Shown: positions 1 through 64,000 of the stretch, in pieces
Numbering within the stretch: the stretch's first letter is position 1
Layout of the letters: every line of letters starts with the position of its first letter
From: Acidimicrobiia bacterium
Lineage (GTDB): Bacteria > Actinomycetota > Acidimicrobiia > Spongiisociales > ZC4RG35
Assembly: GCA_028285585.1 (NCBI GenBank)
Contig: JANQOU010000011.1
Coordinates: 62,001 to 126,000, forward strand
Length of the DNA stretch: 64,000 nucleotides
Reading direction: 5' to 3'
The notes under the pieces: generated by a model
Told to the model about the DNA's origin: nothing
The model's database searches: none
The model's input: the letters and a program-made list of their open reading frames with translations, nothing else
Position numbers and translations under genes: made by a program

Positions 1-43
1 CGGCGGTCACGACGGTCCCGCCTTTGATGAGGGTCTTGCCCAT
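1..43 (-). CDS. Dihydropyrimidinase/hydantoinase family, N-terminus only
   Basis: Only the first 14 codons lie in the window, reading MGKTLIKGGTVVTA, the usual opening beta-strand of dihydropyrimidinases and other cyclic amidohydrolases. A perfect AGGAGG at 48-53 precedes the ATG by four bases. The gene directly upstream on the same strand encodes the next enzyme of reductive pyrimidine breakdown, which supports dihydropyrimidinase (opening 5,6-dihydrouracil to N-carbamoyl-beta-alanine) over allantoinase or dihydroorotase. The catalytic residues are outside the window, so the identification rests on the start and the neighbour. Confidence 0.6.
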   Translation of the reverse strand, partial: MGKTLIKGGTVVTA

Positions 44-88
44 GATTCCTCCTATCGGTCTCTCATCCCAGCGTGTTACGGCAGGTCT

Positions 89-931
89 TCAGGGAGCTAC
101 GAGCGAGTCGTAGGCATCGGGACGACGATCCCGGTAGAAGGCCCAGGTCTTGCGCACCTCGTCGATCAGGTCCATGTCGAGATCGCGGATCACGACCTCT
201 TCCTCCGTGTCGGAGGCTGCTTCCCCTACGAGCTGGCCCCGAGGGTCGACGAAGTAGGAGGAGCCGTAGAAGTCGTTGTCGCCGAACTCCTCTTTCCCAA
301 CCCGGTTGATGGCACCGATGTAGTACTCGTTGGCCACGGCCGCCGCCGGCTGCTCGAGGTTCCACAGGTACATCGACAGGCCGCGGCTCGTGGCCGAAGG
401 GTTGAAGACGATCTTGGCGCCGGCCAGTCCCAGGGCGCGCCAGCCCTCAGGGAAGTGCCGGTCGTAACAGATGTAGACACCGATTCGGCCGACAGCCGTG
501 TCGAAGATCGGATAGCCGGTGTTGCCGGGCCTGAAGTAGAACTTCTCCCAGAACCCGTTCACATGGGGGATGTGGGTTTTGCGGTACTTGCCCAGATAGG
601 TGCCGTCGGCGTCAATCACCGCCGCTGTGTTGTAGAGGAAGCCGTCGTCGTGCTTCTCGTAGATGGGCACGACGAGAACCATCCCGGTGTCCCTGGCCAC
701 TTCGATCATCCGCTGGGTGGTGGGCCCGTCCGGAACCGCCTCGGCCGTGTCCTTGTGCTCGTCGTCTTGCACCTGACAGAAGTAGGGAGCGTTGAACAAC
801 TCCTGGAAGCACATCACTTGAGCACCTTGCTCCGCGGCGTCGTATGCGTACTTGACGTTCTTCTCGACCATCGACTCCTTGTCGCCGGTCCACGCCGTTT
901 GGGCCAGTGCGGCCCTCACGATGTTCGTCAT
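89..931 (-). CDS. Beta-ureidopropionase / N-carbamoyl amidohydrolase (nitrilase superfamily)
   Basis: A 280-residue carbon-nitrogen hydrolase. The nitrilase triad is visible: Glu44 in CFQELFNAPYF, Lys118 in KYRKTHIP and nucleophile Cys155 in GVYICYDRHFPE. The reading frame is open further upstream to 1036, but the ATG at 931 has AGGAGG directly before it and begins the conserved MTNIVRAALAQ. N-carbamoyl-beta-alanine amidohydrolase is favoured by the dihydropyrimidinase start just downstream and the divergent uracil permease: together they would import uracil and degrade it to beta-alanine, CO2 and ammonia. N-carbamoylputrescine amidase is the main alternative, since the two subfamilies share these motifs. 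Confidence 0.82.
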   Translation of the reverse strand: MTNIVRAALAQTAWTGDKESMVEKNVKYAYDAAEQGAQVMCFQELFNAPYFCQVQDDEHKDTAEAVPDGPTTQRMIEVARDTGMVLVVPIYEKHDDGFLYNTAAVIDADGTYLGKYRKTHIPHVNGFWEKFYFRPGNTGYPIFDTAVGRIGVYICYDRHFPEGWRALGLAGAKIVFNPSATSRGLSMYLWNLEQPAAAVANEYYIGAINRVGKEEFGDNDFYGSSYFVDPRGQLVGEAASDTEEEVVIRDLDMDLIDEVRKTWAFYRDRRPDAYDSLVAP

Positions 932-1089
932 CGTGTTCCTCCTAGAAACTGCTACTGGGCCAAACAAACCTACTCGGCCCGCCCGAAACTTGAAGCGGCC
1001 TTCGAGAAGGAGCCAACTTTCGCCGACATCGGACATGGCCCCGTCATTAGGTTTCGAGACGACCGCTATTGCGTTGCACGGGAGGAGTC

Positions 1090-2517
1090 ATGAGCGCAAA
1101 CAGTACGAGCGAGGTCCAACTCAACTACGGCCTCGACGACGTACCCCAGCCATTCACGAGAGCGATGGGGCTTGGCCTTCAGCACGTTCTCACCATGTTC
1201 GGTGCCACGATCCTGGTGCCACTGATCCTGGGGCCGGCGATGGAGATGGACAGAGTCCAGATAGCCATCCTGGTCAGCTCGGTGTTCATCTGCTCGGGAG
1301 TGGCCACGTTCCTACAGGTGACAGTTGGGTCTCGCCTGCCGATCATCCAAGGCGTCTCGTTCGCCTTCCTGGTGCCGTTCTTTGCGATCATCGCAGCGCA
1401 CCCGGGAGCAGACGCGATGCGTTACATCGCCGGGCTGATCATCGTCGGCGCCTTGATCGAGGTGACGATCGGATTTGGCGGCCTCTTCGGCCTGCTCAGG
1501 AAGTACGTCACGCCGATAACCATCGCACCGGTCATCGCACTGATCGGCCTCTCGCTGTTTGCGCCCGCCGCGGGCACGGCGTCACAGCACTGGCCGCTCT
1601 CGTTGACGATGTTGGCCCTGGTCTTCGTGTTCTCACTGATCCTGGCGCCCAAGTTCCGGTTCTTCTCGCTGTTCCCTGTTCTGCTGGCGATCCTGGCGTC
1701 GTACGCCATCGCACTGATATTCACCTGGGTCGGCGTGTTCGAGGAGGGCAGCGCAGCCGCCGTCAGCTTCGCCGGTGTCGGAGACGCCGACTGGATACGA
1801 GGTGTCTCGGTCGGTGACGGCGGGATCATCTTCCCTTGGGGCACTCCCCTGTTCGACTGGACACTGCTGATCGGCATCCTCGCCGCCTACTTGGCGTCGA
1901 TGATCGAGTCGTTCGGCGACTATCACGCCGTGTCGCGAATCGCCACCGGGAAAGACCCCGATGCGAGGACGATCAACCGCGGCATCGGCTCCGAAGGCCT
2001 CGGCTGCTTGGCAACCGGGTTGTTCGGTGGCTTCGCCTCCACCTCCTACTCGGAGAACATCGGCCTGGTCGGCTTGACCAGAGTCGCCAGCCGCTACGTG
2101 GTGGTGCTGGGCGCCGGAGCCCTTGTGGTTCTCGGTCTCATCGCCAAGTTCGGAGCGGTGGTGGCCACTATCCCGGCCCCGATCGTCGGCGGCGCATACC
2201 TGGCGCTGTTCGGCCTGATCGCAGCCATCGGCCTCTCGTTGCTGAGAAGGGCCGACATGGACTCGCAACGGAACCTGATGATCGTCGGCTTCGTGCTGTT
2301 CGCCGGCTTCGTGTTCCCGAGCTACTTCGGCTCGGCACCCGACTTCGACTTCTTCGGCATCGGCTGGCTGACCGACATCATCGTGTCGATCGGGTCCTCG
2401 GGAATCGCCACTGCAGCAGTTCTCGGGCTTCTGCTCGACAACCTGATCCCTGGCACTGCCAAGGAGCGGGGCATGGTCGGCGGCGAGGGAGACATCTCCA
2501 CAACAGCCGACATCTAA
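1090..2517 (+). CDS. Uracil/xanthine permease, NCS2 family
   Basis: A 475-residue polytopic membrane protein with about 12-14 hydrophobic segments. The N-terminus carries the NCS2 hallmark LGLQHVLTMFGATILVP, and PIIQGVSFAFLVPF and the SYSENIGLVGLTRVASR stretch of TM10 are typical of UraA-type nucleobase/proton symporters. The start at 1090 is chosen because GGAGGAG lies at 1081-1087; an in-frame TTG at 1069 has none. It is transcribed divergently from the beta-ureidopropionase, so the two probably share control in 932-1089. Substrate is inferred: uracil fits the neighbours, but purine permeases of the same family look similar. Confidence 0.88.
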   Translation: MSANSTSEVQLNYGLDDVPQPFTRAMGLGLQHVLTMFGATILVPLILGPAMEMDRVQIAILVSSVFICSGVATFLQVTVGSRLPIIQGVSFAFLVPFFAIIAAHPGADAMRYIAGLIIVGALIEVTIGFGGLFGLLRKYVTPITIAPVIALIGLSLFAPAAGTASQHWPLSLTMLALVFVFSLILAPKFRFFSLFPVLLAILASYAIALIFTWVGVFEEGSAAAVSFAGVGDADWIRGVSVGDGGIIFPWGTPLFDWTLLIGILAAYLASMIESFGDYHAVSRIATGKDPDARTINRGIGSEGLGCLATGLFGGFASTSYSENIGLVGLTRVASRYVVVLGAGALVVLGLIAKFGAVVATIPAPIVGGAYLALFGLIAAIGLSLLRRADMDSQRNLMIVGFVLFAGFVFPSYFGSAPDFDFFGIGWLTDIIVSIGSSGIATAAVLGLLLDNLIPGTAKERGMVGGEGDISTTADI

Positions 2518-2526
2518 ACGAAACAG

Positions 2527-2570
2527 CGACACACCGTTCTGAGTGCTTCGGCACCAAAGACGGTGTGTCG
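2527..2570. terminator. Bidirectional terminator hairpin with nested inner hairpin
   Basis: The arms CGACACACCGT (2527-2537) and ACGGTGTGTCG (2560-2570) pair perfectly over 11 bp. The loop holds a second perfect hairpin, GTGC-TTCG-GCAC (2543-2554), a UUCG-type tetraloop. It lies between the converging permease and PhzF genes. The minus-strand exit is the more T-rich (CTGTTTCGTTT), so it suits the PhzF transcript best. Confidence 0.7.
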
Positions 2571-2575
2571 TCGCG

Positions 2576-3430
2576 TCAGAAGTCGATTTCTCCCGAGACC
2601 AGGGTCTCGGTGGCCCCTCCGACCCAAACCTCACCGTCGCGGGAGCGAATGTGAGCCCGGCCGGCTCGACTGATTGCCGTTCCTTGCGCGGCGACGTAGG
2701 ACTCAGGTGCCCTTCCGGACCCGATCAGCCACTGGGCCAGTGAGGCGTTGAGACTCCCCGTCACCGGGTCTTCGAGCATCTGGCCTCGGTCGTCAGCGAA
2801 GAAGGCCCTCACCTCGAAGTCGGTGTCAGACCCATCTGGAGACGGCGCGATCACGCCGATGTCCGCCGAGCCCGGGCTCGAACGACGGGAGACGTCAGGC
2901 TGAATGCCGAGCAGTTTCTCCTTGTCGGCCATGAGCACACCCAGCCAGCCCGGGCCATTGTCGACGTGCTCCATCGCCACGACGTCATCCGGCTCGAGAC
3001 CGAGAACGGCGCGGATCTCGGCTTGCAACTCGTCCTCCACCGGCCCACTCCGCAGCAAGGCAGGCGCGGCGAACGCGAGCCGTTCCCCGCGATCAATGGT
3101 CACCAAGCCGGCACCGCACTCCTGAATCACCCGCCCTTCATTCTTCGGAACACCGCCGGACGAGAGCCAGGCATGACAGGTCCCCAGCGTCGGGTGGCCG
3201 GCGAAGGGAAGCTCGGAGATCAGAGTGAAGATCCGCACCCGATAATCAGCATCCGGATCTGATGGCGGAAGAAGGAAGGTGCTCTCCGAGAGGTTGAGCC
3301 ATCTGGTGATGGCCTGCATCTCCTCGGTGCTGAGACCCTCGGCGTCGTGGACCACAGCCAAGGGATTCCCTGAGACCGGGCCAGAGCCGAACACATCTAT
3401 GAGATCGAAACGTCGCTTCATCGGCTCCAT
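2576..3430 (-). CDS. PhzF-family isomerase (diaminopimelate epimerase fold)
   Basis: A 284-residue protein with the PhzF signature at the N-terminus: FDLIDVFGSGPVSGNPLAVV, followed by NLSESTFLLPP with the conserved catalytic glutamate, then ELPFAGHPTLGTCHAW and, near the C-terminus, EDPVTGSLNASLAQWL. These are the two halves of the diaminopimelate-epimerase-like fold. Family members isomerise or epimerise small acids; PhzF itself acts in phenazine synthesis, but no other phenazine gene is present and the natural substrate here is unknown. It stands alone, ending just before a strong bidirectional hairpin. An internal ATG four codons in (MKRRFDL) is an alternative start. Confidence 0.85.
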   Translation of the reverse strand: MEPMKRRFDLIDVFGSGPVSGNPLAVVHDAEGLSTEEMQAITRWLNLSESTFLLPPSDPDADYRVRIFTLISELPFAGHPTLGTCHAWLSSGGVPKNEGRVIQECGAGLVTIDRGERLAFAAPALLRSGPVEDELQAEIRAVLGLEPDDVVAMEHVDNGPGWLGVLMADKEKLLGIQPDVSRRSSPGSADIGVIAPSPDGSDTDFEVRAFFADDRGQMLEDPVTGSLNASLAQWLIGSGRAPESYVAAQGTAISRAGRAHIRSRDGEVWVGGATETLVSGEIDF

Positions 3431-3476
3431 TCAACTCTGAGCAGTTCGATGGGAATTCGGCTGGCCCCTCGATCCG

Positions 3477-3992
3477 TCAGGTGCTGGGCCAGTTCTTCTC
3501 CCCCGCCTCGATCGGGACCGAGAGCCAGTTGTCGTGTGGCGGCATAGGGCAGGAGTAGGAGTCGCTGTAGGCACAATACGGGTTGTACGCGTAGTTGAAG
3601 TCCAGAGTCACGGTGCCATCCGAGTTCGGCTCGATGTCCAGATACCGGCCTGCTCCATAGGTGGCCTCACCCGAGGTGGAGTCACGGAACGGGACAAAGT
3701 ACCCAGGCTGGCCCGTGTTATACAACGTGAGCCTGACCTCCTTCGAAGCCACCTCGAACGCGACATGCCCATCTCGGCGGTAGACCCGCTCCCGGCCATC
3801 CGAAGTCTGAATGGTGATCGCGGCACGATCAGCCGGCTCGACTTCGAGAGTGAACACCAGAGCTGCATTCGGCTCGAAGTAGGAAAGTCCCGAGAACTGC
3901 TCTTGCTGACTGTGATCGAGTGGTGCGTGGGGACTGGTGGAGAAGAGCTCGTCTTTCTCCTTCCGATGAGCCACAAGTTTTTCGATGTCCAT
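3477..3992 (-). CDS. DUF1684 family protein
   Basis: About 171 residues. The C-terminal half has the strongly conserved DUF1684 pattern: YGAGRYLDIEP, then LDFNYAYNPYCAYSDSYSCPMPPHDN and NWLSVPIEAGEKNW. The Cys and Pro residues of the YNPYCAYS/YSCPxPP motif are intact. The start is set at the ATG of MDIEKLVAHRKEKDE, the usual N-terminus; the frame is open upstream to a TTG at 4031 but without a ribosome site. No signal peptide is seen, so it is probably cytoplasmic. Function of the family is unknown. Confidence 0.75.
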   Translation of the reverse strand: MDIEKLVAHRKEKDELFSTSPHAPLDHSQQEQFSGLSYFEPNAALVFTLEVEPADRAAITIQTSDGRERVYRRDGHVAFEVASKEVRLTLYNTGQPGYFVPFRDSTSGEATYGAGRYLDIEPNSDGTVTLDFNYAYNPYCAYSDSYSCPMPPHDNWLSVPIEAGEKNWPST

Positions 3993-4126
3993 GGCCTTGG
4001 CAACCGAAGCTACCGCCCGAGGATTCCACAACTAGGTCTTTGGTCCTAGGCCACCCAGCCCATAGACAAGGGCGGGATTCGGAGCGACGCTAACGAGACG
4101 AACTCGTTGGGCTTGGGAGGCCATAG

Positions 4127-4381
4127 GTGAAGATCGGACGTCACGGCAGGAAAGATCCGAAGACCTGCACACACGCCACCACGATCGCCGTCACTGCGAC
4201 GGGGATCGAGAGAGTCATCTGCGAATCGTGCGGTCACGTCAGTGTCAGATTCTTGGACGATCTCATCAGTGAAGCGGAGAGGGACGCGTTCTCACGTGAG
4301 GCAGACGAATCGACCGGGCCTGGGGGACGCGGAAGGGGTTTGCGCAAAGCCCGATTCGGGTTCACGACTTCCAAGGCCTGA
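4127..4381 (+). CDS. Small zinc-ribbon-like protein
   Basis: An 84-residue basic protein beginning at a GTG with GGGAGG at 4115-4120. The centre holds CTHATTIAVTATGIERVICESCGH, a Cys-x-His ... Cys-x2-Cys pattern suited to one zinc ion. The tail is rich in Gly, Arg and Lys. It is followed by a strong terminator hairpin, which supports it being a real monocistronic gene. No specific family function can be assigned; a nucleic-acid-binding or metal-binding role is only an inference. Confidence 0.6.
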   Translation: MKIGRHGRKDPKTCTHATTIAVTATGIERVICESCGHVSVRFLDDLISEAERDAFSREADESTGPGGRGRGLRKARFGFTTSKA

Positions 4382-4415
4382 AGCTCGGGCTGCCGGGTCA
4401 CAGATGGGGGCGAAC

Positions 4416-4465
4416 ACCCCTCGGGTGCGAGTTGGAGTGGGGGCCACCTCGCACCCGAGGAGGTG
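4416..4465. terminator. Bidirectional terminator
   Basis: The arms at 4419-4431 (CCTCGGGTGCGAG) and 4448-4460 (CTCGCACCCGAGG) are a perfect 13-bp inverted repeat with a 16-nt loop, extended by CACC/GGTG with a one-base bulge. It separates the zinc-ribbon gene (plus) from the DUF1992 gene (minus). A T-rich exit follows on the plus strand. Confidence 0.8.
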
Positions 4466-4483
4466 CCTGACTTTCTCAGCTGA

Positions 4484-4681
4484 CTAAGCGTCGGTTTCGG
4501 AGGTGTCCTCGCGGTTTCGCTTCAACCAGCCCCGAACCCACCACAACTCGTCGTCTCTGGTCCCCTTGCCAGGGATCGGCTTGCCCTCTCCGGGCAAGCC
4601 GTCGAAATCGCCGGCCTCCATGGACTCGCGAACGATGCGGTCGACATTGGTCTCGAAGTCGTCGACTGGGCCGATTGGCAT
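4484..4681 (-). CDS. DUF1992 domain protein (DnaJC28-like conserved region)
   Basis: A 65-residue protein. The core VDRIVRESMEAGDFDGLPGEGKPIPG is the diagnostic DUF1992 signature shared by short bacterial proteins and the C-terminus of eukaryotic DNAJC28. Only the C-terminal part of the much longer open frame (to 5365) shows family similarity, so the ATG at 4681, with TAGGA upstream, is the likely start. It follows a 58-residue small gene by 32 bp on the same strand. Function unknown; a cytosolic chaperone-linked role has only been guessed from the eukaryotic fusion. Confidence 0.75.
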   Translation of the reverse strand: MPIGPVDDFETNVDRIVRESMEAGDFDGLPGEGKPIPGKGTRDDELWWVRGWLKRNREDTSETDA

Positions 4682-4713
4682 GGAGGACGATCCTACCGGC
4701 CCAGTCTGGACGC

Positions 4714-4890
4714 TCAGATGAGCCCTGGCCCGTTGCTGGGCTCGCGATCGAATGTGAATCTGTATCGGCCAAAGGACAGCGAACGTCGAATGGCGACACT
4801 GGCTGCCTGGCGATACTCGGACGCCTCGCGGCGACGCTGATCTGTGATGTTTTTGGCAAGGCCGTACATAGCCGTTCCTTCGTTGAACAT
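4714..4890 (-). CDS. Small hypothetical protein (58 residues)
   Basis: An ATG-initiated frame with AGGA eight bases upstream encodes MFNEGTAMYGLAKNITDQRR, followed by a very basic amphipathic segment and a Phe/Tyr-rich tail. It lies just upstream of the DUF1992 gene with a short gap, as in a two-gene operon. Composition (Arg-rich helix) resembles short actinobacterial proteins of unknown function. An ATG two codons upstream (4896) is an alternative start. Reality of the gene is supported by the ribosome site and position only. Confidence 0.45.
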   Translation of the reverse strand: MFNEGTAMYGLAKNITDQRRREASEYRQAASVAIRRSLSFGRYRFTFDREPSNGPGLI

Positions 4891-4966
4891 TGTCATTTTC
4901 CTGGTTGCAGTAACCACCGTCACTGCTTATGCTCCTTACACTAGATCTCGAGGCGTAATAAGTCAA

Positions 4967-5512
4967 ATGGATTTCTCCCATTACACAGATCAACCTGTAG
5001 ACCTGGCCGTGGCGCTGATAAACACCCAGCAGGTCGAAGACGATCTCATCTCCGACTCGGCTCAGTTGGAGGAGTTCCTCGACCAGTTCAAGGGCATGTG
5101 GAAAGGCACGGCCCAGGCCCCGAAGAAAGAGGAGTTGCAACCGATCCGACGTCTTCGCGAGTCGCTGCGGGCGGTCATCGCATCCGATGACGAGGTGTCC
5201 GCCTCCGAGCAGGTCAACAAGATCTTGGAGAGCTACCACGCCGTTCCTCGAGTCTCCCTCCACAGCGGCACTCCGCACTTTCACTTTGAGACAACTGGCG
5301 CGTCTATGTGCTCGTGGCTGGGAGCGACCACTGCGATGGGGCTCGCCTCGGTGATAGTCGAGCACGGCATCGACCGCTTCGGGGTTTGCTGCAGCGGTGA
5401 CTGCGACGATGTCTACGTCGACACCTCACGCAACAGGAGCCGCCGACACTGCTCCAACACATGCTCCACCCGTGAGGCAGTGGCTGCCTATAGGAAGCGG
5501 CAGTCCGGGTAG
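4967..5512 (+). CDS. CGNR zinc-finger / ABATE-domain regulator
   Basis: A 181-residue protein. The N-terminal portion (FSHYTDQPVDLAVALINT...) matches the ABATE domain, and the C-terminus has the CGNR zinc-finger plan: VCCSGDCDDVYVDTSRNRSRRHCSNTCSTREAVAAYRKRQ. The four zinc cysteines (CxxxxC ... CxxxC) are present, but the family-naming tetrapeptide reads CSTR rather than CGNR. These proteins are thought to be stress-linked DNA-binding regulators. The start at 4967 is the first Met fitting the domain; the frame is open upstream to 4844. It ends four bases from the convergent rhomboid gene. Confidence 0.8.
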   Translation: MDFSHYTDQPVDLAVALINTQQVEDDLISDSAQLEEFLDQFKGMWKGTAQAPKKEELQPIRRLRESLRAVIASDDEVSASEQVNKILESYHAVPRVSLHSGTPHFHFETTGASMCSWLGATTAMGLASVIVEHGIDRFGVCCSGDCDDVYVDTSRNRSRRHCSNTCSTREAVAAYRKRQSG

Positions 5513-5516
5513 CGGA

Positions 5517-6221
5517 TCATCTGCGAGCGACTCGGCGGAGCGCTGTGCGCCTGTAGAAGAGCGTGACGACAAACCCGAAGACGAATCCGCCGACGTGCGC
5601 TTCCCACGCCACCTGCCCGCCGCCGACGAAAAACTGGAGCACGAACCAGATCCCCAGGAAGATGGCCGCCGGCACTGGCACAACCACCCAACCCAGCAGA
5701 GACAGCACCCGATGGCCGGGGAACAACACGGCGTAGGCACCGAGCACCGCCGCGATAGCCCCTGACGCCCCTACCAGCGGGACGGTTGAGCTCGGGTTCA
5801 TGAACACAAAGGTGGCGGTCGCTGCCAGACCGCCCCATAGATACATGAATAGGTATCGAAGATGACCGAAGGCCTCTTCGACGTTGTTGCCGAAGATCCA
5901 GAGGAACCACATGTTGAACAGCACGTGCCCCACCGATCCGTGCAGAAACATCGAGGTCAGGACAGCGAGAAACTCATTCTTCTCTGGGAAGACAGGCTCG
6001 CCGCCTGCTCCACAGCGGCCGGACTGGATCTCGGCGATGCTCAGCGGGCCGCTATCGGTGATCTCACAACTGATCGCGGCCCTCTGATACAGGAACTCAA
6101 TTTGCTCGACAGTGGTATCCCTCGCCTGGACGAGGAAGAAGACGCCCAAAGAGGCAACGATGAGCAACACCGTGACCATGGGTGTGGTCCGGGTCGGGTT
6201 GATGTCTCTTAGAGGCAGCAA
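5517..6221 (-). CDS. Rhomboid family intramembrane serine protease
   Basis: A 234-residue membrane protein with about six transmembrane helices. The rhomboid features are intact: HGSVGHVLFNMWFLWIFGNNVEE in the L1/TM2 region, catalytic Ser153 in GASGAIAAVLGAY and catalytic His209 in WEAHVGGFVFGF. The long loop after TM1 contains two cysteines (52, 70). The start is a TTG preceded by GAGAGAAAG; there is no better ATG. It lies 36 bp downstream of OsmC on the same strand and may be read through from the TetR-OsmC promoter. Substrates are unknown. Confidence 0.88.
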   Translation of the reverse strand: MLPLRDINPTRTTPMVTVLLIVASLGVFFLVQARDTTVEQIEFLYQRAAISCEITDSGPLSIAEIQSGRCGAGGEPVFPEKNEFLAVLTSMFLHGSVGHVLFNMWFLWIFGNNVEEAFGHLRYLFMYLWGGLAATATFVFMNPSSTVPLVGASGAIAAVLGAYAVLFPGHRVLSLLGWVVVPVPAAIFLGIWFVLQFFVGGGQVAWEAHVGGFVFGFVVTLFYRRTALRRVARR

Positions 6222-6257
6222 GCTTTCTCTCGCGCCCAGCTCAACGAAGAGCGGTGA

Positions 6258-6686
6258 TCAGGCGAGCGAAGCCTCGAGAGTGATCGGGACGTTGCCCGCG
6301 AGAGCCTGCGACACCGGGCAGCCGTTCTTGGCAGTCTCAGCCAGGTCCTTGAAGACCTCTTCGCTGATCCCGTCGACATTGCCGACCACGGACAGCTCCA
6401 TCAGCGTTATGCCCTCCCCCGGAACGAAGGTGGCCGTGGCCTCGACATCGAGGCTGGTGGGAGGCGTGTCGTTCTTGGCAAGGGCGTTTGAAAACGCCAT
6501 CGAGTAGCACGACGCATGAGCCGAAGCGATCAGCTCTTCGGGGCTGGTCAACCCGCCGTGCTCTTCTGAGCGAGCTTTCCAGGTCACCCTCATTGGCGGC
6601 GCAGCACCGCTTTCGAGGCTGGTGACGCCGCTTCCGTTGAACAGGTCACCATCCCAGTGAGTCCTGCCCGTGCTCTTCAATGCCAT
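6258..6686 (-). CDS. OsmC-family peroxiredoxin
   Basis: A 142-residue OsmC/Ohr protein reducing organic hydroperoxides. The two redox cysteines are in place: Cys60 in ASAHASCYSMAFS and Cys123 in NGCPVSQAL. The opening (TGRTHWDGDLFNGSG) and TSPEELIASAH are typical of the OsmC rather than Ohr branch. An AGGAGG precedes the ATG. It is directly downstream of a TetR regulator, which is itself behind a perfect palindrome, so oxidant or toxicant-responsive control is likely. Confidence 0.9.
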   Translation of the reverse strand: MALKSTGRTHWDGDLFNGSGVTSLESGAAPPMRVTWKARSEEHGGLTSPEELIASAHASCYSMAFSNALAKNDTPPTSLDVEATATFVPGEGITLMELSVVGNVDGISEEVFKDLAETAKNGCPVSQALAGNVPITLEASLA

Positions 6687-6717
6687 GCGAATCCTCCTGT
6701 GTTTGGCCAGACAATAC

Positions 6718-7245
6718 CTATGGCGTTCTGACCACCAGATCGGTCATCAACTCCACCGACTCTTCCTGGCTCAAACCCTGGGACCTGAGCAGTCGCCAGG
6801 TCTCGAACGAAAGCGCTAGCCGGGTCACGCCAATCCGACGGCGGCCCACCTCTTCGGCATCGCCTCCATAGGACGAAACGATCGACATCTCGGCTTCGGT
6901 CAGCCCCTCCGGCATCCCGCCGGCACCGTGCGCTTCCCATTGCCCATAGACGGACGCCAATGCTGCTTCGGTGCGATCGCGTGGCTCCTCGATGTCCGAC
7001 CAGTCGCCAGGGTCGGGAGGAGAGTGAATCTCCCGCAGGTGATCGGTGAGGGCGAGCATCAACTCCTGGGTATCGGAGAAGTGGGCATAGACGGTCGGCC
7101 TCGACACACCGGCTGTGCTGGCGACATCTGCGACCGACGGCGGCACCTGCGTCGAACCGTACAGCGAAGCCCCGGCGGCGATGATCTGAGCTTTGGTTTG
7201 TTGTGTCTTCTCCGCACGTGCTCTTTGGTGATATGGCCGACCCAT
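6718..7245 (-). CDS. TetR/AcrR family transcriptional regulator
   Basis: A 175-residue repressor. Residues about 15-60 form the TetR helix-turn-helix (KAQIIAAGASLYGS ... SVADVASTAGVSRPTVYAHFSDTQELMLAL). The remainder is the variable ligand-binding helical domain. The ATG at 7245 is chosen over the adjacent GTG. It heads a likely TetR-OsmC operon and a perfect 16-bp palindrome lies 11 bp upstream of its start, the standard arrangement for autorepression. Confidence 0.88.
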   Translation of the reverse strand: MGRPYHQRARAEKTQQTKAQIIAAGASLYGSTQVPPSVADVASTAGVSRPTVYAHFSDTQELMLALTDHLREIHSPPDPGDWSDIEEPRDRTEAALASVYGQWEAHGAGGMPEGLTEAEMSIVSSYGGDAEEVGRRRIGVTRLALSFETWRLLRSQGLSQEESVELMTDLVVRTP

Positions 7246-7256
7246 CACTATTTGAG

Positions 7257-7272
7257 TTTACATCGATGTAAA
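7257..7272. promoter_or_regulatory. Perfect palindrome, probable TetR operator
   Basis: TTTACATCGATGTAAA is a perfect 16-bp palindrome located 11 bp upstream of the TetR start and 7 bp past the end of the DAHP synthase gene. Its size, position and symmetry fit a TetR dimer site overlapping the promoter. Confidence 0.7.
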
Positions 7273-7279
7273 ACGAAAT

Positions 7280-8304
<1,025 letters not shown>

Positions 8305-8308
<4 letters not shown>

Positions 8309-9078
8309 GGTCCCACCGAGCCGGGCCGAAGAGACTTGACGAAAGCGCCGGGGTCCTCTCCCCTTTTCACCGCTTCGATGAGAGCGCTGCCGACCACCAC
8401 ACCGTCGACCAGCGGGGCGAGTGCTTCGACCTGTTCCGAAGTCTTGATCCCGAAACCGGCGAGAACCGGGATCTCCGCTGCTGCGCTCACCTTGCCCAGA
8501 TAGGCCCTGGTCTCATCGTCGATGGCAGCCATGCCACCAGTGACACCGGTCATGCTCACCGCATAGACGAAGCCGCCGCTTGCGGCCGTGAGCCGCGCAA
8601 GCCGCTCATCGGGAGTGGTCGGCGTCACCAACTGCACCACAGCGATGTCGTGAGGCTGAAGCGATGCGAGCAGCTCGTCGGACTCGTCGTGAGGAAGATC
8701 AGGGACGATGAGACCCGACACATTCGCTTCGGCAAGAGCCGATCCCAGGCCATCGAGCCCGAAGGCGAGGAAGGGGTTGTAGTAGCCCATCAGGAGGATG
8801 GGTGCCTGATGGGACGCTTCACTAGAAGCGATCGCATCCAGTATCCAACCCAGCGTCACACCGTTCTCCAATGCGGCGTGACTCGCCATCTGAACGGTCA
8901 TGCCGTCAGCCATCGGATCGGTGAACGGAACTCCGACCTCGACAACGTCGGCGGCCTTGGCCACGCTCTCGAGATGAGGGACGAACTGGTCCAAAGTGGG
9001 GTAACCGGCAGTCAGGTAGGCACAGATGGCTGGGCCGTCCGCACCTCGAATCGCGCCTGTGATCAAATCCTTACCCAC
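8305..9078 (-). CDS. trpA: Tryptophan synthase alpha chain
   Basis: A 257-residue TIM-barrel protein cleaving indole-3-glycerol phosphate to indole and glyceraldehyde 3-phosphate. Seen: [32 protein letters not shown] with the catalytic Glu, [25 protein letters not shown] with the second catalytic acid, [11 protein letters not shown] and [13 protein letters not shown]. It overlaps trpB by 8 bp and the DAHP synthase by 4 bp, consistent with translational coupling. Confidence 0.96.
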
Positions 9079-10279
9079 TGTGGGCCCCCTTGATCAGCTG
9101 GAGGTCTTTGTCTCCACGTCCTGACACACCCACGAGAACTCTGCCCCCAGGGTGCTCTCGAGCCCACCGTCGCGCACCGGCCAACGCGTGAGCCGACTCG
9201 AGAGCAGGAAGGATTCCCTCCGAGGACGAGCACTCATGTACGGCGGCCAGCGCCTCATCGTCGGAGACAGCCTCGTAACGAGCCCGACCCAGGTCCCTGA
9301 GCAGGGCATGCTCGGGGCCCACACCCGGGTAGTCGAGGCCGGGCGCCAGCGAGTGCGTCTCCAGCACCTGGCCATGATCGTCCTGAAGCAAGGGGGTCAT
9401 CGCACCGTGGAGGACCCCGTTTGTGCCGTGGACCAGCGTCGCTGAGTGAAGACCGTCAGACCCTCCAGCCTCGATGCCCAGCAGCTCGACGGAGGGGTCG
9501 CCTACGAACCCGCGAAACAGGCCGATTGAGTTGGATCCGCCGCCGACGCAAGCCACTGCCACGTCTGGAAGCCCGCCTGCCGATTCCATGATCTGCCGAC
9601 GCGCCTCTTTGCCGATGACCGACTGAAGCTCCCTGACCAGCCAAGGATACGGATGGGGCCCGACAGCCGAGCCAAGGAGGTAGTAAGTGCCGACCGGGTC
9701 GGCCACCCAAGCTCGGAACGCCTCGTCGATAGCCGAGCGAAGCGTCTGATCGCCGGTCGTGACCAGGATCAGCTCAGCGCCCAGCAGACGCATGCGCTCG
9801 ACGTTGGGCGCCTGACGCTCCGCATCGATCGCACCCATGTAGACGGTGCAGGGAAGCCCTACTCGGGCCGAGGCGGCAGCTGTGGCAACTCCATGCTGCC
9901 CGGCACCGGTTTCGGCGACGATGCGCTCAGCACCGAGCCGGCGAGCTACCAGCGCCTGACCGATCCCGTTGTTGATCTTGTGGGCCCCGGTGTGGCAAAG
10001 GTCCTCCCGCTTCAGATAGACCTCTGCGCCCCAAGAATCCGAAAGTGCCGGGGCATGAGTCAGCGGTGTCGGCCTTCCCACAAAGTCGCTCAACTCGGAG
10101 TCGAGCTCGGCCCGGAACCCGTCGTCACCCATCAGGGCGACCACACCCTCTTCGAGCCGCTCCAAGATCGACATCAAAGTCTCTGGTGCGAAACGCCCGC
10201 CGTACTCACCGAACCTCCCGGCCGGCGGCGGCTGCCCCTCGACCAGCTGCGCTAGCAGCGCTTCTTCTGTCATGGTCAT
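9071..10279 (-). CDS. trpB: Tryptophan synthase beta chain
   Basis: A 402-residue PLP enzyme joining indole and serine. The N-terminal GRFGEYGGRFAPETLM, the PLP-lysine region LKREDLCHTGAHKINN, ETGAGQHGVATA and the phosphate-binding CVGGGSNSIGLFRGF are all intact. Length and the AGQHG motif mark the TrpB1 type, which partners TrpA. It starts within the end of trpF (4-bp overlap). Confidence 0.97.
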   Translation of the reverse strand: MTMTEEALLAQLVEGQPPPAGRFGEYGGRFAPETLMSILERLEEGVVALMGDDGFRAELDSELSDFVGRPTPLTHAPALSDSWGAEVYLKREDLCHTGAHKINNGIGQALVARRLGAERIVAETGAGQHGVATAAASARVGLPCTVYMGAIDAERQAPNVERMRLLGAELILVTTGDQTLRSAIDEAFRAWVADPVGTYYLLGSAVGPHPYPWLVRELQSVIGKEARRQIMESAGGLPDVAVACVGGGSNSIGLFRGFVGDPSVELLGIEAGGSDGLHSATLVHGTNGVLHGAMTPLLQDDHGQVLETHSLAPGLDYPGVGPEHALLRDLGRARYEAVSDDEALAAVHECSSSEGILPALESAHALAGARRWAREHPGGRVLVGVSGRGDKDLQLIKGAHSG

Positions 10280-10869
10280 CGTCTCACCTCATTCGCTTCT
10301 TCCGTTTTCCTGACTGCCTTGATGAACTCTTCGATCAGCCGTTGATCCTTGGTGCCGGGACGTGACTCGACCCCACTGCTCACATCCACACCGAAGGGCC
10401 TCACCTGGCCCACCGCAGTGGCCACGTTCCCGGCGTCGAGCCCACCGGCCAGCACCAAGTCGCTGGTCCGAGCCATGGAGGCCGCAGCTTCCCAGTCAGC
10501 CACATCCCCGACACCGCTGCGCGGCCCTTCGAACAACACTCGCTCGCCCACGTAGCCCTCCGCCGCAGCCCTCAGCACCGGCATCACCGGCCTCTCTCCA
10601 AACCCGACCAGGCTGCTGGCGTTGGCTTGGACCCGATCGGCGTTAAAAACCTCGAGCACTCTTCCAATCTCGTCCTGAGCGGGGTCGAGGAAGACCGCCA
10701 CCTTCTCGACGTGGCCAGGTAGATCTGAGGCAATCTCGGCCGCCACCATGGGTGCCAACTGCCGGGGCGAGTCGGCGAAGACGAAGCCAAGGGCGTCAGC
10801 ACCGGCATCCACCGCAGCTCGGGCCGACTTCGCAGTGGTGATCCCGCAGATCTTGACGTAGAGGCTCAC
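10276..10869 (-). CDS. trpF: Phosphoribosylanthranilate isomerase
   Basis: A 197-residue TIM barrel performing the Amadori rearrangement of phosphoribosylanthranilate. The catalytic Cys is in VKICGITTAKSA, the general acid region in ADALGFVFADSPRQL, and the phosphate-binding end in LAGGLDAGNVATAV and GVDVSSGVESRPGTKD. Stand-alone rather than fused to TrpC. It overlaps trpC and trpB by 4 bp each. Confidence 0.95.
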   Translation of the reverse strand: MSLYVKICGITTAKSARAAVDAGADALGFVFADSPRQLAPMVAAEIASDLPGHVEKVAVFLDPAQDEIGRVLEVFNADRVQANASSLVGFGERPVMPVLRAAAEGYVGERVLFEGPRSGVGDVADWEAAASMARTSDLVLAGGLDAGNVATAVGQVRPFGVDVSSGVESRPGTKDQRLIEEFIKAVRKTEEANEVRR

Positions 10870-11675
10870 CTGTCTTGCTCGCTTGCCGCGCCACGACCGG
10901 CCACCAGCATCGCATCGACGAGTTGTGCCGCATCGCCCGAGGACACCAGAGCACTGCCGACCAGTGCCAGCCTGTACCCGAGGGCGGCAGATCGCGCCGC
11001 GTCGGCAGCTGTCAGCAGCCCACTCTCGGCGACCGCCGGGATCCCGTCTGGCAGCAGTGGCCGCATCCGGGCGTGCTTGCCCGGATCCACTTGCAACGTG
11101 ACCAGATCCCTGGCGTTGACACCAACCAGGACCGGCCGGTCCAAAACCGACGAGGCAACATCTAGATCGGCTTCGTCGAAGACCTCGACGAGCACGAACA
11201 TGCCTAGCTCGATGGCGAGATCCGTCATCTCCTCGAGTCGCCCGCCGTCGAGTGCCTTGGCGATCAGCAACAGGCCCGATGCGCCTGCGGCCCTGGCCTC
11301 GAGCACTTGGATCGGATCGACAAGGAAGTCCTTACGCATGACCGGAACAGGTGCGCTCGACGCGACCTCCTCCAGATGGCTGAGGTGACCTCGGAACACG
11401 GTGGGCTCGGTCAGCACCGACAACACAGCCGCCCCGGCATCGACCATGGAATCTGCCAGTTCAGCGGGACTCTCTGTCGACGCGAGCGGTCCTTCCGATG
11501 GGCTGGCCAGTTTGGGCTCGGCAATCAGATCGAACCCCGGTTCGGCCAAGCTGAGCGACAGAGGCGGGGGAGTCGACGCAGCCGACGCACGAAGGTCGCT
11601 CTCGCGACTCGCCGAACGAGCTGCTTCGGCCCTGGCAAGGCTCTCGGACACCATGGAGGCGAGGAAGTCAGACAT
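10866..11675 (-). CDS. trpC: Indole-3-glycerol-phosphate synthase
   Basis: A 269-residue enzyme making indole-3-glycerol phosphate. Family landmarks: FDLIAEPKLASPSEG (the KxxSPS loop), SVLTEPTVFRGHLSHL, VMRKDFLVDPIQVLEARAAGASGLLLI and LVGVNARDL. The frame is open to 11807, but MSDFLASMV at 11675 overlaps the trpD end by 8 bp and gives the normal length. In the first motif an Ala replaces the more usual Lys after Glu-Pro-Lys-Leu, a minor variation. Confidence 0.94.
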   Translation of the reverse strand: MSDFLASMVSESLARAEAARSASRESDLRASAASTPPPLSLSLAEPGFDLIAEPKLASPSEGPLASTESPAELADSMVDAGAAVLSVLTEPTVFRGHLSHLEEVASSAPVPVMRKDFLVDPIQVLEARAAGASGLLLIAKALDGGRLEEMTDLAIELGMFVLVEVFDEADLDVASSVLDRPVLVGVNARDLVTLQVDPGKHARMRPLLPDGIPAVAESGLLTAADAARSAALGYRLALVGSALVSSGDAAQLVDAMLVAGRGAASEQDR

Positions 11676-12669
11676 TTGCCCCATTGAGCTGATCGAGCAA
11701 GGCGGCCGCACGACCATCGTCGATGGCGGCGGACATCGCATCCATGGCCTCCGTCGCCCCGGCACCAGTGACGCGAGCGCCCAACGAGGCACCGAGAACC
11801 AAGGCATCGCGATGAGGCCCGCCCTCCCCCGACAGCGCCGCCCTTATCTGTTGGGCGTTGTGATCGGGGTCTCCGCCGGCCAAGTCTGCTGCCGAGCACC
11901 TCGAGATCCCGAGCTCGAGCGGATCTTCCAAGGATTCGGCCACCTTTCCTCGCGTCACGTCGAACAAGTGATAGGGGCCGATGGGCGTCGGCTCATCCCA
12001 GCCGAGGGCCCCGTGGACCACGAAGGCGCGCTCTATGGGCATGCCGGCAAGTGTGTCGGCCATGATCCTCGCCATCTCCAAGCTGTAGGCACCGAGAACA
12101 TGAAAAGGCGGGCTCGCCGGGTTGGCGAGAGGCCCGGCGATGTTGAACACGGTGCGCATCCCGAGCGAGCGTCTCACGGGGGCAATGGCCTTCATCGCCG
12201 GGTGGTACGCCGGGGCGAACAAAAATGTGAACCCACTCCGGCCAAAAAGCTCGCCGGCGGCCTTTGGGTCGAGTGGCACCTGCATCCCCAGTGACTCGAG
12301 CACGTCGGCGCTGCCACTGCTCGATGACACCGAGCGATTGCCGTGTTTGATGATCGGAGTGCCGGCCGCGGCGGCAAGGAGAGCCGCTCCTGTCGACAGG
12401 TTCAAACTGCCGGACCCGTCGCCACCGGTCCCGACGATGTCGACTGCCGCGGCGTCGGTGGGTGTCTCGGGGCGTGTCGCCAGAGCTCGCAAGCCCAAGG
12501 CGAAAGCTCTCACCTCGTCGGCACACTCACCTTTGACCCGAAGGGCCACCAGAGCGGCCGCCGCCTGGACCGGATCCAAGTCAGGATCGGTCATGGAAGT
12601 GAGCAGATCTGAGGCTTCGGGCTCACTGAGGTCGACGCCCGCAACGAGCTTGTCCAAATGCGCCTTCAC
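11668..12669 (-). CDS. trpD: Anthranilate phosphoribosyltransferase
   Basis: A 333-residue enzyme transferring the phosphoribosyl group from PRPP to anthranilate. Seen: VDIVGTGGDGSGSLNLSTGAALLAAAAG (PRPP/anthranilate loop), IKHGNRSVSSSSGSADVLESLG, FLFAPAYHPAMKAIAPVRRSLGMRTVFNIAGPLANPA, and the Mg-binding region GWDEPTPIGP. Starts inside the stop of trpG (4-bp overlap). Confidence 0.96.
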   Translation of the reverse strand: MKAHLDKLVAGVDLSEPEASDLLTSMTDPDLDPVQAAAALVALRVKGECADEVRAFALGLRALATRPETPTDAAAVDIVGTGGDGSGSLNLSTGAALLAAAAGTPIIKHGNRSVSSSSGSADVLESLGMQVPLDPKAAGELFGRSGFTFLFAPAYHPAMKAIAPVRRSLGMRTVFNIAGPLANPASPPFHVLGAYSLEMARIMADTLAGMPIERAFVVHGALGWDEPTPIGPYHLFDVTRGKVAESLEDPLELGISRCSAADLAGGDPDHNAQQIRAALSGEGGPHRDALVLGASLGARVTGAGATEAMDAMSAAIDDGRAAALLDQLNGANV

Positions 12670-13262
12670 GACAGCTGCTCCTGTTCAACACGCGATCGCT
12701 CCAGGAAGTTCTGAAGCAGCCGGTCACCTGAAGGTGTGAGAAGGCTCTCGGGATGGAATTGGACTCCTTCGACCGGCAGGTTGACATGCCGGATCCCCAT
12801 GATCTCCCCGTCGGACGTGTACGAGGAGATCTCCAACTCGTCGGGAAGCTCCATCTCATGAACGGCCAATGAGTGGTACCGACCGGCGGGGAATGGGTTG
12901 GGCACCCCTTCGTAGACGGATCGCCGGTCGTGATACACCTGCGACGACTTGCCATGCATGAGGGAGATCGCCGAGCCGACGCTGCCTCCGAAAGCGGTGG
13001 CAATTGCTTGATGCCCGAGACAGACCCCGAGGACGGGCGTCCTCCCCGCAAACGCTTTGATCATCTCCACGGAGACTCCGGCGTCCTCCGGTCTTCCCGG
13101 CCCGGGCGAGATCACGACGTGGCTCGGGTCGATCTCGATGGCCTCCTCTTTCGTCACCGCGTCGTTGGTCCGGACTGACACCTCGGCTCCAAGGGTCAAG
13201 AACGCCTGGACCAGGTTGTAGGTGAAGGAGTCGTAGTTGTCGATCATCAGCACGTGGCTCAT
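12666..13262 (-). CDS. trpG: Anthranilate synthase component II (glutamine amidotransferase)
   Basis: A 198-residue class I amidotransferase feeding ammonia to TrpE. The catalytic Cys lies in VLGVCLGHQAIA, and His-x-Glu in VQFHPESLLT. The oxyanion region VISPGPGRPEDAG is intact. It could also serve aminodeoxychorismate synthase (PabA role), as in other bacteria, since no pabA is visible in the window. It overlaps trpE and trpD by 4 bp each. Confidence 0.94.
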   Translation of the reverse strand: MSHVLMIDNYDSFTYNLVQAFLTLGAEVSVRTNDAVTKEEAIEIDPSHVVISPGPGRPEDAGVSVEMIKAFAGRTPVLGVCLGHQAIATAFGGSVGSAISLMHGKSSQVYHDRRSVYEGVPNPFPAGRYHSLAVHEMELPDELEISSYTSDGEIMGIRHVNLPVEGVQFHPESLLTPSGDRLLQNFLERSRVEQEQLS

Positions 13263-14593
13263 ATGCCCTCCTGAGCCAGGTCGAGCGCAGACTGGAGAGC
13301 AGCTGCTTTGGAGAGAACCTCTTCGTGCTCCCTGCCGGGATCACTGTCAGCGACTATCCCGGCGCCGGCCTGGTAGCTGTAGCGGCCCTCTTGAAACACC
13401 ATCGTGCGGATGGTGATCGCCTGGTCCATGGACCCGCCGTGACCGAAGTAGCCGATGGACCCCGAGTAGAGGTCACGGTTGACCGGCTCCAGCTCGTCGA
13501 TGAGTTCGATGGCGCGCAGCTTGGGCGCACCGGAGACGGTCCCTGCCGGGAAGGTCGCTGCAAAAAGGTCGAAGGCGTCCAGATCGGGACGGATCTCACC
13601 GCTGACACCGCTGACCAGGTGCATGACGTGGCTGTACCTCTCGATGATCCGGTAGGGATCAACCTGCACCGTCCCCGCCGTGGCAGTGCGTCCGAGGTCG
13701 TTCCGGGCGAGATCCACCAGCATGACGTGCTCGGCTGCCTCCTTGGCGTCGGCAAGCAGCTCTCTTTCCAGCAGCAGGTCGGCGCTCTCATCGGAGCCGC
13801 GGGGACGAGTCCCGGCGATAGGTCGAAGCTCGGCCGTGGTGCCGCGAAGCTTCACCAGCGCCTCCGGTGAACTGCCCACAACCTGGACGTCGTCGAAGTC
13901 GAGGAAGTACATGTAAGGAGACGGGTTGAGAAGACGGAGTGCCCGGTAGGCCGCGAAGGGCTCGATCTCCGAATCACCTGCGAATCTGATCGAGAGAACC
14001 AATTGATAGACATCACCTGCGCGGATGTGGTCCTTGGTTTTCTCGACGGCGCTCATGAACTCTTCCCGCGACATGCTCGGTGTCGGCTCGGAGTGGGCAC
14101 TCCTCGCCCCACCGTTCACGATCGGGCCCCGCAGAGCTGCTATCACCTCTCGGCGCAAAGCAGCACGCTCCGATTCATCACCAGCGTGAATCAAGGCGAT
14201 GCGTCGGGTCAGATGGTCGAAGACGAGTATCGACCGGGTCGTCATGTAGCTGCCGAGCGGAACGGACGACAGGACAGGCGGAGCCGGGAGCGGATAGAGC
14301 TTTCGAACCATGTCGAAGGACGTGACACCGACAAGGCCACCCGTAAAAGGCTGGCCGGCGATCGCCGGGCCACACTCCGCCGCGGCGGCCAGCGCCCTCC
14401 GCAATGTGGGAAGCGGGTCATCGGTCTCTGTGAGGTCGACCCTCGATGTCTCACCGAAGCCGATGAACGAGTACCGCCCCTGAGCCCCTCCCTCGACACT
14501 CTCGAGCAGGTAGCGAGGTCGAAGCCCCTCCAAGCGAAGGTAAGCAGAGACCGGCGTGTGCAGGTCGGCTGCGATATCAAATGGTGCTTGCAT
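13259..14593 (-). CDS. trpE: Anthranilate synthase component I
   Basis: A 444-residue chorismate-using enzyme. C-terminal signatures: DVYQLVLSIRF, IAGTRPRGSDESADLLLERELLADAKEAAEHVMLVDLARNDLG, GTVSGAPKLRAIELIDELEP and the final AGAGIVADSDPGREHEEVLSKA. The N-terminal domain carries LLESVEGGAQGRYSFIGF, where the LLES motif is part of the tryptophan feedback site, so the enzyme is probably inhibited by Trp. The ATG at 14593 has AAGGATCAG upstream; the frame is open to 14629. First structural gene after the attenuator. Confidence 0.95.
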   Translation of the reverse strand: MQAPFDIAADLHTPVSAYLRLEGLRPRYLLESVEGGAQGRYSFIGFGETSRVDLTETDDPLPTLRRALAAAAECGPAIAGQPFTGGLVGVTSFDMVRKLYPLPAPPVLSSVPLGSYMTTRSILVFDHLTRRIALIHAGDESERAALRREVIAALRGPIVNGGARSAHSEPTPSMSREEFMSAVEKTKDHIRAGDVYQLVLSIRFAGDSEIEPFAAYRALRLLNPSPYMYFLDFDDVQVVGSSPEALVKLRGTTAELRPIAGTRPRGSDESADLLLERELLADAKEAAEHVMLVDLARNDLGRTATAGTVQVDPYRIIERYSHVMHLVSGVSGEIRPDLDAFDLFAATFPAGTVSGAPKLRAIELIDELEPVNRDLYSGSIGYFGHGGSMDQAITIRTMVFQEGRYSYQAGAGIVADSDPGREHEEVLSKAAALQSALDLAQEGI

Positions 14594-14638
14594 CTTCTGA
14601 TCCTTTGGGACCGTGAGATGCGTCTTCAAAATGCAGAA

Positions 14639-14664
14639 AACCCACCTCAGGTCCGAGGTGGGTT
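14639..14664 (-). terminator. trp attenuator terminator
   Basis: On the minus strand AACCCACCTC and GAGGTGGGTT form a perfect 10-bp stem with a 6-nt loop, followed by TTTTCTGC. Segment CCACCTC can alternatively pair with GAGGTGG at 14688-14694, which overlaps the leader stop codon; that alternative is the antiterminator. Confidence 0.9.
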
Positions 14665-14693
14665 CGTTGTCAGGACAGAGCCAGCCGCCACCT

Positions 14694-14738
14694 CTATGGG
14701 TGCGACCACCACCAGTTGCGGTACGTGTTGGCTCTCAT
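14694..14738 (-). CDS. trpL: trp operon leader peptide
   Basis: A 14-codon frame reading MRANTYRNWWWSHP and ending in TAG. Three consecutive Trp codons (positions 9-11) are followed by an antiterminator/terminator pair and then trpE, the complete layout of ribosome-mediated transcription attenuation. Ribosomes stalling at the Trp codons would leave GAGGTGG (14688-14694) free to pair with CCACCTC of the terminator stem and let transcription proceed. The predicted -10 is only 10 nt before the ATG, so the leader may be translated as a leaderless message. Confidence 0.9.
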   Translation of the reverse strand: MRANTYRNWWWSHP

Positions 14739-14748
14739 GTCGGGGGAA

Positions 14749-14777
14749 TTTCTACTACTCGATTACACGAAGGTCAA
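14749..14777 (-). promoter_or_regulatory. trp operon promoter
   Basis: On the minus strand TTGACC (14777-14772) and TAGAAA (14754-14749) are separated by exactly 17 bp and sit 10 nt before the trpL start. The -35 is one base from consensus; the -10 is weaker. Confidence 0.65.
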
Positions 14778-14822
14778 TCCCCACTAGACGAGAAACCACT
14801 CCTACCGGCGATAATTCGCTGG

Positions 14823-15677
14823 ATGTCCACATGGTCAGTGGGGCGATTCGCGGTCAGGCGACGAGACGTCATGCGGACAGCACTCGCATCGGCGGCACTC
14901 GTTCCGGCGGCTATGGCGATGCGGTCGCAGAAGTCGGCGCGCCTCTGGGCCCGTGCGGCCCGGAAGGCGTTGGGTCTCGTCGAGGACATCCAGGGACTGG
15001 ACCGTGTCCCAGCCGGAAACCAGTACCTGGTCACACCACTGCATGAGGGATTCGCCGACGTGCTCCTGCTTGGTCATCTCCCCCTCGATCTCAGGTTCGT
15101 GGTTCGAGACGAGTTGTTCGAGTGGCCATGGCTAGGCCGGGGACTGCGTTCCACCGGCCAGATCAGACTGAGCCCCGAGGACGGCGTAGGTGCGATGCGG
15201 CGACTGGTTCGCCTGGCCGGCCAGTCCTTTGACCGCGGCGAGAGCCTGGTGGTGTTCCCACAAGGCACCATCCTCGGGATCGAGACGGCCTTCCGTCCCG
15301 CTGCCTTCCGTCTCGCCGACATGCTTGGGGTCCCGGTTCTGCCTGTTGTCATCACCGGGACACACCGTGTTTGGGAGCACCCGTTCAGCGACCGACTGCG
15401 CTTCGGACAGCAAGTCTCGATGCAAGTTCTCGAGCCTCTGTCCATTGGGGAGGCGGGCCGACAAATGACAGCACTACAGGCCCAGATGAAAGAGCTTGCC
15501 CTCGCTCCCGGGATGGCTGCGGCCCGACGGTTCGATCCCGTCTGCGACGGCTTCTGGGACGATTACTCCTTTGAGATCGATCCGGCGTTCCCGTCGCTGG
15601 CTCGGCAGGTGGCCGAGCATCGGGCCTCCATAGACTCAGCCGTGAGTCGGGAACCCGAGATCGACCCCACGGTGTAG
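14823..15677 (+). CDS. PlsC-type 1-acylglycerol-3-phosphate acyltransferase family protein
   Basis: About 284 residues. Acyltransferase block I is TPLHEGFADVLLL (His-x4-Asp), block III is VVFPQGTILG (FPQGT in place of FPEGT), and block IV region is PVLPVVITGTHRVW. Such enzymes acylate lysophosphatidate or related lysolipids at the membrane; the Gln for Glu in block III is a departure seen in some paralogues and leaves the exact substrate open. Start is uncertain: ATG 14823 is used, ATG 14871 is possible. It is divergent from the trp operon and its 3' end overlaps the convergent dehydrogenase by 42 bp. Confidence 0.75.
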   Translation: MSTWSVGRFAVRRRDVMRTALASAALVPAAMAMRSQKSARLWARAARKALGLVEDIQGLDRVPAGNQYLVTPLHEGFADVLLLGHLPLDLRFVVRDELFEWPWLGRGLRSTGQIRLSPEDGVGAMRRLVRLAGQSFDRGESLVVFPQGTILGIETAFRPAAFRLADMLGVPVLPVVITGTHRVWEHPFSDRLRFGQQVSMQVLEPLSIGEAGRQMTALQAQMKELALAPGMAAARRFDPVCDGFWDDYSFEIDPAFPSLARQVAEHRASIDSAVSREPEIDPTV

Positions 15678-17129
15678 TGGGTCGGCCCAGCGGGAGATGA
15701 CAACCTTCTGACGGGTGTAGAAGTGCACGCCTTCGGGGCCGTAGATGGCGTGGCTGCCGAAGATCGAGTCCTTCCATCCGCCGAAGGAATAGAAGGAAAG
15801 AGGCACCGGGATCGGAACATTGATACCCACCATCCCGACCTGGATCTCGTTCTGGAACTTGCGGGCCGCTCCCCCATCGTTGGTGAAGACGGCAGTTCCA
15901 TTCCCGTACGGATTCTCGTTGATGAGCCGGATGGCCTCCTCATAGTGATCCATCCGCACCGTGGACAGAACAGGGCCGAATATCTCATCGGTGTAGATCG
16001 ACATGTCCGTGATCACGTTGTCAAAGAGGGTTGGGCCCAAGAAATAGCCGTCCTCATGGCCCTCCACGACGAGGTCCCGGCCATCAGCCACGAGCAGGGC
16101 GCCTTGCTTCTCTCCGGAGTCGACGTAGCCGCGCACCCGTTCCAGATGGTCGGATGTCACCAGCGGGCCCATCTCGACACCAGGACGGTCGCCGGGACCG
16201 ACCTCGAGCTTCTCGATGCGGGCTTGGACACCTTCGATGAGACGGTCACCTGCATCGCCCACGGCAACCACGGCCGAGATGGCCATGCATCTCTCGCCGG
16301 CAGAGCCGTATCCGGCCGACACGGCCGCGTCGGCGGCCAGCTCGATGTCGGCATCCGGGAGCACGATCATGTGGTTCTTGGCGCCTCCGAGAGCCTGCAC
16401 CCGCTTCCCGTGCTGCGTCCCCGTCTCATAGATGTAGCGAGCGATAGGAGTCGACCCGACGAAAGACACTGCTGCCACGTCGGGATGGGTGATCAGGGCA
16501 TCGACCGCCTCTTTGTCCCCATGAACGACGTTGAAGACTCCTTCCGGGAGGCCGGATTCGGCAAGCATCTCGGCCACGAGCTGCGATGTCGACGGGTCCT
16601 TCTCGGAGGGCTTGAGGACGAAGGTGTTTCCGCAGGCGATGGCGATGGGGTACATCCACATCGGGACCATGGTCGGGAAGTTGAAAGGGGTGATGCCTGC
16701 CACGACACCGAGCGGCTGCCTGATGGTGTAGGTGTCCACCCCGGTGGAGACCTGCTCTGAGTAGTCGCCTTTGAGGAGGTGGGCAATGTTGCAGGCGAAC
16801 TCGATCACCTCGAGACCTCGCTGGACTTCACCGAGGGCGTCGTCGATGGTCTTGCCGTGCTCGGCCGTTAGCGTCTCGGCCAGCTCACGACGCCGCGCAG
16901 ACACCATCTCCCTGAAGGAGAACATGACGTTCTGGCGCTGGGTCAGAGCCGAGTGACGCCACGACTCAAAAGCCGACTTGGCTGCCTCCACCGCCGCATC
17001 GACATCCGCTGATGTGGCAAAGGCAACTTCACCTGTCTGTCGACCGGTCGCCGGGTTGTATACGGCACCGCCACGACTCGACGTCCCCCCGCTGGAAGCG
17101 CCACCGATCCAGTGCTGTATCTGTCTCAT
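15636..17129 (-). CDS. mmsA: CoA-acylating methylmalonate/malonate-semialdehyde dehydrogenase
   Basis: A 497-residue aldehyde dehydrogenase, the family's usual length. Motifs: AGITPFNFPTMVPMWMYPIAIACGNTFVLKPSEKDPS, the glycine motif FVGSTPIARYIYE, the MMSDH-type QALGGAKNHMIVLPDAD where the ordinary catalytic Glu is replaced by Asn, and nucleophile Cys281 in GSAGERCMAIS. This combination marks CoA-acylating enzymes making propionyl- or acetyl-CoA in valine, inositol or beta-alanine breakdown. The last would connect to the beta-alanine produced by the pyrimidine genes at the window start. No ribosome site precedes ATG 17129; TAGTAC lies nine bases before it, suggesting a leaderless mRNA. Confidence 0.92.
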   Translation of the reverse strand: MRQIQHWIGGASSGGTSSRGGAVYNPATGRQTGEVAFATSADVDAAVEAAKSAFESWRHSALTQRQNVMFSFREMVSARRRELAETLTAEHGKTIDDALGEVQRGLEVIEFACNIAHLLKGDYSEQVSTGVDTYTIRQPLGVVAGITPFNFPTMVPMWMYPIAIACGNTFVLKPSEKDPSTSQLVAEMLAESGLPEGVFNVVHGDKEAVDALITHPDVAAVSFVGSTPIARYIYETGTQHGKRVQALGGAKNHMIVLPDADIELAADAAVSAGYGSAGERCMAISAVVAVGDAGDRLIEGVQARIEKLEVGPGDRPGVEMGPLVTSDHLERVRGYVDSGEKQGALLVADGRDLVVEGHEDGYFLGPTLFDNVITDMSIYTDEIFGPVLSTVRMDHYEEAIRLINENPYGNGTAVFTNDGGAARKFQNEIQVGMVGINVPIPVPLSFYSFGGWKDSIFGSHAIYGPEGVHFYTRQKVVISRWADPLHRGVDLGFPTHG

Positions 17130-17147
17130 GGGAGAGAAGGTACTAGC

Positions 17148-17184
17148 CGTGGAGGCCTCCACGAGCTCTCCACAAATCCTCCAC
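17148..17184. promoter_or_regulatory. Palindrome plus three 11-bp-phased CTCCAC repeats
   Basis: CGTGGAGGCCTCCACG (17148-17163) is a perfect 16-bp palindrome. CTCCAC recurs at 17157, 17168 and 17179, spaced exactly 11 bp, i.e. on one face of the helix. It lies 19 bp upstream of the mmsA start and 51 bp upstream of the divergent membrane-protein gene, so it is a likely regulator-binding array. Confidence 0.55.
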
Positions 17185-17234
17185 ATTCCTGTCCGAGGCT
17201 TGCCACACACGACATCGAGACGAAAGGAAAGATC

Positions 17235-17615
17235 ATGCGTGTGTTTGGAAGGGTGCTTGCGGTCCTGCTCTTGTTGGGAGCCATCGGCGCCATCGGATAT
17301 GGGGTATGGGATGCGGGCTACCAGCGCGGCTTGGTGGAGACGGTCGGAACAACAGCCGACGTCGTCGTCACTGCCCCCTACTACCCCGGCTACTACGGGT
17401 TCGGGGTGTTCGGGTTGATGTTCAAGGTGTTCTTTGCCTTCCTGCTCTTCGGCCTCCTCTTCAAGCTCCTGTTCGGGAGACGGCATTGGAGGGGCTACTA
17501 CAAGGGTGGTGGCGGGCCCGACTCCTACCGATCCCACATGGAGGAGCGGATGAGCCGATGGCACGACGAGGCACACGGGCGGAGACCTCCGCCTGACGCG
17601 AGCAACGATGCCTGA
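17235..17615 (+). CDS. Small membrane protein upstream of two-component system
   Basis: A 126-residue protein of unknown family, beginning at an ATG with AAGGAAAG upstream. Residues about 5-25 form one hydrophobic helix (VLAVLLLLGAIGAIGYGVW), and 55-80 a second, very Phe-rich one (FGVFGLMFKVFFAFLLFGLLFKLLFG). The C-terminal tail is basic, Gly- and His-rich, probably cytoplasmic. A response regulator follows after 17 bp, so it probably belongs to that operon, either as a target or an accessory sensor. Confidence 0.75.
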   Translation: MRVFGRVLAVLLLLGAIGAIGYGVWDAGYQRGLVETVGTTADVVVTAPYYPGYYGFGVFGLMFKVFFAFLLFGLLFKLLFGRRHWRGYYKGGGGPDSYRSHMEERMSRWHDEAHGRRPPPDASNDA

Positions 17616-17632
17616 GAGGGCAGAATCAGCGA

Positions 17633-18298
17633 ATGAGCAAGATCCTCGTCGTTGACGACGAGCTGAAGATCGCCCGCCTCGTCAGGGACTACCTGGTCGA
17701 GGCGGGCTTCGACGTAGTCAACGCGCACGACGGCCCGGGTGCCGTGGCAGCCGCAAGGTCACACCAGCCGGACCTGATTGTCCTCGACCTCGGTTTGCCG
17801 GGCTTCGACGGGCTGGACGTGACGCGCCGCATCAGATCCACATCCGCCGTGCCGATCGTGATGCTCACCGCGAGGACCGAGGAGACCGATCGCATCATCG
17901 GGCTGGAGCTGGGAGCGGACGACTACATCGTGAAGCCGTTCAGCCCGAGGGAGCTGGTGGCCAGGGTCAAAGCGGTGCTGCGACGAGCCCAAGGCCAAGT
18001 CGGGAGCCGAGTGCTGCGAACGGGAGCCCTGGTCGTCGACCTGGAGAGGCGGAGTGTCGAGTCAAGCGGTGAGACCGTCGACCTCACAACGACAGAGTTC
18101 GATCTTCTCGTGGTCCTCGCCTCCCAACCCGGGCGTGTATTCACTCGGGCCCAGCTGCTCGACTCGCTGCACGGTGTGTCGTTCGACTCCTATGAGCGGG
18201 CTATCGACTCCCACATCAAGAACCTGCGCAGAAAGCTCGGAGCCGGGCACATCGACACTGTCTACGGAGTCGGGTACAAACTCACCGATGAGACGTAG
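17633..18298 (+). CDS. OmpR/PhoB-family response regulator
   Basis: A 221-residue regulator. Receiver domain 1-115 with acidic pocket DDE (9-10), phospho-acceptor Asp52 in IVLDLGLPG, Thr in MLTARTEE and Lys in DDYIVKPFSP. Winged-helix output domain about 130-221 ending FDSYERAIDSHIKNLRRKLGAGHIDTVYGVGYKL, the standard OmpR signature. The cognate kinase overlaps its 3' end by 11 bp. Confidence 0.95.
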   Translation: MSKILVVDDELKIARLVRDYLVEAGFDVVNAHDGPGAVAAARSHQPDLIVLDLGLPGFDGLDVTRRIRSTSAVPIVMLTARTEETDRIIGLELGADDYIVKPFSPRELVARVKAVLRRAQGQVGSRVLRTGALVVDLERRSVESSGETVDLTTTEFDLLVVLASQPGRVFTRAQLLDSLHGVSFDSYERAIDSHIKNLRRKLGAGHIDTVYGVGYKLTDET

Positions 18299-19274
18299 AC
18301 CGAACGACTGGGGCCCGTCACACGGGCCTGGGCGGCGGATCGGATTTCGCGTCTTCGGGTTTCTCTTCTTCCTTCTGATGGTCAGCGCCGCCGTTGGCGG
18401 CTTCTTGACTTGGGTGGTCTCCCCCAACCCAGGGACCGTTCTCCTGGTCGGATTCGGCTTGATAGTCGCATTTGCCCTGACCATGAGAACGGTGTTCCGC
18501 CGGAGCTGGGCACCCGTGTCACAACTGATCGACGCCACGACACGCCTCGGAGAGGGAGACACATCGGTTCGACTGAGCGGACGCCGAGGCCCCTGGCAGG
18601 GTGTGAGCCGGTCCTTCAACGCCATGGCGGAGCGAATCGCGGCTGAAGACGAGCGGAGACGCCGGCTGCTTGCCGAGGTTGGTCATGAGATGCGCAACCC
18701 TCTCTCGGTCATCCAAGGCGAGATCGAAGCGGTCCTCGATGGTGTTCACCCGCCTGAGAGCCTCAACAACGTCGTGGACGAAGTCGCCCTGATGGACCGG
18801 CTCCTCGAAGACCTGCGAACCCTCGCCCTAGCCGAGGCAGGCCGGCTCGAGCTGATCAGAGAGCCCACCGACATCGGTCAGCTGGCATCGGATGTGCTGG
18901 CCTCGTTCACCTCGCAGATCTCAGAGCAGCGAGTGCGGGCGAGCGTCAGCGGGACAGCCGAGATGTCGATCGACCCACACCGCATCCACCAGGTGCTGGC
19001 GAACCTGGTGGCCAACGCCCTCCGCCAGATGCCCGATGGGGGTGAGCTGACCATCAGCATCGGTGAAGGTTCACTACGTGTCGCCGACTCAGGCCCGGGA
19101 ATCCCCAAGGAGGAGCTCGAGACCGTCTTCGAGAGGTTCACGAAGGCCTCCGATTCCAAGGGGTCCGGGCTCGGGCTGAGCATCGCCCGCGACCTCGTGG
19201 AGGCGCATGGGGGGACCTTGATCGCGGCAAACGGCACCGAGGGTGGAGCCGTTTTCGAGGTCACGATGCCCTAA
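18288..19274 (+). CDS. Sensor histidine kinase, HAMP-HisKA type
   Basis: A 328-residue membrane kinase: two adjacent transmembrane helices (about 19-43 and 49-66) with almost no extracytoplasmic loop, a HAMP domain to about 120, HisKA with His133 in LLAEVGHEMRNPLSVI, and HATPase_c with NLVANALRQM, VADSGPGIPKEE and GSGLGLSIARDLVEAHGG. The lack of a sensor loop implies detection within the membrane or through a partner, possibly the small membrane protein upstream. The ATG overlaps the regulator's stop by 11 bp; the 3' end overlaps the convergent DUF5667 gene by 4 bp. Confidence 0.93.
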   Translation: MRRRPNDWGPSHGPGRRIGFRVFGFLFFLLMVSAAVGGFLTWVVSPNPGTVLLVGFGLIVAFALTMRTVFRRSWAPVSQLIDATTRLGEGDTSVRLSGRRGPWQGVSRSFNAMAERIAAEDERRRRLLAEVGHEMRNPLSVIQGEIEAVLDGVHPPESLNNVVDEVALMDRLLEDLRTLALAEAGRLELIREPTDIGQLASDVLASFTSQISEQRVRASVSGTAEMSIDPHRIHQVLANLVANALRQMPDGGELTISIGEGSLRVADSGPGIPKEELETVFERFTKASDSKGSGLGLSIARDLVEAHGGTLIAANGTEGGAVFEVTMP

Positions 19275-19885
19275 CCGTCTGAGCGCCTGTCCTTGGCCGG
19301 CCTGGAGTCGGAGACACTGTCCGCCACGGTGGTAGTTGACGAGCTGGTTGAGGTGGAGCTTCCGTCCCTGCTATCCGAAGGCACCACCGGCACCTCTTCG
19401 GACTCGTTGGGTGGGGGCCGTTCCTCGACCGGCCGCTCCGTCCCTTTTTGGTCCCTCCTGACCTCCAACTCCTGGACCACACGGTCGATGCGATCTCGGA
19501 GATCGTGCCGGTCGTCGTGGATCGTGTCACGGGCCACATCGACGCGCTCCACTATGACCTCGTCTGGAGCGTCACGCTCAAAAAGCACCTCGACCTCACG
19601 CACCCTTCGCTCCGCCGGGGCTGACGAGTCGAAGACCTGGACGACGGGCTCAATTGCTCTCTTGAGCGGGTAGAGGATGTCACCCGGGACCGCGTCCTCC
19701 GCCGCCAACGCTGCCACAGGCAGCAAGAGGACGGCTGCAACGGCCACCGCCAACAGCCTGGCTCGGCCACGAGAGCCCCTAGCCCTCTGCGACAGCGCCG
19801 ATGACACCGCCTCCAGATGCCGATCGCGGACTTCGGGCCTGGTCGCCAGGCGGACCTGCTCCAGCTCCGGGAAACGCACCGTCAC
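19271..19885 (-). CDS. DUF5667-domain membrane protein, likely ECF sigma partner
   Basis: A 204-residue protein starting at a GTG that overlaps the sigma factor stop (GTGA). About 40 cytoplasmic residues precede one transmembrane helix (LLAVAVAAVLLLPVAALAAEDA). Then PGDILYPLKRAIEPVVQVFDSSAPAERRVREVEVLFERDAPDEVI, the DUF5667 pattern, and an acidic Ser/Thr-rich tail. One-helix proteins co-encoded with ECF sigma factors commonly act as anti-sigma factors. That role is inferred; no zinc-binding anti-sigma motif is visible. Confidence 0.7.
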   Translation of the reverse strand: MTVRFPELEQVRLATRPEVRDRHLEAVSSALSQRARGSRGRARLLAVAVAAVLLLPVAALAAEDAVPGDILYPLKRAIEPVVQVFDSSAPAERRVREVEVLFERDAPDEVIVERVDVARDTIHDDRHDLRDRIDRVVQELEVRRDQKGTERPVEERPPPNESEEVPVVPSDSRDGSSTSTSSSTTTVADSVSDSRPAKDRRSDG

Positions 19886-20472
19886 GAGACACCGTCCAGC
19901 AGATCGCGGAGCTTGGTCTCGGCCCTCGACAAGACGGCATACGTCGCCCGGCGGGTGGAGCCCATCACCTTGGCTATCTCGTCGGGGCTGAGCCCGACAA
20001 CATGCCGGAGAATGACGGCAGAGCGATGCCTCTTGCTCAGCTGGCCCAGCGCCGCCTCCAGCATCGGGTCGAGGTGGTCTGCAAGAGGGTCGGTCTCCAC
20101 GACGGCATCGGGGAGAGTCTCGTGAGGCACTTCTGGCCGACGCGACCTCCTCCGGTACTCGTCGAGACACCCGAATCGAACGCTCTTGTACAGCCAGGCC
20201 CGCAAGGATCTGCCGTCACCTCGGATCTTGTCGGCATTCCGGACCAACTCCACGAAGGCCTGTTGCACCACATCCTCCGAGGTCTTTCGGTCGTTGAGCA
20301 TGCCAAAGGCGAACGAGAGGAGATCGTCCGCCATGGCGGCGTAGACCGCCCGGAAGGCCGCGTCGGACCTGGTCCGGATCCCTGCGACATGGACGTCTAG
20401 GGGGTGGGAGCCGGTTTCGGTCAGACCGGTGATCCACACCCCCTGCGCCGTGAGGAGCCCCGAGTTGGACAT
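19882..20472 (-). CDS. ECF-type RNA polymerase sigma factor
   Basis: A 196-residue sigma-70 family factor. Region 2 runs about 40-105 (FRAVYAAMADDLLSFAFGMLNDRKTSEDVVQQAFVELVRNADKI, then RSLRAWLYKSVRFGCLDEYRRRSRR) and region 4 about 135-190 (LGQLSKRHRSAVILRHVVGLSPDEIAKVMGSTRRATYAVLSRAETKLR). It is encoded between a small secreted protein and a DUF5667 membrane protein in a tight operon. The N-terminal 30 residues are extra; a start at a later codon is possible. Confidence 0.88.
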   Translation of the reverse strand: MSNSGLLTAQGVWITGLTETGSHPLDVHVAGIRTRSDAAFRAVYAAMADDLLSFAFGMLNDRKTSEDVVQQAFVELVRNADKIRGDGRSLRAWLYKSVRFGCLDEYRRRSRRPEVPHETLPDAVVETDPLADHLDPMLEAALGQLSKRHRSAVILRHVVGLSPDEIAKVMGSTRRATYAVLSRAETKLRDLLDGVS

Positions 20473-20484
20473 GTCATTCGTTGA

Positions 20485-20856
20485 TCACAGCCATCCGAGC
20501 CAATGGAGAAGTCTTATCAGCTTCTCCCACTCGTGGGCATGGATCAAGCGCCAAATCAGCTTGCGGACGTTGAAATCATGTGGACGATGGTCGTCGAGGC
20601 ACCTGCGGTCGTTCTCGGCGACGGCAAGACAACGGTCGACTGGATGATCGGATGGACGGTGGTCGACGCAGCCCCTGTCGGTGAGACGCTGAAGACAACG
20701 GTCTGTCGGCTTGTCGGCCGGACGATCTGCCGGCTTGTCGGTCACACGCTCGGTTACCGCGTCGGTGCCACGCTCGTCGGCCAGTGCAGCCACTGGCAGT
20801 GACGTGATCATCGCCAGCGCCAGAGACGCCGTGATCAGTCCTTTTCTCGATCGCAT
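20485..20856 (-). CDS. Small secreted protein with two Cys-x-His-Arg-Pro repeats
   Basis: A 123-residue protein with a clear signal peptide (MRSRKGLITASLALAMITSLPVAALA). The mature part starts with a Thr-Asp-Lys-Pro-rich stretch and then holds two imperfect 22-24-residue repeats, each DRCL-x5/6-R-x-C-x-DHRP-x-D, giving four cysteines. The C-terminus (KLIWRLIHAHEWEKLIRLLHWLGWL) is a Trp- and His-rich amphipathic helix. AGGAGAAG precedes the ATG. It is the first gene of the ECF operon, 12 bp before the sigma factor. No known family is recognised. Confidence 0.7.
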   Translation of the reverse strand: MRSRKGLITASLALAMITSLPVAALADERGTDAVTERVTDKPADRPADKPTDRCLQRLTDRGCVDHRPSDHPVDRCLAVAENDRRCLDDHRPHDFNVRKLIWRLIHAHEWEKLIRLLHWLGWL

Positions 20857-20873
20857 CGCTTCTCCTGGTCTCG

Positions 20874-20903
20874 GTCACTCCATCAGACGCCACGGAGAGT
20901 GAC
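20874..20903. promoter_or_regulatory. Inverted repeat between ECF operon and AlkZ-like gene
   Basis: GTCACTC (20874-20880) and GAGTGAC (20897-20903) are perfect 7-bp inverted arms with a 16-bp gap, located upstream of the secreted-protein/ECF operon. It could be a regulator site; symmetry alone supports it. Confidence 0.3.
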
Positions 20904-20955
20904 GATTCCCCGGTCAATGTGGAAGACGTCCGAGACACAGGCCTACCGTGACAGG

Positions 20956-22128
20956 GTGAGACGGGTGACCATCGAGGAGCGCCGGTCACGAATGGCCATC
21001 CGCCACGGTCTCGTCACGCCCCCTCCCACCACCGAGGAAGCCGCCCGGTTGATGATCGGTCTCCACTCGTCCGACCCGTCGACCGTGTTCCTGTCTGTCC
21101 GGGCGCGAATCCCCGATGTCACCGTCGACGACATCGAGGCCACTCTCTACCGCGACAGGTCTTTGGTTCGCATCCTCGGGATGCGGAGAACCATGTGGGT
21201 GACGCCCACGGAGCTTGCACCCGTCATCGACAGCTCGTCGACCCAAGAGCTGGTGGCAACCCAGAGAGCCAGGCAGGCGCGTCTCGTGGAGGGGTCAGGC
21301 CTCGCCGAGGACGGAGAGGCCTGGGTACAAGAGGTGTCTGTCCAGGTTCTGGCCGCCTTGCGGAGCGATGGCGAGCTGACCGCCCGCGAGCTCACCGAGA
21401 TCATCCCCGAGCTAGGCGAGAAGATCACGATCCGAAAGAAAGATGGGTCGATTCAGGGGACGGTCGGCGCCTCCACCCGAATCCTGTTTCTGTTGGCGAC
21501 CGAGGGCCTGATACTGAGAGCTCAACCGCTCGGCTCCTGGACGAGCAGCCTCTACCGCTGGGCAACAGTGGAGAGTTGGCTGGGCAATCCCTTCCCTCAG
21601 CTCGACGTGGGCGAAGCCAAGGCGACGTTGCTGCAAGCATGGCTGAGGGCCTTCGGGCCCGGCACCGAGACCGACATCAAATGGTGGACCGGGTGGTCGT
21701 TGACATCCGTCCGCCAGACCCTCGAAAGGGTCGCAGCGGCAGAAGTCGACCTCGATGGCGTCACCGGATATCTGGCCGGCGCCGACACTGATCCGATCAC
21801 CGACGAGATCTCGTGGGTGCGATTCCTGCCATCGCTCGACCCGACGACGATGGGGTGGAAAGAGCGTGACTGGTACCTCGGCGACAAAGGGGGCCGGCTC
21901 TTCGACCGAAACGGCAACGCAGGGCCGACCATCTGGGTCAACGGCAGGGTGGTTGGTGGCTGGGCCCAGCGCAAAGACGGGGAAGTCGTGTACGAGCTGA
22001 TGGAAGACGTGGGTCGTGAGGGCACGGCAGCAGTGGAGGATGAGGCCAGTCGCCTCCAGAAGTGGTTGGGCGACACCACGGTCACACCCCGCTTCAGATC
22101 ACCTCACGACAAGAACTTGAGCGCCTGA
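20956..22128 (+). CDS. AlkZ-like winged-helix DNA-binding protein
   Basis: About 390 residues. ERRSRMAIRHGL ... EEAARLMIGLHSSDPSTVFLSVRARI, LVRILGMRRTMWVTPTEL, then SWTSSLYRWATVESWL and WLRAFGPGTETDIKWWTGW are typical of the winged-helix DNA-binding family that includes AlkZ/YcaQ DNA glycosylases (three tandem winged helices). Whether this member has glycosylase activity is unknown. The frame is open to 20899; GTG 20956 or 20965 (with AGGGTGAG just before it) match the usual family start better and leave room for promoters. Confidence 0.75.
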   Translation: MRRVTIEERRSRMAIRHGLVTPPPTTEEAARLMIGLHSSDPSTVFLSVRARIPDVTVDDIEATLYRDRSLVRILGMRRTMWVTPTELAPVIDSSSTQELVATQRARQARLVEGSGLAEDGEAWVQEVSVQVLAALRSDGELTARELTEIIPELGEKITIRKKDGSIQGTVGASTRILFLLATEGLILRAQPLGSWTSSLYRWATVESWLGNPFPQLDVGEAKATLLQAWLRAFGPGTETDIKWWTGWSLTSVRQTLERVAAAEVDLDGVTGYLAGADTDPITDEISWVRFLPSLDPTTMGWKERDWYLGDKGGRLFDRNGNAGPTIWVNGRVVGGWAQRKDGEVVYELMEDVGREGTAAVEDEASRLQKWLGDTTVTPRFRSPHDKNLSA

Positions 22129-22139
22129 AAGCGCCGCGA

Positions 22140-23126
22140 TCACTCGGTCTCGGCCGTTTTGTCTGATCTCCGCCTATCGAGGCCCGAGATGATCGCGGTG
22201 ACGACCAACAAGAGCAGCGCGACAGTCCACACCCATGATGCAGAGATGACTTCGACGGCCATCGAGTAGTTGGCGTCGATGGCCACGCCCATCACCTCAG
22301 GCGTCTCGATGGCAGCATTGCCAAACAGTCCAGGAGTGAAGTCAGCCATGACTCCGTTCTCGTTGTCACGGAGCCCGCCGTTCTCCAGCGGGTCATCGGA
22401 TGTCGTGGGAGGAGCGGCTGTAGTCGTGGTGGTCGCCAAGGTCGTGGTGGTGGTCTCGGCTCTCGTCGTAGTGGTGCTCGGGGGACGATCGGTGGTGACC
22501 GTGCCTGGCTCGGTGGTGGTCGTCGTCGAGCTGGTGGTGGTCGTCACCCCGGTGCGCACCTTCCCTTTGATCTCCACATTGTCGAGGAACACCTCGCCGT
22601 TGAGGTCGCCCAGCAGGATGAAACGCATCGCAAAACCGTCGTCGAGGAAGCCGCTCACATCGAGCTTGGCGCGTGCCCTGTCCCCCTTGAGGGAGCCAAG
22701 CTGATGTCGCTCCAGCACCGTCCACGCCGACCCCCCGGCCTTCACCTGCACCACGAGCGATCCGGTCGAGAGCGATTTGTCTCCTTCGAAGGCGACTGCG
22801 ACGTTGTAGCGAAGCGCGGCCTCCTCGAAGAGGCTGAGGTCGGCATGACGCTGCAAGCCCAAAACCTCCAGGCCTCCAACTCCCTCCATGTGCGCGCACT
22901 TGCCGCCACCGCACGTCTGATCGACCCAAACGTGAACCGCTCCGCTGGCCGGGTCACCGTCGTCACCGATTTCCTGCCATGGCTTCTCCCATGGGATCGA
23001 GCCGGTGCTTCCTGAGTAGGTCACTTCCGGGAAAGTGTCCTTGTAGGTCTGTGTGGGCCCGGCGAAGCCGACGATTGGCATCGCCATCAGAATTGCAATC
23101 AAGCCAAGGCCAAGAAGCCGCCTCAT
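22140..23126 (-). CDS. Secreted, Thr-rich-linker surface protein anchored by a C-terminal helix
   Basis: A 328-residue protein: signal peptide at 1-22, a globular beta-rich domain about 25-190 (with a Cys pair in DQTCGGGKCAHMEG and FLDDGFAMRFILLGDLNGEVFLDNVEI, resembling jelly-roll carbohydrate- or ligand-binding modules), a Thr/Pro linker about 193-245, and a membrane helix (WVWTVALLLLVVTAIISGL) with a basic cytoplasmic tail. The linker suggests O-glycosylation. It overlaps the upstream histidine kinase by 4 bp, so the pair are translated together and may form a sensing unit. Confidence 0.72.
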   Translation of the reverse strand: MRRLLGLGLIAILMAMPIVGFAGPTQTYKDTFPEVTYSGSTGSIPWEKPWQEIGDDGDPASGAVHVWVDQTCGGGKCAHMEGVGGLEVLGLQRHADLSLFEEAALRYNVAVAFEGDKSLSTGSLVVQVKAGGSAWTVLERHQLGSLKGDRARAKLDVSGFLDDGFAMRFILLGDLNGEVFLDNVEIKGKVRTGVTTTTSSTTTTTEPGTVTTDRPPSTTTTRAETTTTTLATTTTTAAPPTTSDDPLENGGLRDNENGVMADFTPGLFGNAAIETPEVMGVAIDANYSMAVEVISASWVWTVALLLLVVTAIISGLDRRRSDKTAETE

Positions 23127-24520
23127 GACGACATCGCCCTGATCATGCCGCTGACCGACCGCGAGCGGTTGCGCTCATCGACCTCTTCCACCGTCATCGA
23201 CGGGATAGAGACGACGAAGTAAGTCTTCTGAGCGTATCGCTGGTACGAAAGACGGCCACCGAGCATCGTTGAGAGCCGAGAGGCCACGGCGAGGCCAAGT
23301 CCAACCGAGCCGGTGAGCAAGGGCTGGGCTCCGGTGTGGACGAAACGTTCGAAGAGCTTCTCGAGGTTCTCTTCCGCTACTCCGGCACCGTCATCCCAGA
23401 CTTCGATGTCAACGGTGCCTCCGGCCTCCGAGACACCGAGGCCGACCGACTCCCCACCGTGCTGGGCGGCGTTCGATATCAGGTTGACCAAGACGTGGCG
23501 AAGACGCGCTCCGTCCGTTTCGACTACCGCCTCCGTTGGCTCACGGGTGACGGTCAGCCCTGCCCTCTCGAATGGGGTAATCGCACTCTCAACGATGTCC
23601 TGCACGCGAGTGACCGTCGCCTCGATCTCGACGCCCAAGCTCTCCATGCGCGAAGCCATCAGCAAGTCGTCGACCATTCGCATCATCTCCGAGGCTTCAT
23701 TGGCGACGATCTGCGACATCTCGACAACCTGATCAGGATCACTCGCACCACCGTCGGTGAGGATCTCTGCGAAGCCGTATATCGAAGTCAGCGGTGTGCG
23801 CAGCTCATGAGAGAGCCCCGCGATGAAAGAGTCCTTCGCCTTGCTGACATCACGCTCCGCTTCCAACTCGAGCTCGGTGATCCTCTGGTGCTCTTTGACC
23901 TGGCGACGAGCAACGGACCAGTAGACAGCGACAGCTACCGCAGGCACAAGGAGGGTCAGCACGAACACGACCACGCCATTGACGGCTCCTGCTGTCTCGG
24001 TGTTGTCTTCGATCGTCTGCTGTATCGCCGACTGCTCGACCTGTAGCGATGCGACGAGGTCGATGTAGGCAGCCTCGACGTCGCCGAGCAGCAGCCGATT
24101 CGCAGCAGATGTGTTGCGTGCGGCGAGTTGTGCCATCGCCTGCTCGATGGTGGCGAGGTAGTCGGCGAGCAAAAGGGCGGAGTCGCTTCCGCTGCCGTCG
24201 GCTTGGAGAGATCTCAGCCCTTCATGGGCAGCCGTCAGCTGATCGGAGGTGAATGCCAGGGTCTCGGCTTCGGCAAGGCCTCGCTGCTCGAGACCGGAAT
24301 AGGTCACAGACTGGGCCAATGCAGCACGGGTGAGCGATGAGGTGCCGAGCGTGGCGTTCACCCAGTGAAGGGAGCTCGCGTTGGCAGCTACCTGACCCGC
24401 GCCTACTGAGTTGGCAAAGACGAGGCCTGCGGCAAAAAGGACGAACAACAAAGACGCACCGACTGCCACAGCGACGGTACGGCTCCTGGCCTTGGGCCTG
24501 GCTCGCACATCCGCGCCCAT
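23123..24520 (-). CDS. Sensor histidine kinase, orphan
   Basis: A 465-residue kinase. Transmembrane helices at about 17-37 and 182-202 flank a ~145-residue extracytoplasmic helical sensor domain. HisKA has His238 in SFIAGLSHELRTPLTSIYGF; HATPase_c shows NLISNAAQHGG, EVWDDGAGVAEENLEKLFERF and GSVGLGLAVASRLSTMLGG. There is no response regulator nearby; the only co-translated partner is the Thr-rich surface protein downstream. Confidence 0.92.
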   Translation of the reverse strand: MGADVRARPKARSRTVAVAVGASLLFVLFAAGLVFANSVGAGQVAANASSLHWVNATLGTSSLTRAALAQSVTYSGLEQRGLAEAETLAFTSDQLTAAHEGLRSLQADGSGSDSALLLADYLATIEQAMAQLAARNTSAANRLLLGDVEAAYIDLVASLQVEQSAIQQTIEDNTETAGAVNGVVVFVLTLLVPAVAVAVYWSVARRQVKEHQRITELELEAERDVSKAKDSFIAGLSHELRTPLTSIYGFAEILTDGGASDPDQVVEMSQIVANEASEMMRMVDDLLMASRMESLGVEIEATVTRVQDIVESAITPFERAGLTVTREPTEAVVETDGARLRHVLVNLISNAAQHGGESVGLGVSEAGGTVDIEVWDDGAGVAEENLEKLFERFVHTGAQPLLTGSVGLGLAVASRLSTMLGGRLSYQRYAQKTYFVVSIPSMTVEEVDERNRSRSVSGMIRAMSS

Positions 24521-24638
24521 AGGTGTTCATCGGCAAACAAAACGAACTTCTTCATAGGCCTTGTGTTTCATTGCGGATCTACTCGCATCGCGAGCCGACT
24601 GGCACATAGATTGCGTCGCAGCCTCAGAAAGGGTCTCT

Positions 24639-25091
24639 ATGCATGAAGTTGTGGTGAGTGTCGATTCGAAAGCCGAGCCGTCGAAAGTCTGGGAGGTGAT
24701 GACAGACCTGGACAGGTCGCCGGACACGATTCGTGGAATCGTCGCCGTAGAGCGGCTTGACGGCGGTGCTGGCTTCGAGGTCGGCACCAGATGGCGCGAG
24801 ACCCGTGCGATATTCGGCCGAGAAGCGACAGAAGAGATGGAAGTGGTTTCAATCAACCCTGGCCGCTCATACACAGTTCTGGCGGCCAGCCGCGGGAACA
24901 ACTACACGACCGTGATGACTGTGGAGCCTGCACCCACCGGCTCGAGAGTCGCGATGTCTTTCCAAGCGGAGCCCACAGGCACAGTCGGCAAGCTCTTGGC
25001 AGCAACGATGGGTCGGCTGATGATCGGCGCGACCAAGAAGATGATCGCTCGGGATGTCGAAGACATCGCCACTGCGGCAGAAGTCAGTTAG
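24639..25091 (+). CDS. SRPBCC (START/Bet v1-like) family protein
   Basis: A 150-residue protein with the polyketide-cyclase/dehydrase-like fold pattern: VVVSVDSKAEPSKVWEVMTDLDRSPDTIRGIVAVERLDGG near the start and an amphipathic C-terminal helix (GKLLAATMGRLMIGATKKMIARDVEDIA). These bind hydrophobic ligands. AAAGGG precedes the ATG; the frame is open upstream to 24561. It is divergent from the orphan kinase and overlaps the convergent TfoX-like gene by 4 bp. Confidence 0.75.
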   Translation: MHEVVVSVDSKAEPSKVWEVMTDLDRSPDTIRGIVAVERLDGGAGFEVGTRWRETRAIFGREATEEMEVVSINPGRSYTVLAASRGNNYTTVMTVEPAPTGSRVAMSFQAEPTGTVGKLLAATMGRLMIGATKKMIARDVEDIATAAEVS

Positions 25092-25396
25092 GCAGACGCT
25101 GCCAGGCCGAGCTGGATCAACTCGGCAAGGGCGGCATCGTCGGTCGCCTCTCCCGAGTACAGAACCCAGTTGGGAACTGGGCGGCAGGCGAACTCATAGG
25201 GTCTCGCCTCGGAGCGCTCTACCAGCTCTCCATACTCGGCTTCGGGAACGCGAACGAGCACATCTCCTTGATGGAGTGCGATGGCCAAACGATCGTCCAG
25301 CCAAAAGGACTTTCCACCGAGAAACGACCCCTCTACGACTTCACCGCGGTCGACTAGTGACTCTCTGATCCGCTGCGACAACACAGTTTCCTCCAT
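25088..25396 (-). CDS. TfoX/Sxy N-terminal-domain-like protein
   Basis: A 102-residue protein resembling the TfoX N-terminal domain: SFLGGKSFWLDDRLAIALHQGDVLVRVP, then ARPYEFACRPVPNWVLYSG and a closing helix. In gamma-proteobacteria TfoX controls competence, but stand-alone single-domain versions in other phyla have no defined role. The first Gly-Gly segment is divergent, so the family call is moderate. Confidence 0.6.
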   Translation of the reverse strand: MEETVLSQRIRESLVDRGEVVEGSFLGGKSFWLDDRLAIALHQGDVLVRVPEAEYGELVERSEARPYEFACRPVPNWVLYSGEATDDAALAELIQLGLAASA

Positions 25397-25490
25397 AACC
25401 TGACCAATCTGCCTGCCACACCGAGGTGCGGGCTCAACAGGCTCGAGATTGCGATTTATGGGTGGTTAGACGACGCCCGTCAGTCTCTGG

Positions 25491-25925
25491 TTACAACAGA
25501 GAGCCAGAAGCAGACTCCAGTATCACCACAGGAATCTCCCTTTCGGTGCGTGACTCGTAGACCGCGTAGCCGTCATAGGCGTCTAGGACCCGAGGCCACA
25601 GCTCTCGACGCTCCTCGGATGAGGCGGTCCTCGCTCTGAGGTGTCTTCGGCTGCCGGGCAGCTCAACGATGACATCTGGGGCGCTCCCCAAGTTGAGATA
25701 CCACTCCGGGTGACGGTCGCGACCGCCGTAGGAGGCGATGACGATCAGGTGGTCATCGTCGGAGAGATACAACAACGGGACGGTGTGTGGCTTGCCGGTG
25801 TGCCTGCCCGTCGTTGTGAGCAGGAGCATGTCATTGTCGACGAGGCGGCGACCCACGAGACCTCTCGTGGACCGGTACAGCACCCTGTGAACCGCAGACC
25901 ACCTCTTGACCGCACTGTCCTTCAT
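25491..25925 (-). CDS. Deazaflavin (F420)-dependent nitroreductase family protein
   Basis: A 144-residue split-barrel protein of the Ddn family: LTTTGRHTGKPHTVPLLYLSDDDHLIVIASYGGRDRHPEWYLNL is the characteristic F420/quinone-site region. Members reduce quinones or nitroaromatics with F420H2 near the membrane. With the LLM protein at 38.7 kb it indicates F420 use. No GGGAC-N4-GTCCC site is visible upstream, unlike the neighbouring stress genes. Confidence 0.85.
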   Translation of the reverse strand: MKDSAVKRWSAVHRVLYRSTRGLVGRRLVDNDMLLLTTTGRHTGKPHTVPLLYLSDDDHLIVIASYGGRDRHPEWYLNLGSAPDVIVELPGSRRHLRARTASSEERRELWPRVLDAYDGYAVYESRTEREIPVVILESASGSLL

Positions 25926-26060
25926 ATGATCACGGCAACGGTGAGACGACAGCCGTAGCCTCTGCTCAGCCTAGGGCGCGCAGATAGAGAGGGGTGTCGC
26001 CAAGCCCTGCTCCTATGTCTACCTGGAGCCTCTACGGAATCCGGCCCTCGTCGACGGATG

Positions 26061-26750
26061 TCACCAGTTGCCCATAGGGCGCTGAGACGGTGGAGGCAGG
26101 GTCATCTCGAGCTTGGTGTTGTCGACTTCATATCGGAGCTCGCTCTTCAACGAAGCGACTCCGTCGACGCGGCTCGCCAGCTCAACCAGCAGCTCGACGT
26201 CGGACCTCGTCTCCAAGTTTCCGACGAGAGTGACGTTTCCCTCCTCGCACCCGATCGACACCCGCTTTGGGTCGACCCACATCACTTTGCGCATCACCCG
26301 GTCACCGATCTCGTCGATGATGTCCTGATCTGGCCTGACAAACGAGCGCAGGACGTCGCTTCGAGAGACCAGACCGACCAACTCGCCTTCTTCCACGACA
26401 GGGAGCCTTTTGACTCCCGTCAGATGCATGAGCCGAGCCGCTTCCACATGCTCGGCATCCGGCGAGACGGTCATCACGTCGGTGGTCATCACATCTCCGA
26501 CAGACCGCTCCTCAGAAGGGACACCTTCATCTCGTATCAGGAAGCGGAGCAACCCGGCCCGCTTGCGCTTGCCGCGTCCCGCTTCGGCAGAAACGAAATC
26601 TGCCTCAGTGATGATCCCGACCAGACGCTCATCGTCAGTGACGAGCAGTCCGCTGATCCCAGCCTGAAGCATGCGACGAGCGGCCTCTTTGAGCGATGTC
26701 TCCGGCCCGACAGTTATCAGATCGGTGGTCATTAGATCGCGAATGATCAT
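26061..26750 (-). CDS. Tandem CBS-domain protein with C-terminal BON domain
   Basis: A 229-residue protein. Two CBS motifs (about 1-60: VRDLMTT-like MIIRDLMTTDLITV ... GLLVTDDERLVGIITEADF; about 82-140: VGDVMTTDVMTVSPDAEHVEAARLMHLTGVKRLPVVEEGELVGLVSRSDVL) pair into an adenosyl-ligand-binding module. A BON domain follows (about 150-215: IGDRVMRKVMWVDPKRVSIGCEEGNVTLVGNLETRSDVELLVELASRVDGVASL). CBS proteins such as Hrp1 belong to the DosR regulon of mycobacteria. A perfect GGGAC-N4-GTCCC site lies 58 bp upstream. Confidence 0.9.
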   Translation of the reverse strand: MIIRDLMTTDLITVGPETSLKEAARRMLQAGISGLLVTDDERLVGIITEADFVSAEAGRGKRKRAGLLRFLIRDEGVPSEERSVGDVMTTDVMTVSPDAEHVEAARLMHLTGVKRLPVVEEGELVGLVSRSDVLRSFVRPDQDIIDEIGDRVMRKVMWVDPKRVSIGCEEGNVTLVGNLETRSDVELLVELASRVDGVASLKSELRYEVDNTKLEMTLPPPSQRPMGNW

Positions 26751-26785
26751 GTTTCGAAGATAAGACAGCAGAGGAGAAGCACCAT

Positions 26786-26821
26786 CGGCCTAACGGCCTC
26801 TGCCATCGGGACATAGGTCCC
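26786..26821. promoter_or_regulatory. DosR-like box upstream of CBS-BON gene
   Basis: GGGACATAGGTCCC (26808-26821) matches the DosR core GGGAC-N4-GTCCC in all ten fixed positions. A degenerate palindrome CGGCCTAACGGCCT (26786-26799) sits exactly 22 bp closer to the gene, keeping the same N4 spacing. Confidence 0.6.
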
Positions 26822-26940
26822 TACCTCTTGACCCCTTGCGGTCGGACCATTGGCTCAGACAGTCTGAAGGTCTACAGGTGCGTTCAGCGGTGTGGGTCTG
26901 ATCAGAAGAAGGTCATTCATCCCCGCAACTTCGCATGATC

Positions 26941-26978
26941 GTTTGGGTGGTGGCTGCCTCCCGTGGCCGCCACCCAAC
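26941..26978 (-). terminator. Hairpin downstream of pfkA
   Basis: GTTTGGGTGGTGGC (26941-26954) and GCCGCCACCCAAC (26966-26978) pair with one wobble and one bulge, directly after the pfkA stop. No run of T follows, so termination may be Rho-assisted. Confidence 0.5.
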
Positions 26979-26981
26979 GGC

Positions 26982-28001
26982 CTAGGCGAAGAACCAGGAA
27001 GCCTCTTCGAATCTGCGGGTGTCAAGGTGCCGTACTTCGCTGCATGCGTCGAGAAGCCCGACCGGGACGATCTCACGACCCTGTGCCGCCACCATCACAT
27101 CTCTTCGGCCCTCCATGGCCAGCTCGCCCGCCTTGATCCCAAAACGCGTGCCGAGCACGCGATCAAACGCAGTGGGAGCACCACCTCGCTGGAGATAGCC
27201 AAGTGACATCACCCTCGCCTCGAACCCGGTGCGCTCCTCCAACTCCGCGGCGATCTCCTCACCGACCCCGCCGATTCGAGTGAAGCCGAAGGCATCGACA
27301 CCAGCTGTCTTGACCTCACCTCCCGGCCCGGCAGCGCCTTCGGCGACGACGACTATGGAGTAGTGATGGCCGGCTTGGTGTCGCGCCACCAACCGATCCG
27401 AAAGCGCCTCGAGGTCGCCGTCCATCTCTGGCACCAAGATCGCCTCAGCACCTCCTGCCATCCCGGCAACGGCTGCAATCCACCCGGTGGTCCGCCCCAT
27501 CACCTCGACCACCATGATCCTGTTGTGTGCTTCTGCTGTCGTAGTGAGGCGGTCGATGGCGTCAACGACTATCTGAACCGCGGTGTGAAAGCCGAGGCTG
27601 ACGTCGGTGAGACCGATGTCGTTGTCGATGGTCTTGGGGATGCCGACGATCGGCACGCCTTCGGCAGCGAGCTTGCCGGCGGTCCGCAAGGACCCGTCAC
27701 CACCGATGACCACCAGGGTCTCAATGTCGGCTTCCGCCAGCGTGCCGCTCACGGAGGCGAGGCCTGACCCGTGCTCATAGGGATCCATCCGCGAAGTCCC
27801 AAGAATGGTCCCGCCCCGGCCAATGATGCCTCGCACCTCATCGCGGCCAAGGCCGCTGAAGCGGCCTTCCATCAAACCGCGCCAGCCCTCCTCCACTCCA
27901 ACAACGTCCTCACCCTCAGCAATGACCCTGGTCACGACACCACGAATTGCGGCGTTGAGCCCAGGACAGTCGCCTCCCGCCGTGAGTATTCCTACTGGCA
28001 C
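26982..28001 (-). CDS. pfkA: 6-phosphofructokinase, group III (ATP-type residues)
   Basis: A 339-residue phosphofructokinase: GILTAGGDCPGLNAAIRG at the N-terminus, GGDGS at about 100 and PKTIDNDI with the catalytic TIDND, then VEVMGRTTGWIAA and LGYLQRGGAPTAFDR. The Gly of GGDGS predicts ATP use (PPi enzymes have Asp), while Lys in PKTIDND is the actinobacterial group III pattern. The GTG start has GAGG upstream. It lies 38 bp behind the universal stress protein in one transcription unit, echoing the co-regulated phosphofructokinase (pfkB) and stress proteins of the mycobacterial DosR set. Confidence 0.93.
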   Translation of the reverse strand: MPVGILTAGGDCPGLNAAIRGVVTRVIAEGEDVVGVEEGWRGLMEGRFSGLGRDEVRGIIGRGGTILGTSRMDPYEHGSGLASVSGTLAEADIETLVVIGGDGSLRTAGKLAAEGVPIVGIPKTIDNDIGLTDVSLGFHTAVQIVVDAIDRLTTTAEAHNRIMVVEVMGRTTGWIAAVAGMAGGAEAILVPEMDGDLEALSDRLVARHQAGHHYSIVVVAEGAAGPGGEVKTAGVDAFGFTRIGGVGEEIAAELEERTGFEARVMSLGYLQRGGAPTAFDRVLGTRFGIKAGELAMEGRRDVMVAAQGREIVPVGLLDACSEVRHLDTRRFEEASWFFA

Positions 28002-28039
28002 AGAGCCTCAGTCTGCCGTGGCTATACGGGCACCTGCGC

Positions 28040-28678
28040 TCAATCTGGTCCCAATTCCGACATTGGCCCTGGGACGAGTTTGCCTCCAACGAATATCGGG
28101 ACAGTGCTTCCAGACGCGAGCCTGCTGGTGACACTTCCGAACACAGCTTCGGTGGCGCCACGGCCGCGGGATCCAACCACGATCAACTCAACCCCGTTGT
28201 CCGCTGCGTATTTAGCCAGAGCCTGATCGGGGCGACCGTAGAGGATCACGGTCTGGAGATCGTCATGCTCCAGGGAGGACCCGTCTGACTCGAGAAGACG
28301 CTCAGCATCTTCCCGGGCTTCGGTGCCTGAGGGTGTTCCATGGGCGTCAAAGTCGAGGACGGTCGCAAGAGTCACACTGTTCGCCACGCCACCGAACAGT
28401 CCCAAGGCGGCGGCCATGGCCTGTCTCGATTCCTCCGACCCATCCAACGCCACAAGCATGTCGAAGGCACCTGCGTGATCACGTGCGACTGCCTTGCTGT
28501 TGACATCCTCTTCGCGACGAACCCGCTCGACGGCCAGCGGCACCACCAACGGGCCGAGCACCGTCCCCAGCGTCAGCCAGACCAGGAAGTCGTGACCACG
28601 GCGCCGCATGACGAACGAGGTGATTAGCCCGCAGAGAATCCAGGCCGCAAGGAGGCCAAACAAGAATTGGGTGGCCAT
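28040..28678 (-). CDS. Universal stress protein with N-terminal membrane helices
   Basis: A 212-residue protein. Two transmembrane segments at about 5-22 and 28-47 (FLFGLLAAWILCGLITSFV and FLVWLTLGTVLGPLVVPLAV) precede a USP domain: FDMLVALDGSEESRQAMAAAL, VILYGRPDQALAKYAADNGVELIVVGSRGRGATEAVFGSVTSRLASGSTVPIFV. The ATP-binding G-2x-G-9x-G(S/T) motif is intact (GSRGRG...GSVTS). AAGGAGGG precedes ATG 28678. First gene of a USP-pfkA unit, with a DosR-like box 48 bp upstream. Confidence 0.88.
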   Translation of the reverse strand: MATQFLFGLLAAWILCGLITSFVMRRRGHDFLVWLTLGTVLGPLVVPLAVERVRREEDVNSKAVARDHAGAFDMLVALDGSEESRQAMAAALGLFGGVANSVTLATVLDFDAHGTPSGTEAREDAERLLESDGSSLEHDDLQTVILYGRPDQALAKYAADNGVELIVVGSRGRGATEAVFGSVTSRLASGSTVPIFVGGKLVPGPMSELGPD

Positions 28679-28725
28679 AGCCCTCCTTTCACTGTCATCG
28701 TCACAGAAACCCCAGGCTGACACGA

Positions 28726-28761
28726 GGGCCGAAAGTCCCGACGGACGTCGCCCGTCGTCCC
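28726..28761. promoter_or_regulatory. DosR-like boxes between USP-pfkA and Ca2+ ATPase operons
   Basis: GGGCCGAAAGTCCC (28726-28739) matches GGGAC-N4-GTCCC at 9 of 10 positions. A second GTCCC (28757-28761) repeats at exactly 22 bp, with a degenerate left half. The region serves divergent genes starting at 28678 and 28797, so both operons may be controlled from it. Confidence 0.6.
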
Positions 28762-28796
28762 TTCACTCCGCTTAGGTCGACACTGATAATCGAAAG

Positions 28797-31424
28797 GTGG
28801 CCACATCTGTCGAGTCGAGGGACACGGTTCCATACCACTCGCTCACACCTTCGGACGTCGCAGAACTTCTCGAAACGGACCTGACCGCCGGGCTGGCCTC
28901 GGACCGAGCCCACGCCCTGCTCCAACTTCACGGCCCCAACAGGGTCGGCCACTCTGAACGCTGGATCAGGTTGAAACGTCTCAGCCGACAGTTTGCCGAT
29001 GTCTTGATCTGGATACTTCTCGTGGCAGCAGGTATCAGCGGATTGGTGCTTGGAGAATGGATCGACGCCGGCGCAATTGTGGCCATCGTCGCCCTCAATG
29101 CGGTCCTCGGCTACGTACAGGAGTCAAAGGCCGAGGCGGCACTCGACAAGCTGGAGGCGCTGGAAGCCCCCACCGCGACAGTGATCCGGGACGGGGCAGC
29201 CACGATCGCCCCCGCTGCCGGATTGGTACCGGGCGACGTCATTCAGCTGGAGGCCGGCGACGCGGTCCCGGCTGACGGCCGGGTCGCCTCCAGCTCCCAC
29301 ATGGAGTGTGCTGAGGCCGCTCTCACCGGAGAAAGCCTGCCTGTGAGCAAGAGCAACCAACCTGTGGCCCACGATGCCGGACTCGGGGATCGCGCCTCGA
29401 TGGTGTTCGCGGGCACGACCGTGGTTCGCGGGCGAGGCCGGGCAGTGGTGGCCACCACCGGTCTCAACACCGAGATGGGAAAAATCGCGGCGGCATTGAC
29501 TGAACCGGCACCACCCACACCACTCGAGGTCGAGATGGGCCGGATCGGGCGACGACTGGCCTTGGTAGCGATCGTCGCCGGGGTGCTCATCATGGGTACC
29601 GGTCTTCTCCAGGACTATCCGATCGAAACCATGGTTCTGACTTCTGTGGCCCTGGCGGTTGCTGCAATCCCCGAAGGACTGCCGGCCGTGATCACAGCAA
29701 CCCTCGCCGGAGGTACGACCAGGATGGCCAACCGCGCTGCAATCGTGCGCCGACTTCCCGCCGTCGAGGCCCTGGGAGCAGTCAACGTCATCTGCACCGA
29801 CAAGACAGGAACGCTCACCAAGTCGGAGCTAGCGGTGGATATTGTGGCCATCGCCGGCCGGTCAATGCACCTGAGCGAAGTCGATCCGAGGGGCCACGGG
29901 GTCACCGAGTTGATCGAGACGGCGGTTCTTTGCAACGACTCCCGTCAATCTGGGGACAAGACCATCGGCGACCCCACCGAAACGGCACTGATCGACGCCG
30001 TGCTGCAGACCGGCATCGACGTCGAGAGCCTTCGCAACGAAAGGCCGCGCATCGACGAGGTGGCTTTCGACAGCAGACGCAAGAGGATGTCGACTATCCA
30101 CGACGATCCCGAGGGAGGACACGTAATCCACACCAAAGGCGCGCCTGAGGTGATCATCGACCGCGCATCACATTGGCTGTCACCGGGCGGCGTGGCTCCA
30201 ATAGACGAAAACACCCGTGGAGCGCTACTGGCAGAAGCAGACGATCTGGCGGCCCAGGGGTACAGGACCTTGGCGTTCGCAGTCCGGCATCTGAACGAGC
30301 TTCCGGATGACCCCGCAGAAGCCGAGACCGGCATGACCTACGAGGGTGTCGTCGGACTGCATGACGAGGTGAGACCCGAAGTCGCCGATGCGTTGGCGAA
30401 GGCAAGGGGTGCGGGGGTCCGGACAGTCATGGTCACCGGTGACCACGTCATCACAGCACGTTCTGTCGCCGACACCATCGGCCTAGAGGGAGAGATCATG
30501 GGTGGTGACGAGCTCCGAGCAACGGGCTCGCGCACGCTCAGCGACCACATCGGCCAATACTCAGGATTCGCTCGGGTGGACCCCATCGACAAAGTGAAAA
30601 TCGTTGACGCGTGGCGTGATCGCGGCTCGATCGTTGCCATGACAGGGGACGGGGTAAACGACGCCCCAGCGCTGAAGACTGCGGACATCGGTGTCGCTAT
30701 GGGCTCCGGCACGGACATCGCCCGGGCCTCATCTGATCTGGTGCTGACCGACGACAACTACGCCACCATCGTGGCCGCTATCGACGAAGGCAGGCGCATC
30801 TTCAGGAACCTGCGAAATGTCGTCCACTACCTGCTGTCGGCCAACGCCTCTGAAGTCATATACATGGTGGTGGGATTCATAGCTTTCGGATTCCTCGGTG
30901 AACCGCTCCTTGCGGTTCAGCTGCTCTGGATCAACCTGCTCTCCGATGCCCTGCCAGCCCTCGCTCTCGGAATCGACAGACCCGCCGTTGACCTGATGAA
31001 CCAGATGCCAGGGGGTGGCCGCAACATCCTCAGCAGACGCAACCTCGCCATTCTCGTTGGTCAAGGCACCATCCTCGCCACCGCTTCGATTGCCACCCTG
31101 CTCGTAGGTCACTACGTGATGGATCTCGAGTTCACCGTCGTGCGCACCATGGTCTTCACGACGCTGGTCGTGGCCCAGCTCCTCCATGCGATCAACGTGC
31201 GATCGGACGATGAAGCCAGGATTTCGATGCCACAACCTGCACTGATCGGGGCAATCCTGACCTCCGCCACCCTGCAGATCCTCATCATCTACACGTCATT
31301 CGGGCACAGCATCTTCCGCACGGCCTCCTTGTCCGTCACATCATTGGCTGCCGTCGCCGGGTTCTCCGCCCTCTCGATGGCAGGGGTGCGGCTAATGAAC
31401 CGTATCCGCCACCACGCTGTCTGA
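28797..31424 (+). CDS. P-type ATPase, Ca2+-transporting (P2A-like)
   Basis: An 875-residue cation pump. The N-terminal CaATP_N segment is followed by the actuator TGES loop ([11 protein letters not shown]), phosphorylated Asp335 in [10 protein letters not shown], and hinge [11 protein letters not shown]. Ion-site residues resemble SERCA: M4 [12 protein letters not shown]5 [10 protein letters not shown] (Asn, Glu), M6 [17 protein letters not shown] (Asn, Asp). Ca2+ export is therefore favoured over other ions. Ten membrane helices. GTG start. It is translationally coupled to a Ca2+/cation exchanger and shares a DosR-like regulatory region with the USP gene; ctpF is the analogous pump in the mycobacterial DosR regulon. 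Confidence 0.9.
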
Positions 31425-32362
31425 TGGTCATGGCTGCGGCAGTGGTGGCGGTCACATCAGGGTTTGTCATTGCGGTCCTGGCCAGCCGACGGGCTGTGGC
31501 CAACACCGCCGAGATCGCAGCCGGCAGCCGCATCCCTCGATTCGTGATCGGATTCACACTGCTGGCCCTCGGGACCGACCTTCCCGAAATCGCCAATTCG
31601 ATCATCGCCTCGTTGGCAGGTCACGGTGACTTGAACGTAGGTGATAGCGTCGGCTCGGCCGCCACCCAGGTCACCCTGGTGCTCGGGCTGATGCCACTAC
31701 TTGCCGGAGCCTCGTTCTCGATATCTCAACGACGCTTCGGACGTGCTTCCGCAGCCACTGTCGGAGCTCTCTTACTCGGCTTGGCATTGATGGGCGACGG
31801 CGACGTCACCCGGCTCGACGCACTGGTCCTGATCGGAGCCTGGGTGTTCGGCAGCTACCTCATCTGGGATCCGGATGCGCCCGGAACCCAACTCGACTTG
31901 CCTCTCGAGACGACGCACAAAGGGCGCAAGATCTTGATGATCTTCCTGTCGCTGGGGATCGTCGCCGGCGGGGCAACGCTCGCCATCTGGGGGATGACGG
32001 AACTCGCTGAGACGGTTGGGGTGCCCCAATACCTCATGGCGTTCTTTCTCGCATCCTTGGGCACCTCGCTGCCCGAATTGGTTGTTGTCCTGACCGCAGC
32101 TCGCCAAGGGCAGAAGGACCTCGCGATCGGCGATGCCACTGGTGCGACATTTGTCGACTCGACGCTCTCGGTTGGCATCGGACCGCTGATTGCGCCGATA
32201 ACGGTCACCTCCAGCCTCGTGGTACGTGGCTCGCTGCTGGCGGCGTCTGCGGTTGCCCTGGTAGGGCTCACTCTTGTAGTCCGCAAGAGACACGACCGTC
32301 TCACCGGCGTGTTCCTGGTGCTCATATATCTGGCCTTCTACGCCGTGTTTGCGCTCACATGA
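31424..32362 (+). CDS. Ca2+/cation antiporter, CaCA (NCX-like) family
   Basis: A 312-residue membrane protein of ten predicted helices with the two inverted alpha-repeats of the CaCA family: FTLLALGTDLPEIANSIIAS ... GDSVGSAATQVT and FLASLGTSLPELVVVLTAARQGQKDLAIGDATGATFVDST. The acidic ion ligands (LPE in both repeats) are present. Its ATG overlaps the ATPase stop (TGATG), so both are made together: a high-affinity pump and a high-capacity exchanger for the same cation. Substrate inferred from the family and partner. Confidence 0.87.
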   Translation: MVMAAAVVAVTSGFVIAVLASRRAVANTAEIAAGSRIPRFVIGFTLLALGTDLPEIANSIIASLAGHGDLNVGDSVGSAATQVTLVLGLMPLLAGASFSISQRRFGRASAATVGALLLGLALMGDGDVTRLDALVLIGAWVFGSYLIWDPDAPGTQLDLPLETTHKGRKILMIFLSLGIVAGGATLAIWGMTELAETVGVPQYLMAFFLASLGTSLPELVVVLTAARQGQKDLAIGDATGATFVDSTLSVGIGPLIAPITVTSSLVVRGSLLAASAVALVGLTLVVRKRHDRLTGVFLVLIYLAFYAVFALT

Positions 32363-32375
32363 CAGCACAGGAACA

Positions 32376-33050
32376 TCAGACTTCGGGCCACTCTTCCGGT
32401 GGGTCGGCGTCTTTGGCTGCGTCGAGCCGTGCGACGTAGGCGGCCGCCTCACTGCGACGGCTCATCCCCATCTTGGCCAAGAGATTGGAGACGTAGTTCT
32501 TGACCGTCTTCTCGGCGAGGAACATCTCCTCTGCGATCTGGCGGTTGGTTTTGCCGTCTGCGATCCGCAGGACGATCTCGCGTTCCTGGTCCGACAGCAG
32601 GCTCAACAGCGGGTCCGACTGGGGGCCGGCACGGAGGCGCTCGAAGAGCTTCTCGGTCATCTCGGGATCGAGCAAGGATTCTCCGGCGCCGACACGACGG
32701 ATGTCCTCGATCAGATCGGAGCCCTTGACTCTCTTGAGCAGGTATCCGGAAGCGCCGGCGAGGATCGCCGACATCAGGGCCTCCTCATCGGCGAAGGACG
32801 TCAGCATCAGGACCTTCACGTCAGGGAACCGGGAGCGGATCTCCCGGCAAGCCTCCACGCCGCTGCCGTCGGGCAATCGAACGTCTAGAACCACTACGTC
32901 AGGCTCGTCGAAGCCGACGCGCTTCACACCGTCCTCGACGCTGCCTGCCTCGCCCACAACCGACATGTCAGGCTGCGCGTCGATCATCGATTTGATGCCT
33001 GTGCGAACGACCTCATGATCGTCTACCAGCACTATCCGGAGATCCGTCAT
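32376..33050 (-). CDS. DosR/DevR-like response regulator (NarL/LuxR type)
   Basis: A 224-residue regulator strikingly like mycobacterial DosR: LVDDHEVVRTGI, VVGEAGSVEDG, phospho-acceptor Asp56 in PDVVVLDVRLPDGSGVEACRE, MLTSFADEEALMSAILAGASGYLLKRVKG, and a LuxR-type helix-turn-helix with NRQIAEEMFLAEKTVKNYVSNLLAKMG. The recognition helix TVKNYVSxLLAKxG retains the Lys-Asn residues DosR uses to read GGGAC, which matches the GGGAC-N4-GTCCC sites nearby. Divergent from its GAF kinase across a 36-bp gap; TATCGT lies 8 nt before its ATG, implying a leaderless message. Confidence 0.92.
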   Translation of the reverse strand: MTDLRIVLVDDHEVVRTGIKSMIDAQPDMSVVGEAGSVEDGVKRVGFDEPDVVVLDVRLPDGSGVEACREIRSRFPDVKVLMLTSFADEEALMSAILAGASGYLLKRVKGSDLIEDIRRVGAGESLLDPEMTEKLFERLRAGPQSDPLLSLLSDQEREIVLRIADGKTNRQIAEEMFLAEKTVKNYVSNLLAKMGMSRRSEAAAYVARLDAAKDADPPEEWPEV

Positions 33051-33058
33051 CAGTAGGA

Positions 33059-33078
33059 ACGATAACGACCGTTATCGT
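33059..33078. promoter_or_regulatory. Perfect inverted repeat forming two back-to-back -10 elements
   Basis: ACGATAACGACCGTTATCGT: 9-bp arms around AC, centred in the 36-bp gap between the divergent regulator and kinase genes. Each arm supplies TATCGT on one strand, exactly 8 nt from the ATG of each gene, so the symmetry may reflect two leaderless promoters, an operator, or both. Confidence 0.65.
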
Positions 33079-33086
33079 CGAGTCCG

Positions 33087-34193
33087 ATGACGTCACAAGA
33101 CCAGGTCGAGCGGCTCGGCTCATTGATCGGCGCTGCCGCCGCAGTTGTGGGCGAAGTCGACCTCGATCAGGTCCTGCGCCGCCTGGTGACGCAGGCGAAG
33201 TCGGCGACAGGCGCCAAGTACGCGGCACTCGGCGTTCTCGGCGCCCATGGGGTTCTTCGCGAGTTCATCTACGACGGGATCGATGCCGATACAGCCGAGC
33301 GAATCGGGCCACTGCCTCAAGGCCATGGTGTGCTCGGCACGGTGGTCAGGGAACGGCAGACAATCGTCCTCGACGACATCTCGGAGCATGCAGACTCGTA
33401 CGGGTTCCCGGAGCACCATCCGGCCATGACCAACTTCCTCGGTGTCCCGGTCATGGCCGGCAACGAGTCGTTTGGCAACCTCTACCTAGCCGAGAAGACA
33501 GGGGGCTTCGATGACGAGGATGTCGCCAACGTGGAGGCTCTTGCACTCATCGCGGGATCGGCCGTCAACACGGCTCGACTGCGAGACAGCCTCGAGCAGA
33601 TGGCAATCGTGCAGGACCGCAACCGGATCGCCCGCGATCTGCACGACTCGATCATCCAAGACCTCTTCGCCATAGGCCTGAGCCTTCAGTCACTGTCGGA
33701 GCGAGTGGCCGACGACTCCTCAGCCCGACTGCTCGACGACTCGGTGGACCGGCTCGACGAGGTGGTTGAGTCGCTGCGCTCCTACATATACGACCTGAAG
33801 ACACACACGAAGCCGACGCTCGAACAGACCTTGAACGCCACAATCGACCGGTACCGCTCGGCCTATCCGAACGAGATCATCACCGAAGTGACAGAAGCTG
33901 TCGTCGTCGAGTCCTTGTTGTTCGACCAGATCGAGTTGCTCCTGTCCGAGTCCCTGTCGAACGCGTTGCGTCACTCCGGGACCGGGCCGATTCACGTCAC
34001 ACTGACAACAGCCAAGTCGGGGCTGATCCTTCAGGTGAAAGACCAGGGAACCGGCTTCGACCCCGCCGCACGGACGAAAGGCATGGGGTTGGCCGGCATG
34101 CGCGACCGAGTGTCGCGGCTTGGTGGCGAGCTCGGCATCGATTCGGCCCCCGGTAAGGGAGCGACGATCACTATCAGCCTGCCGCTGAACTGA
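33087..34193 (+). CDS. GAF-domain sensor histidine kinase, DosS/DevS-like
   Basis: A 368-residue soluble kinase. One GAF domain (about 25-165) resembles the heme-binding GAF-A of DosS: FIYDGIDADTAERIGPLPQGHGVLG, then DSYGFPEHHPAMTNFLGVPV with the His pair (110-111) in the region that holds the heme ligand in DosS. HisKA_3 follows with His186 in RNRIARDLHDSIIQDLFAIGL, then HATPase_c (SESLSNALRHSGTG, DQGTGFDPAARTKGMGLAGMRDR). DosS normally has two GAF domains; here only one is present. Probable sensor of O2, NO, CO or redox state for the adjacent regulator; heme binding is inferred. Confidence 0.9.
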   Translation: MTSQDQVERLGSLIGAAAAVVGEVDLDQVLRRLVTQAKSATGAKYAALGVLGAHGVLREFIYDGIDADTAERIGPLPQGHGVLGTVVRERQTIVLDDISEHADSYGFPEHHPAMTNFLGVPVMAGNESFGNLYLAEKTGGFDDEDVANVEALALIAGSAVNTARLRDSLEQMAIVQDRNRIARDLHDSIIQDLFAIGLSLQSLSERVADDSSARLLDDSVDRLDEVVESLRSYIYDLKTHTKPTLEQTLNATIDRYRSAYPNEIITEVTEAVVVESLLFDQIELLLSESLSNALRHSGTGPIHVTLTTAKSGLILQVKDQGTGFDPAARTKGMGLAGMRDRVSRLGGELGIDSAPGKGATITISLPLN

Positions 34194-34641
34194 CCTGGTC
34201 CTCAGCCAGGGCTTCGGCCAACCGATCCAGCCAGTTGCGAACGGTGGCGTCCGCATAGCGCCCGAGCACCGCTCGGTCGGCTACTCGCCCCACAAATCCG
34301 AGAGGCGGCTTGTAGTTGCCTTGAACGGTGAGCCTGGTTTGAGCAGGGCCGATGTGGCCCAGGATCAACTCGGCGTGCAGCTCGGGGAACAGCAGACCGG
34401 CACCCGACGCCGTCCAGGTGATCGGGTACACGAGACCTGAGCTGTGGATCTCGGCGAGACCCAAGCTCAAGGAGACCTCCTTGGCGATTCCCTGTTCCCA
34501 CGGGCCCACTCGGCTCCGGAGAGCTTCTCCTTCGCGGTACGCGACATCGGCCATCTCGGTCAGGTTGTGACGCACCTCGTCGAGGCGAGCCTCCACCTGA
34601 GACAGGCCCATCGGGACATGCGTGAAATAGTGGACGAACAT
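34174..34641 (-). CDS. SRPBCC-like hypothetical protein
   Basis: A 155-residue protein. The order of segments (MFVHYFTHVPMGLSQVEARLDEV..., beta-strand-rich centre LSLGLAEIHSSGLVYPITWTASGAGLLFPELHAELILGHIGPAQTRLTVQGNYKPPLG, C-terminal helix DATVRNWLDRLAEALAED) fits a START/SRPBCC ligand-binding fold. Its ATG overlaps the stop of the upstream PPOX gene (TGATG), so it is the third gene of the CBS-PPOX operon. The 3' end overlaps the convergent kinase by 20 bp. Function unknown. Confidence 0.65.
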   Translation of the reverse strand: MFVHYFTHVPMGLSQVEARLDEVRHNLTEMADVAYREGEALRSRVGPWEQGIAKEVSLSLGLAEIHSSGLVYPITWTASGAGLLFPELHAELILGHIGPAQTRLTVQGNYKPPLGFVGRVADRAVLGRYADATVRNWLDRLAEALAEDQVSSAAG

Positions 34642-35102
34642 CAGAGTCGTCCCGGTCTGGTCCTGGCACCCAGCCCGCCACCGCTGGCCATCCCGGAGAT
34701 CTCTTCGACCTCGACGACGATCACATGTGGGAAAGAAGCCATCGGCTGGAGGCCACCGCCGCTGAGGGGAGAGCCGAGGGCATCTCGATACTTCTCGTAG
34801 AGCTTCTCGATGGTGAGAGCCCCCAGAGGACCGTCGAAGGTCTCTACCGCCTTCCCGCGCACGACCACACTCGCCCAGTCTCCGTTGTCGGGATCGAACG
34901 ACGAAACCTCGATCGACACCGCGGGATTGGCAGCGATGGCCGCCGCCCGACGGCCAGGCTTGGTCCGGAAGAGGATCCGGCCTTCATGCACCACAAACGA
35001 CATCGGAGTCACATAGGGCTCGCCGTCGACGACGACCCCGATGTGAGCTACCGGTGAATACGTCAGGAGATCCCACGCCTCTGCGTCGGTGAGGACCTCC
35101 AT
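34641..35102 (-). CDS. Pyridoxamine 5'-phosphate oxidase-like (PPOX/NimA-type) flavin protein
   Basis: A 153-residue split-barrel protein: LLTYSPVAHIGVVVDGEPYVTPMSFVVHEGRILFRTKPGRRAAAIAANPAVSIEVSSFDP is the usual FMN/F420-binding half, with SVVVRGKAVE following. It resembles the nitroimidazole-resistance/PPOX group rather than true PdxH. Encoded 2 bp downstream of a CBS-domain gene and overlapping an SRPBCC-like gene, all behind tandem DosR-like boxes. Confidence 0.85.
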   Translation of the reverse strand: MEVLTDAEAWDLLTYSPVAHIGVVVDGEPYVTPMSFVVHEGRILFRTKPGRRAAAIAANPAVSIEVSSFDPDNGDWASVVVRGKAVETFDGPLGALTIEKLYEKYRDALGSPLSGGGLQPMASFPHVIVVEVEEISGMASGGGLGARTRPGRL

Positions 35103-35104
35103 GT

Positions 35105-35488
35105 CTACAGCGTCGCGCTATCCGTTATCGCCCAGAGGATGTCCTTTATCGAGACCATCCCGATCAAATCGCCATTCTCGTCAACCACCGGCAGATGGCG
35201 GTAGCCGGTGGCGAGCATCCAGTCGCTCGCATCCTCCACGGACATCTCGGGACCAAACGTGTCGGGCAGCTTCGTCATGAAATCGCCAACAGTGGCCTCG
35301 CTCACATCTGACGACTCTGCGACGACGTTGAGGACGTCGCGTTCGGTGAAGATGCCCTCGAGTGAGCCGTCGACCACAACAGCCAGGGATCCAACTCCAG
35401 TCTCCTGCATCTCCGACGCAGCCGCCCGGATGGCCGTGTCCGGTGTGACGGAGATGACCTCTCCCCCAACGAGTTCTTTGATTGTCAT
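35105..35488 (-). CDS. Two-CBS-domain protein, Hrp1-like
   Basis: A 127-residue protein consisting almost only of a Bateman module: MTIKELVGGEVISVTPDTAIRAAASEMQETGVGSLAVVVDGSLEGIFTERDVL and VGDFMTKLPDTFGPEMSVEDASDWMLATGYRHLPVVDENGDLIGMVSIKDIL. Size and form match Hrp1 (Rv2626c), one of the most strongly induced DosR targets in M. tuberculosis. It heads a CBS-PPOX-SRPBCC operon and has two DosR-like boxes 65-100 bp upstream. Confidence 0.9.
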   Translation of the reverse strand: MTIKELVGGEVISVTPDTAIRAAASEMQETGVGSLAVVVDGSLEGIFTERDVLNVVAESSDVSEATVGDFMTKLPDTFGPEMSVEDASDWMLATGYRHLPVVDENGDLIGMVSIKDILWAITDSATL

Positions 35489-35552
35489 GCCGGGGAACCT
35501 CCGTGTCTCGGCAGTTGACCGAATTGTCGGCGCTTGGCCCCGGCGTAGGGCA

Positions 35553-35588
35553 TGGACCGAAGTCCCGGTTCGATGGGACTTCGGTTAC
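35553..35588. promoter_or_regulatory. Tandem DosR-like boxes upstream of CBS-PPOX operon
   Basis: TGGACCGAAGTCCC (35553-35566; 9/10 match to GGGAC-N4-GTCCC) and GGGACTTCGGTTAC (35575-35588; 8/10) lie exactly 22 bp apart. The two also form an 11-bp inverted repeat around 8 bp, so a hairpin terminator for the upstream permease gene is an alternative reading of the same bases. Confidence 0.6.
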
Positions 35589-35607
35589 TAACCAGGAACT
35601 TCGTGCA

Positions 35608-38274
35608 TCAGTTCACAAAGTGGCGGCTGCGAGGTCCGCTGAGACGCTGGGTGCTTCGGGATGTCGCCAGATACGACGCCGCTCCAGCCAAACCAATCAC
35701 CAGTGCTCCAACCATCAGGGTGTTGGCGATCGAGATGTCAATCACAACCACTGATTGATCTCCACCAAAAGGCCCGAGAACAATCACAGGCTCGAGGACC
35801 AGAGCAACCCCAATTCCCAACCCGACTCCGGCCACCATCGAGAGCACGACCATCGGGATGTACTCGATCGCAGCTAGCTGATATCTCTGTTTGGCGCTCA
35901 TCCCCAGGGCTCTCAACACCAGATTGTCGTTCCTGCTCTCGGTCGACAAATGAAAGATGACGGTGGTCGCCGCAACGAGAACGATCAAGGCTGCGACGAC
36001 AACAGCTCCCCGAAGTGCAGTCGCGGCCGTTCGTGCGAAGCTGTCGCCCAGACGCTCCTCGATGAGTTCTTCGGCCGACAAGAGCCGCGTGTTCCCAACC
36101 TCCAGGGCAAGTGATCTCAGCTCATCCGCTGCCGATGCATCGCCGCGCACGAAGATGTCGCCTTCTCTGACGTCGAATCCGAGAGTCGACGACACTTGAG
36201 GGAGCGAGGCGACGATCGTCGGATCAGTTCCAGAAACACCGGGGAAGTCAGCCCGCACACCACTGACGATGAAGTGGATTTGCTGAAACTCGACATCCGC
36301 ACTGAAAGTCGTTCCCAAGGCCGGCGCACCAATCGGCCAGGATCCGGAGACGATGACATGAATCGGGTTCGCCCTGCCTCCGAGGCTGGACTCAGCTTCC
36401 GGGGATGCGAGCCACTCGGGCAGAGCGATTTGCCCCGGCATGTCGTCGGTCACGTTTTCGAAGGCAGCTCCATCGATCGCGAAGAGGTCAACCGAGCGAG
36501 GAACGGCTCCCGTGTCACTCTCGACAACGGTCCCAACTAACAATCGAGCTTCAGCAACCGCCTGGACTGACTCCACCTCATCGAGATCAAAAGTGGGAAG
36601 GGGCATGCCGGGCTCGAAGGCCGTCAGCCGGTGGTCGGCGCCTACCAGATGCCTGACGCTGGCCGCCGCTCCTTCCGTCAGCGAGTACTGCACCACATGC
36701 CCGAACATCGCAACGGCCGCACCGAGGACCAGGACGACCATCGGCAAGCGAAGCCGCCTCCGGTTTTGGAGCACTCGCTGGAATCCTCCGAAGACCAGCG
36801 GACCGCGAAGCCTCGATCCGGCCCAGACAACCGGCTTGATGAGCATCGGATAGAGACGAGAAAGGATCAACCCGCCCGAAATGCCCAACAGCGATGGCGC
36901 AAGGACCGCCAGCAGATCCAGGCCGCCACCAGAGACGACATCGCCTCTTCGCCTCAGGATCACCACCGCCAGGACTGAGAGAGCAATCACAAACAACTCA
37001 GCGGTCAGCCTTCTAGCTGACGCGCCAACACCCGACACCCGAACGCGACTCTCGACGAGCAGCCCATAGCTGTTCACACCTCCTGCAATTGCCATCGTCA
37101 GACCGGCGACAAGGACCACGGCCAACGCGAGCCCGATCGGCACCCACCTCCAGGAAGACGCCATGAGACTTCCCACGACGCCTGCCACCAAGACCGCGAC
37201 AACAGCGATAGCCACGCCCTGGGTGGCTCGCATCGTCCCAATCTGCGGCTTCGAGGCCCCGCGGCGCCGGAAGAACCCAACCGAGAGCCGATTTCGCTCG
37301 GCAGTGAGGCTTCCCAGCAGCAGGGCCGCGGCAAAACTCGCGATCAACACTCCTGCCAAGACGATCGCGATCAGGGTCAAGGCTTGGTGCTGACGGAGCT
37401 CGTAGTTGTGGATCAGCTTGGGCAGGCCGCTTCGCATCGTGAATTGAAGCGAAGCGGTCGAGGCCAAAGCTCGGTACTGCGTCTCCATATTGCGCAACTC
37501 ACTCGACAGTTCCGCCGCGTTCGAAGCTTCAATCTCATCGTGATCGAGCAGGTAACGGAACGAATAGGCCCACAAAGCAGGATCGAGATGTTGCCGCAGG
37601 TCTTCATGCACCTCCGGCGCCACCAGGAAGGTTGCGAACCTATCGGTGAAATCGGGATTGATTCGGACTCGGGGAGTCTCGAGTGACTTGTCTCCCAGCC
37701 AGTAGTCGTCGTTCGGATCGGTGGCTTCGATGACCCCGACGACCTCGATCACGAGTTGAGCGGGCAGGTTGACCCTCGGGACATTGTTGAGCAACTGATC
37801 GGACACATCGGGGAGAAGGATCATCCGGTCGCCGATCTCCATGTCAAACGACTCGAGAGTGCCAACCGACGCCGCTACCTCGAATCGGGGAACGAGAACG
37901 TCAACACACGTGACCATCCCGTCTCCATCTAGGTCACTCAAACCGGCGGTGTCCGGTGCGGCAGGATCCTCACCGATCACGACCGGAGGGCAGTCGGCTC
38001 CATCCCGGAGAGGCACAGGAGCAGTTGTTGCAGGCTCACGTCCGGCAACGAGACTCGACTTCTCGTCAAGGGAGCTTTGATGCCTCAGTGTCACAAACGC
38101 CGTCAAGCGCTCGAAGATTCGCGACGAGCGATGAATCCAATTCTTCGGCTCAGTTCCGGGATAGGGAAGTGTCGCGAATTGTGGAGAATCCACGACAAAG
38201 GACTCTGCAATGACAAGGGAGGCCAGCAACGCAGGAAGCTGCGATTCGCGGAACTCGACCATCGATTCGCCCAC
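35608..38274 (-). CDS. FtsX-like ABC permease, main part (frameshifted from its N-terminus)
   Basis: The 888-residue open frame encodes most of a large FtsX/MacB-type permease: an extracytoplasmic domain, three helices around LTLIAIVLAGVLIASFAAALLL, further membrane segments to about residue 480, a second extracytoplasmic domain (about 510-720), and the final FtsX module (VVVAALIVLVAATTVIFHLSTESRNDNLVLRALGMSAKQRY). Its first transmembrane helix is missing from this frame but present in the overlapping +1 frame up to 38561. Adding one base at the A run 38279-38282 (T on the coding strand) would give one continuous protein of about 984 residues. No partner ABC ATPase is adjacent, so substrate and pairing are unknown. 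Confidence 0.75.
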   Translation of the reverse strand: MGESMVEFRESQLPALLASLVIAESFVVDSPQFATLPYPGTEPKNWIHRSSRIFERLTAFVTLRHQSSLDEKSSLVAGREPATTAPVPLRDGADCPPVVIGEDPAAPDTAGLSDLDGDGMVTCVDVLVPRFEVAASVGTLESFDMEIGDRMILLPDVSDQLLNNVPRVNLPAQLVIEVVGVIEATDPNDDYWLGDKSLETPRVRINPDFTDRFATFLVAPEVHEDLRQHLDPALWAYSFRYLLDHDEIEASNAAELSSELRNMETQYRALASTASLQFTMRSGLPKLIHNYELRQHQALTLIAIVLAGVLIASFAAALLLGSLTAERNRLSVGFFRRRGASKPQIGTMRATQGVAIAVVAVLVAGVVGSLMASSWRWVPIGLALAVVLVAGLTMAIAGGVNSYGLLVESRVRVSGVGASARRLTAELFVIALSVLAVVILRRRGDVVSGGGLDLLAVLAPSLLGISGGLILSRLYPMLIKPVVWAGSRLRGPLVFGGFQRVLQNRRRLRLPMVVLVLGAAVAMFGHVVQYSLTEGAAASVRHLVGADHRLTAFEPGMPLPTFDLDEVESVQAVAEARLLVGTVVESDTGAVPRSVDLFAIDGAAFENVTDDMPGQIALPEWLASPEAESSLGGRANPIHVIVSGSWPIGAPALGTTFSADVEFQQIHFIVSGVRADFPGVSGTDPTIVASLPQVSSTLGFDVREGDIFVRGDASAADELRSLALEVGNTRLLSAEELIEERLGDSFARTAATALRGAVVVAALIVLVAATTVIFHLSTESRNDNLVLRALGMSAKQRYQLAAIEYIPMVVLSMVAGVGLGIGVALVLEPVIVLGPFGGDQSVVVIDISIANTLMVGALVIGLAGAASYLATSRSTQRLSGPRSRHFVN

Positions 38275-38561
38275 TGCGAAAACGGATCCTGGCGACTCCC
38301 CAACTCGTACCGGGCATCACGACGGATCTCCAGATTGCGGTCCGTGGCGGAAGCGGAAGCCAGATCCGCAGACAACGCGCGCTCTGAGGCACTTTCAAAC
38401 AACGGACCGGAGAGCGTCAGCAAAAACAGCGCAACGGCCAGGACACCACCGATTGCGACCGCCAGCCACGGCGTCGTGCCAAGCAGCCGGATCGCTGCAC
38501 CAAACAAGGAGACAAGAGATGACCCTGCTACGGACGACGATTGTTCCGTCTTTGACGTCAT
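38103..38561 (-). CDS. N-terminal fragment of the frameshifted FtsX-like permease
   Basis: MTSKTEQSSSVAG starts at 38561 and is followed by the missing first membrane helix of the permease (WLAVAIGGVLAVALFLLTLSGPLFES) and the start of the first extracytoplasmic domain (ASATDRNLEIRRDARYELGSRQDP). After about codon 94 (near 38279-38282) the translated sequence turns low-quality while the other frame continues sensibly as FAVGESMVEFRESQLPALLASL. The real gene is therefore 35608-38561 with a one-base deletion in a homopolymer, either a sequencing/assembly error or a true mutation. Confidence 0.6.
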   Translation of the reverse strand: MTSKTEQSSSVAGSSLVSLFGAAIRLLGTTPWLAVAIGGVLAVALFLLTLSGPLFESASERALSADLASASATDRNLEIRRDARYELGSRQDPFSQWANRWSSSANRSFLRCWPPLSLQSPLSWILHNSRHFPIPELSRRIGFIARRESSSA

Positions 38562-38673
38562 GTCGTGCTCTCCACCTCTGAAGTCGATCAGTCTCTCACA
38601 TCTCGCCGAAGGCCGAAGTGGGTTGTGCCGAGGTCGTCACGACGCTTCTCGAAGGACGTCCTAGCCTGGCCTC

Positions 38674-39654
38674 ATGAAGTTTGGAGCATTTGTACCCCAA
38701 GGCTGGCGACACGATCTGACCGACATCCCGGTGGAAGACCACTGGGCCGTGATGATGGGCGTGGGGCAGAAGATCGAAGAGCTGGGTTACGAGTCCCTTT
38801 GGGTCTACGACCACTTCCACACCGTCCCGGAGCCGACTCAGGAGGTCACGTACGAGGCCTGGACGCTCATGGCAGCGCTGGCACCGGTGACAACGAAGGT
38901 GCGGCTGGGCCAGATGTGCACATGCAACACCTACCGGCCGCCCTCGTACCTGGCCAAGGTGGCGGCCTCCATAGACGTGATCTCAAACGGGCGGGTCGAG
39001 ATGGGGATCGGTGCCGGCTGGTACGAGCATGAGCACGACGGCTACGGCTACCCGTTCTTGCCCCCGGGCGGGCGCCTCAAGATGCTCCACGAGGGAGTTG
39101 AGATCATGAAGGCGATGTGGACCGAAGACGTCGTCGACTACTCAGGTGAGCACTATCAGCTCAAAGGCGCCATCTGCCAGCCGAAGCCGGCCCAGCAGCC
39201 CCACATCCCGTTCTGGATCGCAGGCGGCGGCGAGAAGGTGACTCTCCGCATCGCCGCCCAGTATGCGCAATACACCAACTTCGGCGCAGAGCTCGACGAG
39301 TTCAACCACAAGTCCCAGGTCCTCGCCGACCACTGTCGTGACCTGGGCACCGACTACGACGCCATCGTGCGGTCGACCAACTTCAACGTGCTTTGCGCCG
39401 AGACCGAGGCCGAGGTAGCCGACAAGCTGAACTGGCTTCGAGACAAGCTGAACCGATACGTCTCAGAGCAGAGCGCCGAACGCTACGTCGACATCTACAC
39501 GCCCATGTCCGGCACGCCGGAGCAGATCGTCGACCGGCTCCAGGGGCACAAGGAGGCTGGAATGAGCTACGCCATCGTCCACTTCGCCGATGCCGCCTAC
39601 GACGACTCCAGCATGAGGCTGTTCGCCGAGCAGGTGATCCCTGAGCTGAGCTGA
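38674..39654 (+). CDS. LLM-class F420-dependent oxidoreductase
   Basis: A 326-residue luciferase-like monooxygenase-fold enzyme: MKFGAFVPQGWRHDL, ESLWVYDHFHTVPEP, RLGQMCTCNTYRPPSYLAKVAASIDVISNGRVEMGIGAGWYEHEHDGYGYPFLPPGGRLKMLHEGVEIMKAMW and IPFWIAGGGEKVTL. The pattern is that of the F420-using branch; substrate unknown. TAGCCT lies six bases before the ATG and no ribosome site is present, so the message may be leaderless. It ends 4 bp from the convergent LCP gene. Confidence 0.88.
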   Translation: MKFGAFVPQGWRHDLTDIPVEDHWAVMMGVGQKIEELGYESLWVYDHFHTVPEPTQEVTYEAWTLMAALAPVTTKVRLGQMCTCNTYRPPSYLAKVAASIDVISNGRVEMGIGAGWYEHEHDGYGYPFLPPGGRLKMLHEGVEIMKAMWTEDVVDYSGEHYQLKGAICQPKPAQQPHIPFWIAGGGEKVTLRIAAQYAQYTNFGAELDEFNHKSQVLADHCRDLGTDYDAIVRSTNFNVLCAETEAEVADKLNWLRDKLNRYVSEQSAERYVDIYTPMSGTPEQIVDRLQGHKEAGMSYAIVHFADAAYDDSSMRLFAEQVIPELS

Positions 39655-39658
39655 CCCG

Positions 39659-41131
39659 CTACTCGCTGGAGCAGGTTCCTTCGAGAGAGTCGAGTCCCAG
39701 CGACTCCTGAGCACCGTCGGGGTTGGCCATGAGGGCCTGCGCGTCCGCCCTAATCCGGTCAACGTCGTAGTAGGTCCGGCCCGGCGCGGCACCGCTCTTG
39801 TATTCGGTGCGGGTGATCCGCAAGGTCGAGATCCGATCGGTTGAGATCTTGGGGACCAGGTCGATGAAGTCGGGAAGCAGATCCTCGGGGATGTCGGTGA
39901 AGAGGCTTCGCTTCAACGCCTCCGTGATCGAGCCGAAGCGGATCAGGAGCTCTGTCGGACTGGTCTGCTCGGCGATGGCCTCCAGAACACAGCGCTGACG
40001 GTTCATCCGGTTGAAGTCATCGGAGTGACGTCGGATCCTCGCGTATGCCAGGGCCTCGTGGCCGTTCAGGTGCCTGGTCCCCTCTTCGATCCGGACGGCC
40101 ACCGTGGTCCCGTTCTCATGTGGGTAGGTGTCGTCCCAGATCGTCTTGGGTATCTCCATGGTCACGCCCCCCAGCGCATCCACGATGTCGACGAACCCCT
40201 CGAGGGTGACCATCGCGTAGTAGTGGATCTCCAAGCCGAAGATCTCCCCCACCGCAGCCTTGATCCCGTTGATCGGAGGCTCCTGCGGACCGGGGAAGGC
40301 CTCGGGGTGGTTTATGCCGGCGTCCCAAAGATGGGTGATCAGATCCGGGAAGCAGTCACAACCCCAGATCCCCATCTCTGGCGGAAGCGGGGCACCGGAA
40401 AGGTCACGGGGCACCTGGAACATCGCGGCATCCCCGGTCTCCGGTTCGATCGAGACCACGATCGTGGTGTCCGTTCGCAACCCGCGACGCCCCTCACCGG
40501 CGTCGGCTCCGAGCAGGACGATGTTGAGCCGCTCCTTGCCGTCCCAAAGCGCCGACACACCTTGGCTCGTGGTGGTTTGCTCGGGGACCGAAGTGTCCGG
40601 GGTTTCTTCTCCCGCCACTACAGGTATGGGTGCCGGGTCGGGATCTGGCTCGACACTCACGGGACCGGGGCCGGCCACCGCTGGTGCCGGTGAAGAGTCG
40701 GCAAAGACGGTGTCGATGAAGCTGTATTGAGTGACGGCGTAGTAGCCGAACACGACGTGCGGCACAATGAGCATGAATCCGGCCAGGGCAATGCCTGCGA
40801 GGGTCATCGGGCGAGACGTCCGGTTGTCCCCAACCGAGTGATAGGCGTCGGAAGTGACCACCCACCTGTACAAGAGCAGTGCGAGGTTCGCCACCATGAG
40901 GAGGGCGATGGCGGTCGGAGAGACCCACCACTTGATCACCTCCAGCCGGAAGACGACGAGCACGAGCACCAACAAGGCAAAGAAGGCTCCGTCGATCGCC
41001 AGCAACCGCCGGCCAAGCTCACGCCGCCCGGCGTAGATGTGCCCGAGACCTGGCAGCAAGGCCGAGGCGAAAGCGGCGATCAGGCCGCGTTTCGCCGACC
41101 AGGGGTGCGGGGTATGAGTCGAGGTCGTCAA
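39659..41131 (-). CDS. LytR-CpsA-Psr (LCP) family cell-wall glycopolymer ligase
   Basis: A 490-residue protein. Four hydrophobic segments occupy about 15-145, then a Pro/acidic/Thr linker, then the LCP domain (about 200-440): RLNIVLLGADAGEGRRGLRTDTTIVVSIEPETGDAAMFQVPRDLSG, INGIKAAVGEIFGLEIHYYAMVTLEGFVDIVDALGGV and HLNGHEALAYARIRRHSDDFNRMNRQR. The Asp and Arg residues that bind the lipid pyrophosphate are retained. LCP proteins transfer teichoic-acid-like polymers or arabinogalactan from undecaprenyl carriers to peptidoglycan. The multi-helix N-terminus is more than the usual single anchor. It is divergent from the flippase/sugar-transferase gene. Confidence 0.9.
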   Translation of the reverse strand: MTTSTHTPHPWSAKRGLIAAFASALLPGLGHIYAGRRELGRRLLAIDGAFFALLVLVLVVFRLEVIKWWVSPTAIALLMVANLALLLYRWVVTSDAYHSVGDNRTSRPMTLAGIALAGFMLIVPHVVFGYYAVTQYSFIDTVFADSSPAPAVAGPGPVSVEPDPDPAPIPVVAGEETPDTSVPEQTTTSQGVSALWDGKERLNIVLLGADAGEGRRGLRTDTTIVVSIEPETGDAAMFQVPRDLSGAPLPPEMGIWGCDCFPDLITHLWDAGINHPEAFPGPQEPPINGIKAAVGEIFGLEIHYYAMVTLEGFVDIVDALGGVTMEIPKTIWDDTYPHENGTTVAVRIEEGTRHLNGHEALAYARIRRHSDDFNRMNRQRCVLEAIAEQTSPTELLIRFGSITEALKRSLFTDIPEDLLPDFIDLVPKISTDRISTLRITRTEYKSGAAPGRTYYDVDRIRADAQALMANPDGAQESLGLDSLEGTCSSE

Positions 41132-41145
41132 CCCGATGGAATTCT

Positions 41146-41161
41146 ACGGGTCACCACCCGT
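41146..41161. promoter_or_regulatory. Short inverted repeat upstream of LCP and flippase genes
   Basis: ACGGGT-CACC-ACCCGT lies 14 bp upstream of the LCP start and 71 bp upstream of the divergent fusion gene. It is a perfect 6-bp dyad that could be an operator; nothing else supports a function. Confidence 0.3.
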
Positions 41162-41232
41162 TAACCCGGGATCTCAACAAGGCGGATTGTTCTGCTGCTG
41201 CCTGCTTATTCTCGGTGCCGGGAGACGTTTGG

Positions 41233-43128
41233 ATGACCTCAGGACCTGAGAAGACACCGGCCGCGGTCAAGTACGCCTATCTGCGCAGCGACGGCACGGC
41301 CTACATCGTGGCGGGCAGCCTCGTCGCGGGCATCGGCGCATACGCCTATCAGCTGCTCGGCGGGAGGACATTGGGAGCCGAAGCGTTCGCCCCGGTGTCG
41401 GTGTTGCTCACCATCCACTTCCTGACGTTCATAGTGCTGTTGCTCCCGATCGAGCAGTTGGTGGTGCGCCGGCTCACGATCGACCGTTCCAAGTCGGGGC
41501 TGCCTTGGACAGCGTGGTTGCTGGGCTCGCTCACGGTCGCCGGGGCCACCATCTTCGCCGAGATCGGAGTTGACAGGTACCTGAACGGGGACCGTCGCTT
41601 CATCGTCTTCACCGGCGCCACTGTCGCCGCCCACTTCTTCTTCGCAACTGCGCGCGGTCACCTCGCCGGCTGGCGGCGATTCCGCGCATATGGCATGTCT
41701 TCGGGAGCGGCGTCTCTGGTGAGGCTGGCCATCGCGATTGCCGTGACGATCGTGCACCCCTCAGCATCAGGATTCGCCGTGGGGTTGGTGCTCGGTGCGT
41801 TGGTGGTTGCGTTGTGGAGACCGTTCCGCCGCGTCGACGTCGAACGCGAGGAGTTGGAGGCGGAGGCCAAGGAGACTCTGGACGACCGCGGCCTGTTGCC
41901 AGGGCTGGTGCTTGCCGCGGCCAGCTCCCAGGCGTTGCTGCTGGCCGGGCCAATCGTCGTCGGGATGCTCGGTGGAACCGCCGTGGAGATCAGCGTCGCC
42001 TTCGCCGCCTTCACGCTCGGCCGGGCTCCACTCACCTTCGGCTACAACCTGTTGGCCCGGGTGCTGCCCCCGTTCACCGAGATGGCCGCGAAGGGAGAGC
42101 GACAGGAGCTGAGAGCTTGGGCGCGTGGCATGGCTTGGGCCTCGACAGCTCTGGCCATCGTCGGCGCAGGCCTGGGCTGGATCCTCGGCCCCTGGGTCGT
42201 TGAGATCGCCTTCGGCCCTGACTTCATCCTGTCGAGGTTGACTGCGGCTGCCGTCTCCTTCGGGGTGGTGTTCGCCGGGGGCGGCCTTTTTGTGGGGCAG
42301 ATTCTCGTTGCGCGCGGCGAGCCGCTCCGACTCGGCATCGCATGGATCAGCGGAGTGCTTGCGGCGGTTGCCGCCATCTTCCTAACTCCGGAGATGGAGC
42401 CCGTGGCCCGGGTCGGCCTCGGGTTCGTAGCCGGCGAGGTGACCGCCCTCATCGCGCTAGTCGCCGGAGCCGTGCTCATTGGAAAGGAAGAACGACTCGA
42501 GCCGGGCACGACGGCCGCCTTCAACGTGGCGAAACGCACTGTGGACATCGCCGTCTCGCTGGCGATGATGGTTCTGACGCTGCCAATCGTCCTGATCGCA
42601 GGCATCGCGGTGAGGCTGGACTCCCCGGGCCCGATCTTCTTCCGCCAAGTTCGAACCGGCAGGGATGGCCAGCCTTTCGGGCTGATGAAGATACGGACCA
42701 TGCGGGCCGACGCAGACGAAGAGGTGTTCGCGGCCCACCTCGCCAGGCTTCAGGCCAGTCACAAGTCGGAAACGGCCGTACCGATCGCGATTCAGGACGA
42801 CCAGCGTGTCACCAGGGTCGGCCGTGTCTTGAGGCGCTCTTCGATCGACGAGCTTCCCAACCTCTGGAACGTCCTCCGCGGTCACATGTCACTCGTTGGC
42901 CCGCGTCCGCTGGTCTCCGACGAAGCCGAGCTGATCGGCCTCGACAACCCGCGCTTCACCGTCAAGCCGGGGATCACCGGGCTCGCTCAGGTGGAAGGCC
43001 GGGACACCATCACCCTTGCCGAGCGTACGGCTCTCGACGAGCGGTACGTGCGGGAGAGGTCAGGGAGACTCGACATCTCGATCCTGCGGCGGACCTTCTT
43101 CGCGGTTTTCACCGAGCCCGGGGACTGA
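41233..43128 (+). CDS. Fusion: polysaccharide flippase (MOP/Wzx-like) + polyprenyl-phosphate sugar-phosphate transferase
   Basis: A 631-residue protein. Residues about 20-420 hold 12 or more hydrophobic segments resembling MOP-superfamily lipid-linked oligosaccharide flippases. Residues about 434-631 are a complete bacterial sugar transferase: KRTVDIAVSLAMMVLTLPIVLIAGIAVRLDSPGPIFFRQVRTGRDGQPFGLMKIRTM, RRSSIDELPNLWNVLRGHMSLVGPRPL and GITGLAQVEGRDT, with the membrane re-entrant helix. WbaP-type enzymes load the first sugar phosphate on undecaprenyl phosphate and Wzx moves the finished unit across the membrane, so one chain would hold the first and a late step. GGGAG lies before ATG 41233. No stop or frame break occurs between the parts. 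Confidence 0.85.
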   Translation: MTSGPEKTPAAVKYAYLRSDGTAYIVAGSLVAGIGAYAYQLLGGRTLGAEAFAPVSVLLTIHFLTFIVLLLPIEQLVVRRLTIDRSKSGLPWTAWLLGSLTVAGATIFAEIGVDRYLNGDRRFIVFTGATVAAHFFFATARGHLAGWRRFRAYGMSSGAASLVRLAIAIAVTIVHPSASGFAVGLVLGALVVALWRPFRRVDVEREELEAEAKETLDDRGLLPGLVLAAASSQALLLAGPIVVGMLGGTAVEISVAFAAFTLGRAPLTFGYNLLARVLPPFTEMAAKGERQELRAWARGMAWASTALAIVGAGLGWILGPWVVEIAFGPDFILSRLTAAAVSFGVVFAGGGLFVGQILVARGEPLRLGIAWISGVLAAVAAIFLTPEMEPVARVGLGFVAGEVTALIALVAGAVLIGKEERLEPGTTAAFNVAKRTVDIAVSLAMMVLTLPIVLIAGIAVRLDSPGPIFFRQVRTGRDGQPFGLMKIRTMRADADEEVFAAHLARLQASHKSETAVPIAIQDDQRVTRVGRVLRRSSIDELPNLWNVLRGHMSLVGPRPLVSDEAELIGLDNPRFTVKPGITGLAQVEGRDTITLAERTALDERYVRERSGRLDISILRRTFFAVFTEPGD

Positions 43129-43151
43129 TCCGCCCCTCTACGCTCCGTCCG

Positions 43152-44291
43152 ATGAGTTCCAAAGATCGCGCGGCTGAAGCCTTCGCCTCGGTCGAAGCAG
43201 AGCTGAGAGACATCTCACGATGGATGTACGAGAACCCGGAGACTGCCTACGAGGAGCACGAATCGTCCGCCCGGCTCTCCGAGTTCCTCGGCGCCAACGG
43301 CTTCGAGGTCGACTACCCGGCCTACGGGTTGGAGACAGCATTCGAAGCCAACACCGGAAGCGATGGCCCGCGGGTTGTCATCTGCGCGGAATACGACGCC
43401 TTGCCAGAAGTCGGCCACGCTTGCGGCCACAACATCATCGCTACCTCTTCAGTTGGAGCCGGAGTGGCCCTCGCCGGCCTGGCTGAGGACCTCGGCATAA
43501 GAGTCACGGTGTTGGGCACGCCTGCCGAGGAGGGTGGCGGAGGCAAGATCGAGCTGATCGAGGCCGGGGCCTTCGAAGACGCCGCCGCGTCGATGATGAT
43601 CCACCCCAGCCCCAGGAATCTCGCCGATCCCAGGCTTCTCGCCGCCGACGGCATCCTCGTCGAGTTCCACGGCAAGACTGCCCACGCTGCAGCCACACCA
43701 GACCAGGGACGCAACGCCCTCGACGCATTCGTCCAGGCCTACAACAGCATCTCGACGCTTCGTCAGCAGTTCGAGCCCGGCGACCGTGTTCACGGGATCA
43801 TCGAATCCGGCGGAGCCGCTGCAAATGTCATCCCCGACTACACCCGATCCAACTGGATAGTCAGGGCGGAGACCGCAGCACGCTTCGACGAGCTGCAAGC
43901 GAAAGTCATCGCCTGCTTCGATGCAGCCGCAGTGGCAACGGGCTGCACCGTGGAATACGGGGGCACCAGGAAGCCCTACACAGATCTCGTCTCCCACCCA
44001 CTGCTCACCGAATTGTTTGCAGCCAACGCCAAGGCCATAGGCCGGCCGATGCCGACTTTCGCGGAGGTCGGCGAGAAGACGTACGCCTCTTCGGATATGG
44101 GGAACGTCAGCTACGTCGTGCCTTCGATCCACCCCTCGGTGCGGATTGACACCGACGCGGTGAATCATCAGCCTGAGTTCGCAGCATCAACGATCACACC
44201 GTCGGGCGAGATGGCGCTGCGCGACGGAGCACTCGCCATGGCGGGCACCATCATCGACATGGCCGAACAGGAGGTATGGGACCAACTATGA
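43152..44291 (+). CDS. M20 family amidohydrolase/peptidase, copy 1
   Basis: A 379-residue M20D-type metallohydrolase. Metal ligands: Cys91 and His93 in GHACGHN, Glu126/Glu127 in GTPAEEGGGGK, His151 in MMIHP, and His in AVNHQPEFA near the C-terminus. The dimerisation lid domain (HGKTAHAAATPDQGRNALDAFVQAYNSI) is intact. The frame runs open far upstream through the sugar-transferase region, but similarity starts at MSSKDRAAEAF; TACGCT lies 7 nt before that ATG, suggesting a leaderless start. Family members hydrolyse N-acyl amino acids, indole-amino-acid conjugates or p-aminobenzoyl-glutamate. Located upstream of a peptide ABC transporter. Confidence 0.88.
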   Translation: MSSKDRAAEAFASVEAELRDISRWMYENPETAYEEHESSARLSEFLGANGFEVDYPAYGLETAFEANTGSDGPRVVICAEYDALPEVGHACGHNIIATSSVGAGVALAGLAEDLGIRVTVLGTPAEEGGGGKIELIEAGAFEDAAASMMIHPSPRNLADPRLLAADGILVEFHGKTAHAAATPDQGRNALDAFVQAYNSISTLRQQFEPGDRVHGIIESGGAAANVIPDYTRSNWIVRAETAARFDELQAKVIACFDAAAVATGCTVEYGGTRKPYTDLVSHPLLTELFAANAKAIGRPMPTFAEVGEKTYASSDMGNVSYVVPSIHPSVRIDTDAVNHQPEFAASTITPSGEMALRDGALAMAGTIIDMAEQEVWDQL

Positions 44292-45421
44292 GCCACAAGG
44301 ACACCGCACAAGAGGCATTCGACGCCATCGAGGCAGATCTACAGCGGATCTCCCGCTCGTTGTTTGACAACCCCGAGACGGCCTATCAGGAATTCGAGTC
44401 TTCCCGCCTTCTCGCCGAGTTCATCGAATCCCAGGGCGTCGAGGTCACCTACCCGGCCTACGGGTTGGACACTGCATTTGAGGCCACCGCCGGAACCTCC
44501 GGCCCTCGGGTGGTGATCTGCTGCGAGTACGACGGGCTGCCTGAGGTCGGACAGGCCTGCGGCCACAACATCATCGCGACCGCGGCTGTCGGAGCAGGCT
44601 TGGCCGTGGCACCCGTCGCCGACGAGCTGGGAGTCCGAGTGACGATCCTCGGCACCCCGGCTGAGGAAGGCGGCGGGGGCAAGATCCAGCTGCTCGAAGC
44701 AGGGGCCTTCGAAGACGCCGCCGCGTCCATGATGATCCATCCCTTCCCCACCGACATCGTCGACAAGTCGTTCCAGGCTGCCCGCGGCTTCATCGTCGAA
44801 TTCACGGGGAAGGAGTCTCACGCCGGATTCGCTCCCCATCTCGGAGTCAACGCTCTCGACGCCTTCGTCCAGGCATATATGAACGTGGCGACGCTGAGAC
44901 AGCACTACCTGCCGACAGACCGGACCCACTGCATCATCAACCATGGCGGGGACGCCCAAAACATCATCCCGGCGTACACGTCATCGACGTGGGGCATCAG
45001 GGCCGCCACCGGCGAGCGGCTTGAAGAGCTGGTGGCGAAGGTCACCGCATGCTGGGAGGCTGCGGCGAGCGCCACCGGTTGCGAGCTCAAAGTCACCCCC
45101 GTCGCCGAGCCCTACCTCGACGTCAAGACCAACCCGGCCATGGCAGAGCTCTATCAGGCCAACTCCGAATCACTGGGCAGGCCGATGCCGAGAGAAGAGG
45201 TCGTCGAAGGCGGCTCGACCGACATGGGGAACGTCAGCCAGGTGGTGCCTTCGATCCATCCCATGGTTGCGATCGACGCACAGGGTGCGGTGAACCATCA
45301 GAAGGAGTTCGCCGCCGCAACCGTGACCGAATCCGGGAACCTGGCCATTCGGGATGGTGCGCTTGCGATGGCGTTCACAATCATCGATATGGCGGACCAA
45401 GACATTTGGGGCACGCTCTGA
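44288..45421 (+). CDS. M20 family amidohydrolase/peptidase, copy 2
   Basis: A 377-residue paralogue of the preceding gene, clearly collinear with it and with all metal ligands at the same positions (Cys91, His93, the Glu pair in GTPAEEGGGGK, MMIHP, AVNHQKEFA). It differs at GQACGHN (Gln for His before the Cys motif) and in the substrate-facing lid (GKESHAGFAPHLGVNALDAF), so substrate ranges probably differ. ATG overlaps the previous stop by 4 bp. Tandem duplication beside the Opp genes suggests dedicated breakdown of imported acylated peptides or amino acids. Confidence 0.88.
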   Translation: MSHKDTAQEAFDAIEADLQRISRSLFDNPETAYQEFESSRLLAEFIESQGVEVTYPAYGLDTAFEATAGTSGPRVVICCEYDGLPEVGQACGHNIIATAAVGAGLAVAPVADELGVRVTILGTPAEEGGGGKIQLLEAGAFEDAAASMMIHPFPTDIVDKSFQAARGFIVEFTGKESHAGFAPHLGVNALDAFVQAYMNVATLRQHYLPTDRTHCIINHGGDAQNIIPAYTSSTWGIRAATGERLEELVAKVTACWEAAASATGCELKVTPVAEPYLDVKTNPAMAELYQANSESLGRPMPREEVVEGGSTDMGNVSQVVPSIHPMVAIDAQGAVNHQKEFAAATVTESGNLAIRDGALAMAFTIIDMADQDIWGTL

Positions 45422-45465
45422 CCTGAGGGTCTAGTCTCCGGCCACGCCCGGGAGAAGCGAGACAG

Positions 45466-46464
45466 GTGAGCCAAACGCAGAAGGTCCTCGAGGTGTCTGA
45501 CCTCGTAACGCAGTTCGACACCCCTGACGGGGTGGTCCACGCGGTCAACGGCGTCAGTTTCAACCTCAAGAAGGGCGAGTTCCTCGGAGTGGTGGGCGAG
45601 AGCGGCTCGGGCAAGAGCGTGACGATGATGTCACTGCTCAGGCTGATCCCGATGCCACCGGGAGAGATCGTCAACGGTGAGGCGGTCTTCGACGACATCG
45701 ACCTGCTCACCCTCGAGGTCGACGAGCTGCGCAACGTCCGCGGCGGAAAAATCGGGTTCATCTTCCAGGACCCGATGACCTCACTCAATCCGGTGCTGAC
45801 CATCGGCTACCAGATCATGGAGTCGCTGAAGCTCCACACGGACACCCCAGCGAAGGATCTCGAGGACAGGGCCGCCGCTCTAATCGAGCTGGTCGGCATC
45901 CCCGACGCCAAACAGCGTCTCAAGAACTTTCCCCATGAGTTGTCGGGAGGAATGAGGCAGCGGGTCATGATCGCAGTGGCCCTGGCATGCGACCCACAGC
46001 TTCTGATCGCCGACGAGCCGACGACAGCCCTCGACGTCACCATCCAGGCACAGATAATCGACATCGTCAGGGATCTGCGCGACAAGCTCGGCACGGCGCT
46101 GATCTGGATCACGCACGATCTCGGGGTGGTGGCCGGCCTGGTCGACCGGGTCCTCGTCATGTACGGGGGCCAGATAGTCGAAGAGGCCGAGGTCAACGAG
46201 TTGTACGCCAAACCCCAGCACCCCTACACGAAGGGCCTGCTCGGGTCACTTCCCCGACTGGACCAGAAAGGCCAGGACCTGGTCAACATCCAAGGCCAGC
46301 CCCCCAGCCTCTACACCAAGCCCTCCTCCTGCTCTTTCGCCCCGCGATGTGAGTACGCATACGACAAGTGCTGGGCGGAGAACCCGCAGTTGGACGCGAT
46401 ATCGGACAGCCACTCCGTGGCGTGCTGGTGGGACATGGACAACGAGAGGCCTCGCTATGGATGA
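45466..46464 (+). CDS. Peptide ABC transporter ATP-binding protein (DppD/OppD type)
   Basis: A 332-residue ATPase: Walker [16 protein letters not shown]-loop [12 protein letters not shown], signature [15 protein letters not shown], Walker [15 protein letters not shown]-loop ITHDLG. The C-terminal oligopeptide-transport extension ends with the four-Cys pattern ([15 protein letters not shown] ... ACWW) that in relatives binds an Fe-S cluster. GTG start; TAGTCT upstream may be a -10. It pairs with the second ATPase, whose start overlaps by 8 bp. Confidence 0.93.
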
Positions 46465-47476
46465 ACGAGCAGCGGAAGTCGACGTGACCAGCAACGGGGC
46501 CAATTCGGAGGTGCTGGTCAGCGTCAGCGACATCAAAAAGCACTTCCCGATCACCAAGGGGCTCTTCGGCAGGCAAGTCGGCGCGGTCCGGGCAGTGGAC
46601 GGAGTGAGCTTCGACATCTACCGGGGCGAAACCCTCGGCCTGGTGGGCGAGTCAGGCTCGGGCAAATCGACAACCGGACGCGTCATCCTCCAACTCGACG
46701 AGGCCACCGAAGGCACCGTGAGCTTCGAGAACAGAGATCTGACAGAGATGAGCGGCTCCGAGGTCCGCCAGCTTCGGCCCCGCATGCAAATGGTATTCCA
46801 GAACCCCCACGCCTCTCTCAACCCGAGGATGACTGTGGGCACCATCATTGGCGAGCCGTTGGTAGAGCACCGCCAATCGAAAGGCGACGAGCGCCAGGCT
46901 CGGATCGACGAGCTGCTCAGCCTCGTCGGGCTCGAGCCGAAGCACGCCAACCGCTACCCCCACGAGTTCTCCGGCGGGCAGCGACAGCGAATCGGAATCG
47001 CCCGAGCCATCGCGCTCAACCCCGACTTCATCGTCTGTGACGAGCCGATCGCAGCGTTGGACGTCTCGATTCAGGCTCAGGTGGTCAATCTCCTCGAGGA
47101 TCTCCAAAACGTCCTCGGGCTCACCTACTTGTTCATCTCACACGACCTGTCGATGGTGCGGCACATCGCCGACCGGGTAGCCGTCATGTATCTGGGCAAG
47201 ATCATGGAGCTGGCCGACGTAGACGATCTCTACAACACCCCGAAACACCCCTACACACAGGCGCTGCTGTCGGCGGTCCCTGTGCCCGACCCCGAGGTCG
47301 AGGCGACCCGCCGGCACATCATCCTGGAAGGTGACATACCGAGCCCGGCCAACCCGCCACCCGGATGCCCTTTCAACACCAGGTGCCCGATCGCCCAGGA
47401 TCGCTGCCACCAGGAGGTTCCCGAGTTCCGCGAGCTGGCCTCGGGGCAGTGGGTCGCCTGCCATTTCGCCGAATAA
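46457..47476 (+). CDS. Peptide ABC transporter ATP-binding protein (DppF/OppF type)
   Basis: A 339-residue partner ATPase: Walker [17 protein letters not shown]-loop [16 protein letters not shown], signature [15 protein letters not shown], Walker [19 protein letters not shown] (Ile-Ala where Thr/Val-Ser is usual), H-loop ISHDLSMV, and the C-terminal Cys motif [17 protein letters not shown]. The [21 protein letters not shown] opening is typical of the F-type subunit. Start is at ATG 46457 inside the end of the D-type gene. Confidence 0.93.
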
Positions 47477-47512
47477 CCGGGTCGTTAGCAACCAAACGAG
47501 ACCCCCAGTTAC

Positions 47513-47543
47513 TTGCGCCCAACCGCTCGACTGGTGTTAAGTT
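47513..47543 (+). promoter_or_regulatory. Possible promoter for the substrate-binding protein gene
   Basis: TTGCGC (47513-47518) and TAAGTT (47538-47543), the latter preceded by TGT as an extended -10, are 19 bp apart, about 50 bp before the lipoprotein start. Spacing is long, so this is tentative. Confidence 0.3.
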
Positions 47544-47551
47544 TCTCTGTG

Positions 47552-47574
47552 ATGCCGGACGTTCGCTCCGGCAT
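47552..47574 (+). other. Intercistronic hairpin before the binding-protein gene
   Basis: ATGCCGGA and TCCGGCAT form an 8-bp stem with a 7-nt loop, ending two bases before the GGAGGAG ribosome site of the substrate-binding protein. No T run follows. A processing or stability element that lets the binding protein outproduce its ATPases is plausible. Confidence 0.45.
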
Positions 47575-47591
47575 ATGGAGGAGAAAACTCT

Positions 47592-49394
47592 ATGAAAAGA
47601 ACCAAATGGTTGGCGTTGTTTGGCGTGCTCGCCCTATTGCTTGCAGCCTGCAGCCCATCCGAGCCGAGTGACACCACGACGGCTCCGCCTGCAACCGAGG
47701 CCCCTGGCACCACAGTCGGCGGCCCGGATCCGACGGAACCGTCCGGTATGGAAGCCGGCTCTGGTGGCGAGCTCCTGATACTTCAGTGGCAGGCACCGTC
47801 ACAGGCCAACACCATGCTGTCCTCGGGCACCAAGGACCTGCTTGCGGGTTCGATCGTGCTCGAGCCCTTGGCACGAGTTGCCCCTGACGGCTCGTTGGTC
47901 CCGACCCTTGCGGCCGAGATCCCAACGGTTGACAACGGTGGCGTGGCCGCGGACTTCTCATCGATCACATGGACCCTCAAAGAGGGGATCGTCTGGTCTG
48001 ATGGGAGCCCGTTGACCACGGATGACTTCCTGTTCACGTACGAGTACTGCTCGGACGAGCTGACTGGTTGTCAGGCCGACTTCAGCAAGGTGGCCAGCAT
48101 CGACATCGTGGATGACCACACGATGACGCTCAACTTCACTGAGCCCAAGCCGTATCCGTTCGACGAGTTCGTCGGTTACACCGAGCCGGTGATCCAGCGG
48201 GCTCAGTTCCAGGACTGCGTCGGCGAGCAGGCCAGTGCCTGCACGGACCAGAACTTCATGCCGATCGGCACCGGCCCCTACAAGGTGGTCGACCTGAGGC
48301 CTGAGGACACGGTTGTCTACGAGTACAACGAGCTGTACCGCGGCGTGCCCGATGGCAAGCCGTTCTTCGGCTCTGTCACCATCAAGGGTGGCGGCGATGC
48401 CGAGGCAGCTGCTCGTTCCGTGTTGGAGATCGGTGAGGCCGACTACGGCTGGAACCTTCAGGTTGCGCCCGAGATCCTGCTGCCCATGGAGGCAGCCGGC
48501 AACGGTGTCATCCTCTCCGGGTTCACCACCTCCGTTGAGCACATCAACCTGAACCAGACCGATCCGGAGACCGGATCAGAATGGGCGGCAGATGGCTCAG
48601 GCAACCACCCGATCCTGTACCAGAACTTCCCGTTGGCCCAGGCTCTGTCCCTGGCGATCGACCGTGACGCTCTGGTAACCGTTGGTTATGGGCCCACTGG
48701 CCAGCCGACTTGCACGCTGTGGCGAGTTGGTGAGCAGGCCTCAGCCAACCAGGACTGGTGTCTGACCAGAGACGTGGCGGCGGCCAACCAGATCCTCGAT
48801 GATCTCGGTTACGTCGACACCGACGACGACGGCATCCGTGAGACCGACACTGGTCTTCCGCTCTCGTTCACCTATGTGACCTCGACCAACGCAGTGCGTC
48901 AGTCGAACCAGGCCATTGTCAAGGAGAACTGGGCAGAGATCGGCGTCGATGTCGAGATGTCCAACGTCGATGCGGGACTGTTCTTCGACGGCACCAGCGC
49001 CAGCGGTGTCTCGATCTGGCAGTTCCCCTCGGACATGGAAATGTTCACCAACGGTGCGACATTGCCTGACCCGGCGAGCTACCTGTTCGGATGGGTAACG
49101 GACGAGATTCCGACGGCCGCACTCGGTTGGCCCGCCAGTGGCAACATGCCGCGCATGAGCGTCGCCGAGTACGACGAGACTTGGAAGGAACTGTCGCAGA
49201 CAGCTCCAGGATCAGCCGGCTACAACGAGCTGGCCTGGAAGCTCCAGGATCTCATGGTCGAGAGTGGTGCCGTGATCCCGTTGATCCTCCGTGCTGACGT
49301 GTCGGCGATTTCGTCCGACATCCTCGGCTTCGGTGTCCTCAACGGCTGGGACTCGGAGTACTGGAACATCCAAGACTGGTACCGAGAGGGCTAA
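47592..49394 (+). CDS. Peptide ABC transporter substrate-binding lipoprotein (SBP family 5)
   Basis: A 600-residue binding protein. Lipobox LLAAC with lipid-modified Cys20, then a Thr/Pro-rich spacer (about 25-55) that lifts the domain through the wall. The SBP_bac_5 fold shows ITWTLKEGIVWSDGSPLTTDDFLFTYEY, FMPIGTGPYKVVDLRPEDTVVYEYNELYRG, FPLAQALSLAIDRDALV and GVDVEMSNVDAGLFFDG. Six or more Cys in the mature part hint at disulfides. A strong GGAGGAG is upstream and a strong terminator downstream, so it is probably the most abundant product of the operon. Confidence 0.92.
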   Translation: MKRTKWLALFGVLALLLAACSPSEPSDTTTAPPATEAPGTTVGGPDPTEPSGMEAGSGGELLILQWQAPSQANTMLSSGTKDLLAGSIVLEPLARVAPDGSLVPTLAAEIPTVDNGGVAADFSSITWTLKEGIVWSDGSPLTTDDFLFTYEYCSDELTGCQADFSKVASIDIVDDHTMTLNFTEPKPYPFDEFVGYTEPVIQRAQFQDCVGEQASACTDQNFMPIGTGPYKVVDLRPEDTVVYEYNELYRGVPDGKPFFGSVTIKGGGDAEAAARSVLEIGEADYGWNLQVAPEILLPMEAAGNGVILSGFTTSVEHINLNQTDPETGSEWAADGSGNHPILYQNFPLAQALSLAIDRDALVTVGYGPTGQPTCTLWRVGEQASANQDWCLTRDVAAANQILDDLGYVDTDDDGIRETDTGLPLSFTYVTSTNAVRQSNQAIVKENWAEIGVDVEMSNVDAGLFFDGTSASGVSIWQFPSDMEMFTNGATLPDPASYLFGWVTDEIPTAALGWPASGNMPRMSVAEYDETWKELSQTAPGSAGYNELAWKLQDLMVESGAVIPLILRADVSAISSDILGFGVLNGWDSEYWNIQDWYREG

Positions 49395-49420
49395 ACACCT
49401 GATCAGTACATGAAATGAAA

Positions 49421-49453
49421 GGGCCTCTCAGGGGAACCTGAGAGGCCCTTTTT
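49421..49453 (+). terminator. Strong intrinsic terminator inside the opp operon
   Basis: GGGCCTCTCAGG (49421-49432), loop GGAA, CCTGAGAGGCCC (49437-49448), then TTTTT. A perfect 12-bp GC-rich stem with a U tract, between the binding-protein and permease genes: partial read-through would give excess binding protein over permease. Confidence 0.92.
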
Positions 49454-49493
49454 GGTTAGTGTGACGACCTTGCTACTGGGAAAGCGCTGAGAA

Positions 49494-50513
49494 GTGGGCA
49501 CGTACATCCTTCGCAGAACCCTGTTCGCCATCCCCACGCTGGTTCTGATCAGCCTGATCATCTTCGCCATCCTCGATCTGGCACCCGGCGACCCAACCTC
49601 CCAGCTCCCACTGACCATCCCCGACGAGGTCAAAGAGGCGATCCGAGAGGCCCTCGGGGTCAACGACCCCTTCTTCGTCAAGTGGGTCAAGTGGATGCGC
49701 CTCATGTTCATCAACGAGCCGCTGAACATCATCGACTCCATGTTCGGAACCTGCATCGGCGACTGTGAGAACAGGGCCCGCATCGTCTCCTGGTCCTCCC
49801 GCTCGGCCGCGATGGACACCATCTATCAGAGGCTTCCCCAGACACTCTGGGTTCTCGGCCTCGCCTTCGTCTTCGGCACTCTGATCGCCGTCCCCGTCGG
49901 CATCATCTCCGCCTACAAGCAGTACTCGGTCTTCGACAACGTCGGAACCTTCATCACGATGCTCGGCTACTCGGTCCCGACCTTCTTCACGGGGCTGCTT
50001 GCCATCGTGATCTTCAGTGTCTGGCTCGATTGGTTCCCCTCTTTCTACGACACCACCCACGTCGTCGACTGGACCAGTTGGGAGAGCATCTGGTACCAGT
50101 TCGAGCAGATGGTCATGCCTGTCACGGTCCTGACGCTGTTCAACGCCGCTGCCTTGAGCCGGTTCACGCGGGCATCCGTGCTCGACAACCTCAACGAGGA
50201 TTATGTCCGCACCGCTCGGTCCAAAGGTGTGGCCGAGAACCGAGTCGTCATGACCCATGTCATGAGGAACAGCATGATCCCGGTGGTCACCCTTATTGCA
50301 CTGTCGATTCCGGGCATCTTCGCCGGAGCCATCATCACCGAGCAGATCTTCCGGATCAACGGACTCGGCCAGCTCCTCATCGTCGCCATCGGCCAGAACG
50401 ACGTCCCGATGGTCCAAACCCTGACATTTATGTTTGCCTTCTTGATCGTGGTGTTCAATCTGATCGCGGATATCACATATGGTGTCCTCGACCCTCGAAT
50501 CAGGTACGACTGA
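49494..50513 (+). CDS. Peptide ABC transporter permease (DppB/OppB type)
   Basis: A 339-residue integral membrane protein with six main helices. YILRRTLFAIPTLVLISLIIFAIL at the start and the EAA loop (LDNLNEDYVRTARSKGVAENRVVMTHVMRNSMIPVVTL) that docks the ATPase are conserved, as is the C-terminal DPRIRYD. Compared with DppB there is an extra ~60-residue stretch after TM1 with a Cys pair (GTCIGDCENR). GTG start with GAGAA upstream. Confidence 0.93.
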   Translation: MGTYILRRTLFAIPTLVLISLIIFAILDLAPGDPTSQLPLTIPDEVKEAIREALGVNDPFFVKWVKWMRLMFINEPLNIIDSMFGTCIGDCENRARIVSWSSRSAAMDTIYQRLPQTLWVLGLAFVFGTLIAVPVGIISAYKQYSVFDNVGTFITMLGYSVPTFFTGLLAIVIFSVWLDWFPSFYDTTHVVDWTSWESIWYQFEQMVMPVTVLTLFNAAALSRFTRASVLDNLNEDYVRTARSKGVAENRVVMTHVMRNSMIPVVTLIALSIPGIFAGAIITEQIFRINGLGQLLIVAIGQNDVPMVQTLTFMFAFLIVVFNLIADITYGVLDPRIRYD

Positions 50514-50525
50514 CAAGGGATCCCC

Positions 50526-51467
50526 ATGGCAACGACGCAGGAACGCAGCGAGCAGCAGCTAGAGATCGTCGAAGAGTCTCAAGAGAGATTCCGGTCGCTA
50601 AGCCAGGATGTCTGGCGTCAGTTCAAGCGGCACAAAGGAGCGCTGATCGGCCTGGTCATCCTGGCCATCATCGTCATCCTCACGCTCCTCGGGCCCATCT
50701 TCTACCCCCAAGACCCGTTCGCACTAGATGTCCCCAACGCCAACGCCGGCCCCTCGGCCGAGCATCCATTCGGCACTGACAACCTGGGAAGAGACGTCCT
50801 CGCCCGTGTGATGGTCGGAGGGCGGATCTCATTGTCGGTTGGCTTTGCCGCGATGATCTTCGGAGTCTTCATCGGCACCGCGGTGGGTGTGCTGTCCGGC
50901 TTCTTCAAGCGTCTCGACGGGCCGCTGATGCGAATCACCGACTTGTTCCTCGCGCTCCCGATCCTGCCGCTGCTCCTCGTGGTCATCATGCTGTTCCGCG
51001 AGCCGTTGCGTGAGGCCTTCGGGCCCGAGCTGGGCATCTTCATCCTGGTGGTGTTCATCATCGGGGTGACCAGTTGGATGACCACGGCACGCGTGGTTCG
51101 TGGCGATGTCTTGTCCATCAAAGAAGAAGAATTCGTCATGGCGGCCCACAGCATCGGGACCCGCAAGCGCAAGGTGATGACCCGCCACATCGTGCCCAAC
51201 GTGCTCAGCCCGGTCATGGTCTCCGCCGCCCTCGGGGTTGCCGTGGCCATCCTCACCGAGTCGGCCCTCTCATTCCTCGGCCTGGGGTTCCCGGCAGACT
51301 TCCCAACATGGGGCCGCCTGCTCTTCGACGCCAAGGACTACCTCCAGCTCTCCCCGATGAGAGTCATCTGGCCGGGAGTCATGATCTCGCTGACAGTGAT
51401 GAGCGTGAACTTCATCGGCGACGGTCTCCGCGACGCCCTCGACCCCAAACTCCGCAGCAAGGGCTAA
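50526..51467 (+). CDS. Peptide ABC transporter permease (DppC/OppC type)
   Basis: A 313-residue permease: N-terminal OppC segment (DVWRQFKRHKGALIGLVILAIIVI), HPFGTDNLGRDVLARVMVGGRISLSVGF, EAA loop (VLSIKEEEFVMAAHSIGTRKRKVMTRHIVPNVLSPVMV), and the closing LSFLGLGFPADFPTWGRLLFDAKDYL ... DGLRDALDPKLRSKG. It starts 12 bp after the B-type permease and completes a five-part transporter (D, F, A, B, C) preceded by two M20 hydrolases. Confidence 0.94.
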   Translation: MATTQERSEQQLEIVEESQERFRSLSQDVWRQFKRHKGALIGLVILAIIVILTLLGPIFYPQDPFALDVPNANAGPSAEHPFGTDNLGRDVLARVMVGGRISLSVGFAAMIFGVFIGTAVGVLSGFFKRLDGPLMRITDLFLALPILPLLLVVIMLFREPLREAFGPELGIFILVVFIIGVTSWMTTARVVRGDVLSIKEEEFVMAAHSIGTRKRKVMTRHIVPNVLSPVMVSAALGVAVAILTESALSFLGLGFPADFPTWGRLLFDAKDYLQLSPMRVIWPGVMISLTVMSVNFIGDGLRDALDPKLRSKG

Positions 51468-51483
51468 CCCCCCCCCTACCTGC

Positions 51484-51604
51484 AACCTCAGGTAATACGG
51501 CCCGTATATGGGCCCTATAGCCTCGAGTTCGCGCCCGTTGGTGAGCACGCTTTGTGCCAACCTGAGGCTATAGCGACCGTATTTGGGCGTTATTGCCTGA
51601 GGTT
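51484..51604. repeat. Pair of 46-bp imperfect palindromic repeats (REP/BIME-like)
   Basis: Unit A (51484-51529) and unit B (51559-51604) are each 46 bp, both beginning AACCT and ending in GTT. Unit A and the reverse complement of B match at 36 of 46 positions; the direct alignment matches at 33 of 46, because each unit is itself roughly palindromic. The 29-bp spacer holds a small hairpin (GCAC-GCTTT-GTGC). The whole 121-bp block could fold as one large cruciform. It lies between the permease gene and the MerR promoter and may also end opp transcription. Confidence 0.7.
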
Positions 51605-51617
51605 CGCAAAACGGGGG

Positions 51618-51648
51618 TTGACTCTCCCCTGGGGGGAGACGGAAGGAT
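51618..51648 (+). promoter_or_regulatory. MerR-type promoter/operator with 19-bp spacer
   Basis: TTGACT (51618-51623) and AAGGAT (51643-51648) are separated by 19 bp holding the dyad TCTCCCC-TGG-GGGGAGA (51623-51639). This is the classic over-long spacer twisted into register by MerR proteins. The ATG follows eight bases after the -10. Confidence 0.75.
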
Positions 51649-51655
51649 TGGGAAT

Positions 51656-52489
51656 ATGCAGGAAGAAGCACCGTTCGAGAAGCTGCTGCCGATAGGCAGG
51701 TTCAGCGAGATGACGAGACTCTCGATCAAGGCGTTGCGGCTCTACGACGAGATCGACTTGCTCCGCCCGGCACTGGTGGACCAATCCTCCGGATACCGGT
51801 ACTACAGCCCTGGCCAGGCCGCCAAGGCGGAAGCGATTCGTGCGTTGCGACGAGCCGAGATGCCCCTCGAAGAGATACGTCAGTTGCTGAGCGCAGCCCC
51901 AGACGTGGCGGGCTCCCTGATGAAGAACCATCGGGATCGCATCGCCGAGCGGCTGGCAGAGAACGAGCGGACCTTGGACTTCCTGTCCGAATTGATCGAA
52001 GGAAGGAAACAGTTGATGCCATATGAAGTGAACGTCAAGGAACTGGAAGACGCCAGCGTCGCCTCACTGAAGGTCGAGACGACCCTGGAGACCATCGCCG
52101 GCCAGATCGGGGAAGGGTTCGGGAAACTCCACCACGCCGTCCTCGGGCAGGGCCAGCAGATAAGCGGAGCCCCGTTCATCGTGTATCACGACATCATCGA
52201 CGAGGAGACCCCGGGGACGATCGAGATCTGCGCCCCGGTCTCGGAGCCGATCGCCGACAGCGGTGAGGTCAAGGCGGCCACAATCAAAGGCGGCCCAATG
52301 GCCACGACGATGCACAAGGGTCGTTACAGCGAGGTGGGGCCGGCGTACCACGCCCTGTCCACCTGGATGTCAGACCATGGGCACGTCCCGGCGGGACCGC
52401 CACGGGAGACCTATCTCAACGACCCAACCCAGGTCCCCGAATCAGATTTGCTGACCGAGGTGTCCTGGCCCATCGACCCAGCCGAATAG
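51656..52489 (+). CDS. MerR-family regulator with GyrI-like effector domain
   Basis: A 277-residue regulator. MerR winged helix (about 8-80): LLPIGRFSEMTRLSIKALRLYDEIDLLRPALVDQSSGYRYYSPGQAAKAEAIRALRRAEMPLEEIRQLL, then a coiled-coil dimer helix (about 90-120), then a GyrI-like domain (about 125-277; KGRYSEVGPAYHALSTWMSDHGHVPAGPPRETYLNDP) of the BmrR type that binds hydrophobic cations or drugs. Autoregulation is supported by its own 19-bp-spacer operator. Nothing downstream looks like its efflux target; the next gene converges. Confidence 0.9.
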   Translation: MQEEAPFEKLLPIGRFSEMTRLSIKALRLYDEIDLLRPALVDQSSGYRYYSPGQAAKAEAIRALRRAEMPLEEIRQLLSAAPDVAGSLMKNHRDRIAERLAENERTLDFLSELIEGRKQLMPYEVNVKELEDASVASLKVETTLETIAGQIGEGFGKLHHAVLGQGQQISGAPFIVYHDIIDEETPGTIEICAPVSEPIADSGEVKAATIKGGPMATTMHKGRYSEVGPAYHALSTWMSDHGHVPAGPPRETYLNDPTQVPESDLLTEVSWPIDPAE

Positions 52490-52505
52490 CCGCGGAAGAC
52501 TGCAA

Positions 52506-52540
52506 GCGGTTTCACCGGCTGCGAGAGCCGGTGAAACCGC
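52506..52540. terminator. Bidirectional terminator hairpin
   Basis: GCGGTTTCACCGGCT and AGCCGGTGAAACCGC form a perfect 15-bp stem with a 5-nt loop, between the convergent MerR and metallo-hydrolase genes. Confidence 0.85.
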
Positions 52541-52546
52541 CATGAC

Positions 52547-53176
52547 TCATGGAGTGAAGGACTGACCCCAGTCGAGATCGACCATCTCGATCCCAGACGG
52601 CTCCAGGGCCGCCCCGACGATCCCCCGAGCCCACTCACGGCCTCCCGGTGTCAGGTAGAAGTCGTGGATAGGGACCACCCGGCGAGGCCCGAGCCTCTCG
52701 GCGAACAAGACCGCACCACGTGCCGAGTCCCAAGGAACAATCAAGGGCAACGCCAGGACCTGTCCGCTGCTGGTCGGTTCCCGACTGTCGCCCGGATGGG
52801 TGAGCAAGTCCCCAACTGTGAACGACCGGTTCGGAGGGGTAGCTCCATTTGGGATCGCACCATGGAGGACATCTTCCACCGAAACGTCACTCGGAGGTGT
52901 CGTCTCCACGGCGATGTCATGCTCACCGAGAAAACCGGCCACGGCCTGGTTTGAGTAGACGACCACATCGGTGCCGCGGTCGATGAGCCAGCGGACGAAA
53001 TCCGGGTTGGCGTGATCGGGGTGGGCGTGAGTGATCAGAACCCGGCTGACGTCGCCCAGTGTGTCGAGGTCGAAGTCATCGCTTCCGAATGTGTGAAATC
53101 CGGGGTCGATCAGAGTGGCGTCGCTGTCGGTGGTGACGAGGAGGCAGGAGTCGGTGAGTCTCTGAATCGTTGGCAT
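52547..53176 (-). CDS. MBL-fold metallo-hydrolase
   Basis: A 209-residue protein with the metallo-beta-lactamase metal motif HAHPDH (His50-x-His52-x-Asp54-His55) and a later HDF (VVPIHDFYLT). The compact form, without a long insert, resembles UlaG-like/RomA-like hydrolases; the substrate is unknown. The frame is open to 53590 through the antisense of the ligase gene, but MPTIQRLTDSCLLV at 53176 is the natural start and TACATT lies six bases before it (leaderless). Confidence 0.82.
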   Translation of the reverse strand: MPTIQRLTDSCLLVTTDSDATLIDPGFHTFGSDDFDLDTLGDVSRVLITHAHPDHANPDFVRWLIDRGTDVVVYSNQAVAGFLGEHDIAVETTPPSDVSVEDVLHGAIPNGATPPNRSFTVGDLLTHPGDSREPTSSGQVLALPLIVPWDSARGAVLFAERLGPRRVVPIHDFYLTPGGREWARGIVGAALEPSGIEMVDLDWGQSFTP

Positions 53177-53182
53177 CAGCCG

Positions 53183-53203
53183 AATGTACCCCGCCTCTAG
53201 GAT
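53183..53203. promoter_or_regulatory. Back-to-back leaderless promoters
   Basis: In a 36-bp divergent gap TACATT (minus, 53188-53183) lies 6 nt before the ATG at 53176, and TAGGAT (plus, 53198-53203) 9 nt before the ATG at 53213. Neither gene has a ribosome site. Confidence 0.5.
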
Positions 53204-53212
53204 TTCCCGACC

Positions 53213-54517
53213 ATGTTCATGGAGGAAACCGAGACTCTGTCCAGAGCCCGACTCTCTGTGTTGCAGAGCCAGCGTCTCGAGGATCTGCTCAACCGGCTCC
53301 GCACCCTGGACTCCCCCTACTGGAAGGCCAAACTCGCCGGGGTGAAGGCGTTCTCGGCCGTCGAGGAGATAGCCGCACTTCCCTTCACAGAGAAGGCTGA
53401 ATTCAGGGACACCTATCCCTACGGCATGCTCACGGCCCCTCTCGAGAAGGTGGTCCGCGTTCATGCGTCCTCGGGCACCTCGGGCAAACCGACCATCGTC
53501 GCCTACACCCAAGATGACGTCGCGTTGTTCGCCGAAGTCAACGCACGTGCACTCGCCGCGGTCGGGGCAACCGCCGCTGATGTCGTGCAAATCTCATACG
53601 GCTACGGGCTGTTCACCGGCGGCCTTGGCCTCCACTACGGCGTGGAGCGGCTCGGGGCGACAGCAGTGCCTGCCTCGGGCGGCAATCCCGGATTCCAGGT
53701 GGCGCTGATGGCCGACATCGGTGCCACCGGTCTGGCGGCGACCCCTTCGTTCGCACTGATCCTGGCCGAGCGGGCAGCGGCCGATGGGTTGACCGAGAAA
53801 CTCAAACTCGACTGGGGAATCCATGGTGCCGAGCCGTGGTCGGAAGGCCTGCGCGACAAGCTGGAAAACGCCTGGGGCCGGGAATACCACGCCCGCGACA
53901 TCTACGGCCTCTCCGAGATAATCGGGCCTGGAGTGGCCATCGAGTGCCGCGACGGCAAAGGCGGGATGCATGTCTTCGAAGACCACTTCTTCCCTGAGAT
54001 CGTCAACCCGGCTACGGGTGAGCCTGTAGCCGACGGTGAGCCCGGTGAGTTGGTGCTCACCACCCTCACCAAGCAGGCTCAGCCGGTCCTGCGGTACCGG
54101 ACACGTGACATCACCCGATTCATGCCCGGCGACTGCCCGTGTGGGCGAACCAGCCGGAGAATCGCACGTCTCGAGGGAAGGGCCGATGACATGCTCATCA
54201 TCCGTGGGATCAACGTCTACCCACGGACGATCGAGACCGTTCTGATGGACGACCCTGACACCGGCGCCAACTACGCGATCATCGTCGATCGACGCGGCGA
54301 GCTTCCCGAGCTGGAAGCTCGGGTAGAGCTGGCCCACACCGGGCTGGTCGGATCGGAAGACCAGGTCGCCACGCGACTCGCCGAACGGCTCATGGAGACG
54401 GTGCGGCTCAGGGTCAAGGTCGATGTCGGCCCGCCGGGCAGCGTGCCCCGGACCGAAGTCGGGAAGGCGAAGCGAGTCTTCGAGCAAACGGACGACACCG
54501 ACCCGCTCGCTTCGTGA
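53213..54517 (+). CDS. Phenylacetate-CoA ligase-like adenylate-forming enzyme
   Basis: A 434-residue ligase of the PaaK group: VHASSGTSGKPTIVAYTQDDV (P-loop), SYGYGLFTGGLGLHYG, DIYGLSEIIGPGVAIEC, ELVLTTLTKQAQPVLRYRTRD, and the C-terminal GRADDMLIIRGINVYPRTIE. The motifs for ATP and CoA use are intact. PaaK enzymes activate phenylacetate or other aromatic acids, including anthranilate-type substrates. No phenylacetyl-CoA oxygenase genes are nearby, but a monooxygenase/reductase resembling the 2-aminobenzoyl-CoA enzyme is at 60-62 kb, so the true aromatic substrate is open. YbaK gene overlaps its stop. Confidence 0.88.
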   Translation: MFMEETETLSRARLSVLQSQRLEDLLNRLRTLDSPYWKAKLAGVKAFSAVEEIAALPFTEKAEFRDTYPYGMLTAPLEKVVRVHASSGTSGKPTIVAYTQDDVALFAEVNARALAAVGATAADVVQISYGYGLFTGGLGLHYGVERLGATAVPASGGNPGFQVALMADIGATGLAATPSFALILAERAAADGLTEKLKLDWGIHGAEPWSEGLRDKLENAWGREYHARDIYGLSEIIGPGVAIECRDGKGGMHVFEDHFFPEIVNPATGEPVADGEPGELVLTTLTKQAQPVLRYRTRDITRFMPGDCPCGRTSRRIARLEGRADDMLIIRGINVYPRTIETVLMDDPDTGANYAIIVDRRGELPELEARVELAHTGLVGSEDQVATRLAERLMETVRLRVKVDVGPPGSVPRTEVGKAKRVFEQTDDTDPLAS

Positions 54518-54981
54518 CCGAGACGAGGGCTACCAAGGACCACCGTCTCGACGGGGTCACTCACCGCGTCATAGACACCGGGCCGGTCTCATCCCTGGAA
54601 GAAGCTGCTCGACTCCGTGGTGTCCCGCCCTCGGCCGTCATCAAGACAATGGTCGTGAGACGCGGGCAGGACGACTACGTGTTCGTGCTCGTCCCTGGAG
54701 ACCGGGTGATCGACTGGCCCAAGCTTCGCCAGTCTCTCGGTGAGCGGCGACTATCGATGCCCGATGCGGACGAGGCCTTGGCGGTCACCGGCTATGAACG
54801 CGGCACCATCACCCCGCTCGGCTCCGAAAGGGACTGGCCGGTGCTCATGGACGAGCGCCTCCGAGAGGACGAAGTCTCACTGGGTGGCGGGGCCAAGGGC
54901 ATCTCGATCACCATCGGCGGCCAGGACCTCGCTCGCCTGCTCGAAGCCGACGTCGGAGACCTGACCAAACCGCAGTCTTGA
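54514..54981 (+). CDS. YbaK/EbsC-family aminoacyl-tRNA deacylase-like protein
   Basis: A 155-residue protein: SSLEEAARLRGVPPSAVIKTMVVRRGQDDYVFVLVPGDRVIDWPKLRQSLGERRLSMPDADEALAVTGYERGTITPLG. The central Lys (VIKTMV) and the GxxxGxITPLG motif are typical of the YbaK/ProX trans-editing fold that removes wrongly charged amino acids from tRNA. GTG start overlaps the ligase stop by 4 bp. Confidence 0.88.
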   Translation: MTETRATKDHRLDGVTHRVIDTGPVSSLEEAARLRGVPPSAVIKTMVVRRGQDDYVFVLVPGDRVIDWPKLRQSLGERRLSMPDADEALAVTGYERGTITPLGSERDWPVLMDERLREDEVSLGGGAKGISITIGGQDLARLLEADVGDLTKPQS

Positions 54982-55018
54982 GACAACCTGGAGCATCACC
55001 GGGGTACCGTCCTCGCAG

Positions 55019-56401
55019 ATGACCGACTTGTTCTCATCCCGGGCCGACCAACTTGCCTTGTCGGGCGCGCCACTGGCAACTCGGATGAGACCACGCACTC
55101 TCGACGAAGTGGCCGGACAGCCACAACTCCTCGACCCAGGATCGGCATTCAGGCGAGTGGTCGAGTCAGGCCGGCCGGTGTCGATGCTGCTGTGGGGGCC
55201 TCCAGGGACCGGCAAGACGACGCTGGCCCGGGTAGTCGCCAACCACGCCGATGCCGAGTTCGTGACACTCTCCGCCACATCAGCCGGGGTGAAAGACGTC
55301 CGAGAGGTTCTGGCAGACGCCCGGCGCAGGCTCGCCAATGACGAGCGACGCACCGTCCTATTCCTCGACGAGATCCACCGCTTCGCCAAGAACCAGCAGG
55401 ACGCCCTTCTCCCTGGTGTCGAGGAAGGTGTGCTGACACTCATCGGGGCCACGACGGAGAACCCGTTCTTCGAGGTCAACAGCCCGCTGATGAGCCGGAT
55501 GACCCTGTTCCGGTTGGAGGCACTCGAGGCGACTGCCATCAAGACACTGATGAGAAAGGCGCTCGACAACACGGACCGGGGGCTGGGAAAGCAGGGCCTC
55601 TCCATTGACGACGAAGTAGCCGACGAGCTCGCGACGAGGACGGGTGGTGACGCACGACAGGCTCTCAACGCCTTGGAGGTGGCAGCTCTTCTTGCCGAAG
55701 CCGGCGGCCGGACCGCCATCGAGGAGGACGACGTCGCCGAGGCGCTGCAAAGACGGATCGTCCGCTACGACAAGACCGGCGACAACCACTACGACGTCAT
55801 CTCGGCCTTCATCAAGTCGATTCGCGGTTCTGACCCCGACGCCGCGCTGTACTGGCTGTTCCTGATGCTCGAAGGCGGCGAGGACCCCGAGTTCATCGCA
55901 CGCCGCATGGTCATCCTCGCTTCAGAGGACATCGGGCTGGCCGATTCCCGCGCCATCCAAGTGGCAGTGGCTGCCGCTGACGCGTTGGCATATGTGGGCT
56001 TGCCGGAAGCTGCCTATCACCTCACGCACGCCGCTCTCTATCTGGCTGCAGCACCCAAGTCCAACGCAGTGAAAAGAGCGATGGGAGCTGCACGAGACCT
56101 GGTCCAAAGCGGGCCCTCCCCCACCGTGCCGCCCCACCTTCGCTCGACGGGATACTCGGGAGCGGCCCAGCTCGGCCATGGCGAGGACTACGTGTACCCA
56201 CACGCTCATCCGGGCGCCATCGTCACACAGCAGTACTTCCCCGACGGGGTAGAGCCGACGGTGTTGTTCAGGCCAGGCGAAACAGAGGAAGAGGCCAGGA
56301 TCGCAGGATATCTCTCCAAGGTCGACAAGGCCTTGGGAAGGGCCGGCCGGGGGTCAGAGGGCCGCGGCCATCCGGTCGACGACTTCGGTCAGGACTTCTG
56401 A
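55019..56401 (+). CDS. rarA: Replication-associated recombination protein A (AAA+ ATPase)
   Basis: A 460-residue RarA/MgsA/WRNIP1-family protein: Walker A GPPGTGKTT (Lys66), Walker B VLFLDEIHR (about 112-120), NKxQQD-type FAKNQQDALLPGVEEG, sensor 1 IGATTENPFFEVN, then GDARQALNALE, and C-terminal tetramerisation region (YDKTGDNHYDVISAFIKSIRGSDPDAALYWLFLMLEGGEDPEFIARRMVILASEDIGLA). It acts at stalled replication forks. TACCGT lies eight bases before the ATG and no ribosome site is seen. The last 48 bp overlap the convergent aminotransferase. Confidence 0.95.
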   Translation: MTDLFSSRADQLALSGAPLATRMRPRTLDEVAGQPQLLDPGSAFRRVVESGRPVSMLLWGPPGTGKTTLARVVANHADAEFVTLSATSAGVKDVREVLADARRRLANDERRTVLFLDEIHRFAKNQQDALLPGVEEGVLTLIGATTENPFFEVNSPLMSRMTLFRLEALEATAIKTLMRKALDNTDRGLGKQGLSIDDEVADELATRTGGDARQALNALEVAALLAEAGGRTAIEEDDVAEALQRRIVRYDKTGDNHYDVISAFIKSIRGSDPDAALYWLFLMLEGGEDPEFIARRMVILASEDIGLADSRAIQVAVAAADALAYVGLPEAAYHLTHAALYLAAAPKSNAVKRAMGAARDLVQSGPSPTVPPHLRSTGYSGAAQLGHGEDYVYPHAHPGAIVTQQYFPDGVEPTVLFRPGETEEEARIAGYLSKVDKALGRAGRGSEGRGHPVDDFGQDF

Positions 56402-57472
56402 GGTCGTGCCGAAGTTGAGCCTGGCGTAACCCTCCACATCGGTGCCGAACGGCACACAACTGGTAAGGGCCACTCTGCCGTCTTCGAGCAGGACCTCGGC
56501 CGGATCGGCGTGCCCGTAGGCGCGAAGATCGACCCATGCCAGGAATGTGGCGTCTGGCGGCCGATACCGAGCAGCAGGAAGCCGGTCGGCGAGCAGCTCC
56601 GCGAGGAGTCTGCGATTGGAGTCGAGGGTGCTCAACACCGCGTCTAGCCAGTCCCCGCCTTTGCTGTACGCCGCCTCGTTTGCGATCAAGCCGAACAAGC
56701 CCACCGAGCCCATCTCCACCACCGGATCGAACTCCCATCGCTCCCGATCCTCTGGATTGCTCAGCACTATCTGAGCAGCTTTGAGCCCTGGAAGGTTGAA
56801 GGACTTCGAAGCGGAGGTGACCGTCACAACGACTTCAGGGTCAACGGCTGCCGCAGCGATGTGCTCGGCGCCGGGATACACCAGCGGCGCATGGATCTCG
56901 TCTGAGATGACACGTGCCCCCCGGCTGCCTGCCACCTCGATCAGGTCGGCCAACTCAGATCTGCTGAAGACCGTGCCCGCCGGGTTCCACGGGCTGGAGA
57001 TGACCACCGAGCCCGCTCCGTTGTCGATGGCGCGGCCAATGCCATCGAGGTCGTGGGTGTAGCGGCCGTGGTCATCCACGATGCCCGGCACCTCGACGGA
57101 CTCCCGGCCGGCCCGCTCGACCATGCTGAAGAACGGCGAGTATGAAGGCGTGGGCAAGACCACCGGAGATCCAGGTGGTGTCAGCTGGTGGATCACCCGA
57201 AGCACACCTTCGACCACGTCGGGAGCCGGAAGCACGCAGTCAGGATCAACCGCCCAGCCGAAACGATCCGCCCAGAACCTCACCGCTGCCTCGACCATCC
57301 GGCGAATCGCCTTGGGGTTGGCATAACCGGTCTGAGCCTCAGCGACCGCCTTGGCCAGCGCATCGGTGACAGGCTGGGCTATCCCGAAGTCCATCTCAGC
57401 CACCCACGCCGGGATCACATCCTCGTCGTAGTAGGTCCACTTCAGACCGTTCTTGTAGAGCGCTCCATCCAT
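56354..57472 (-). CDS. PatB/MalY-family PLP enzyme (cystathionine beta-lyase / aminotransferase)
   Basis: A 372-residue fold-type I PLP enzyme: PAWVAEMDFGIAQPVTDAL and GYANP at the start, LPTPSYSPFF, SSPWNPAGTVFSRSEL, ISDEIHAPLVYPGAEH, and PLP Lys223 in TSASKSFNLPGLKAAQ. The VAEMDF and DEIHAPL motifs mark the MalY/PatB C-S lyase group, which cleaves cystathionine or cysteine conjugates. Divergent from the methyltransferase-like gene across 35 bp. Confidence 0.9.
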   Translation of the reverse strand: MDGALYKNGLKWTYYDEDVIPAWVAEMDFGIAQPVTDALAKAVAEAQTGYANPKAIRRMVEAAVRFWADRFGWAVDPDCVLPAPDVVEGVLRVIHQLTPPGSPVVLPTPSYSPFFSMVERAGRESVEVPGIVDDHGRYTHDLDGIGRAIDNGAGSVVISSPWNPAGTVFSRSELADLIEVAGSRGARVISDEIHAPLVYPGAEHIAAAAVDPEVVVTVTSASKSFNLPGLKAAQIVLSNPEDRERWEFDPVVEMGSVGLFGLIANEAAYSKGGDWLDAVLSTLDSNRRLLAELLADRLPAARYRPPDATFLAWVDLRAYGHADPAEVLLEDGRVALTSCVPFGTDVEGYARLNFGTTSEVLTEVVDRMAAAL

Positions 57473-57481
57473 GGGGCCCGA

Positions 57482-57500
57482 GAGTAACGGCCACTAGCGT
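57482..57500. promoter_or_regulatory. Back-to-back leaderless promoters
   Basis: TTACTC (minus, 57487-57482) lies nine bases before the ATG at 57472 and TAGCGT (plus, 57495-57500) seven bases before a GTG at 57508. The gap is only 35 bp. Confidence 0.45.
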
Positions 57501-57507
57501 GACCGGA

Positions 57508-58602
57508 GTGAGCTCAGCCTCCCGGTTCTTCGACAGCAGGGCCGCCTACATGATGTTTGTCCGATCGACGAACGAGAAACAGGCGGTGGCAGCCCGGGTC
57601 GGCCGCGAGCTGCCCAAAGTGAGCCCTGGCAAACACGCTCTCCGCGTCTTCGACGCCGGAATGGGAGATGCTTCGGTGCTGAGCCAGCTCATGAGGCGGA
57701 TGCACCAGCGCTTCACCCACATCCCCTGGCTCATCGTCGGCAAGGAGATCAGTGTCGAGGACGTGCGCCAGGCCATGGACCGGATGCCCGACAGGTTCTC
57801 CGAGCATCCGGAGACGGTGTTTGTCGTCACCAACATGCACTACTCCGAGGCGACTGCGCTGCGTGCCGAGGACACGGTTTGGCGAGTGACTGCCCTGGAA
57901 GGCGAGACCGCTCACGACTTCGCCACACAAATCCAGTCGCTCTACCCGACAGTCGCTCAGGACTGGGAGGTGCGCACCAGCCCAAAGACAGGCAATCCGA
58001 TACCGGCACACAACGCCGTCCACGTCCTCTACAGAGCAGACCGGGAGTTCGTGCTTCGTCCCACCATCCCAACCCTCGGCGAGACAGACGGGCTATACGA
58101 CCTGATCATTGCATCGCAGACCTACCGGGCTCGGACCAGTGCTGAGCGCAAAGCAGGGATGGTGCTCGCCCCGCTGGCAAAGGCCCTCGACAAAGGAGGC
58201 CGTCTCGTCGGCGTGCACGGATACGGCCATGACCCAGGCGTCGAGATCATCCGCGGAGTTTGGCCCGGCGAACAGCCATTCCCGACTGGACGCCACGAGA
58301 TCCTGGACGCGGCCGAGAGCCTGCTCTCCGACCCTGAATTGAGCCTTGAGCCGGGCGAGGACGAAGAGTCCATCTTCCGGTTCCACGTCCACACCATGCC
58401 CACCGAGGAGACCGAGCACATCGGCACCCCTTCAATCCTCGCCACATGGAACGCTGCTGCCTACGTGGCCCAAATCGATGAAGAGCGGCTCTCCGAGGCC
58501 ACCGCTGCCGGCAGCTACATAGAACCCACCATTCGGGTGATGCGAGAGCACGAGATCGTCTGGTTCAACAATGAGTCCTACGTGATCGCCAGGAACCCCT
58601 AA
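57508..58602 (+). CDS. Putative SAM-dependent methyltransferase, substrate unknown
   Basis: About 364 residues. LRVFDAGMGDASVLSQLMRRM resembles methyltransferase motif I (hydrophobic-Asp-x-Gly-x-Gly), followed by helical region with WLIVGKEIS, and later LYDLIIASQTYRART (motif IV-like) and APLAKALDKGGRLVGVHGYG (motif VI-like). A C-terminal extension carries conserved-looking FHVHTMPTEETEHIGTPSILATWNAAAYVAQI. The protein does not match a named methyltransferase I recognise. Start is chosen at GTG 57508 (leaderless); GTG 57499 is possible. It ends with a 4-bp overlap with the convergent MFS gene. Confidence 0.6.
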   Translation: MSSASRFFDSRAAYMMFVRSTNEKQAVAARVGRELPKVSPGKHALRVFDAGMGDASVLSQLMRRMHQRFTHIPWLIVGKEISVEDVRQAMDRMPDRFSEHPETVFVVTNMHYSEATALRAEDTVWRVTALEGETAHDFATQIQSLYPTVAQDWEVRTSPKTGNPIPAHNAVHVLYRADREFVLRPTIPTLGETDGLYDLIIASQTYRARTSAERKAGMVLAPLAKALDKGGRLVGVHGYGHDPGVEIIRGVWPGEQPFPTGRHEILDAAESLLSDPELSLEPGEDEESIFRFHVHTMPTEETEHIGTPSILATWNAAAYVAQIDEERLSEATAAGSYIEPTIRVMREHEIVWFNNESYVIARNP

Positions 58603-59843
58603 GTGGCGGCCCTCACCGGTGCCACATCGAGCCGGTAGACGTAATAGGCGCTGACCAGGATGAGGACCGCTGACATGGTGGCGAAGTTGGCCAGCCAGTG
58701 ATATCCAACTCCCGACTTCACCATCCCCGAGAAGATCGCGGCAAGAGCGGCCAGCACACTCATCAACACGTCTGAGAGACCTTGGGCACCGACACGCTCG
58801 GCCTCGGGAAGGCTCTCGGTCAACAGGGCCGACCCGGCGATGAAAGCAAAGTTCCAGCCCACGCCGAGAAGGAACAGCCCGATGAACACGAGCTGTGGGA
58901 CGTAGCCGGCGATCACCGCGGCAACCGTCCCGGACCCGAGGATCACCGCACCCACCATCAACGACCTGATCCGCCCGTACTTGTCTGCGAACCTCCCGAT
59001 GAACGGTGCAAGGCCAAACATCCCAAACACGTGCAGAGAGATCACGAAGAGGGACATCTCTCCGTGACCGTGGTCGTCCATGTGGAGCGGCGTCATCACC
59101 ATGACCGCCACCATTGCCATCTGGCTGACGGCCATCGCCCCCAACGCCAACCTCGCGTGGGTGACCGGCCAGATGACGCGGAAAGACTCGAGGATCCCGC
59201 TCACCGGCTTCGCCCTTGGTGCGTCGGGGTCGACCCCGCCCGCGAACTCCAGCGGGTCGGGTCGGAGCAAGAAGTTGATCAGCACAGCGGCAATCGTGAA
59301 CCCGAGAGCGCCGAGCAGCAACGGGGTCACCCACTCGGCGATTCCTGCATCCATGCCCACCCGGTTGGCCCATCGGGCCATCATCGGCCCGAGGACCCCG
59401 CCCAAGGTCCCAACCCAAACGACCATCGAGATCTCACGGGCCCGGCTCTTCTCATCAGCGAGGTCGGCAGCGGCATAACGATTCTGGAGGTTGGAGGCGT
59501 TTCCCACGCCAAAGACGAAACTGGCAGCAACGAAAGGCCAGAACAGGCCGCCCTGGGCAGCCAGGAAGCCCAGGATGGCTCCCACGATCCCAAACAAGTA
59601 TCCAACGAGCACGCCACGACGCCGCCCGCGCCGCCTCGATCTGAGAGCCAGTGGCGTCGCAGCGACAGCGGTGCCGATGGTCGCTGCTGCCGGTGGTATG
59701 CCCGCAAGGGTGGCATCACCACCCCGCATCTCCTGCGCCACCAGGCCCGCGATAGCGGCCACAGCGATGAACCCGGCGTAGCCGAAGACGTTGGTGATCA
59801 TCAGCGACCTGACCGTCCGACGCTGAACCTGCTGCCGATTCAC
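58599..59843 (-). CDS. Major facilitator superfamily transporter
   Basis: A 414-residue, 12-helix transporter. The TM2-3 loop is RSRRRGRRRGVLVGYLFG, a basic stretch in place of the usual motif A; the TM8-9 loop GRFADKYGRIRSLMVG is a good motif A copy. WNFAFIAGSALLTESLPEAERVGAQGLSD is typical of drug- or metabolite-exporting actinobacterial MFS proteins. GTG start with TAGCCT six bases upstream (leaderless). Substrate cannot be told. Confidence 0.88.
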   Translation of the reverse strand: MNRQQVQRRTVRSLMITNVFGYAGFIAVAAIAGLVAQEMRGGDATLAGIPPAAATIGTAVAATPLALRSRRRGRRRGVLVGYLFGIVGAILGFLAAQGGLFWPFVAASFVFGVGNASNLQNRYAAADLADEKSRAREISMVVWVGTLGGVLGPMMARWANRVGMDAGIAEWVTPLLLGALGFTIAAVLINFLLRPDPLEFAGGVDPDAPRAKPVSGILESFRVIWPVTHARLALGAMAVSQMAMVAVMVMTPLHMDDHGHGEMSLFVISLHVFGMFGLAPFIGRFADKYGRIRSLMVGAVILGSGTVAAVIAGYVPQLVFIGLFLLGVGWNFAFIAGSALLTESLPEAERVGAQGLSDVLMSVLAALAAIFSGMVKSGVGYHWLANFATMSAVLILVSAYYVYRLDVAPVRAAT

Positions 59844-59883
59844 CGAGCCAGGCTATCCGCGAAGTCGGGGCACAGCCTGCGCA

Positions 59884-62193
59884 CTACCGGCGGCGGAAGA
59901 CGTCAGGAGGAATCGGGTCCTGTTCGCGGCGGCGAGACGCCAGGCCAGACAGGTACTGATTGGGGAAGGCGTGCCCGGTGTACCCGAGGTCTATTGCCGC
60001 GTTCATTGTCCAGTAGGGGTCGAGGATGTGGGGCCGAGCCATGAGCACGAGGTCGGCGCGACCGGACACGAGGATGTTGTGGATGTCGTCGATCGAAGAC
60101 ACCGCTCCGACGGTCATGGTGGCGATCCCGGCTTCGTTGCGGATCCGATCACTGAACGGCGTCTGATAGAGACGCCCGTACTCCGGCTGTGCGTCAACGG
60201 ATGTCTGACCGGTCGAGACATCGACCACGTCACAGTCGTGCTCTTTGAGAAGCCGCGCGAACGCAACGGCGTCGTCGCCGTCGAACCCGCCGGGAACCCA
60301 GTCTGTGGCCGAGATGCGAACCGACATCGGCCTGTCGTTGGGCCAGACTTCTCTGACGGCGTCAAAGACCTCGAGCGGGTACCTCACCCTGTTCTCGAAG
60401 CTGCCCCCATACTCGTCATCACGCTGGTTGGCGAGCGGGGTGATGAAGCTCGAGAGCAGATACCCGTGGGCGAAGTGGAGCTCCAGCCAGTCGAACCCGG
60501 CTTGGTCGGCCCTCCTGGCGGCAGCCACGTGCTCCTCGAGCACCCAAGCCATGTCGTCCTTGGTCATCTCCCTCGGCACCTGGCTGTCTGGCCGGTACGG
60601 GATCGGGGACGCCGAGATGATCTCCCAGTTGCCGTCGTCCAGCGGCTCCGAATCGCCTTCCCACATCAGCTTGGTGGACCCCTTGCGGCCGGAGTGGCCG
60701 ATCTGCATCCCGACCTTCGACTCGGTGTTGTCGTGGATGAACTCCACTATCCGCGCCCAGGCAGCACCTTGCTCGTCGGTCCAGATCCCGGCGTCCCCAG
60801 GGGAAATCCGGCCCTCTGGCGAAACGCAGGTCATCTCGGTCATCACCAGCCCGGCTCCCCCGACAGCCCTGCTGCCGAGATGCACCAGATGCCAGTCGTT
60901 GGGCATGCCGTCGACCGACGAGTACTGGTCCATGGGCGAAAGGACAATCCGGTTGGGCAACGTGAGATCCCTGACCCGATAGGGGTGAAACATCGGAGGC
61001 GTCGCCGGCTCTGTCGGGACCGGCGACCCGTGATCCGATCCGGCGTACCAGGAGTCAACCCTCTCCATGTAGCCAGGATCACGCAGCCGGAGGTTGTCGT
61101 AGGTGACCCTCTGGGAACGGGTGAGCATGGAGAAGACGAACTGCTCCGGCTCCATGTGCCGGTAGCGGTCCGCTCCTTCGAACCACTCGAGACTCGCCTT
61201 CGCTGCCCGTTGCAGACTGTCGACGTCGGGCCTGCGCTGCTCCTCGTACCCGCTCAAGGCATCTGCCAGAGACTGCTCCTCGAGCAGCTGGCTCGAGAGC
61301 GAGATGGCGTCTTCCATGGCAAGCTTGGTCCCAGACCCAACCGAGAAGTGGGCGGTGTGGATCGCATCGCCCATCAGCACGACGTTCCCGTGATGCCAAC
61401 GCTCACATTTGATGGTTGGGAACTGGAGCCACTTCGAGTTGTTGCCGATCAGAGGATATCCATCGAGATGCTCGGCGAACATCTCCTGGCACAACCCGAG
61501 GGCATACTCATCACTCACTCCCGGTGGAAAGTCCTCGCCATCGGTCCGGTCGAAGCCGAGACCGTGCCAGGTCGAAGGAGCCATCTCGACGATGAATGTG
61601 CTGCCTTCCTCCGAATACGGGTAGATGTGAGCCCAAACCATCCCGTGGGGCGTGTCCTTGAAGATGAAGTTGAACTCGTCGAACACCTTGGTGGTGCCAA
61701 ACCAGACGTATTTGTTGACACGCTGATCGATCGTGGGCCGGAGCTCGTTCTCCAAGGCCCGGCGCACCATCGAGTTGGCACCATCGGCCGCGACGACGAG
61801 ATCTGCCTCGGACAACTCGTCAAGCGACGACACCTCAGCCCCGAAACGGAGGTCGGCTCCCATCTCCTCGGCGCGGCGGGTCAGCAGCATGAGCAGGTTG
61901 CGGCGGCTCGCCGCAGCGAAACCGTGACCCCCGGACACGAACTGCTGGCCGGCCGGGGTGGTGACCTTGATGTCTCCCCAATGACGAAAGGTCTCGGTTA
62001 ACGCCTGAAAGGATGGGCCGTCGGCTTCGGCGAAGTGGTCGAGGGTCTCGTCCGAGAAGACCACTCCGAAGCCAAAGGCATCCCCCGGCTGGTTGCGCTC
62101 CAGCACCGTCACTTCCAACTCGGATCGCGCCTTCTTGAGCAGGATCGCCAAGTAGAGGTTGGCCGGCCCGCCACCCACGCAGACGATTCTCAA
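59884..62193 (-). CDS. Fused FAD monooxygenase / old-yellow-enzyme-type reductase (salicylyl-CoA 5-hydroxylase or 2-aminobenzoyl-CoA monooxygenase/reductase-like)
   Basis: A 769-residue two-domain flavoprotein. Residues 1-~385 form an aromatic hydroxylase: FAD motif CVGGGPANLYLAILLKK, LVVAADGANSMVRRA, and GNVVLMGDAIHTAHFSVGSGTKLAMEDAISLS. Residues ~400-769 are an OYE-like NADH:flavin reductase: LPNRIVLSPMDQYSSVDGMPNDWH, GLVMTEMTCVSPEGR, MQIGHSGRKGS, DWLELHFAHGYLLSSFITPLANQRDDEYGGSFENRVRYPLEVF and ARPHILDPYW. This architecture is that of 2-aminobenzoyl-CoA monooxygenase/reductase, which hydroxylates then reduces an aromatic CoA ester, and of salicylyl-CoA 5-hydroxylases. It acts on CoA thioesters, so the PaaK-like ligase at 53.2 kb is a possible partner. 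TTG/ATG uncertainty is minor. Confidence 0.88.
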   Translation of the reverse strand: MRIVCVGGGPANLYLAILLKKARSELEVTVLERNQPGDAFGFGVVFSDETLDHFAEADGPSFQALTETFRHWGDIKVTTPAGQQFVSGGHGFAAASRRNLLMLLTRRAEEMGADLRFGAEVSSLDELSEADLVVAADGANSMVRRALENELRPTIDQRVNKYVWFGTTKVFDEFNFIFKDTPHGMVWAHIYPYSEEGSTFIVEMAPSTWHGLGFDRTDGEDFPPGVSDEYALGLCQEMFAEHLDGYPLIGNNSKWLQFPTIKCERWHHGNVVLMGDAIHTAHFSVGSGTKLAMEDAISLSSQLLEEQSLADALSGYEEQRRPDVDSLQRAAKASLEWFEGADRYRHMEPEQFVFSMLTRSQRVTYDNLRLRDPGYMERVDSWYAGSDHGSPVPTEPATPPMFHPYRVRDLTLPNRIVLSPMDQYSSVDGMPNDWHLVHLGSRAVGGAGLVMTEMTCVSPEGRISPGDAGIWTDEQGAAWARIVEFIHDNTESKVGMQIGHSGRKGSTKLMWEGDSEPLDDGNWEIISASPIPYRPDSQVPREMTKDDMAWVLEEHVAAARRADQAGFDWLELHFAHGYLLSSFITPLANQRDDEYGGSFENRVRYPLEVFDAVREVWPNDRPMSVRISATDWVPGGFDGDDAVAFARLLKEHDCDVVDVSTGQTSVDAQPEYGRLYQTPFSDRIRNEAGIATMTVGAVSSIDDIHNILVSGRADLVLMARPHILDPYWTMNAAIDLGYTGHAFPNQYLSGLASRRREQDPIPPDVFRRR

Positions 62194-62258
62194 CGACAGC
62201 TCACTCTCATCACACCGAAGATATCACCCATCCCGCTGCCTTCCGATGAGCAGGCGCG

Positions 62259-62291
62259 AAAGACGGCCCAGGTTCGACCTGAGCCGTCTTT
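62259..62291. terminator. Terminator hairpin
   Basis: AAAGACGGC and GCCGTCTTT pair over 9 bp; after a two-base mismatch an inner AGGT-TCG-ACCT stem continues. It follows the lipoprotein gene on the minus strand and precedes the fused flavoprotein gene. Confidence 0.7.
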
Positions 62292-62310
62292 GCCCTGCCG
62301 GACGGTGTCG

Positions 62311-62793
62311 CTACCCGCTCTTGCTGTCCTGGGTCTCGATCCTCCACTCGGTGACGATCTTGCCGTTGTCGGCCTCCAGCGACTCGAGGGTGGCATCAGG
62401 ATTCTCCCGAACTGCCTTTCTGATCTCCCTCTCGATCGCCGCGTTGTACATCTCGGTGATGTCGTCAGGCACGGTCCAGCCGTTGTAGAAGGCCTCGGTG
62501 ATGTCAACCGTCGGTTCGCCATCGGCGGCTCCCAGCTCGACACGAAGGTTGGCGACGTGCTCACCGCTCTCATCCGTGCCTTCGACATCCACCCACATCA
62601 CGCCGTCGTCGATCTTCACATCGACTGAGTCGTTCTCAGGATCGCGCTCGAACTCTTCAGCCATCGCTTCGGCTGTCACCTCACCGATGATCTGAAGTGA
62701 GCCGTCGGCATTGCGCTCGATGTTGAGTGAGCAGGCGCTCACCACCAGCGACAACCCGAGAATCGCCGCCAGCATCAGTTTCTTGGATCGCAT
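62311..62793 (-). CDS. Hypothetical lipoprotein
   Basis: A 160-residue protein with a lipoprotein signal (LSLVVSAC, lipid-modified Cys21). The mature part is acidic (EEFERDPENDSVDVKIDDGVMWVDVEGTDESGEHVANLRVELG), followed by a helical region (DDITEMYNAAIEREIRKAVRENPDATLESLEA) and a final beta-strand. No known family is recognised; the beta-strand-helix arrangement is like small cell-envelope LppA-type proteins. It is divergent from the histidine kinase at the window end, with a palindrome between them. Confidence 0.72.
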   Translation of the reverse strand: MRSKKLMLAAILGLSLVVSACSLNIERNADGSLQIIGEVTAEAMAEEFERDPENDSVDVKIDDGVMWVDVEGTDESGEHVANLRVELGAADGEPTVDITEAFYNGWTVPDDITEMYNAAIEREIRKAVRENPDATLESLEADNGKIVTEWRIETQDSKSG

Positions 62794-62900
62794 CGTTCAC
62801 CTCCTATGAACTCTTCTGCTTCCACCGTCAGTCGACTTCAAAGGGGTGGCTGGCGACAGTGCAGCGAGTCACCCGCAGGGATGCGGTCTGCACTCATCGA

Positions 62901-62916
62901 CATGACAGATGTCATG
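62901..62916. promoter_or_regulatory. Inverted repeat upstream of lipoprotein and histidine kinase
   Basis: CATGACA-GA-TGTCATG, perfect 7-bp arms. It is centred about 49 bp before the kinase's predicted leaderless start (CATAAT at 62945-62950, GTG at 62958), a common activator position, so a NarL-type partner regulator is a plausible binder. Confidence 0.5.
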
Positions 62917-62957
62917 AAGTTCTTCGGAGCCGGTTGCCGGTCTCACATAATGGGACG

Positions 62958-64000
62958 GTGCCATCACAGGTGATAGAGCCCGGGCTGTTGCGGTTGTTCC
63001 GCTGGTTTGTCGCGATACGACTGGCAATCCTCTTGGCCTTGCGCCTCGCCGGGACCGAACCGTCACCAGGCGACCTTCTGTTTGTGACCGGACCAGGGAT
63101 CCTGCTCCAGACCGTGCTCCTCGGCTACCTGTACGCCGGGCCGTTGCACAGACGGCTGAGCAGTTGGTATCTGCCCGTCGCCCTCTGGCTGGCGACGGTG
63201 ACTCCGGCGATCGAGAACGCCGCCAACGTGAACGCACGGCTCGCCGAGGGGGTCACCGCCAACGAAGCGATCGCCGACTATTGGCTCTACTTCTTCTACC
63301 TGTTCGTGCCACTGATCATGATCGCCTGGCAGTACCGCTACCGCTGGGTGGTCCTGTTCAGCGTCGGGACCTTGCTCCTTGACGCAGCTCTCGTCGCGAG
63401 CCCCCTCGAGAGCACCGGAGCCGACGTTGCGGCTCTCGGCGGGCTCATGGCCGCGCGGTCATTGCTCTTTGCCGTTGTAGGGCTCGTCTTGGTGAAACTG
63501 GTCTCCGCTCAGCGCTCCGAGCGGGAAGCACAAGCCGAAGGCGCGTTGACACGCGAGAGGCTCGCCATGAGCGAGGAGCGACGGAGGCTGGCGCGAGAGC
63601 TCCACGACACTCTTGCCCACACCCTCAGCGCTGTGGCCGTGCAGCTGGAAGGAGCCACCACCGTTTGGGATGACGACATCGCCAAGGCGAAGCAAATGGT
63701 GGAGGCGTCTCTTGCCTCCACGAGAGACGGGCTGATCGAAGCGAGACGGGCGATCGAGGCTCTGAGGTCATCTTCGCTCGACGACCAGGATCTGGTTGAA
63801 GCTCTTGGCGAGCTGGCAAGAACCGTGTCCACCAGCTCTTCGGTTCGCGTGCAGTTCTCAGCCACAGGACCTGGGCCCTCGAGCCCCGACTCGCAGCATG
63901 TCATCTATCGAGTGGCGAGTGAGGCACTCACCAATGTCGTCCGGCACGCCGCGGCCTCACGAGCAAGCCTGACTCTCAACGGCGACGCCGACGCCTGGCA
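62958..64000 (+). CDS. Sensor histidine kinase, NarL/LiaS-like (HisKA_3), 3' truncated by window end
   Basis: At least 347 residues. The N-terminal ~185 residues carry about six hydrophobic segments (FRWFVAIRLAILLALRLAG, ILLQTVLLGYLYAG, WYLPVALWLATVTPAI, YWLYFFYLFVPLIMIAW, VVLFSVGTLLLDAALVA, AARSLLFAVVGLVLVKLV) as a membrane sensor. HisKA_3 follows with His216 in RRRLARELHDTLAHTLSAVAVQLEGA, and HATPase_c begins with VIYRVASEALTNVVRHAAAS. The rest of the ATPase domain and any response regulator lie beyond the window. GTG start with CATAAT seven bases upstream and no ribosome site. Confidence 0.88.
   Translation, partial: MPSQVIEPGLLRLFRWFVAIRLAILLALRLAGTEPSPGDLLFVTGPGILLQTVLLGYLYAGPLHRRLSSWYLPVALWLATVTPAIENAANVNARLAEGVTANEAIADYWLYFFYLFVPLIMIAWQYRYRWVVLFSVGTLLLDAALVASPLESTGADVAALGGLMAARSLLFAVVGLVLVKLVSAQRSEREAQAEGALTRERLAMSEERRRLARELHDTLAHTLSAVAVQLEGATTVWDDDIAKAKQMVEASLASTRDGLIEARRAIEALRSSSLDDQDLVEALGELARTVSTSSSVRVQFSATGPGPSSPDSQHVIYRVASEALTNVVRHAAASRASLTLNGDADAW

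Follow-up and report, generated by a model that had tools for sequence, protein, structure and literature searches.

The window, by which we mean the whole stretch of 64,000 nucleotides that was analysed, carries on its minus strand a tryptophan operon, trpEGDCFBA with a DAHP synthase gene at its end. The operon stands behind a region on the same strand in which every part of a trp attenuator is present, running from 14777 down to the region of 14639. This region is flanked on its far side by a divergent acyltransferase gene. Read along the minus strand, the features are:

14772–14777, minus strand: −35 element TTGACC
14749–14754, minus strand: −10 element TAGAAA, after a 17-nt spacer and 10 nt upstream of the trpL ATG
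14730–14741, minus strand: 5′ arm GACATGAGAGCC of a possible 1:2 stem, weakly supported across leaders
14694–14738, minus strand: trpL leader ORF MRANTYRNWWWSHP, 14 codons, ATG to TAG, probably leaderless
14706–14714, minus strand: three tandem Trp codons TGGTGGTGG, the sensing site
14688–14694, minus strand: region 2, antiterminator strand GAGGTGG, its first G being the last base of the TAG stop codon
14674–14682, minus strand: 3′ arm GGCTCTGTC of the possible 1:2 stem, likewise weakly supported across leaders
14655–14664, minus strand: region 3, AACCCACCTC, common to antiterminator and terminator
14639–14648, minus strand: region 4, GAGGTGGGTT, 3′ arm of the terminator, then the short T tract TTCT at 14638–14635
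14601–14606, minus strand: Shine-Dalgarno-like AAAGGA of trpE
13259–14593, minus strand: trpE, anthranilate synthase component I (Pfam and NCBIfam)
12666–13262, minus strand: trpG (Pfam and NCBIfam)
11668–12669, minus strand: trpD (Pfam and NCBIfam)
10866–11672, minus strand: trpC (IGPS domain; start inferred)
10276–10869, minus strand: trpF (PRAI domain)
9071–10279, minus strand: trpB (PALP family; matched by tblastn in three other operons at the position of trpB)
8305–9078, minus strand: trpA (Trp_syntA)
7280–8308, minus strand: DAHP synthase gene, aroF-like, at the operon end (DAHP_synth_1)

The leader gene reads ATG AGA GCC AAC ACG TAC CGC AAC TGG TGG TGG TCG CAC CCA TAG; it is a short ORF, immediately 5′ of the trp genes, that contains consecutive Trp codons. 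The start of trpE is better placed at ATG 14593, with AAAGGA upstream, than at TTG 14629. The earlier note had described, without naming a strand, a complete trp attenuator in front of trpE, and most of its anatomy was borne out: trpE follows the attenuator and heads an operon of eight genes, the 14-residue leader peptide with three consecutive tryptophans is encoded at 14738–14694 on the minus strand, the −10 element does lie 10 nt from the leader ATG, and GAGGTGG overlaps the stop codon by one base, the G of TAG at 14694. Two elements call for a qualification. The promoter with a 17-bp spacer is there (TTGACC-17-TAGAAA), but the last T of TAnnnT is missing from its −10 element, and for this reason a strict sigma-70 scan of the window reported no promoter at trpL. 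The terminator stem AACCCACCTC/GAGGTGGGTT does form 10 perfect pairs, or 12 if G-T pairs are allowed, but the T tract that was said to follow it is short and lies partly within the stem (GGGTTTTCT). An intrinsic terminator, with this short T tract, sits between the leader ORF and the first gene. GAGGTGG is able to pair with the CCACCTC of the terminator's 5′ arm, and antiterminator and terminator share one strand. The leader RNA of the window folds with z = −3.0, a stability reached by 1 of 200 dinucleotide shuffles, and its 2:3 antiterminator duplex was equalled by 24 of 500 shuffles.

To place the locus among its relatives, we searched for TrpE in 99 genomes surrounding that of the window, in 296 genomes of its class and in 296 of its phylum, with matches in the phylum sample listed to E 1e-105, and the best 80 loci were taken from a wider search of contig collections. 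Two sharply different kinds of TrpE were found within the window's order. The kind encoded in the window forms one clade of 33 rows, with support of 100/100 in a careful tree of 48 rows; the same clade is starred in a quick tree of 117 rows, in which the TrpE of the order's remaining genomes clusters with the TrpE of the class. Of the rows in the clade, 16 belong to the window's order and 17 carry the titles Proteobacteria, Gammaproteobacteria, Deltaproteobacteria or Woeseia. Among the matches listed for the phylum sample, the window's type of TrpE occurred in three genomes only, all of the window's order, at an identity of at least 73%, and the next-best TrpE matches listed there lay at 46–52%.

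The hosts behind these rows were assigned by LpxC and WhiB as phylum markers in place of 16S rRNA; a 16S search gave no match in the window genome and a match in one of the 17 proteobacterial records. LpxC was present in 16 of the 17 genomes behind the proteobacterial-titled rows, the exception being DTSAM18 (locus L042), and in 0 of 9 genomes of the window's order. In the window genome, no LpxC was found and six WhiB-family matches were obtained, a family that was matched in only one of 14 control genomes, that of Corynebacterium glutamicum; the host of the window is accordingly taken to be an actinobacterium, possibly one of the Acidimicrobiia. In the course of the 16S search, the matches on contig C2 of genome G026 and contig C71 of genome G317 were seen to be fragmented, with breaks at the same model positions, and despite these common positions the two sequences were only 78% alike.

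Leader ORFs were counted with one rule, which asks for an ATG, an in-frame TGGTGG within 25 codons, a length of at most 40 codons and a position within 300 nt. By this rule, a leader ORF with consecutive Trp codons is present at 30 of the clade's 33 loci, versus 3 of 83 other trpE loci. The leaders were taken from loci L002–L017 and L032–L049; those of L118–L124 enter this count only, L108 was omitted from it for insufficient upstream DNA, and earlier scans for three consecutive tryptophans had used looser criteria. Three clade loci have no leader that passes the rule: L042 and L045, on a branch of their own within the clade, and L005 (genome G024), a close relative in which a small deletion among the TGG codons removes two of the three and shifts the frame. 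Promoter, antiterminator and terminator of L005 are all intact, and the locus is either a naturally mutated attenuator or a product of misassembly. A separate check of 17 phylum-wide trpE loci yielded one ORF with two consecutive tryptophans (L148); at L150, trpE was not located. ORFs with three consecutive tryptophans were also seen before a TrpE of another kind at L080, a deltaproteobacterial record (MNHEQRYHYISLGNWWWLNSDLS), and at L100, an uncultured actinobacterium (MRTIPNGAWWWCMPGRDPVR); tandem-Trp leaders therefore exist outside the TrpE clade too.

The 30 intact leaders and L005 make up the 31 leaders in which pairing was compared. A duplex of regions 2 and 3 is found in all 31, and in 28 of them it lies within the best 5% of dinucleotide shuffles. 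The two strands covary: most of the window's order has GAGGTGG with CCACCTC, Woeseia has GAGATGG with CCATCTC, and L016 has GAGACGG with CCGTCTC. The linker between regions 2 and 3 in L016 is much longer than in the other leaders and contains an extra GC-rich inverted repeat (GCGGGTTCCCCGCC). In a first alignment, region 2 of four actinobacterial leaders fell one base off register, and a one-base bulge of most proteobacterial leaders could not be represented; the pairs of the 2:3 stem were therefore counted in a second alignment of the 18 of 31 leaders that are bulge-free and in register, the other 13 being covered by the duplex search. Over these 18 leaders, 98.4% of the cells are paired, versus 40–61% with slid partners, two pairs have changed on both sides (G-C to A-U and U-A to C-G), and the covariation score exceeds that of 500 of 500 shuffles. 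The terminator is paired in 94.6% of the cells over 31 leaders, with three pairs changed on both sides and 14 cells with such changes versus 1.8 in shuffles; over the 18 leaders the values are 96.2% and two pairs. The counts for both stems come from related rows and are not independent, so that kinship weakens the numbers, but slid-partner controls drop to about 62% or lower. The earlier note had proposed looking for covariation in relatives, and compensatory changes are indeed present in both the antiterminator and the terminator stem. A 1:2 stem over the start codon recurs to the eye and lies within the best 5% of shuffles in just 10 of the 31 leaders, for which reason it is kept as a possibility; the transcripts were cut at −3 for this comparison, which gives it little bearing on the 5′ end.

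In all 31 leaders, the last Trp codon precedes the core of region 2 by 11–16 nt, with a standard deviation of 1.5. The distance from stop codon to region 2 ranges from −77 to +7, with a lower end of −36 if the frameshifted L005 is set aside; among the intact leaders, the stop codon may precede the start of the antiterminator strand by up to 7 nt or follow it by up to 36 nt. This spread points to two leader layouts. In one, which is that of the window, the stop codon comes just before region 2. In the other (L012–L016, L032, L035, L037, L038, L041, L043, L044 and L046), the ORF passes through region 2 and stops 15–36 nt past its start, and here the antiterminator strand would be held open by a ribosome in the course of translation rather than by one that has reached the stop codon.

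These regularities bear on a rival explanation, in which the hairpin is a constitutive terminator that ends an upstream transcript or damps trpE, the ORF with three tryptophans arose by chance, and tryptophan is not sensed. The hairpin is strong, and it is retained in L005 despite the broken leader, which would fit such a terminator. A plain terminator has no need of compensatory changes in an antiterminator, however, nor would a chance ORF recur in nearly all loci of the clade with its Trp codons held at a fixed distance from region 2, and we consider this explanation very improbable.

The earlier note had also suggested folding the leader with and without a stalled ribosome. A ribosome was assumed to mask positions −14 to +14 around the P codon, and the RNA of the window was taken up to region 3. 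With the A site on Trp codon 1, 2 or 3, the 2:3 pairing forms; with the A site on codon 12, 13 or 14 or on the stop codon, it does not. In silico, then, a stall on a Trp codon frees the antiterminator strand and a ribosome at the stop codon covers it, and the pairing in the window switches with ribosome position. Across 30 leaders, a ribosome on the first Trp codon gave a predicted 2:3 pairing in 25, one on the last Trp codon in 25 and one at the stop codon in 3, while 12 formed it with no ribosome; mask edges from +11 to +16 gave similar counts. Thus 5 of the 30 leaders have no antiterminator when the ribosome is on the first Trp codon, and 12 of the 30 are predicted to form one even without a ribosome. 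Wherever the ribosome is placed on the complete transcript of the window, the terminator has the greater stability of the two structures; the switch must therefore be kinetic.

The signals around the leader ATG suggest where its transcript begins. In all 31 leaders, the best −35/−10 pair, with a spacing of 17–18 nt, ends 6–11 nt (median 9) before the ATG; TTGAC is present in 25 of them, and the promoter-to-ATG spacing holds in the proteobacterial rows too. Shuffles placed the best pair 5–12 nt from the ATG in 1071 of 3100 cases, and the observed promoter score was reached by 134 of 3100 mononucleotide shuffles. At trpL, the median complementarity to the 16S tail is −2.9 kcal/mol, versus −6.45 at trpE (n = 30; Wilcoxon p = 5.9e-6), and −5 kcal/mol or better is reached at 6 of 30 trpL starts versus 25 of 30 trpE starts. 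Apart from these 6 exceptions in 30, the leaders combine a −10 element close to the ATG with weak Shine-Dalgarno complementarity, in keeping with a leaderless leader-peptide attenuator such as trpL1 of S. lividans, for which a −10 element about 6–10 nt before the ATG and no Shine-Dalgarno sequence are expected. In Streptomyces lividans, the mean distance from −10 element to transcription start is 6.3 nt, and a 5′ UTR of 0–3 nt is classed as leaderless (PMC8079986, excerpt); by this spacing, the 5′ UTR in the window is predicted to be about 0–4 nt. The suggestion of the earlier note that the sensing ribosome loads on a leaderless end is thereby supported by spacing and weak complementarity, and its view that this would be an unusual variant does not hold, since trpL1 of S. 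lividans (PMC8079986, excerpt) and rnTrpL of Sinorhizobium meliloti (PMC7298713, excerpt) are already leaderless.

The same attenuator could instead lie on a normal leadered mRNA, made from an unrecognised promoter further upstream and translated by initiation that is independent of a Shine-Dalgarno sequence or uses a weak one. The missing consensus T of the −10 element and the silence of the strict scan would fit such an arrangement, which is nevertheless unlikely given the −35/−10 pair in front of every one of the 31 leaders, a promoter score that few shuffles matched and the leaderless trpL genes of the two species just named (PMC8079986 and PMC7298713, excerpts). Elsewhere among bacteria, trp operons are controlled through T-boxes, riboswitches or leaders bound by a protein, and a Trp-sensing RNA of that kind might take the place of ribosome stalling here. 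No Rfam family reached its gathering score in the window, and a search of 14400–15000 at E up to 10 gave six weak hits, with no T-box or trp leader among them; on these Rfam searches, such a sensor appears scarcely credible at this locus.

We therefore favour, with a probability of about 0.88, a ribosome-mediated trp attenuator in which translation of the leader most probably begins at a leaderless or near-leaderless 5′ end. Attenuation of this type, as the earlier note had read it, is well supported by the leader ORF, the distance from Trp codons to antiterminator, the compensatory changes and the position-dependent fold. The 5′ end, the stalling and the termination that we infer for the cell would fit together as follows. 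RNA polymerase would initiate no more than a few bases from the trpL ATG, and a ribosome would bind the 5′ end without a Shine-Dalgarno sequence and trail the polymerase. When charged tRNA-Trp is scarce, the ribosome would halt on one of the three UGG codons with its leading edge just short of region 2 (GAGGUGG), which would pair with region 3 (CCACCUC) once this is made, so that the 3:4 terminator would be blocked and trpEGDCFBA-aroF transcribed. When tryptophan is ample, a ribosome at the stop codon would cover region 2, and the 3:4 hairpin would end transcription. Without translation, the 1:2 stem at the 5′ end would release region 3 for the terminator.

Several known systems resemble this attenuator in part. 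S. lividans TK24 has a leaderless trpL1 transcript encoding MFAHSTRNWWWTAHPAAH with three tandem Trp codons; RNWWW is common to MFAHSTRNWWWTAHPAAH and the peptide of the window, and a U-rich terminator precedes trpE. There, trpE is monocistronic (PMC8079986, excerpt), whereas in the window it heads eight genes and encodes a TrpE type that, in the sampled genomes of actinobacteria, turned up in no order but that of the window. Classical trp attenuators were predicted in Corynebacterium and Streptomyces, two of which have been studied (Seliverstov et al. 2005, PMC1262725, excerpt). They share with the window two or three UGG codons, a GC-rich terminator with a U tract and a strand common to both stems, and they have a conserved triple gGCC-rGCy-GGCC, which the window, with GAGGTGG-CCACCTC-GAGGTGGG, does not match (PMC1262725). 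In S. meliloti, rnTrpL begins with the trpL ATG; by description, its trpLE(G) system is like the window in having a 14-residue leader peptide, a leaderless start and attenuation, but it is alphaproteobacterial and precedes trpE(G) (PMC7298713, excerpt). Among actinobacteria, the ilvB leader peptide gene of Corynebacterium diphtheriae is also leaderless, lacking a 5′ UTR, but senses branched-chain amino acids; the leader of that species with three consecutive tryptophans is MTNMNAHNWWWRA (PMC5784534, excerpt).

Literature searches on Acidimicrobiia, tryptophan and attenuation returned, in the records as displayed, only apparently unrelated works, and a search that mostly left subscription papers outside found no report of a leaderless leader-peptide attenuator in Gammaproteobacteria. 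The leader of Rfam family RF00513 acts by ribosome-mediated trp attenuation; the window had no match to it at the Rfam threshold, nor a leader match at E up to 10. This family is the trp operon leader of the enteric type (PMC4046766, excerpt).

We then asked how one regulator comes to be shared by an actinobacterial order and proteobacteria. Behind the leader of Woeseia (L138), the one genome outside the actinobacterial order that was read in this way, the order trpEGDCFBA is kept (trpE 57%, trpB 63%), and no DAHP synthase match was obtained within the stretch read. At L140 and L141, from the window's order, trpEGDCFBA and a DAHP synthase gene follow the leader; none of the operon was found at L139. 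L016 stands beside Woeseia in the TrpE tree (94/67), but grouping all 16 actinobacterial rows as a single clade was not rejected by the AU test (p = 0.226). Taken together, the tree, the confinement of this TrpE to a single order among the actinobacteria sampled and the attenuator common to both groups favour movement between phyla and suggest that the operon may have travelled with its regulator, in one or more steps and in either direction. Less likely is an ancient shared operon that nearly all lineages have lost. The transfer of entire trp operons has long been a theme, as the title of a 2004 paper by Xie et al. indicates; in titles and opening lines of abstracts, our search found none on trp operon transfer with a leaderless attenuator.

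A more specific reading, which we hold only tentatively and with some doubt, is that the whole trp operon moved with its attenuator between Proteobacteria and the actinobacterial order, that the leaderless start gave it portability and that a stem at the 5′ end keeps its default state off. Such a unit would work in either phylum because there is no Shine-Dalgarno sequence to match and the sensing parts are all in cis, and its default would be off because the 5′-end stem would also stop re-initiation.

The mechanism is textbook, which makes the single locus ordinary, and leaderless trpL genes are known; the spread of this attenuator across phyla together with one type of TrpE is less expected. 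Our findings add a family of predicted leaderless trp attenuators that is unmatched by Rfam, occurs in two phyla and accompanies one TrpE type. Its diversity separates what is fixed, namely the 11–16 nt from Trp codons to antiterminator and the distance from promoter to ATG, from what is free, the position of the stop codon, and the family makes it possible to test whether an RNA regulator moved from one phylum to another along with its operon.

Follow-up and report, generated by a model that had tools for sequence, protein, structure and literature searches.

A DosR-type regulon cluster in an uncultured actinobacterium of the class Acidimicrobiia: a likely core of a low-oxygen response

Introduction

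The closest described relatives of the locus analyzed here are the DosR-DosS/DosT system of Mycobacterium tuberculosis and the OsdKR system of Streptomyces coelicolor. DevR (DosR) has been described as binding cooperatively to paired primary and secondary sites (PMC3029386). Whether the kinase DosS responds to redox state or to gas is disputed, and a stable oxy complex has been reported for the DosS variants E87G and E87A (PMC4082495). In S. coelicolor, OsdR is the DevR orthologue; its targets, which include universal stress protein (USP) genes and nar2, are clustered between SCO0167 and SCO0219, and an OsdR box, AGGGACCTTCGGCCCC, lies upstream of narG2 (PMC5069765).

In the literature consulted, we found no paper naming DosR together with "Acidimicrobi-". 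The present work concerns a 64-kb stretch of DNA (hereafter, the window) from the genome of an uncultured environmental actinobacterium of the class Acidimicrobiia (2.59 Mb, 14 contigs, 97% complete); the named dosR loci nearest to that of the window belong to metagenome genomes of the same class. An earlier note on this DNA had described a DosR-like dormancy regulon laid out as one genomic island.

Gene Content and Organization of the Cluster

The gene list that the earlier note gave for positions 25491–35588 (CBS-BON, USP, phosphofructokinase, Ca2+ ATPase, exchanger, regulator, GAF kinase, CBS, and PPOX) was confirmed by Pfam, the regulator being of the NarL/LuxR type (Table 1). Regarding the further gene that it assigned to SRPBCC, the predicted fold resembles SRPBCC/START-like structures, at low TM scores of about 0.5, and neither Pfam nor NCBIfam models matched the protein; the gene is kept in relatives. 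The phosphofructokinase had been likened to PfkB; according to PF00365 and the NCBIfam PFK models, it belongs instead to the PfkA family, which sets it apart from the enzyme of the M. tuberculosis regulon.

The ATPase and the exchanger do form a real pair, as the note had suggested: the exchanger start codon and the ATPase stop codon share one base, and the divergent arrangement of USP and ATPase-exchanger genes is found again in the relative L259. For the ATPase, the top NCBIfam model is of the PMR1 type, with a score below the cut-off. The USP gene starts with an ATG at 28678, preceded by AAGGAGG. For the two-CBS-domain protein, the Rv2626c/Hrp1 structures are weak matches only, listed among many other CBS proteins.

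The CBS-PPOX-SRPBCC genes adjoining dosS-dosR represent a recurrent core across the Acidimicrobiia, and CBS-BON homologues adjoin dosR in many of the relatives. The F420H2-dependent quinone reductase gene is possibly the last gene of the CBS-BON unit; its homologue comes after dosR in L051 and L200. Kinase and regulator are divergently transcribed in the window, whereas those of OsdKR form one operon.

Table 1. Genes and predicted sites of the cluster, in window coordinates.
Feature	Position	Strand	Evidence or score
F420H2-dependent quinone reductase / deazaflavin nitroreductase-like gene	25491..25925	-	PF04075 129 bits, TIGR00026
2xCBS + BON domain protein	26061..26750	-	Pfam
DosR box 1, GGGACATAGGTCCC	26808..26821	.	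20.9 bits, top match of the window
6-phosphofructokinase, PfkA family, second gene of USP unit	26982..28001	-	PF00365 334 bits, NCBIfam PFK models
Universal stress protein, hydrophobic N-terminus	28040..28678	-	PF00582
DosR box 2, GGGACTTTCGGCCC (minus strand), divergent USP / Ca2+ ATPase promoter	28726..28739	.	17.6 bits
P2-type Ca2+ ATPase	28797..31424	+	Best PDB match LMCA1 Ca2+-ATPase, 507 bits
Na/Ca exchanger-family antiporter	31424..32362	+	PF01699; PDB NCX_Mj 65 bits
DosR/DevR-orthologous response regulator	32376..33050	-	PDB 3c3w DosR 230 bits, reciprocal best match, tree
18-bp palindrome CGATAACGACCGTTATCG, inside the 36-bp divergent dosR/dosS gap	33060..33077	.	
DosS/DosT-type kinase, one heme-type GAF	33087..34193	+	PDB DosT/DosS GAF-A, predicted fold
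SRPBCC/START-like small protein, uncharacterised family, third gene of CBS operon	34174..34641	-	Predicted fold
PPOX-like flavin protein (pyridoxamine-phosphate-oxidase-like)	34641..35102	-	PF12900; PPOX-related proteins match weakly in the PDB
Two-CBS-domain protein, first gene of CBS-PPOX-SRPBCC	35105..35488	-	PF00571 x2
DosR box 3, GGGACTTCGGTCCA (minus strand)	35553..35566	.	11.3 bits; orthologous box in G031/G024
Second, weaker DosR half-box, 22 bp from box 3 and inverted to it	35575..35588	.	4.2 bits

The Response Regulator

The two motifs reported for the regulator, LDVRLPDG and TVKNYVSNLLAKMG, were both found in its translation. A PDB search retrieved M. tuberculosis DosR (3c3w) as the best solved relative, at 230 bits, followed by VraR at 160; when the whole genome was probed with M. 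tuberculosis DosR, the window regulator came first (53% identity, 227 bits) and the next protein reached 131 bits. In a midpoint-rooted tree of 65 regulators, M. tuberculosis DosR, the window regulator, and its relatives fall into one clade of 55 sequences (support 0.958), with VraR and five paralogues from the source genome outside it. Moreover, the alignment revealed that the equivalents of the phosphorylatable D54, of K104, and of the DNA-contacting residues K179, K182, and N183 are identical. By sequence comparison, the window regulator is a DosR orthologue, and the DosR-like regulator outside the mycobacteria that had been proposed holds on the reciprocal best match and the shared clade.

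In the matrix scan (see below), nothing in the 36-bp gap between dosR and dosS scored above 0 bits as a box; many relatives do carry boxes there. An autoregulated dosR promoter is typical of DosR regulators, though not essential to them. There is therefore no sign of dosR autoregulation in the window, a difference from M. tuberculosis, where DosR has a box at its own promoter.

The Sensor Kinase

The kinase (368 residues) embeds one GAF domain followed by HisKA_3 and HATPase domains, according to Pfam. The best PDB matches of the GAF domain are the GAF-A domains of DosT and DosS, both by sequence (134–123 bits) and by predicted fold (TM of about 0.9 on the domain). His111 corresponds to the heme ligand His149 of DosS and Tyr133 to the distal Tyr171; both residues are present in 56/56 aligned kinases of the Acidimicrobiia. 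Position 87 is Gly, in all 56 of them, and position 169 is Asn, as in DosT. The GAF-A match and the heme-pocket residues bear out the GAF kinase of the earlier note as one of the DosS/DosT type; the protein is so named, and not a full DosS, because it has one GAF only: Pfam found no counterpart of GAF-B, the second GAF that in DosS and DosT of M. tuberculosis separates GAF-A from the kinase core. The GAF-A match and the pocket residues suggest that the kinase is probably a heme-based gas sensor.

The same regulator and boxes might instead serve a signal other than oxygen loss, such as redox state or another ligand, because a kinase with a single GAF and lacking GAF-B need not act like DosS/DosT, and redox sensing has been put forward even for DosS (PMC4082495). 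We regard this as unlikely, since the Gly87 shared by all the aligned kinases is that of the oxygen-binding DosT and of the DosS E87G mutant, and since the regulon takes in predicted oxygen- and nitrate-respiration genes.

DosR Boxes and Their Conservation

The three GGGAC-N4-GTCCC sites previously reported were found in place, at 26808 (no mismatches), 28726, and 35553 (one mismatch each). The centre of box 1 lies about 64 bp upstream of the CBS-BON ATG (26750), and the 14-mer of box 2 is found identically upstream of the nar operon. The earlier note had named a motif count at background frequency as evidence against its reading, and the bare motif is indeed at background: 51 matches with up to two mismatches in the window against 73 in shuffles, and 125 genome-wide with up to one mismatch against 130 for a reversed-pattern control. 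Counting therefore proves nothing, and position and conservation are needed instead. Taken on their own, these counts, together with the many perfect matches elsewhere that sit within genes, would fit an ordinary NarL/LuxR regulator paired with a kinase that senses something other than gas, the boxes being chance matches in a genome of 63% G+C.

A matrix was built only from the dosR loci of relatives, namely the 32 described below and further ones (80 sites, window excluded). It ranks the three sites first, second, and fourth in the 64 kb, and these are the only intergenic matches above 7 bits. When the two loci with the orthologous CBS promoter, the closest orthologues of site 3, were omitted from the matrix, sites 1 and 2 kept the two highest scores (20.8 and 17.4 bits) and site 3 fell below 9 bits. 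In 2000 shuffles of the intergenic segments of the cluster, none had three segments of at least 11 bits under this leave-out matrix; among the real sites only 1 and 2 reach that value, so that for site 3 the result gives no more than a general orientation.

Across 32 related dosR loci (388 kb, of which 39 kb intergenic), the M. tuberculosis-type pattern GGGACTTNNGNCCC with up to one mismatch has 13 intergenic matches and one coding match, against means of 1.0 intergenic (maximum 4) and 12.1 coding for permuted patterns in the same loci. Matrix matches of at least 10 bits amount to 99 per 100 kb of intergenic DNA versus 3.7 in coding DNA, a ratio to be read with the fact that the matrix itself was refined on those intergenic sites. 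Upstream of CBS-BON, the relative L293 has a box of 14.8 bits; among the matches listed, a directly upstream box is absent from roughly half of the CBS-BON homologues, or more, and from the majority of the Ca2+ ATPase relatives.

As for site 3, the prediction stands not on its score but on a conserved footprint of about 40 bp, in which two boxes lie 22 bp apart. The pair ACCGAAGTCCC-N8-GGGACTTCGGT is kept upstream of CBS, at nearly the same position, in two genomes of the same family whose flanking sequences diverge, and three further relatives have a box of 13.0–15.0 bits at the same promoter. Among 122 boxes, the commonest spacing to a second site is 22 bp (13/244), followed by 23 bp (7), with mostly 0–2 at other spacings. 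For the box pairs of M. tuberculosis DosR, we found no published spacing in the parts of the literature consulted.

The inverted repeat at 35553/35575 might also be read as the terminator of the upstream FtsX-like gene, given that it sits after the stop codon of that gene on the same strand and could form an 11-bp stem. This is very unlikely: no T-run follows the repeat, in the two relatives the pair lies nearly as far from the CBS start as in the window although the sequence beyond it differs, the upstream gene of L051 has no match to the FtsX-like protein, and box pairs spaced by 22 bp occur in oxidase promoters too.

That the regulator is an ordinary NarL/LuxR one and the boxes mere chance matches is, in turn, scarcely credible, because the boxes are enriched by position and across genomes, the orthologous box pair is conserved, and the regulator (reciprocal best match and tree) and the kinase (heme-pocket residues) speak against it. 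Position and conservation are evidence that the three predicted sites exceed chance, and this comparative evidence supports the claim that, outside the mycobacteria, DosR boxes precede the genes named in the note.

Targets Outside the Cluster

The top intergenic matches outside the cluster, among the matches listed, lie upstream of the narK-narK-cytochrome c-narGHJ operon and of a ba3 oxidase/cytochrome c pair. The genome has three perfect copies of GGGACTTNNGNCCC: one intragenic, one between the USP and ATPase genes, and a third that precedes narK-narK-cytochrome c-narG-narH-narJ by 51 bp. A site of 17.9 bits lies between a cytochrome c gene and COX2, COX1; the COX1 protein is of the ba3 type, scoring 463–469 bits with ba3 oxidase and 59 with the A-type enzymes. 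A further site (C6:29355, 13.9 bits) is located about 100 bp upstream of a pyruvate:ferredoxin oxidoreductase gene, which is possibly a candidate target. The source genome has eight Usp matches and, in the scanned loci, the other USP genes have no clear upstream site of at least 11 bits. As predicted from these sites, the regulon extends to the nar operon and the ba3 oxidase in other parts of the genome.

In the relatives, boxes were found upstream of narK in L184 and L182 and near oxidase genes in L229, L232, L236, and L237; no upstream box of at least 9 bits was found for narK in L183, L185, and L187–L190 or for the oxidase in L231, L233–L235, L238, and L240. The nar and oxidase boxes being present in some relatives only, membership of the regulon varies among them.

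The idea of a single genomic island was not sustained. A foreign island was rejected, since the G+C content is ordinary and even (0.61–0.63) and the 64-kb window has no tRNA gene; no integrase was found among the genes examined around the cluster. These aspects, together with the presence of the same box elsewhere in the genome, point to a regulon cluster and not to a foreign island.

Discussion

We consider it likely that the cluster represents the core of a DosR-type low-oxygen (possibly also NO/CO) regulon, with a gas-sensing kinase, boxes, and targets outside. The regulator orthology, the heme-pocket residues, and the boxes with their conservation were computed here, and on them we propose a mechanism running from heme binding to physiological outcome. 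Heme in the single GAF domain, held through His111 with Tyr133 on the distal side, would detect the gas; upon oxygen loss, the kinase would phosphorylate the response regulator, which would then bind the aGGGNCNTTNGNCCCt boxes, sometimes as pairs spaced by 22 bp. The operons activated would be CBS-BON, USP-PFK, Ca2+ ATPase-exchanger, and CBS-PPOX-SRPBCC within the cluster, and the nar operon and the ba3 oxidase/cytochrome c pair outside it. The extra targets appear to fit a low-oxygen respiratory switch as much as persistence.

The system resembles OsdKR in having a DosR-type regulator outside the mycobacteria, with targets that cluster around that regulator and a target set that takes in both USP genes and nar; furthermore, the narG2 box is close to the consensus found in the source genome and its relatives. 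It differs in that the nar operon is on another contig than the cluster and that CBS-PPOX-SRPBCC, Ca2+ ATPase-exchanger, and the ba3 oxidase are added as predicted targets. With M. tuberculosis it has in common the orthologous regulator, a heme-type GAF kinase, the box core, and box pairs, as well as the target classes USP, CBS, P-type ATPase, phosphofructokinase, and nitrate transport. Since a clustered DosR-type regulon with nar is known from Streptomyces (PMC5069765), the system of the Acidimicrobiia is a further, class-wide member of that kind, set in another class and having a kinase with one GAF and, as a predicted branch, ba3 oxidase and Ca2+ transport.

With these findings, the reach of the DosR regulon is no longer limited to mycobacteria and Streptomyces but includes an actinobacterial class that is deep and for the most part uncultured, in which the same box is predicted to control both a ba3 oxidase and nitrate respiration. 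The kinase, having the heme GAF only, offers a way to study gas sensing without GAF-B, and the origin of DosR, as a regulator of dormancy or of respiration, becomes testable by comparing regulons. More tentatively, and with somewhat less than even confidence, we suggest that DosR-DosS may be an old, class-wide respiratory switch of the Acidimicrobiia, in which a single-GAF, DosT-like heme kinase is coupled to Ca2+ export as well as to nitrate respiration and the ba3 oxidase. If this were true, M. tuberculosis would have derived its "dormancy" regulon, by specialisation, from a general actinobacterial low-oxygen respiratory regulon.

Additional features of the dosR region and its surroundings

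Half of the 36-bp gap between the divergently transcribed dosR and dosS genes is occupied by a perfect 18-bp palindrome (CGATAACGACCGTTATCG), whose counterparts in two relatives of the same family (G031 and G024) are similar in part and imperfect; it may represent back-to-back promoter elements or another operator. Outside the window, a pyruvate:ferredoxin oxidoreductase gene is preceded, at a distance of about 100 bp, by a candidate site resembling the predicted DosR box (L036:1499, corresponding to G000:C6:29355 of the source genome; 13.9 bits).

Since its hydrophobic N-terminal stretch resembles two membrane helices, the universal stress protein (USP) may, judging from its sequence, be anchored in the membrane. 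The protein carrying the sugar transferase domain looks like an exporter fused to a priming transferase.

No box was found for the second SRPBCC-type gene. Neither Pfam nor NCBIfam has a model for the family of the SRPBCC-like protein, whose gene recurs across Acidimicrobiia in the CBS-PPOX operon adjoining dosS.

Features discussed in this section
Feature	Position	Description
Palindrome	33060-33077	dosR/dosS gap
USP	28040-28678	
SRPBCC-like gene	34174-34641	
Second SRPBCC-type gene	24639-25091	Polyketide_cyc2/CoxG; near the cluster
Sugar transferase protein	41233-43128	Single protein: long hydrophobic N-terminal half, C-terminal bacterial sugar transferase domain (PF02397)

What the first reader, a model, noticed from the sequence alone, without database searches (positions are those of the whole stretch)
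41233..43128. Flippase and initiating sugar-phosphate transferase fused in one protein
A MOP/Wzx-like flippase (about 400 residues) is joined in frame to a full WbaP/WcaJ-type polyprenyl-phosphate sugar-phosphate transferase (about 200 residues). These normally act at opposite ends of repeat-unit assembly. The fusion lies beside an LCP ligase, which attaches such polymers to the wall, so a minimal wall-polysaccharide pathway may be encoded here.
Basis: partly seen in the sequence, partly recalled or inferred. Interest (0 to 1): 0.62.

Follow-up and report, generated by a model that had tools for sequence, protein, structure and literature searches.

The report
Sugar-lipid maker fused to its flippase
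One bacterial protein joins the enzyme that starts a lipid-linked sugar chain to the membrane flippase that carries such chains outside, and in dozens of related genomes it sits next to the enzyme that fixes such chains to the cell wall, suggesting that these steps work as one unit.

Summary
The fusion is real and not an assembly join. ORF 41233-43128 (631 aa) encodes a 12-helix MOP-superfamily flippase (closest solved flippase: WzxE), a short linker, and an intact monotopic phosphoglycosyl transferase (PGT) catalytic core. It is not a full WbaP/WcaJ. The fusion recurs in about 30 distinct genomes from three families of one Acidimicrobiia order, and was not found elsewhere in the class, phylum or plasmids sampled. 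The PGT halves form one clade. Both halves are under equal purifying selection and keep their key residues. The neighbouring LCP ligase is linked to the fusion in about 30 of 32 loci with readable flanks, even where side and orientation have changed. Two natural swaps support a shared role: in one genome a flippase nested in the fused clade is unfused beside an unrelated stand-alone PGT; in another family the same locus carries a WecA-type PGT with an unfused flippase. Most likely the protein starts and flips an undecaprenyl-diphosphate-linked precursor for the LCP ligase. No glycosyltransferase or polymerase was found among the neighbours examined, so the 'minimal pathway' idea is open, not shown. 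New variant of a known kind: a bifunctional PGT whose partner is a flippase, analogous to MprF.

The parts
41233..43128 (+). Fusion gene, 631 aa: MOP flippase + monotopic PGT
   Evidence: Open frame; intact in about 30 relatives; AF2 model pLDDT 86.6
41233..42474 (+). Flippase half, residues 1-414, 12 predicted membrane helices
   Evidence: Helices in the model; Foldseek to WzxE 9g9p and MurJ; PF01943 sub-threshold; conserved E74 R79 R141 R149 Q233 R264 R276 Q356 E402
42475..42507 (+). Short linker, about residues 415-425; variable in length and sequence across the family
   Evidence: Low pLDDT at 418-424; the stretch between positions 414 and 430 is 5-16 aa long in 22 relatives
42508..43125 (+). 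PGT half, residues 426-631: helix-break-helix (426-448/450-463, re-entrant helix of monotopic PGTs) and catalytic domain
   Evidence: PF02397 E 1.7e-59; Foldseek to PglC 8e37/8g1n and WbaP 8t53
42847..42852 (+). Catalytic Asp-Glu dyad D539-E540
   Evidence: Invariant in 22 fusions; position matches the Asp-Glu dyad of PglC-type PGTs (own knowledge)
39659..41131 (-). LCP (LytR-CpsA-Psr) ligase, 490 aa, with a hydrophobic multi-helix N-terminus; divergent from the fusion
   Evidence: PF03816 E 2.3e-27; linked to the fusion across the clade; LCP residues R219, D221, R365, R367, R375, R378, Q379 conserved in at least 95% of 52 relatives
41132..41232 (.). 101-bp intergenic region between the divergent LCP and fusion genes, presumably holding both promoters
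   Evidence: Sequence; divergent arrangement kept in the main subclade; promoter function not tested

Best explanation
A bifunctional membrane protein that both starts and flips an undecaprenyl-diphosphate-linked glycan precursor for attachment to the cell envelope by the neighbouring LCP ligase. [quoted passage not shown] (2) The sugar may be extended by glycosyltransferases encoded elsewhere, or not at all (unknown). (3) The N-terminal MOP domain, tethered by a short linker so that the enzyme lies near its cytoplasmic entrance, flips the lipid-linked product (inferred from fold and conserved charged residues). (4) The LCP ligase moves the phospho-glycan to peptidoglycan or another acceptor (inferred from family and linkage). 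Tethering would limit loss of the scarce lipid carrier to stalled intermediates and keep the two activities at 1:1. Shown here: the architecture, conservation, selection on both halves, LCP linkage and the natural replacements of the PGT part. Enzyme activity, substrate and flipping are not shown.
For: Intact PGT core with D539-E540, R525, R534, N543 and PRP 557-559 invariant. MOP fold closest to WzxE among flippases. An even number of helices puts the C-terminus on the same side as the N-terminus, fitting a cytoplasmic PGT (topology inferred). Charged/polar residues universal in unfused relatives are kept in fused ones: E74, R79, R141, Q233, R264, R276, Q356. dN/dS 0.06-0.16 and alike in both halves in five pairs. 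PGT halves form one clade; most fused flippases cluster likewise. LCP next to the fusion in about 30 of 32 distinct loci, upstream-divergent, downstream-convergent or downstream on the same strand. Replacements: in G294 the flippase is nested inside the fused clade (AU p 0.001 against a clade of fused rows alone; adding G294 gives p 0.13) but is unfused beside a stand-alone PGT from another PGT clade, with LCP and the same flanking genes; in family f8 the LCP locus holds an unfused flippase and a WecA-type PF00953 transferase.
Against: No activity data. PF01943 is below its cut-off. No glycosyltransferase or polymerase among the neighbours examined, so the full product is unknown. Two loci (L038, L040) have the fusion with no LCP neighbour. 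Many complete genomes of the same family lack the fusion, so it is not universally needed. The AF2 model rests on 22 sequences and gives no evidence on packing between domains.
Confidence: 0.72

Rival explanations
1. The module is complete in itself: the fusion makes and directly flips an undecaprenyl-diphosphate monosaccharide with no glycosyltransferase in between, and the LCP ligase puts single phospho-sugars on the wall.
For: No glycosyltransferase among the conserved or examined neighbours across three fused families, nor in the unfused G294 and f8 versions. Tight tethering would suit an enzyme whose product is the flippase's direct substrate. H62 and H134 are fixed in the fused clade and nearly absent from other flippases of the family, hinting at a different substrate.
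Against: Glycosyltransferase-like genes exist elsewhere in the genome and many Actinobacteria scatter such genes. LCP enzymes are known for longer glycopolymers (own knowledge). Not every neighbour was scanned.
Confidence: 0.15
2. The flippase half no longer transports; it is a membrane anchor or regulator for the PGT, replacing the four-helix bundle of large PGTs.
For: Large PGTs carry N-terminal membrane helices of unclear role (PMC10942596). Sequence similarity to PF01943 is weak.
Against: All charged/polar residues shared by unfused relatives are kept; purifying selection equals that on the PGT half; the G294 and f8 relatives keep the flippase as a separate gene while changing the PGT, so it is not just a carrier for the PGT.
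Confidence: 0.07
3. The two halves act in separate pathways and are fused only for co-expression; the flippase moves a precursor started by another PGT.
For: The genome also holds a second PGT and two PF00953 transferases.
Against: At the same locus the PGT role has been refilled by a different PGT in G294 and by a WecA-type enzyme in f8, as expected if flippase and initiator serve one pathway.
Confidence: 0.05
4. Assembly or annotation artefact.
For: Two relatives carry an in-frame stop or frameshift (L005/L033, L150), as metagenome assemblies can.
Against: Intact fusion in about 30 distinct genomes with congruent subclades for both halves.
Confidence: 0.01

Closest known systems
Bifunctional monotopic PGTs (Bi-PGTs; O'Toole et al. 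2021, as summarised in PMC10942596)
   Same: A monotopic PGT catalytic core fused to another functional domain
   Different: Here the partner is a polytopic MOP flippase at the N-terminus. I found no description of such a partner in the held literature; the primary network paper is not held.
Wzx/WzxE lipid-linked oligosaccharide flippases (MOP superfamily)
   Same: Fold (9g9p TM 0.68), conserved arginines
   Different: Fused to a PGT where WzxE ends in an essential cytoplasmic arginine tail (PMC11706664); here the PGT's conserved Lys/Arg-Arg motif (434-435) begins nearby, an inferred parallel only
WbaP/WcaJ large PGTs and PglC small PGTs
   Same: PF02397 core, Asp-Glu dyad, helix-break-helix
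   Different: No 4-TM bundle or central domain of large PGTs; the core is PglC-like
MprF (lysyl-phosphatidylglycerol synthase-flippase)
   Same: One protein with an N-terminal flippase and a C-terminal cytoplasmic synthase that makes and flips a lipid (PMC6299216 for make-and-flip; domain order from own knowledge)
   Different: Not homologous by anything found here; different lipid
LCP ligases such as TagT/TagU and CpsA
   Same: The neighbour has PF03816 and the conserved Arg/Asp residues
   Different: Its N-terminus has several hydrophobic helices rather than one (read from sequence), and it is paired with a fusion protein

Membership tests
Monotopic PGT | PF02397 catalytic domain | tested here: met
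   E 1.7e-59, 200.8 bits against cut-off 27
Monotopic PGT | Asp-Glu catalytic dyad and associated invariant residues | tested here: met
   D539-E540 and others invariant in 22 fusions
Monotopic PGT | Broken re-entrant helix before the catalytic domain | tested here: met
   Helices 426-448 and 450-463 in the model; Foldseek to PglC
Monotopic PGT | Sugar-1-phosphate transfer to polyprenyl phosphate | not testable with these tools
   Needs enzyme assay
Large PGT (WbaP/WcaJ) | N-terminal 4-TM bundle and PF13727-type central domain, about 450 aa | tested here: not met
   No such domain in the Pfam scan; MOP fold instead; NCBIfam WbaP/WcaJ matches cover only their last 200 positions and are below cut-off
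Bifunctional PGT (Bi-PGT) | Another functional domain fused to either end of the PGT core | tested here: met
   MOP domain at the N-terminus; its activity is untested
MOP superfamily / Wzx-like flippase | 12-14 helix MOP fold | tested here: met
   12 helices in the model; WzxE, MurJ, MATE matches
MOP superfamily / Wzx-like flippase | Family profile above curated cut-off (PF01943) | tested here: not met
   19.9 bits against 28.2; the unfused paralogue on contig C1 is also below (21.5), so the whole subfamily is divergent
MOP superfamily / Wzx-like flippase | Conserved arginines in the lumen | tested here: inconclusive
   R79, R141, R149, R264, R276 conserved; their position in the lumen was not checked on coordinates
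MOP superfamily / Wzx-like flippase | Translocation of lipid-linked sugar | not testable with these tools
   Needs a flippase assay
MurJ (lipid II flippase) | MurJ family profile | tested here: not met
   No NCBIfam family for the N-half; a separate MurJ-like gene (508 aa) lies at C4:445 kb (named by reading its sequence)
LCP ligase (neighbour gene) | PF03816 domain with catalytic Arg/Asp | tested here: met
   E 2.3e-27; R219, D221, R365, R367, R375, R378 conserved

The most novel reading that the evidence does not exclude
Fusion plus LCP ligase form a self-contained three-step pathway with no glycosyltransferase: a single sugar is loaded on undecaprenyl phosphate, flipped by the same polypeptide, and transferred as a phospho-sugar to the wall (or to a protein). 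This would be the shortest envelope-glycan pathway known and a case of direct substrate hand-over from PGT to flippase.
Probability: 0.15. Interest if true: 0.8.

Novelty: new variant of a known kind. Interest (0 to 1): 0.56.

Why it matters
Initiating enzyme and flippase normally act at opposite ends of precursor assembly and are separate proteins. A fusion kept under equal selection across an order, always near an LCP ligase, says that these steps can be physically coupled. It also gives a single-chain system in which hand-over of an undecaprenyl-diphosphate intermediate from enzyme to flippase could be tested directly, which is hard with separate membrane proteins. The natural swaps of the PGT at the same locus (other monotopic PGT, WecA-type) offer ready controls.

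Tried and rejected
Assembly join at about nt 42530: rejected, same fusion in about 30 genomes. N-half not MOP: rejected by fold search; PDB sequence search with the N-half gave nothing and was uninformative. MurJ replacement: rejected, separate MurJ-like and MraY-like genes present. Other MOP+PGT fusions: an A1 profile search of 296 genomes of the class and 396 of the phylum found both halves in one match only in the order, and none of 1,035 plasmid records with a match covered 80% of the query. These searches rest on this flippase subfamily and would miss independent fusions with other MOP families; no search across all bacteria was possible for that. Other long PGT proteins found in passing (L061, L091, L097, L102) had no predicted membrane helices before the PGT, so they are not flippase fusions. 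A Solirubrobacterales-style origin of the PGT half was not supported by the tree. Literature: no paper describing a flippase-PGT fusion was found; the O'Toole 2021 network paper is not held.

Full report
Observation. The frame 41233-43128 is open and encodes 631 residues. The C-terminal 205 residues are a bacterial sugar transferase domain (PF02397, E 1.7e-59); the N-terminal part matches PF01943 only weakly and no solved structure by sequence. An AlphaFold2 model built from 22 fusion proteins has mean pLDDT 86.6. Foldseek against the PDB finds PglC and WbaP for the C-half and, for the N-half, WzxE (best flippase by E-value), MurJ and MATE transporters. So the N-half is a MOP-fold protein. I count 12 membrane helices from the model; an even number leaves the C-terminus on the N-terminal side, as needed for a cytoplasmic PGT (inference).

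Anatomy. Flippase: residues 1-414. Linker: about 415-425, low confidence, variable in relatives; the stretch between alignment positions 414 and 430 is 5-16 residues long. PGT: from 426, starting with a helix-break-helix that corresponds to the re-entrant helix of monotopic PGTs. D539-E540 and the other core residues checked are invariant. The large-PGT domains (4-TM bundle, PF13727-type domain) are missing, so 'full WbaP/WcaJ-type' is not accurate.

Distribution. Full-length or nearly full-length fusions occur in 22 aligned proteins of 40-72% identity to the window protein and in further genomes of families f1, f2 and f4 of the same order. Record titles name Acidimicrobiia, Acidimicrobiaceae, Actinobacteria and, for some metagenome bins, Acidobacteria. 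In f1 it is patchy: many complete genomes lack it. No match spanning both halves was seen outside the order in samples of the class (296 genomes) or phylum (396 genomes), or on plasmids.

Selection and conservation. In five pairs, dN/dS was 0.06-0.15 for the flippase half and 0.06-0.16 for the PGT half, close to each other in each pair (the more distant pairs approach saturation of dS). Nine charged or polar positions that are nearly universal in unfused relatives are kept in the fused proteins (E74, R79, R141, R149, Q233, R264, R276, Q356, E402), and two histidines (H62, H134) are fixed in fused proteins but rare elsewhere. Neither half looks decayed.

History. PGT halves of all fusions form one clade (support 83, not starred). 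In the flippase tree, fused proteins plus four unfused ones form a starred clade (98), and every one of these four lies at an LCP locus. The unfused flippase of G294 is nested among fused ones: a tree holding the fused rows as a clade without it is rejected (AU p 0.0012), whereas adding it is not (p 0.134). Its neighbour is a stand-alone 202-aa PGT that belongs to another PGT clade and lies in the reverse gene order, between the same LCP, CoA-binding and 208-aa genes that flank fusions in related genomes. The simplest reading is that the fused PGT half was lost and refilled by another PGT at the same place. In family f8 the LCP locus has an unfused flippase, a WecA-type PF00953 transferase and a sugar-nucleotide dehydratase/epimerase; whether this is ancestral or a second replacement is not settled.

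Neighbourhood. The LCP ligase is the most conserved neighbour: by my count about 30 of 32 distinct fusion loci with readable flanks have it next door or one gene away. It lies upstream and divergent in the main subclade, downstream and convergent in others, and downstream on the same strand in L041, so the link has survived rearrangement. L038 and L040 have a histidine kinase there instead. Other neighbours differ between families: M20 peptidases and an oligopeptide-type transporter in the window's close relatives; a CoA-binding protein and a protein of unknown family in f2. No glycosyltransferase or polymerase turned up among neighbours scanned; not every neighbour was scanned.

Genome context. 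The genome has two PF02397 proteins, two PF00953 proteins, five LCP proteins and one Wzy_C protein. The second PF02397 protein is a 427-aa large-type PGT whose gene overlaps that of a 406-aa flippase, related to the fusion's N-half, by 4 bp on contig C1. MurJ- and MraY-like genes are separate, so lipid II is not the likely substrate.

Mechanism. Most likely: start of a lipid-linked precursor by the PGT, possible extension, flipping by the tethered MOP domain, transfer to the wall by LCP. Architecture, conservation, linkage and replacements are shown; catalysis, substrate, flipping and attachment are inferred from families. WzxE needs an arginine-rich C-terminal tail at the cytoplasmic entrance (PMC11706664); in the fusion the PGT begins there with a conserved basic motif (K/R434-R435), which may play that part (speculation). 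MprF is a functional precedent for a make-and-flip protein (PMC6299216) without homology found here.

Novelty. Bifunctional monotopic PGTs are a known class (PMC10942596). I found no description of a flippase partner in the papers held, but the key survey could not be read, so priority is not certain. Verdict: new variant of a known kind.

Noticed in passing
L142:9783-12283 (own genome, C1:417783-420283): A second, unfused pair: large PGT (427 aa) then a flippase (406 aa) with a 4-bp ATGA overlap, beside an M17 aminopeptidase; the coupled pair recurs in family f1 (L028, L030, L031, L032), and a convergent version occurs in f8 (L144, L146, L149).
   Followed up: partly
39659-41131: The LCP protein has several hydrophobic helices and a PG(L/A)G(H/Q)xYAG motif at its N-terminus, unlike the usual single anchor; a paralogue lies at C4:368 kb (L157) without a fusion neighbour.
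   Followed up: partly
L153 (G294 C103): Flippase from within the fused clade, now unfused, next to an unrelated stand-alone PGT: a natural domain replacement at the same locus.
   Followed up: yes
L143, L148 (family f8): LCP, WecA-type PF00953 transferase, sugar-nucleotide dehydratase/epimerase and unfused flippase clustered together.
   Followed up: partly
43152-51467: Tandem M20-family peptidases followed by an Opp-like peptide transporter set, conserved downstream of the fusion only in close relatives (L034, L037, L056).
   Followed up: no
L005/L033 and L150: Fusion copies with an in-frame TGA near residue 316 (L005/L033) or a frameshift in the PGT half (L150): assembly errors or pseudogenes.
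   Followed up: no
L168 and L169 (G286): One genome carries two different fusion genes; one (L168) has an LCP neighbour, the other (L169) lies near a contig end.
   Followed up: no
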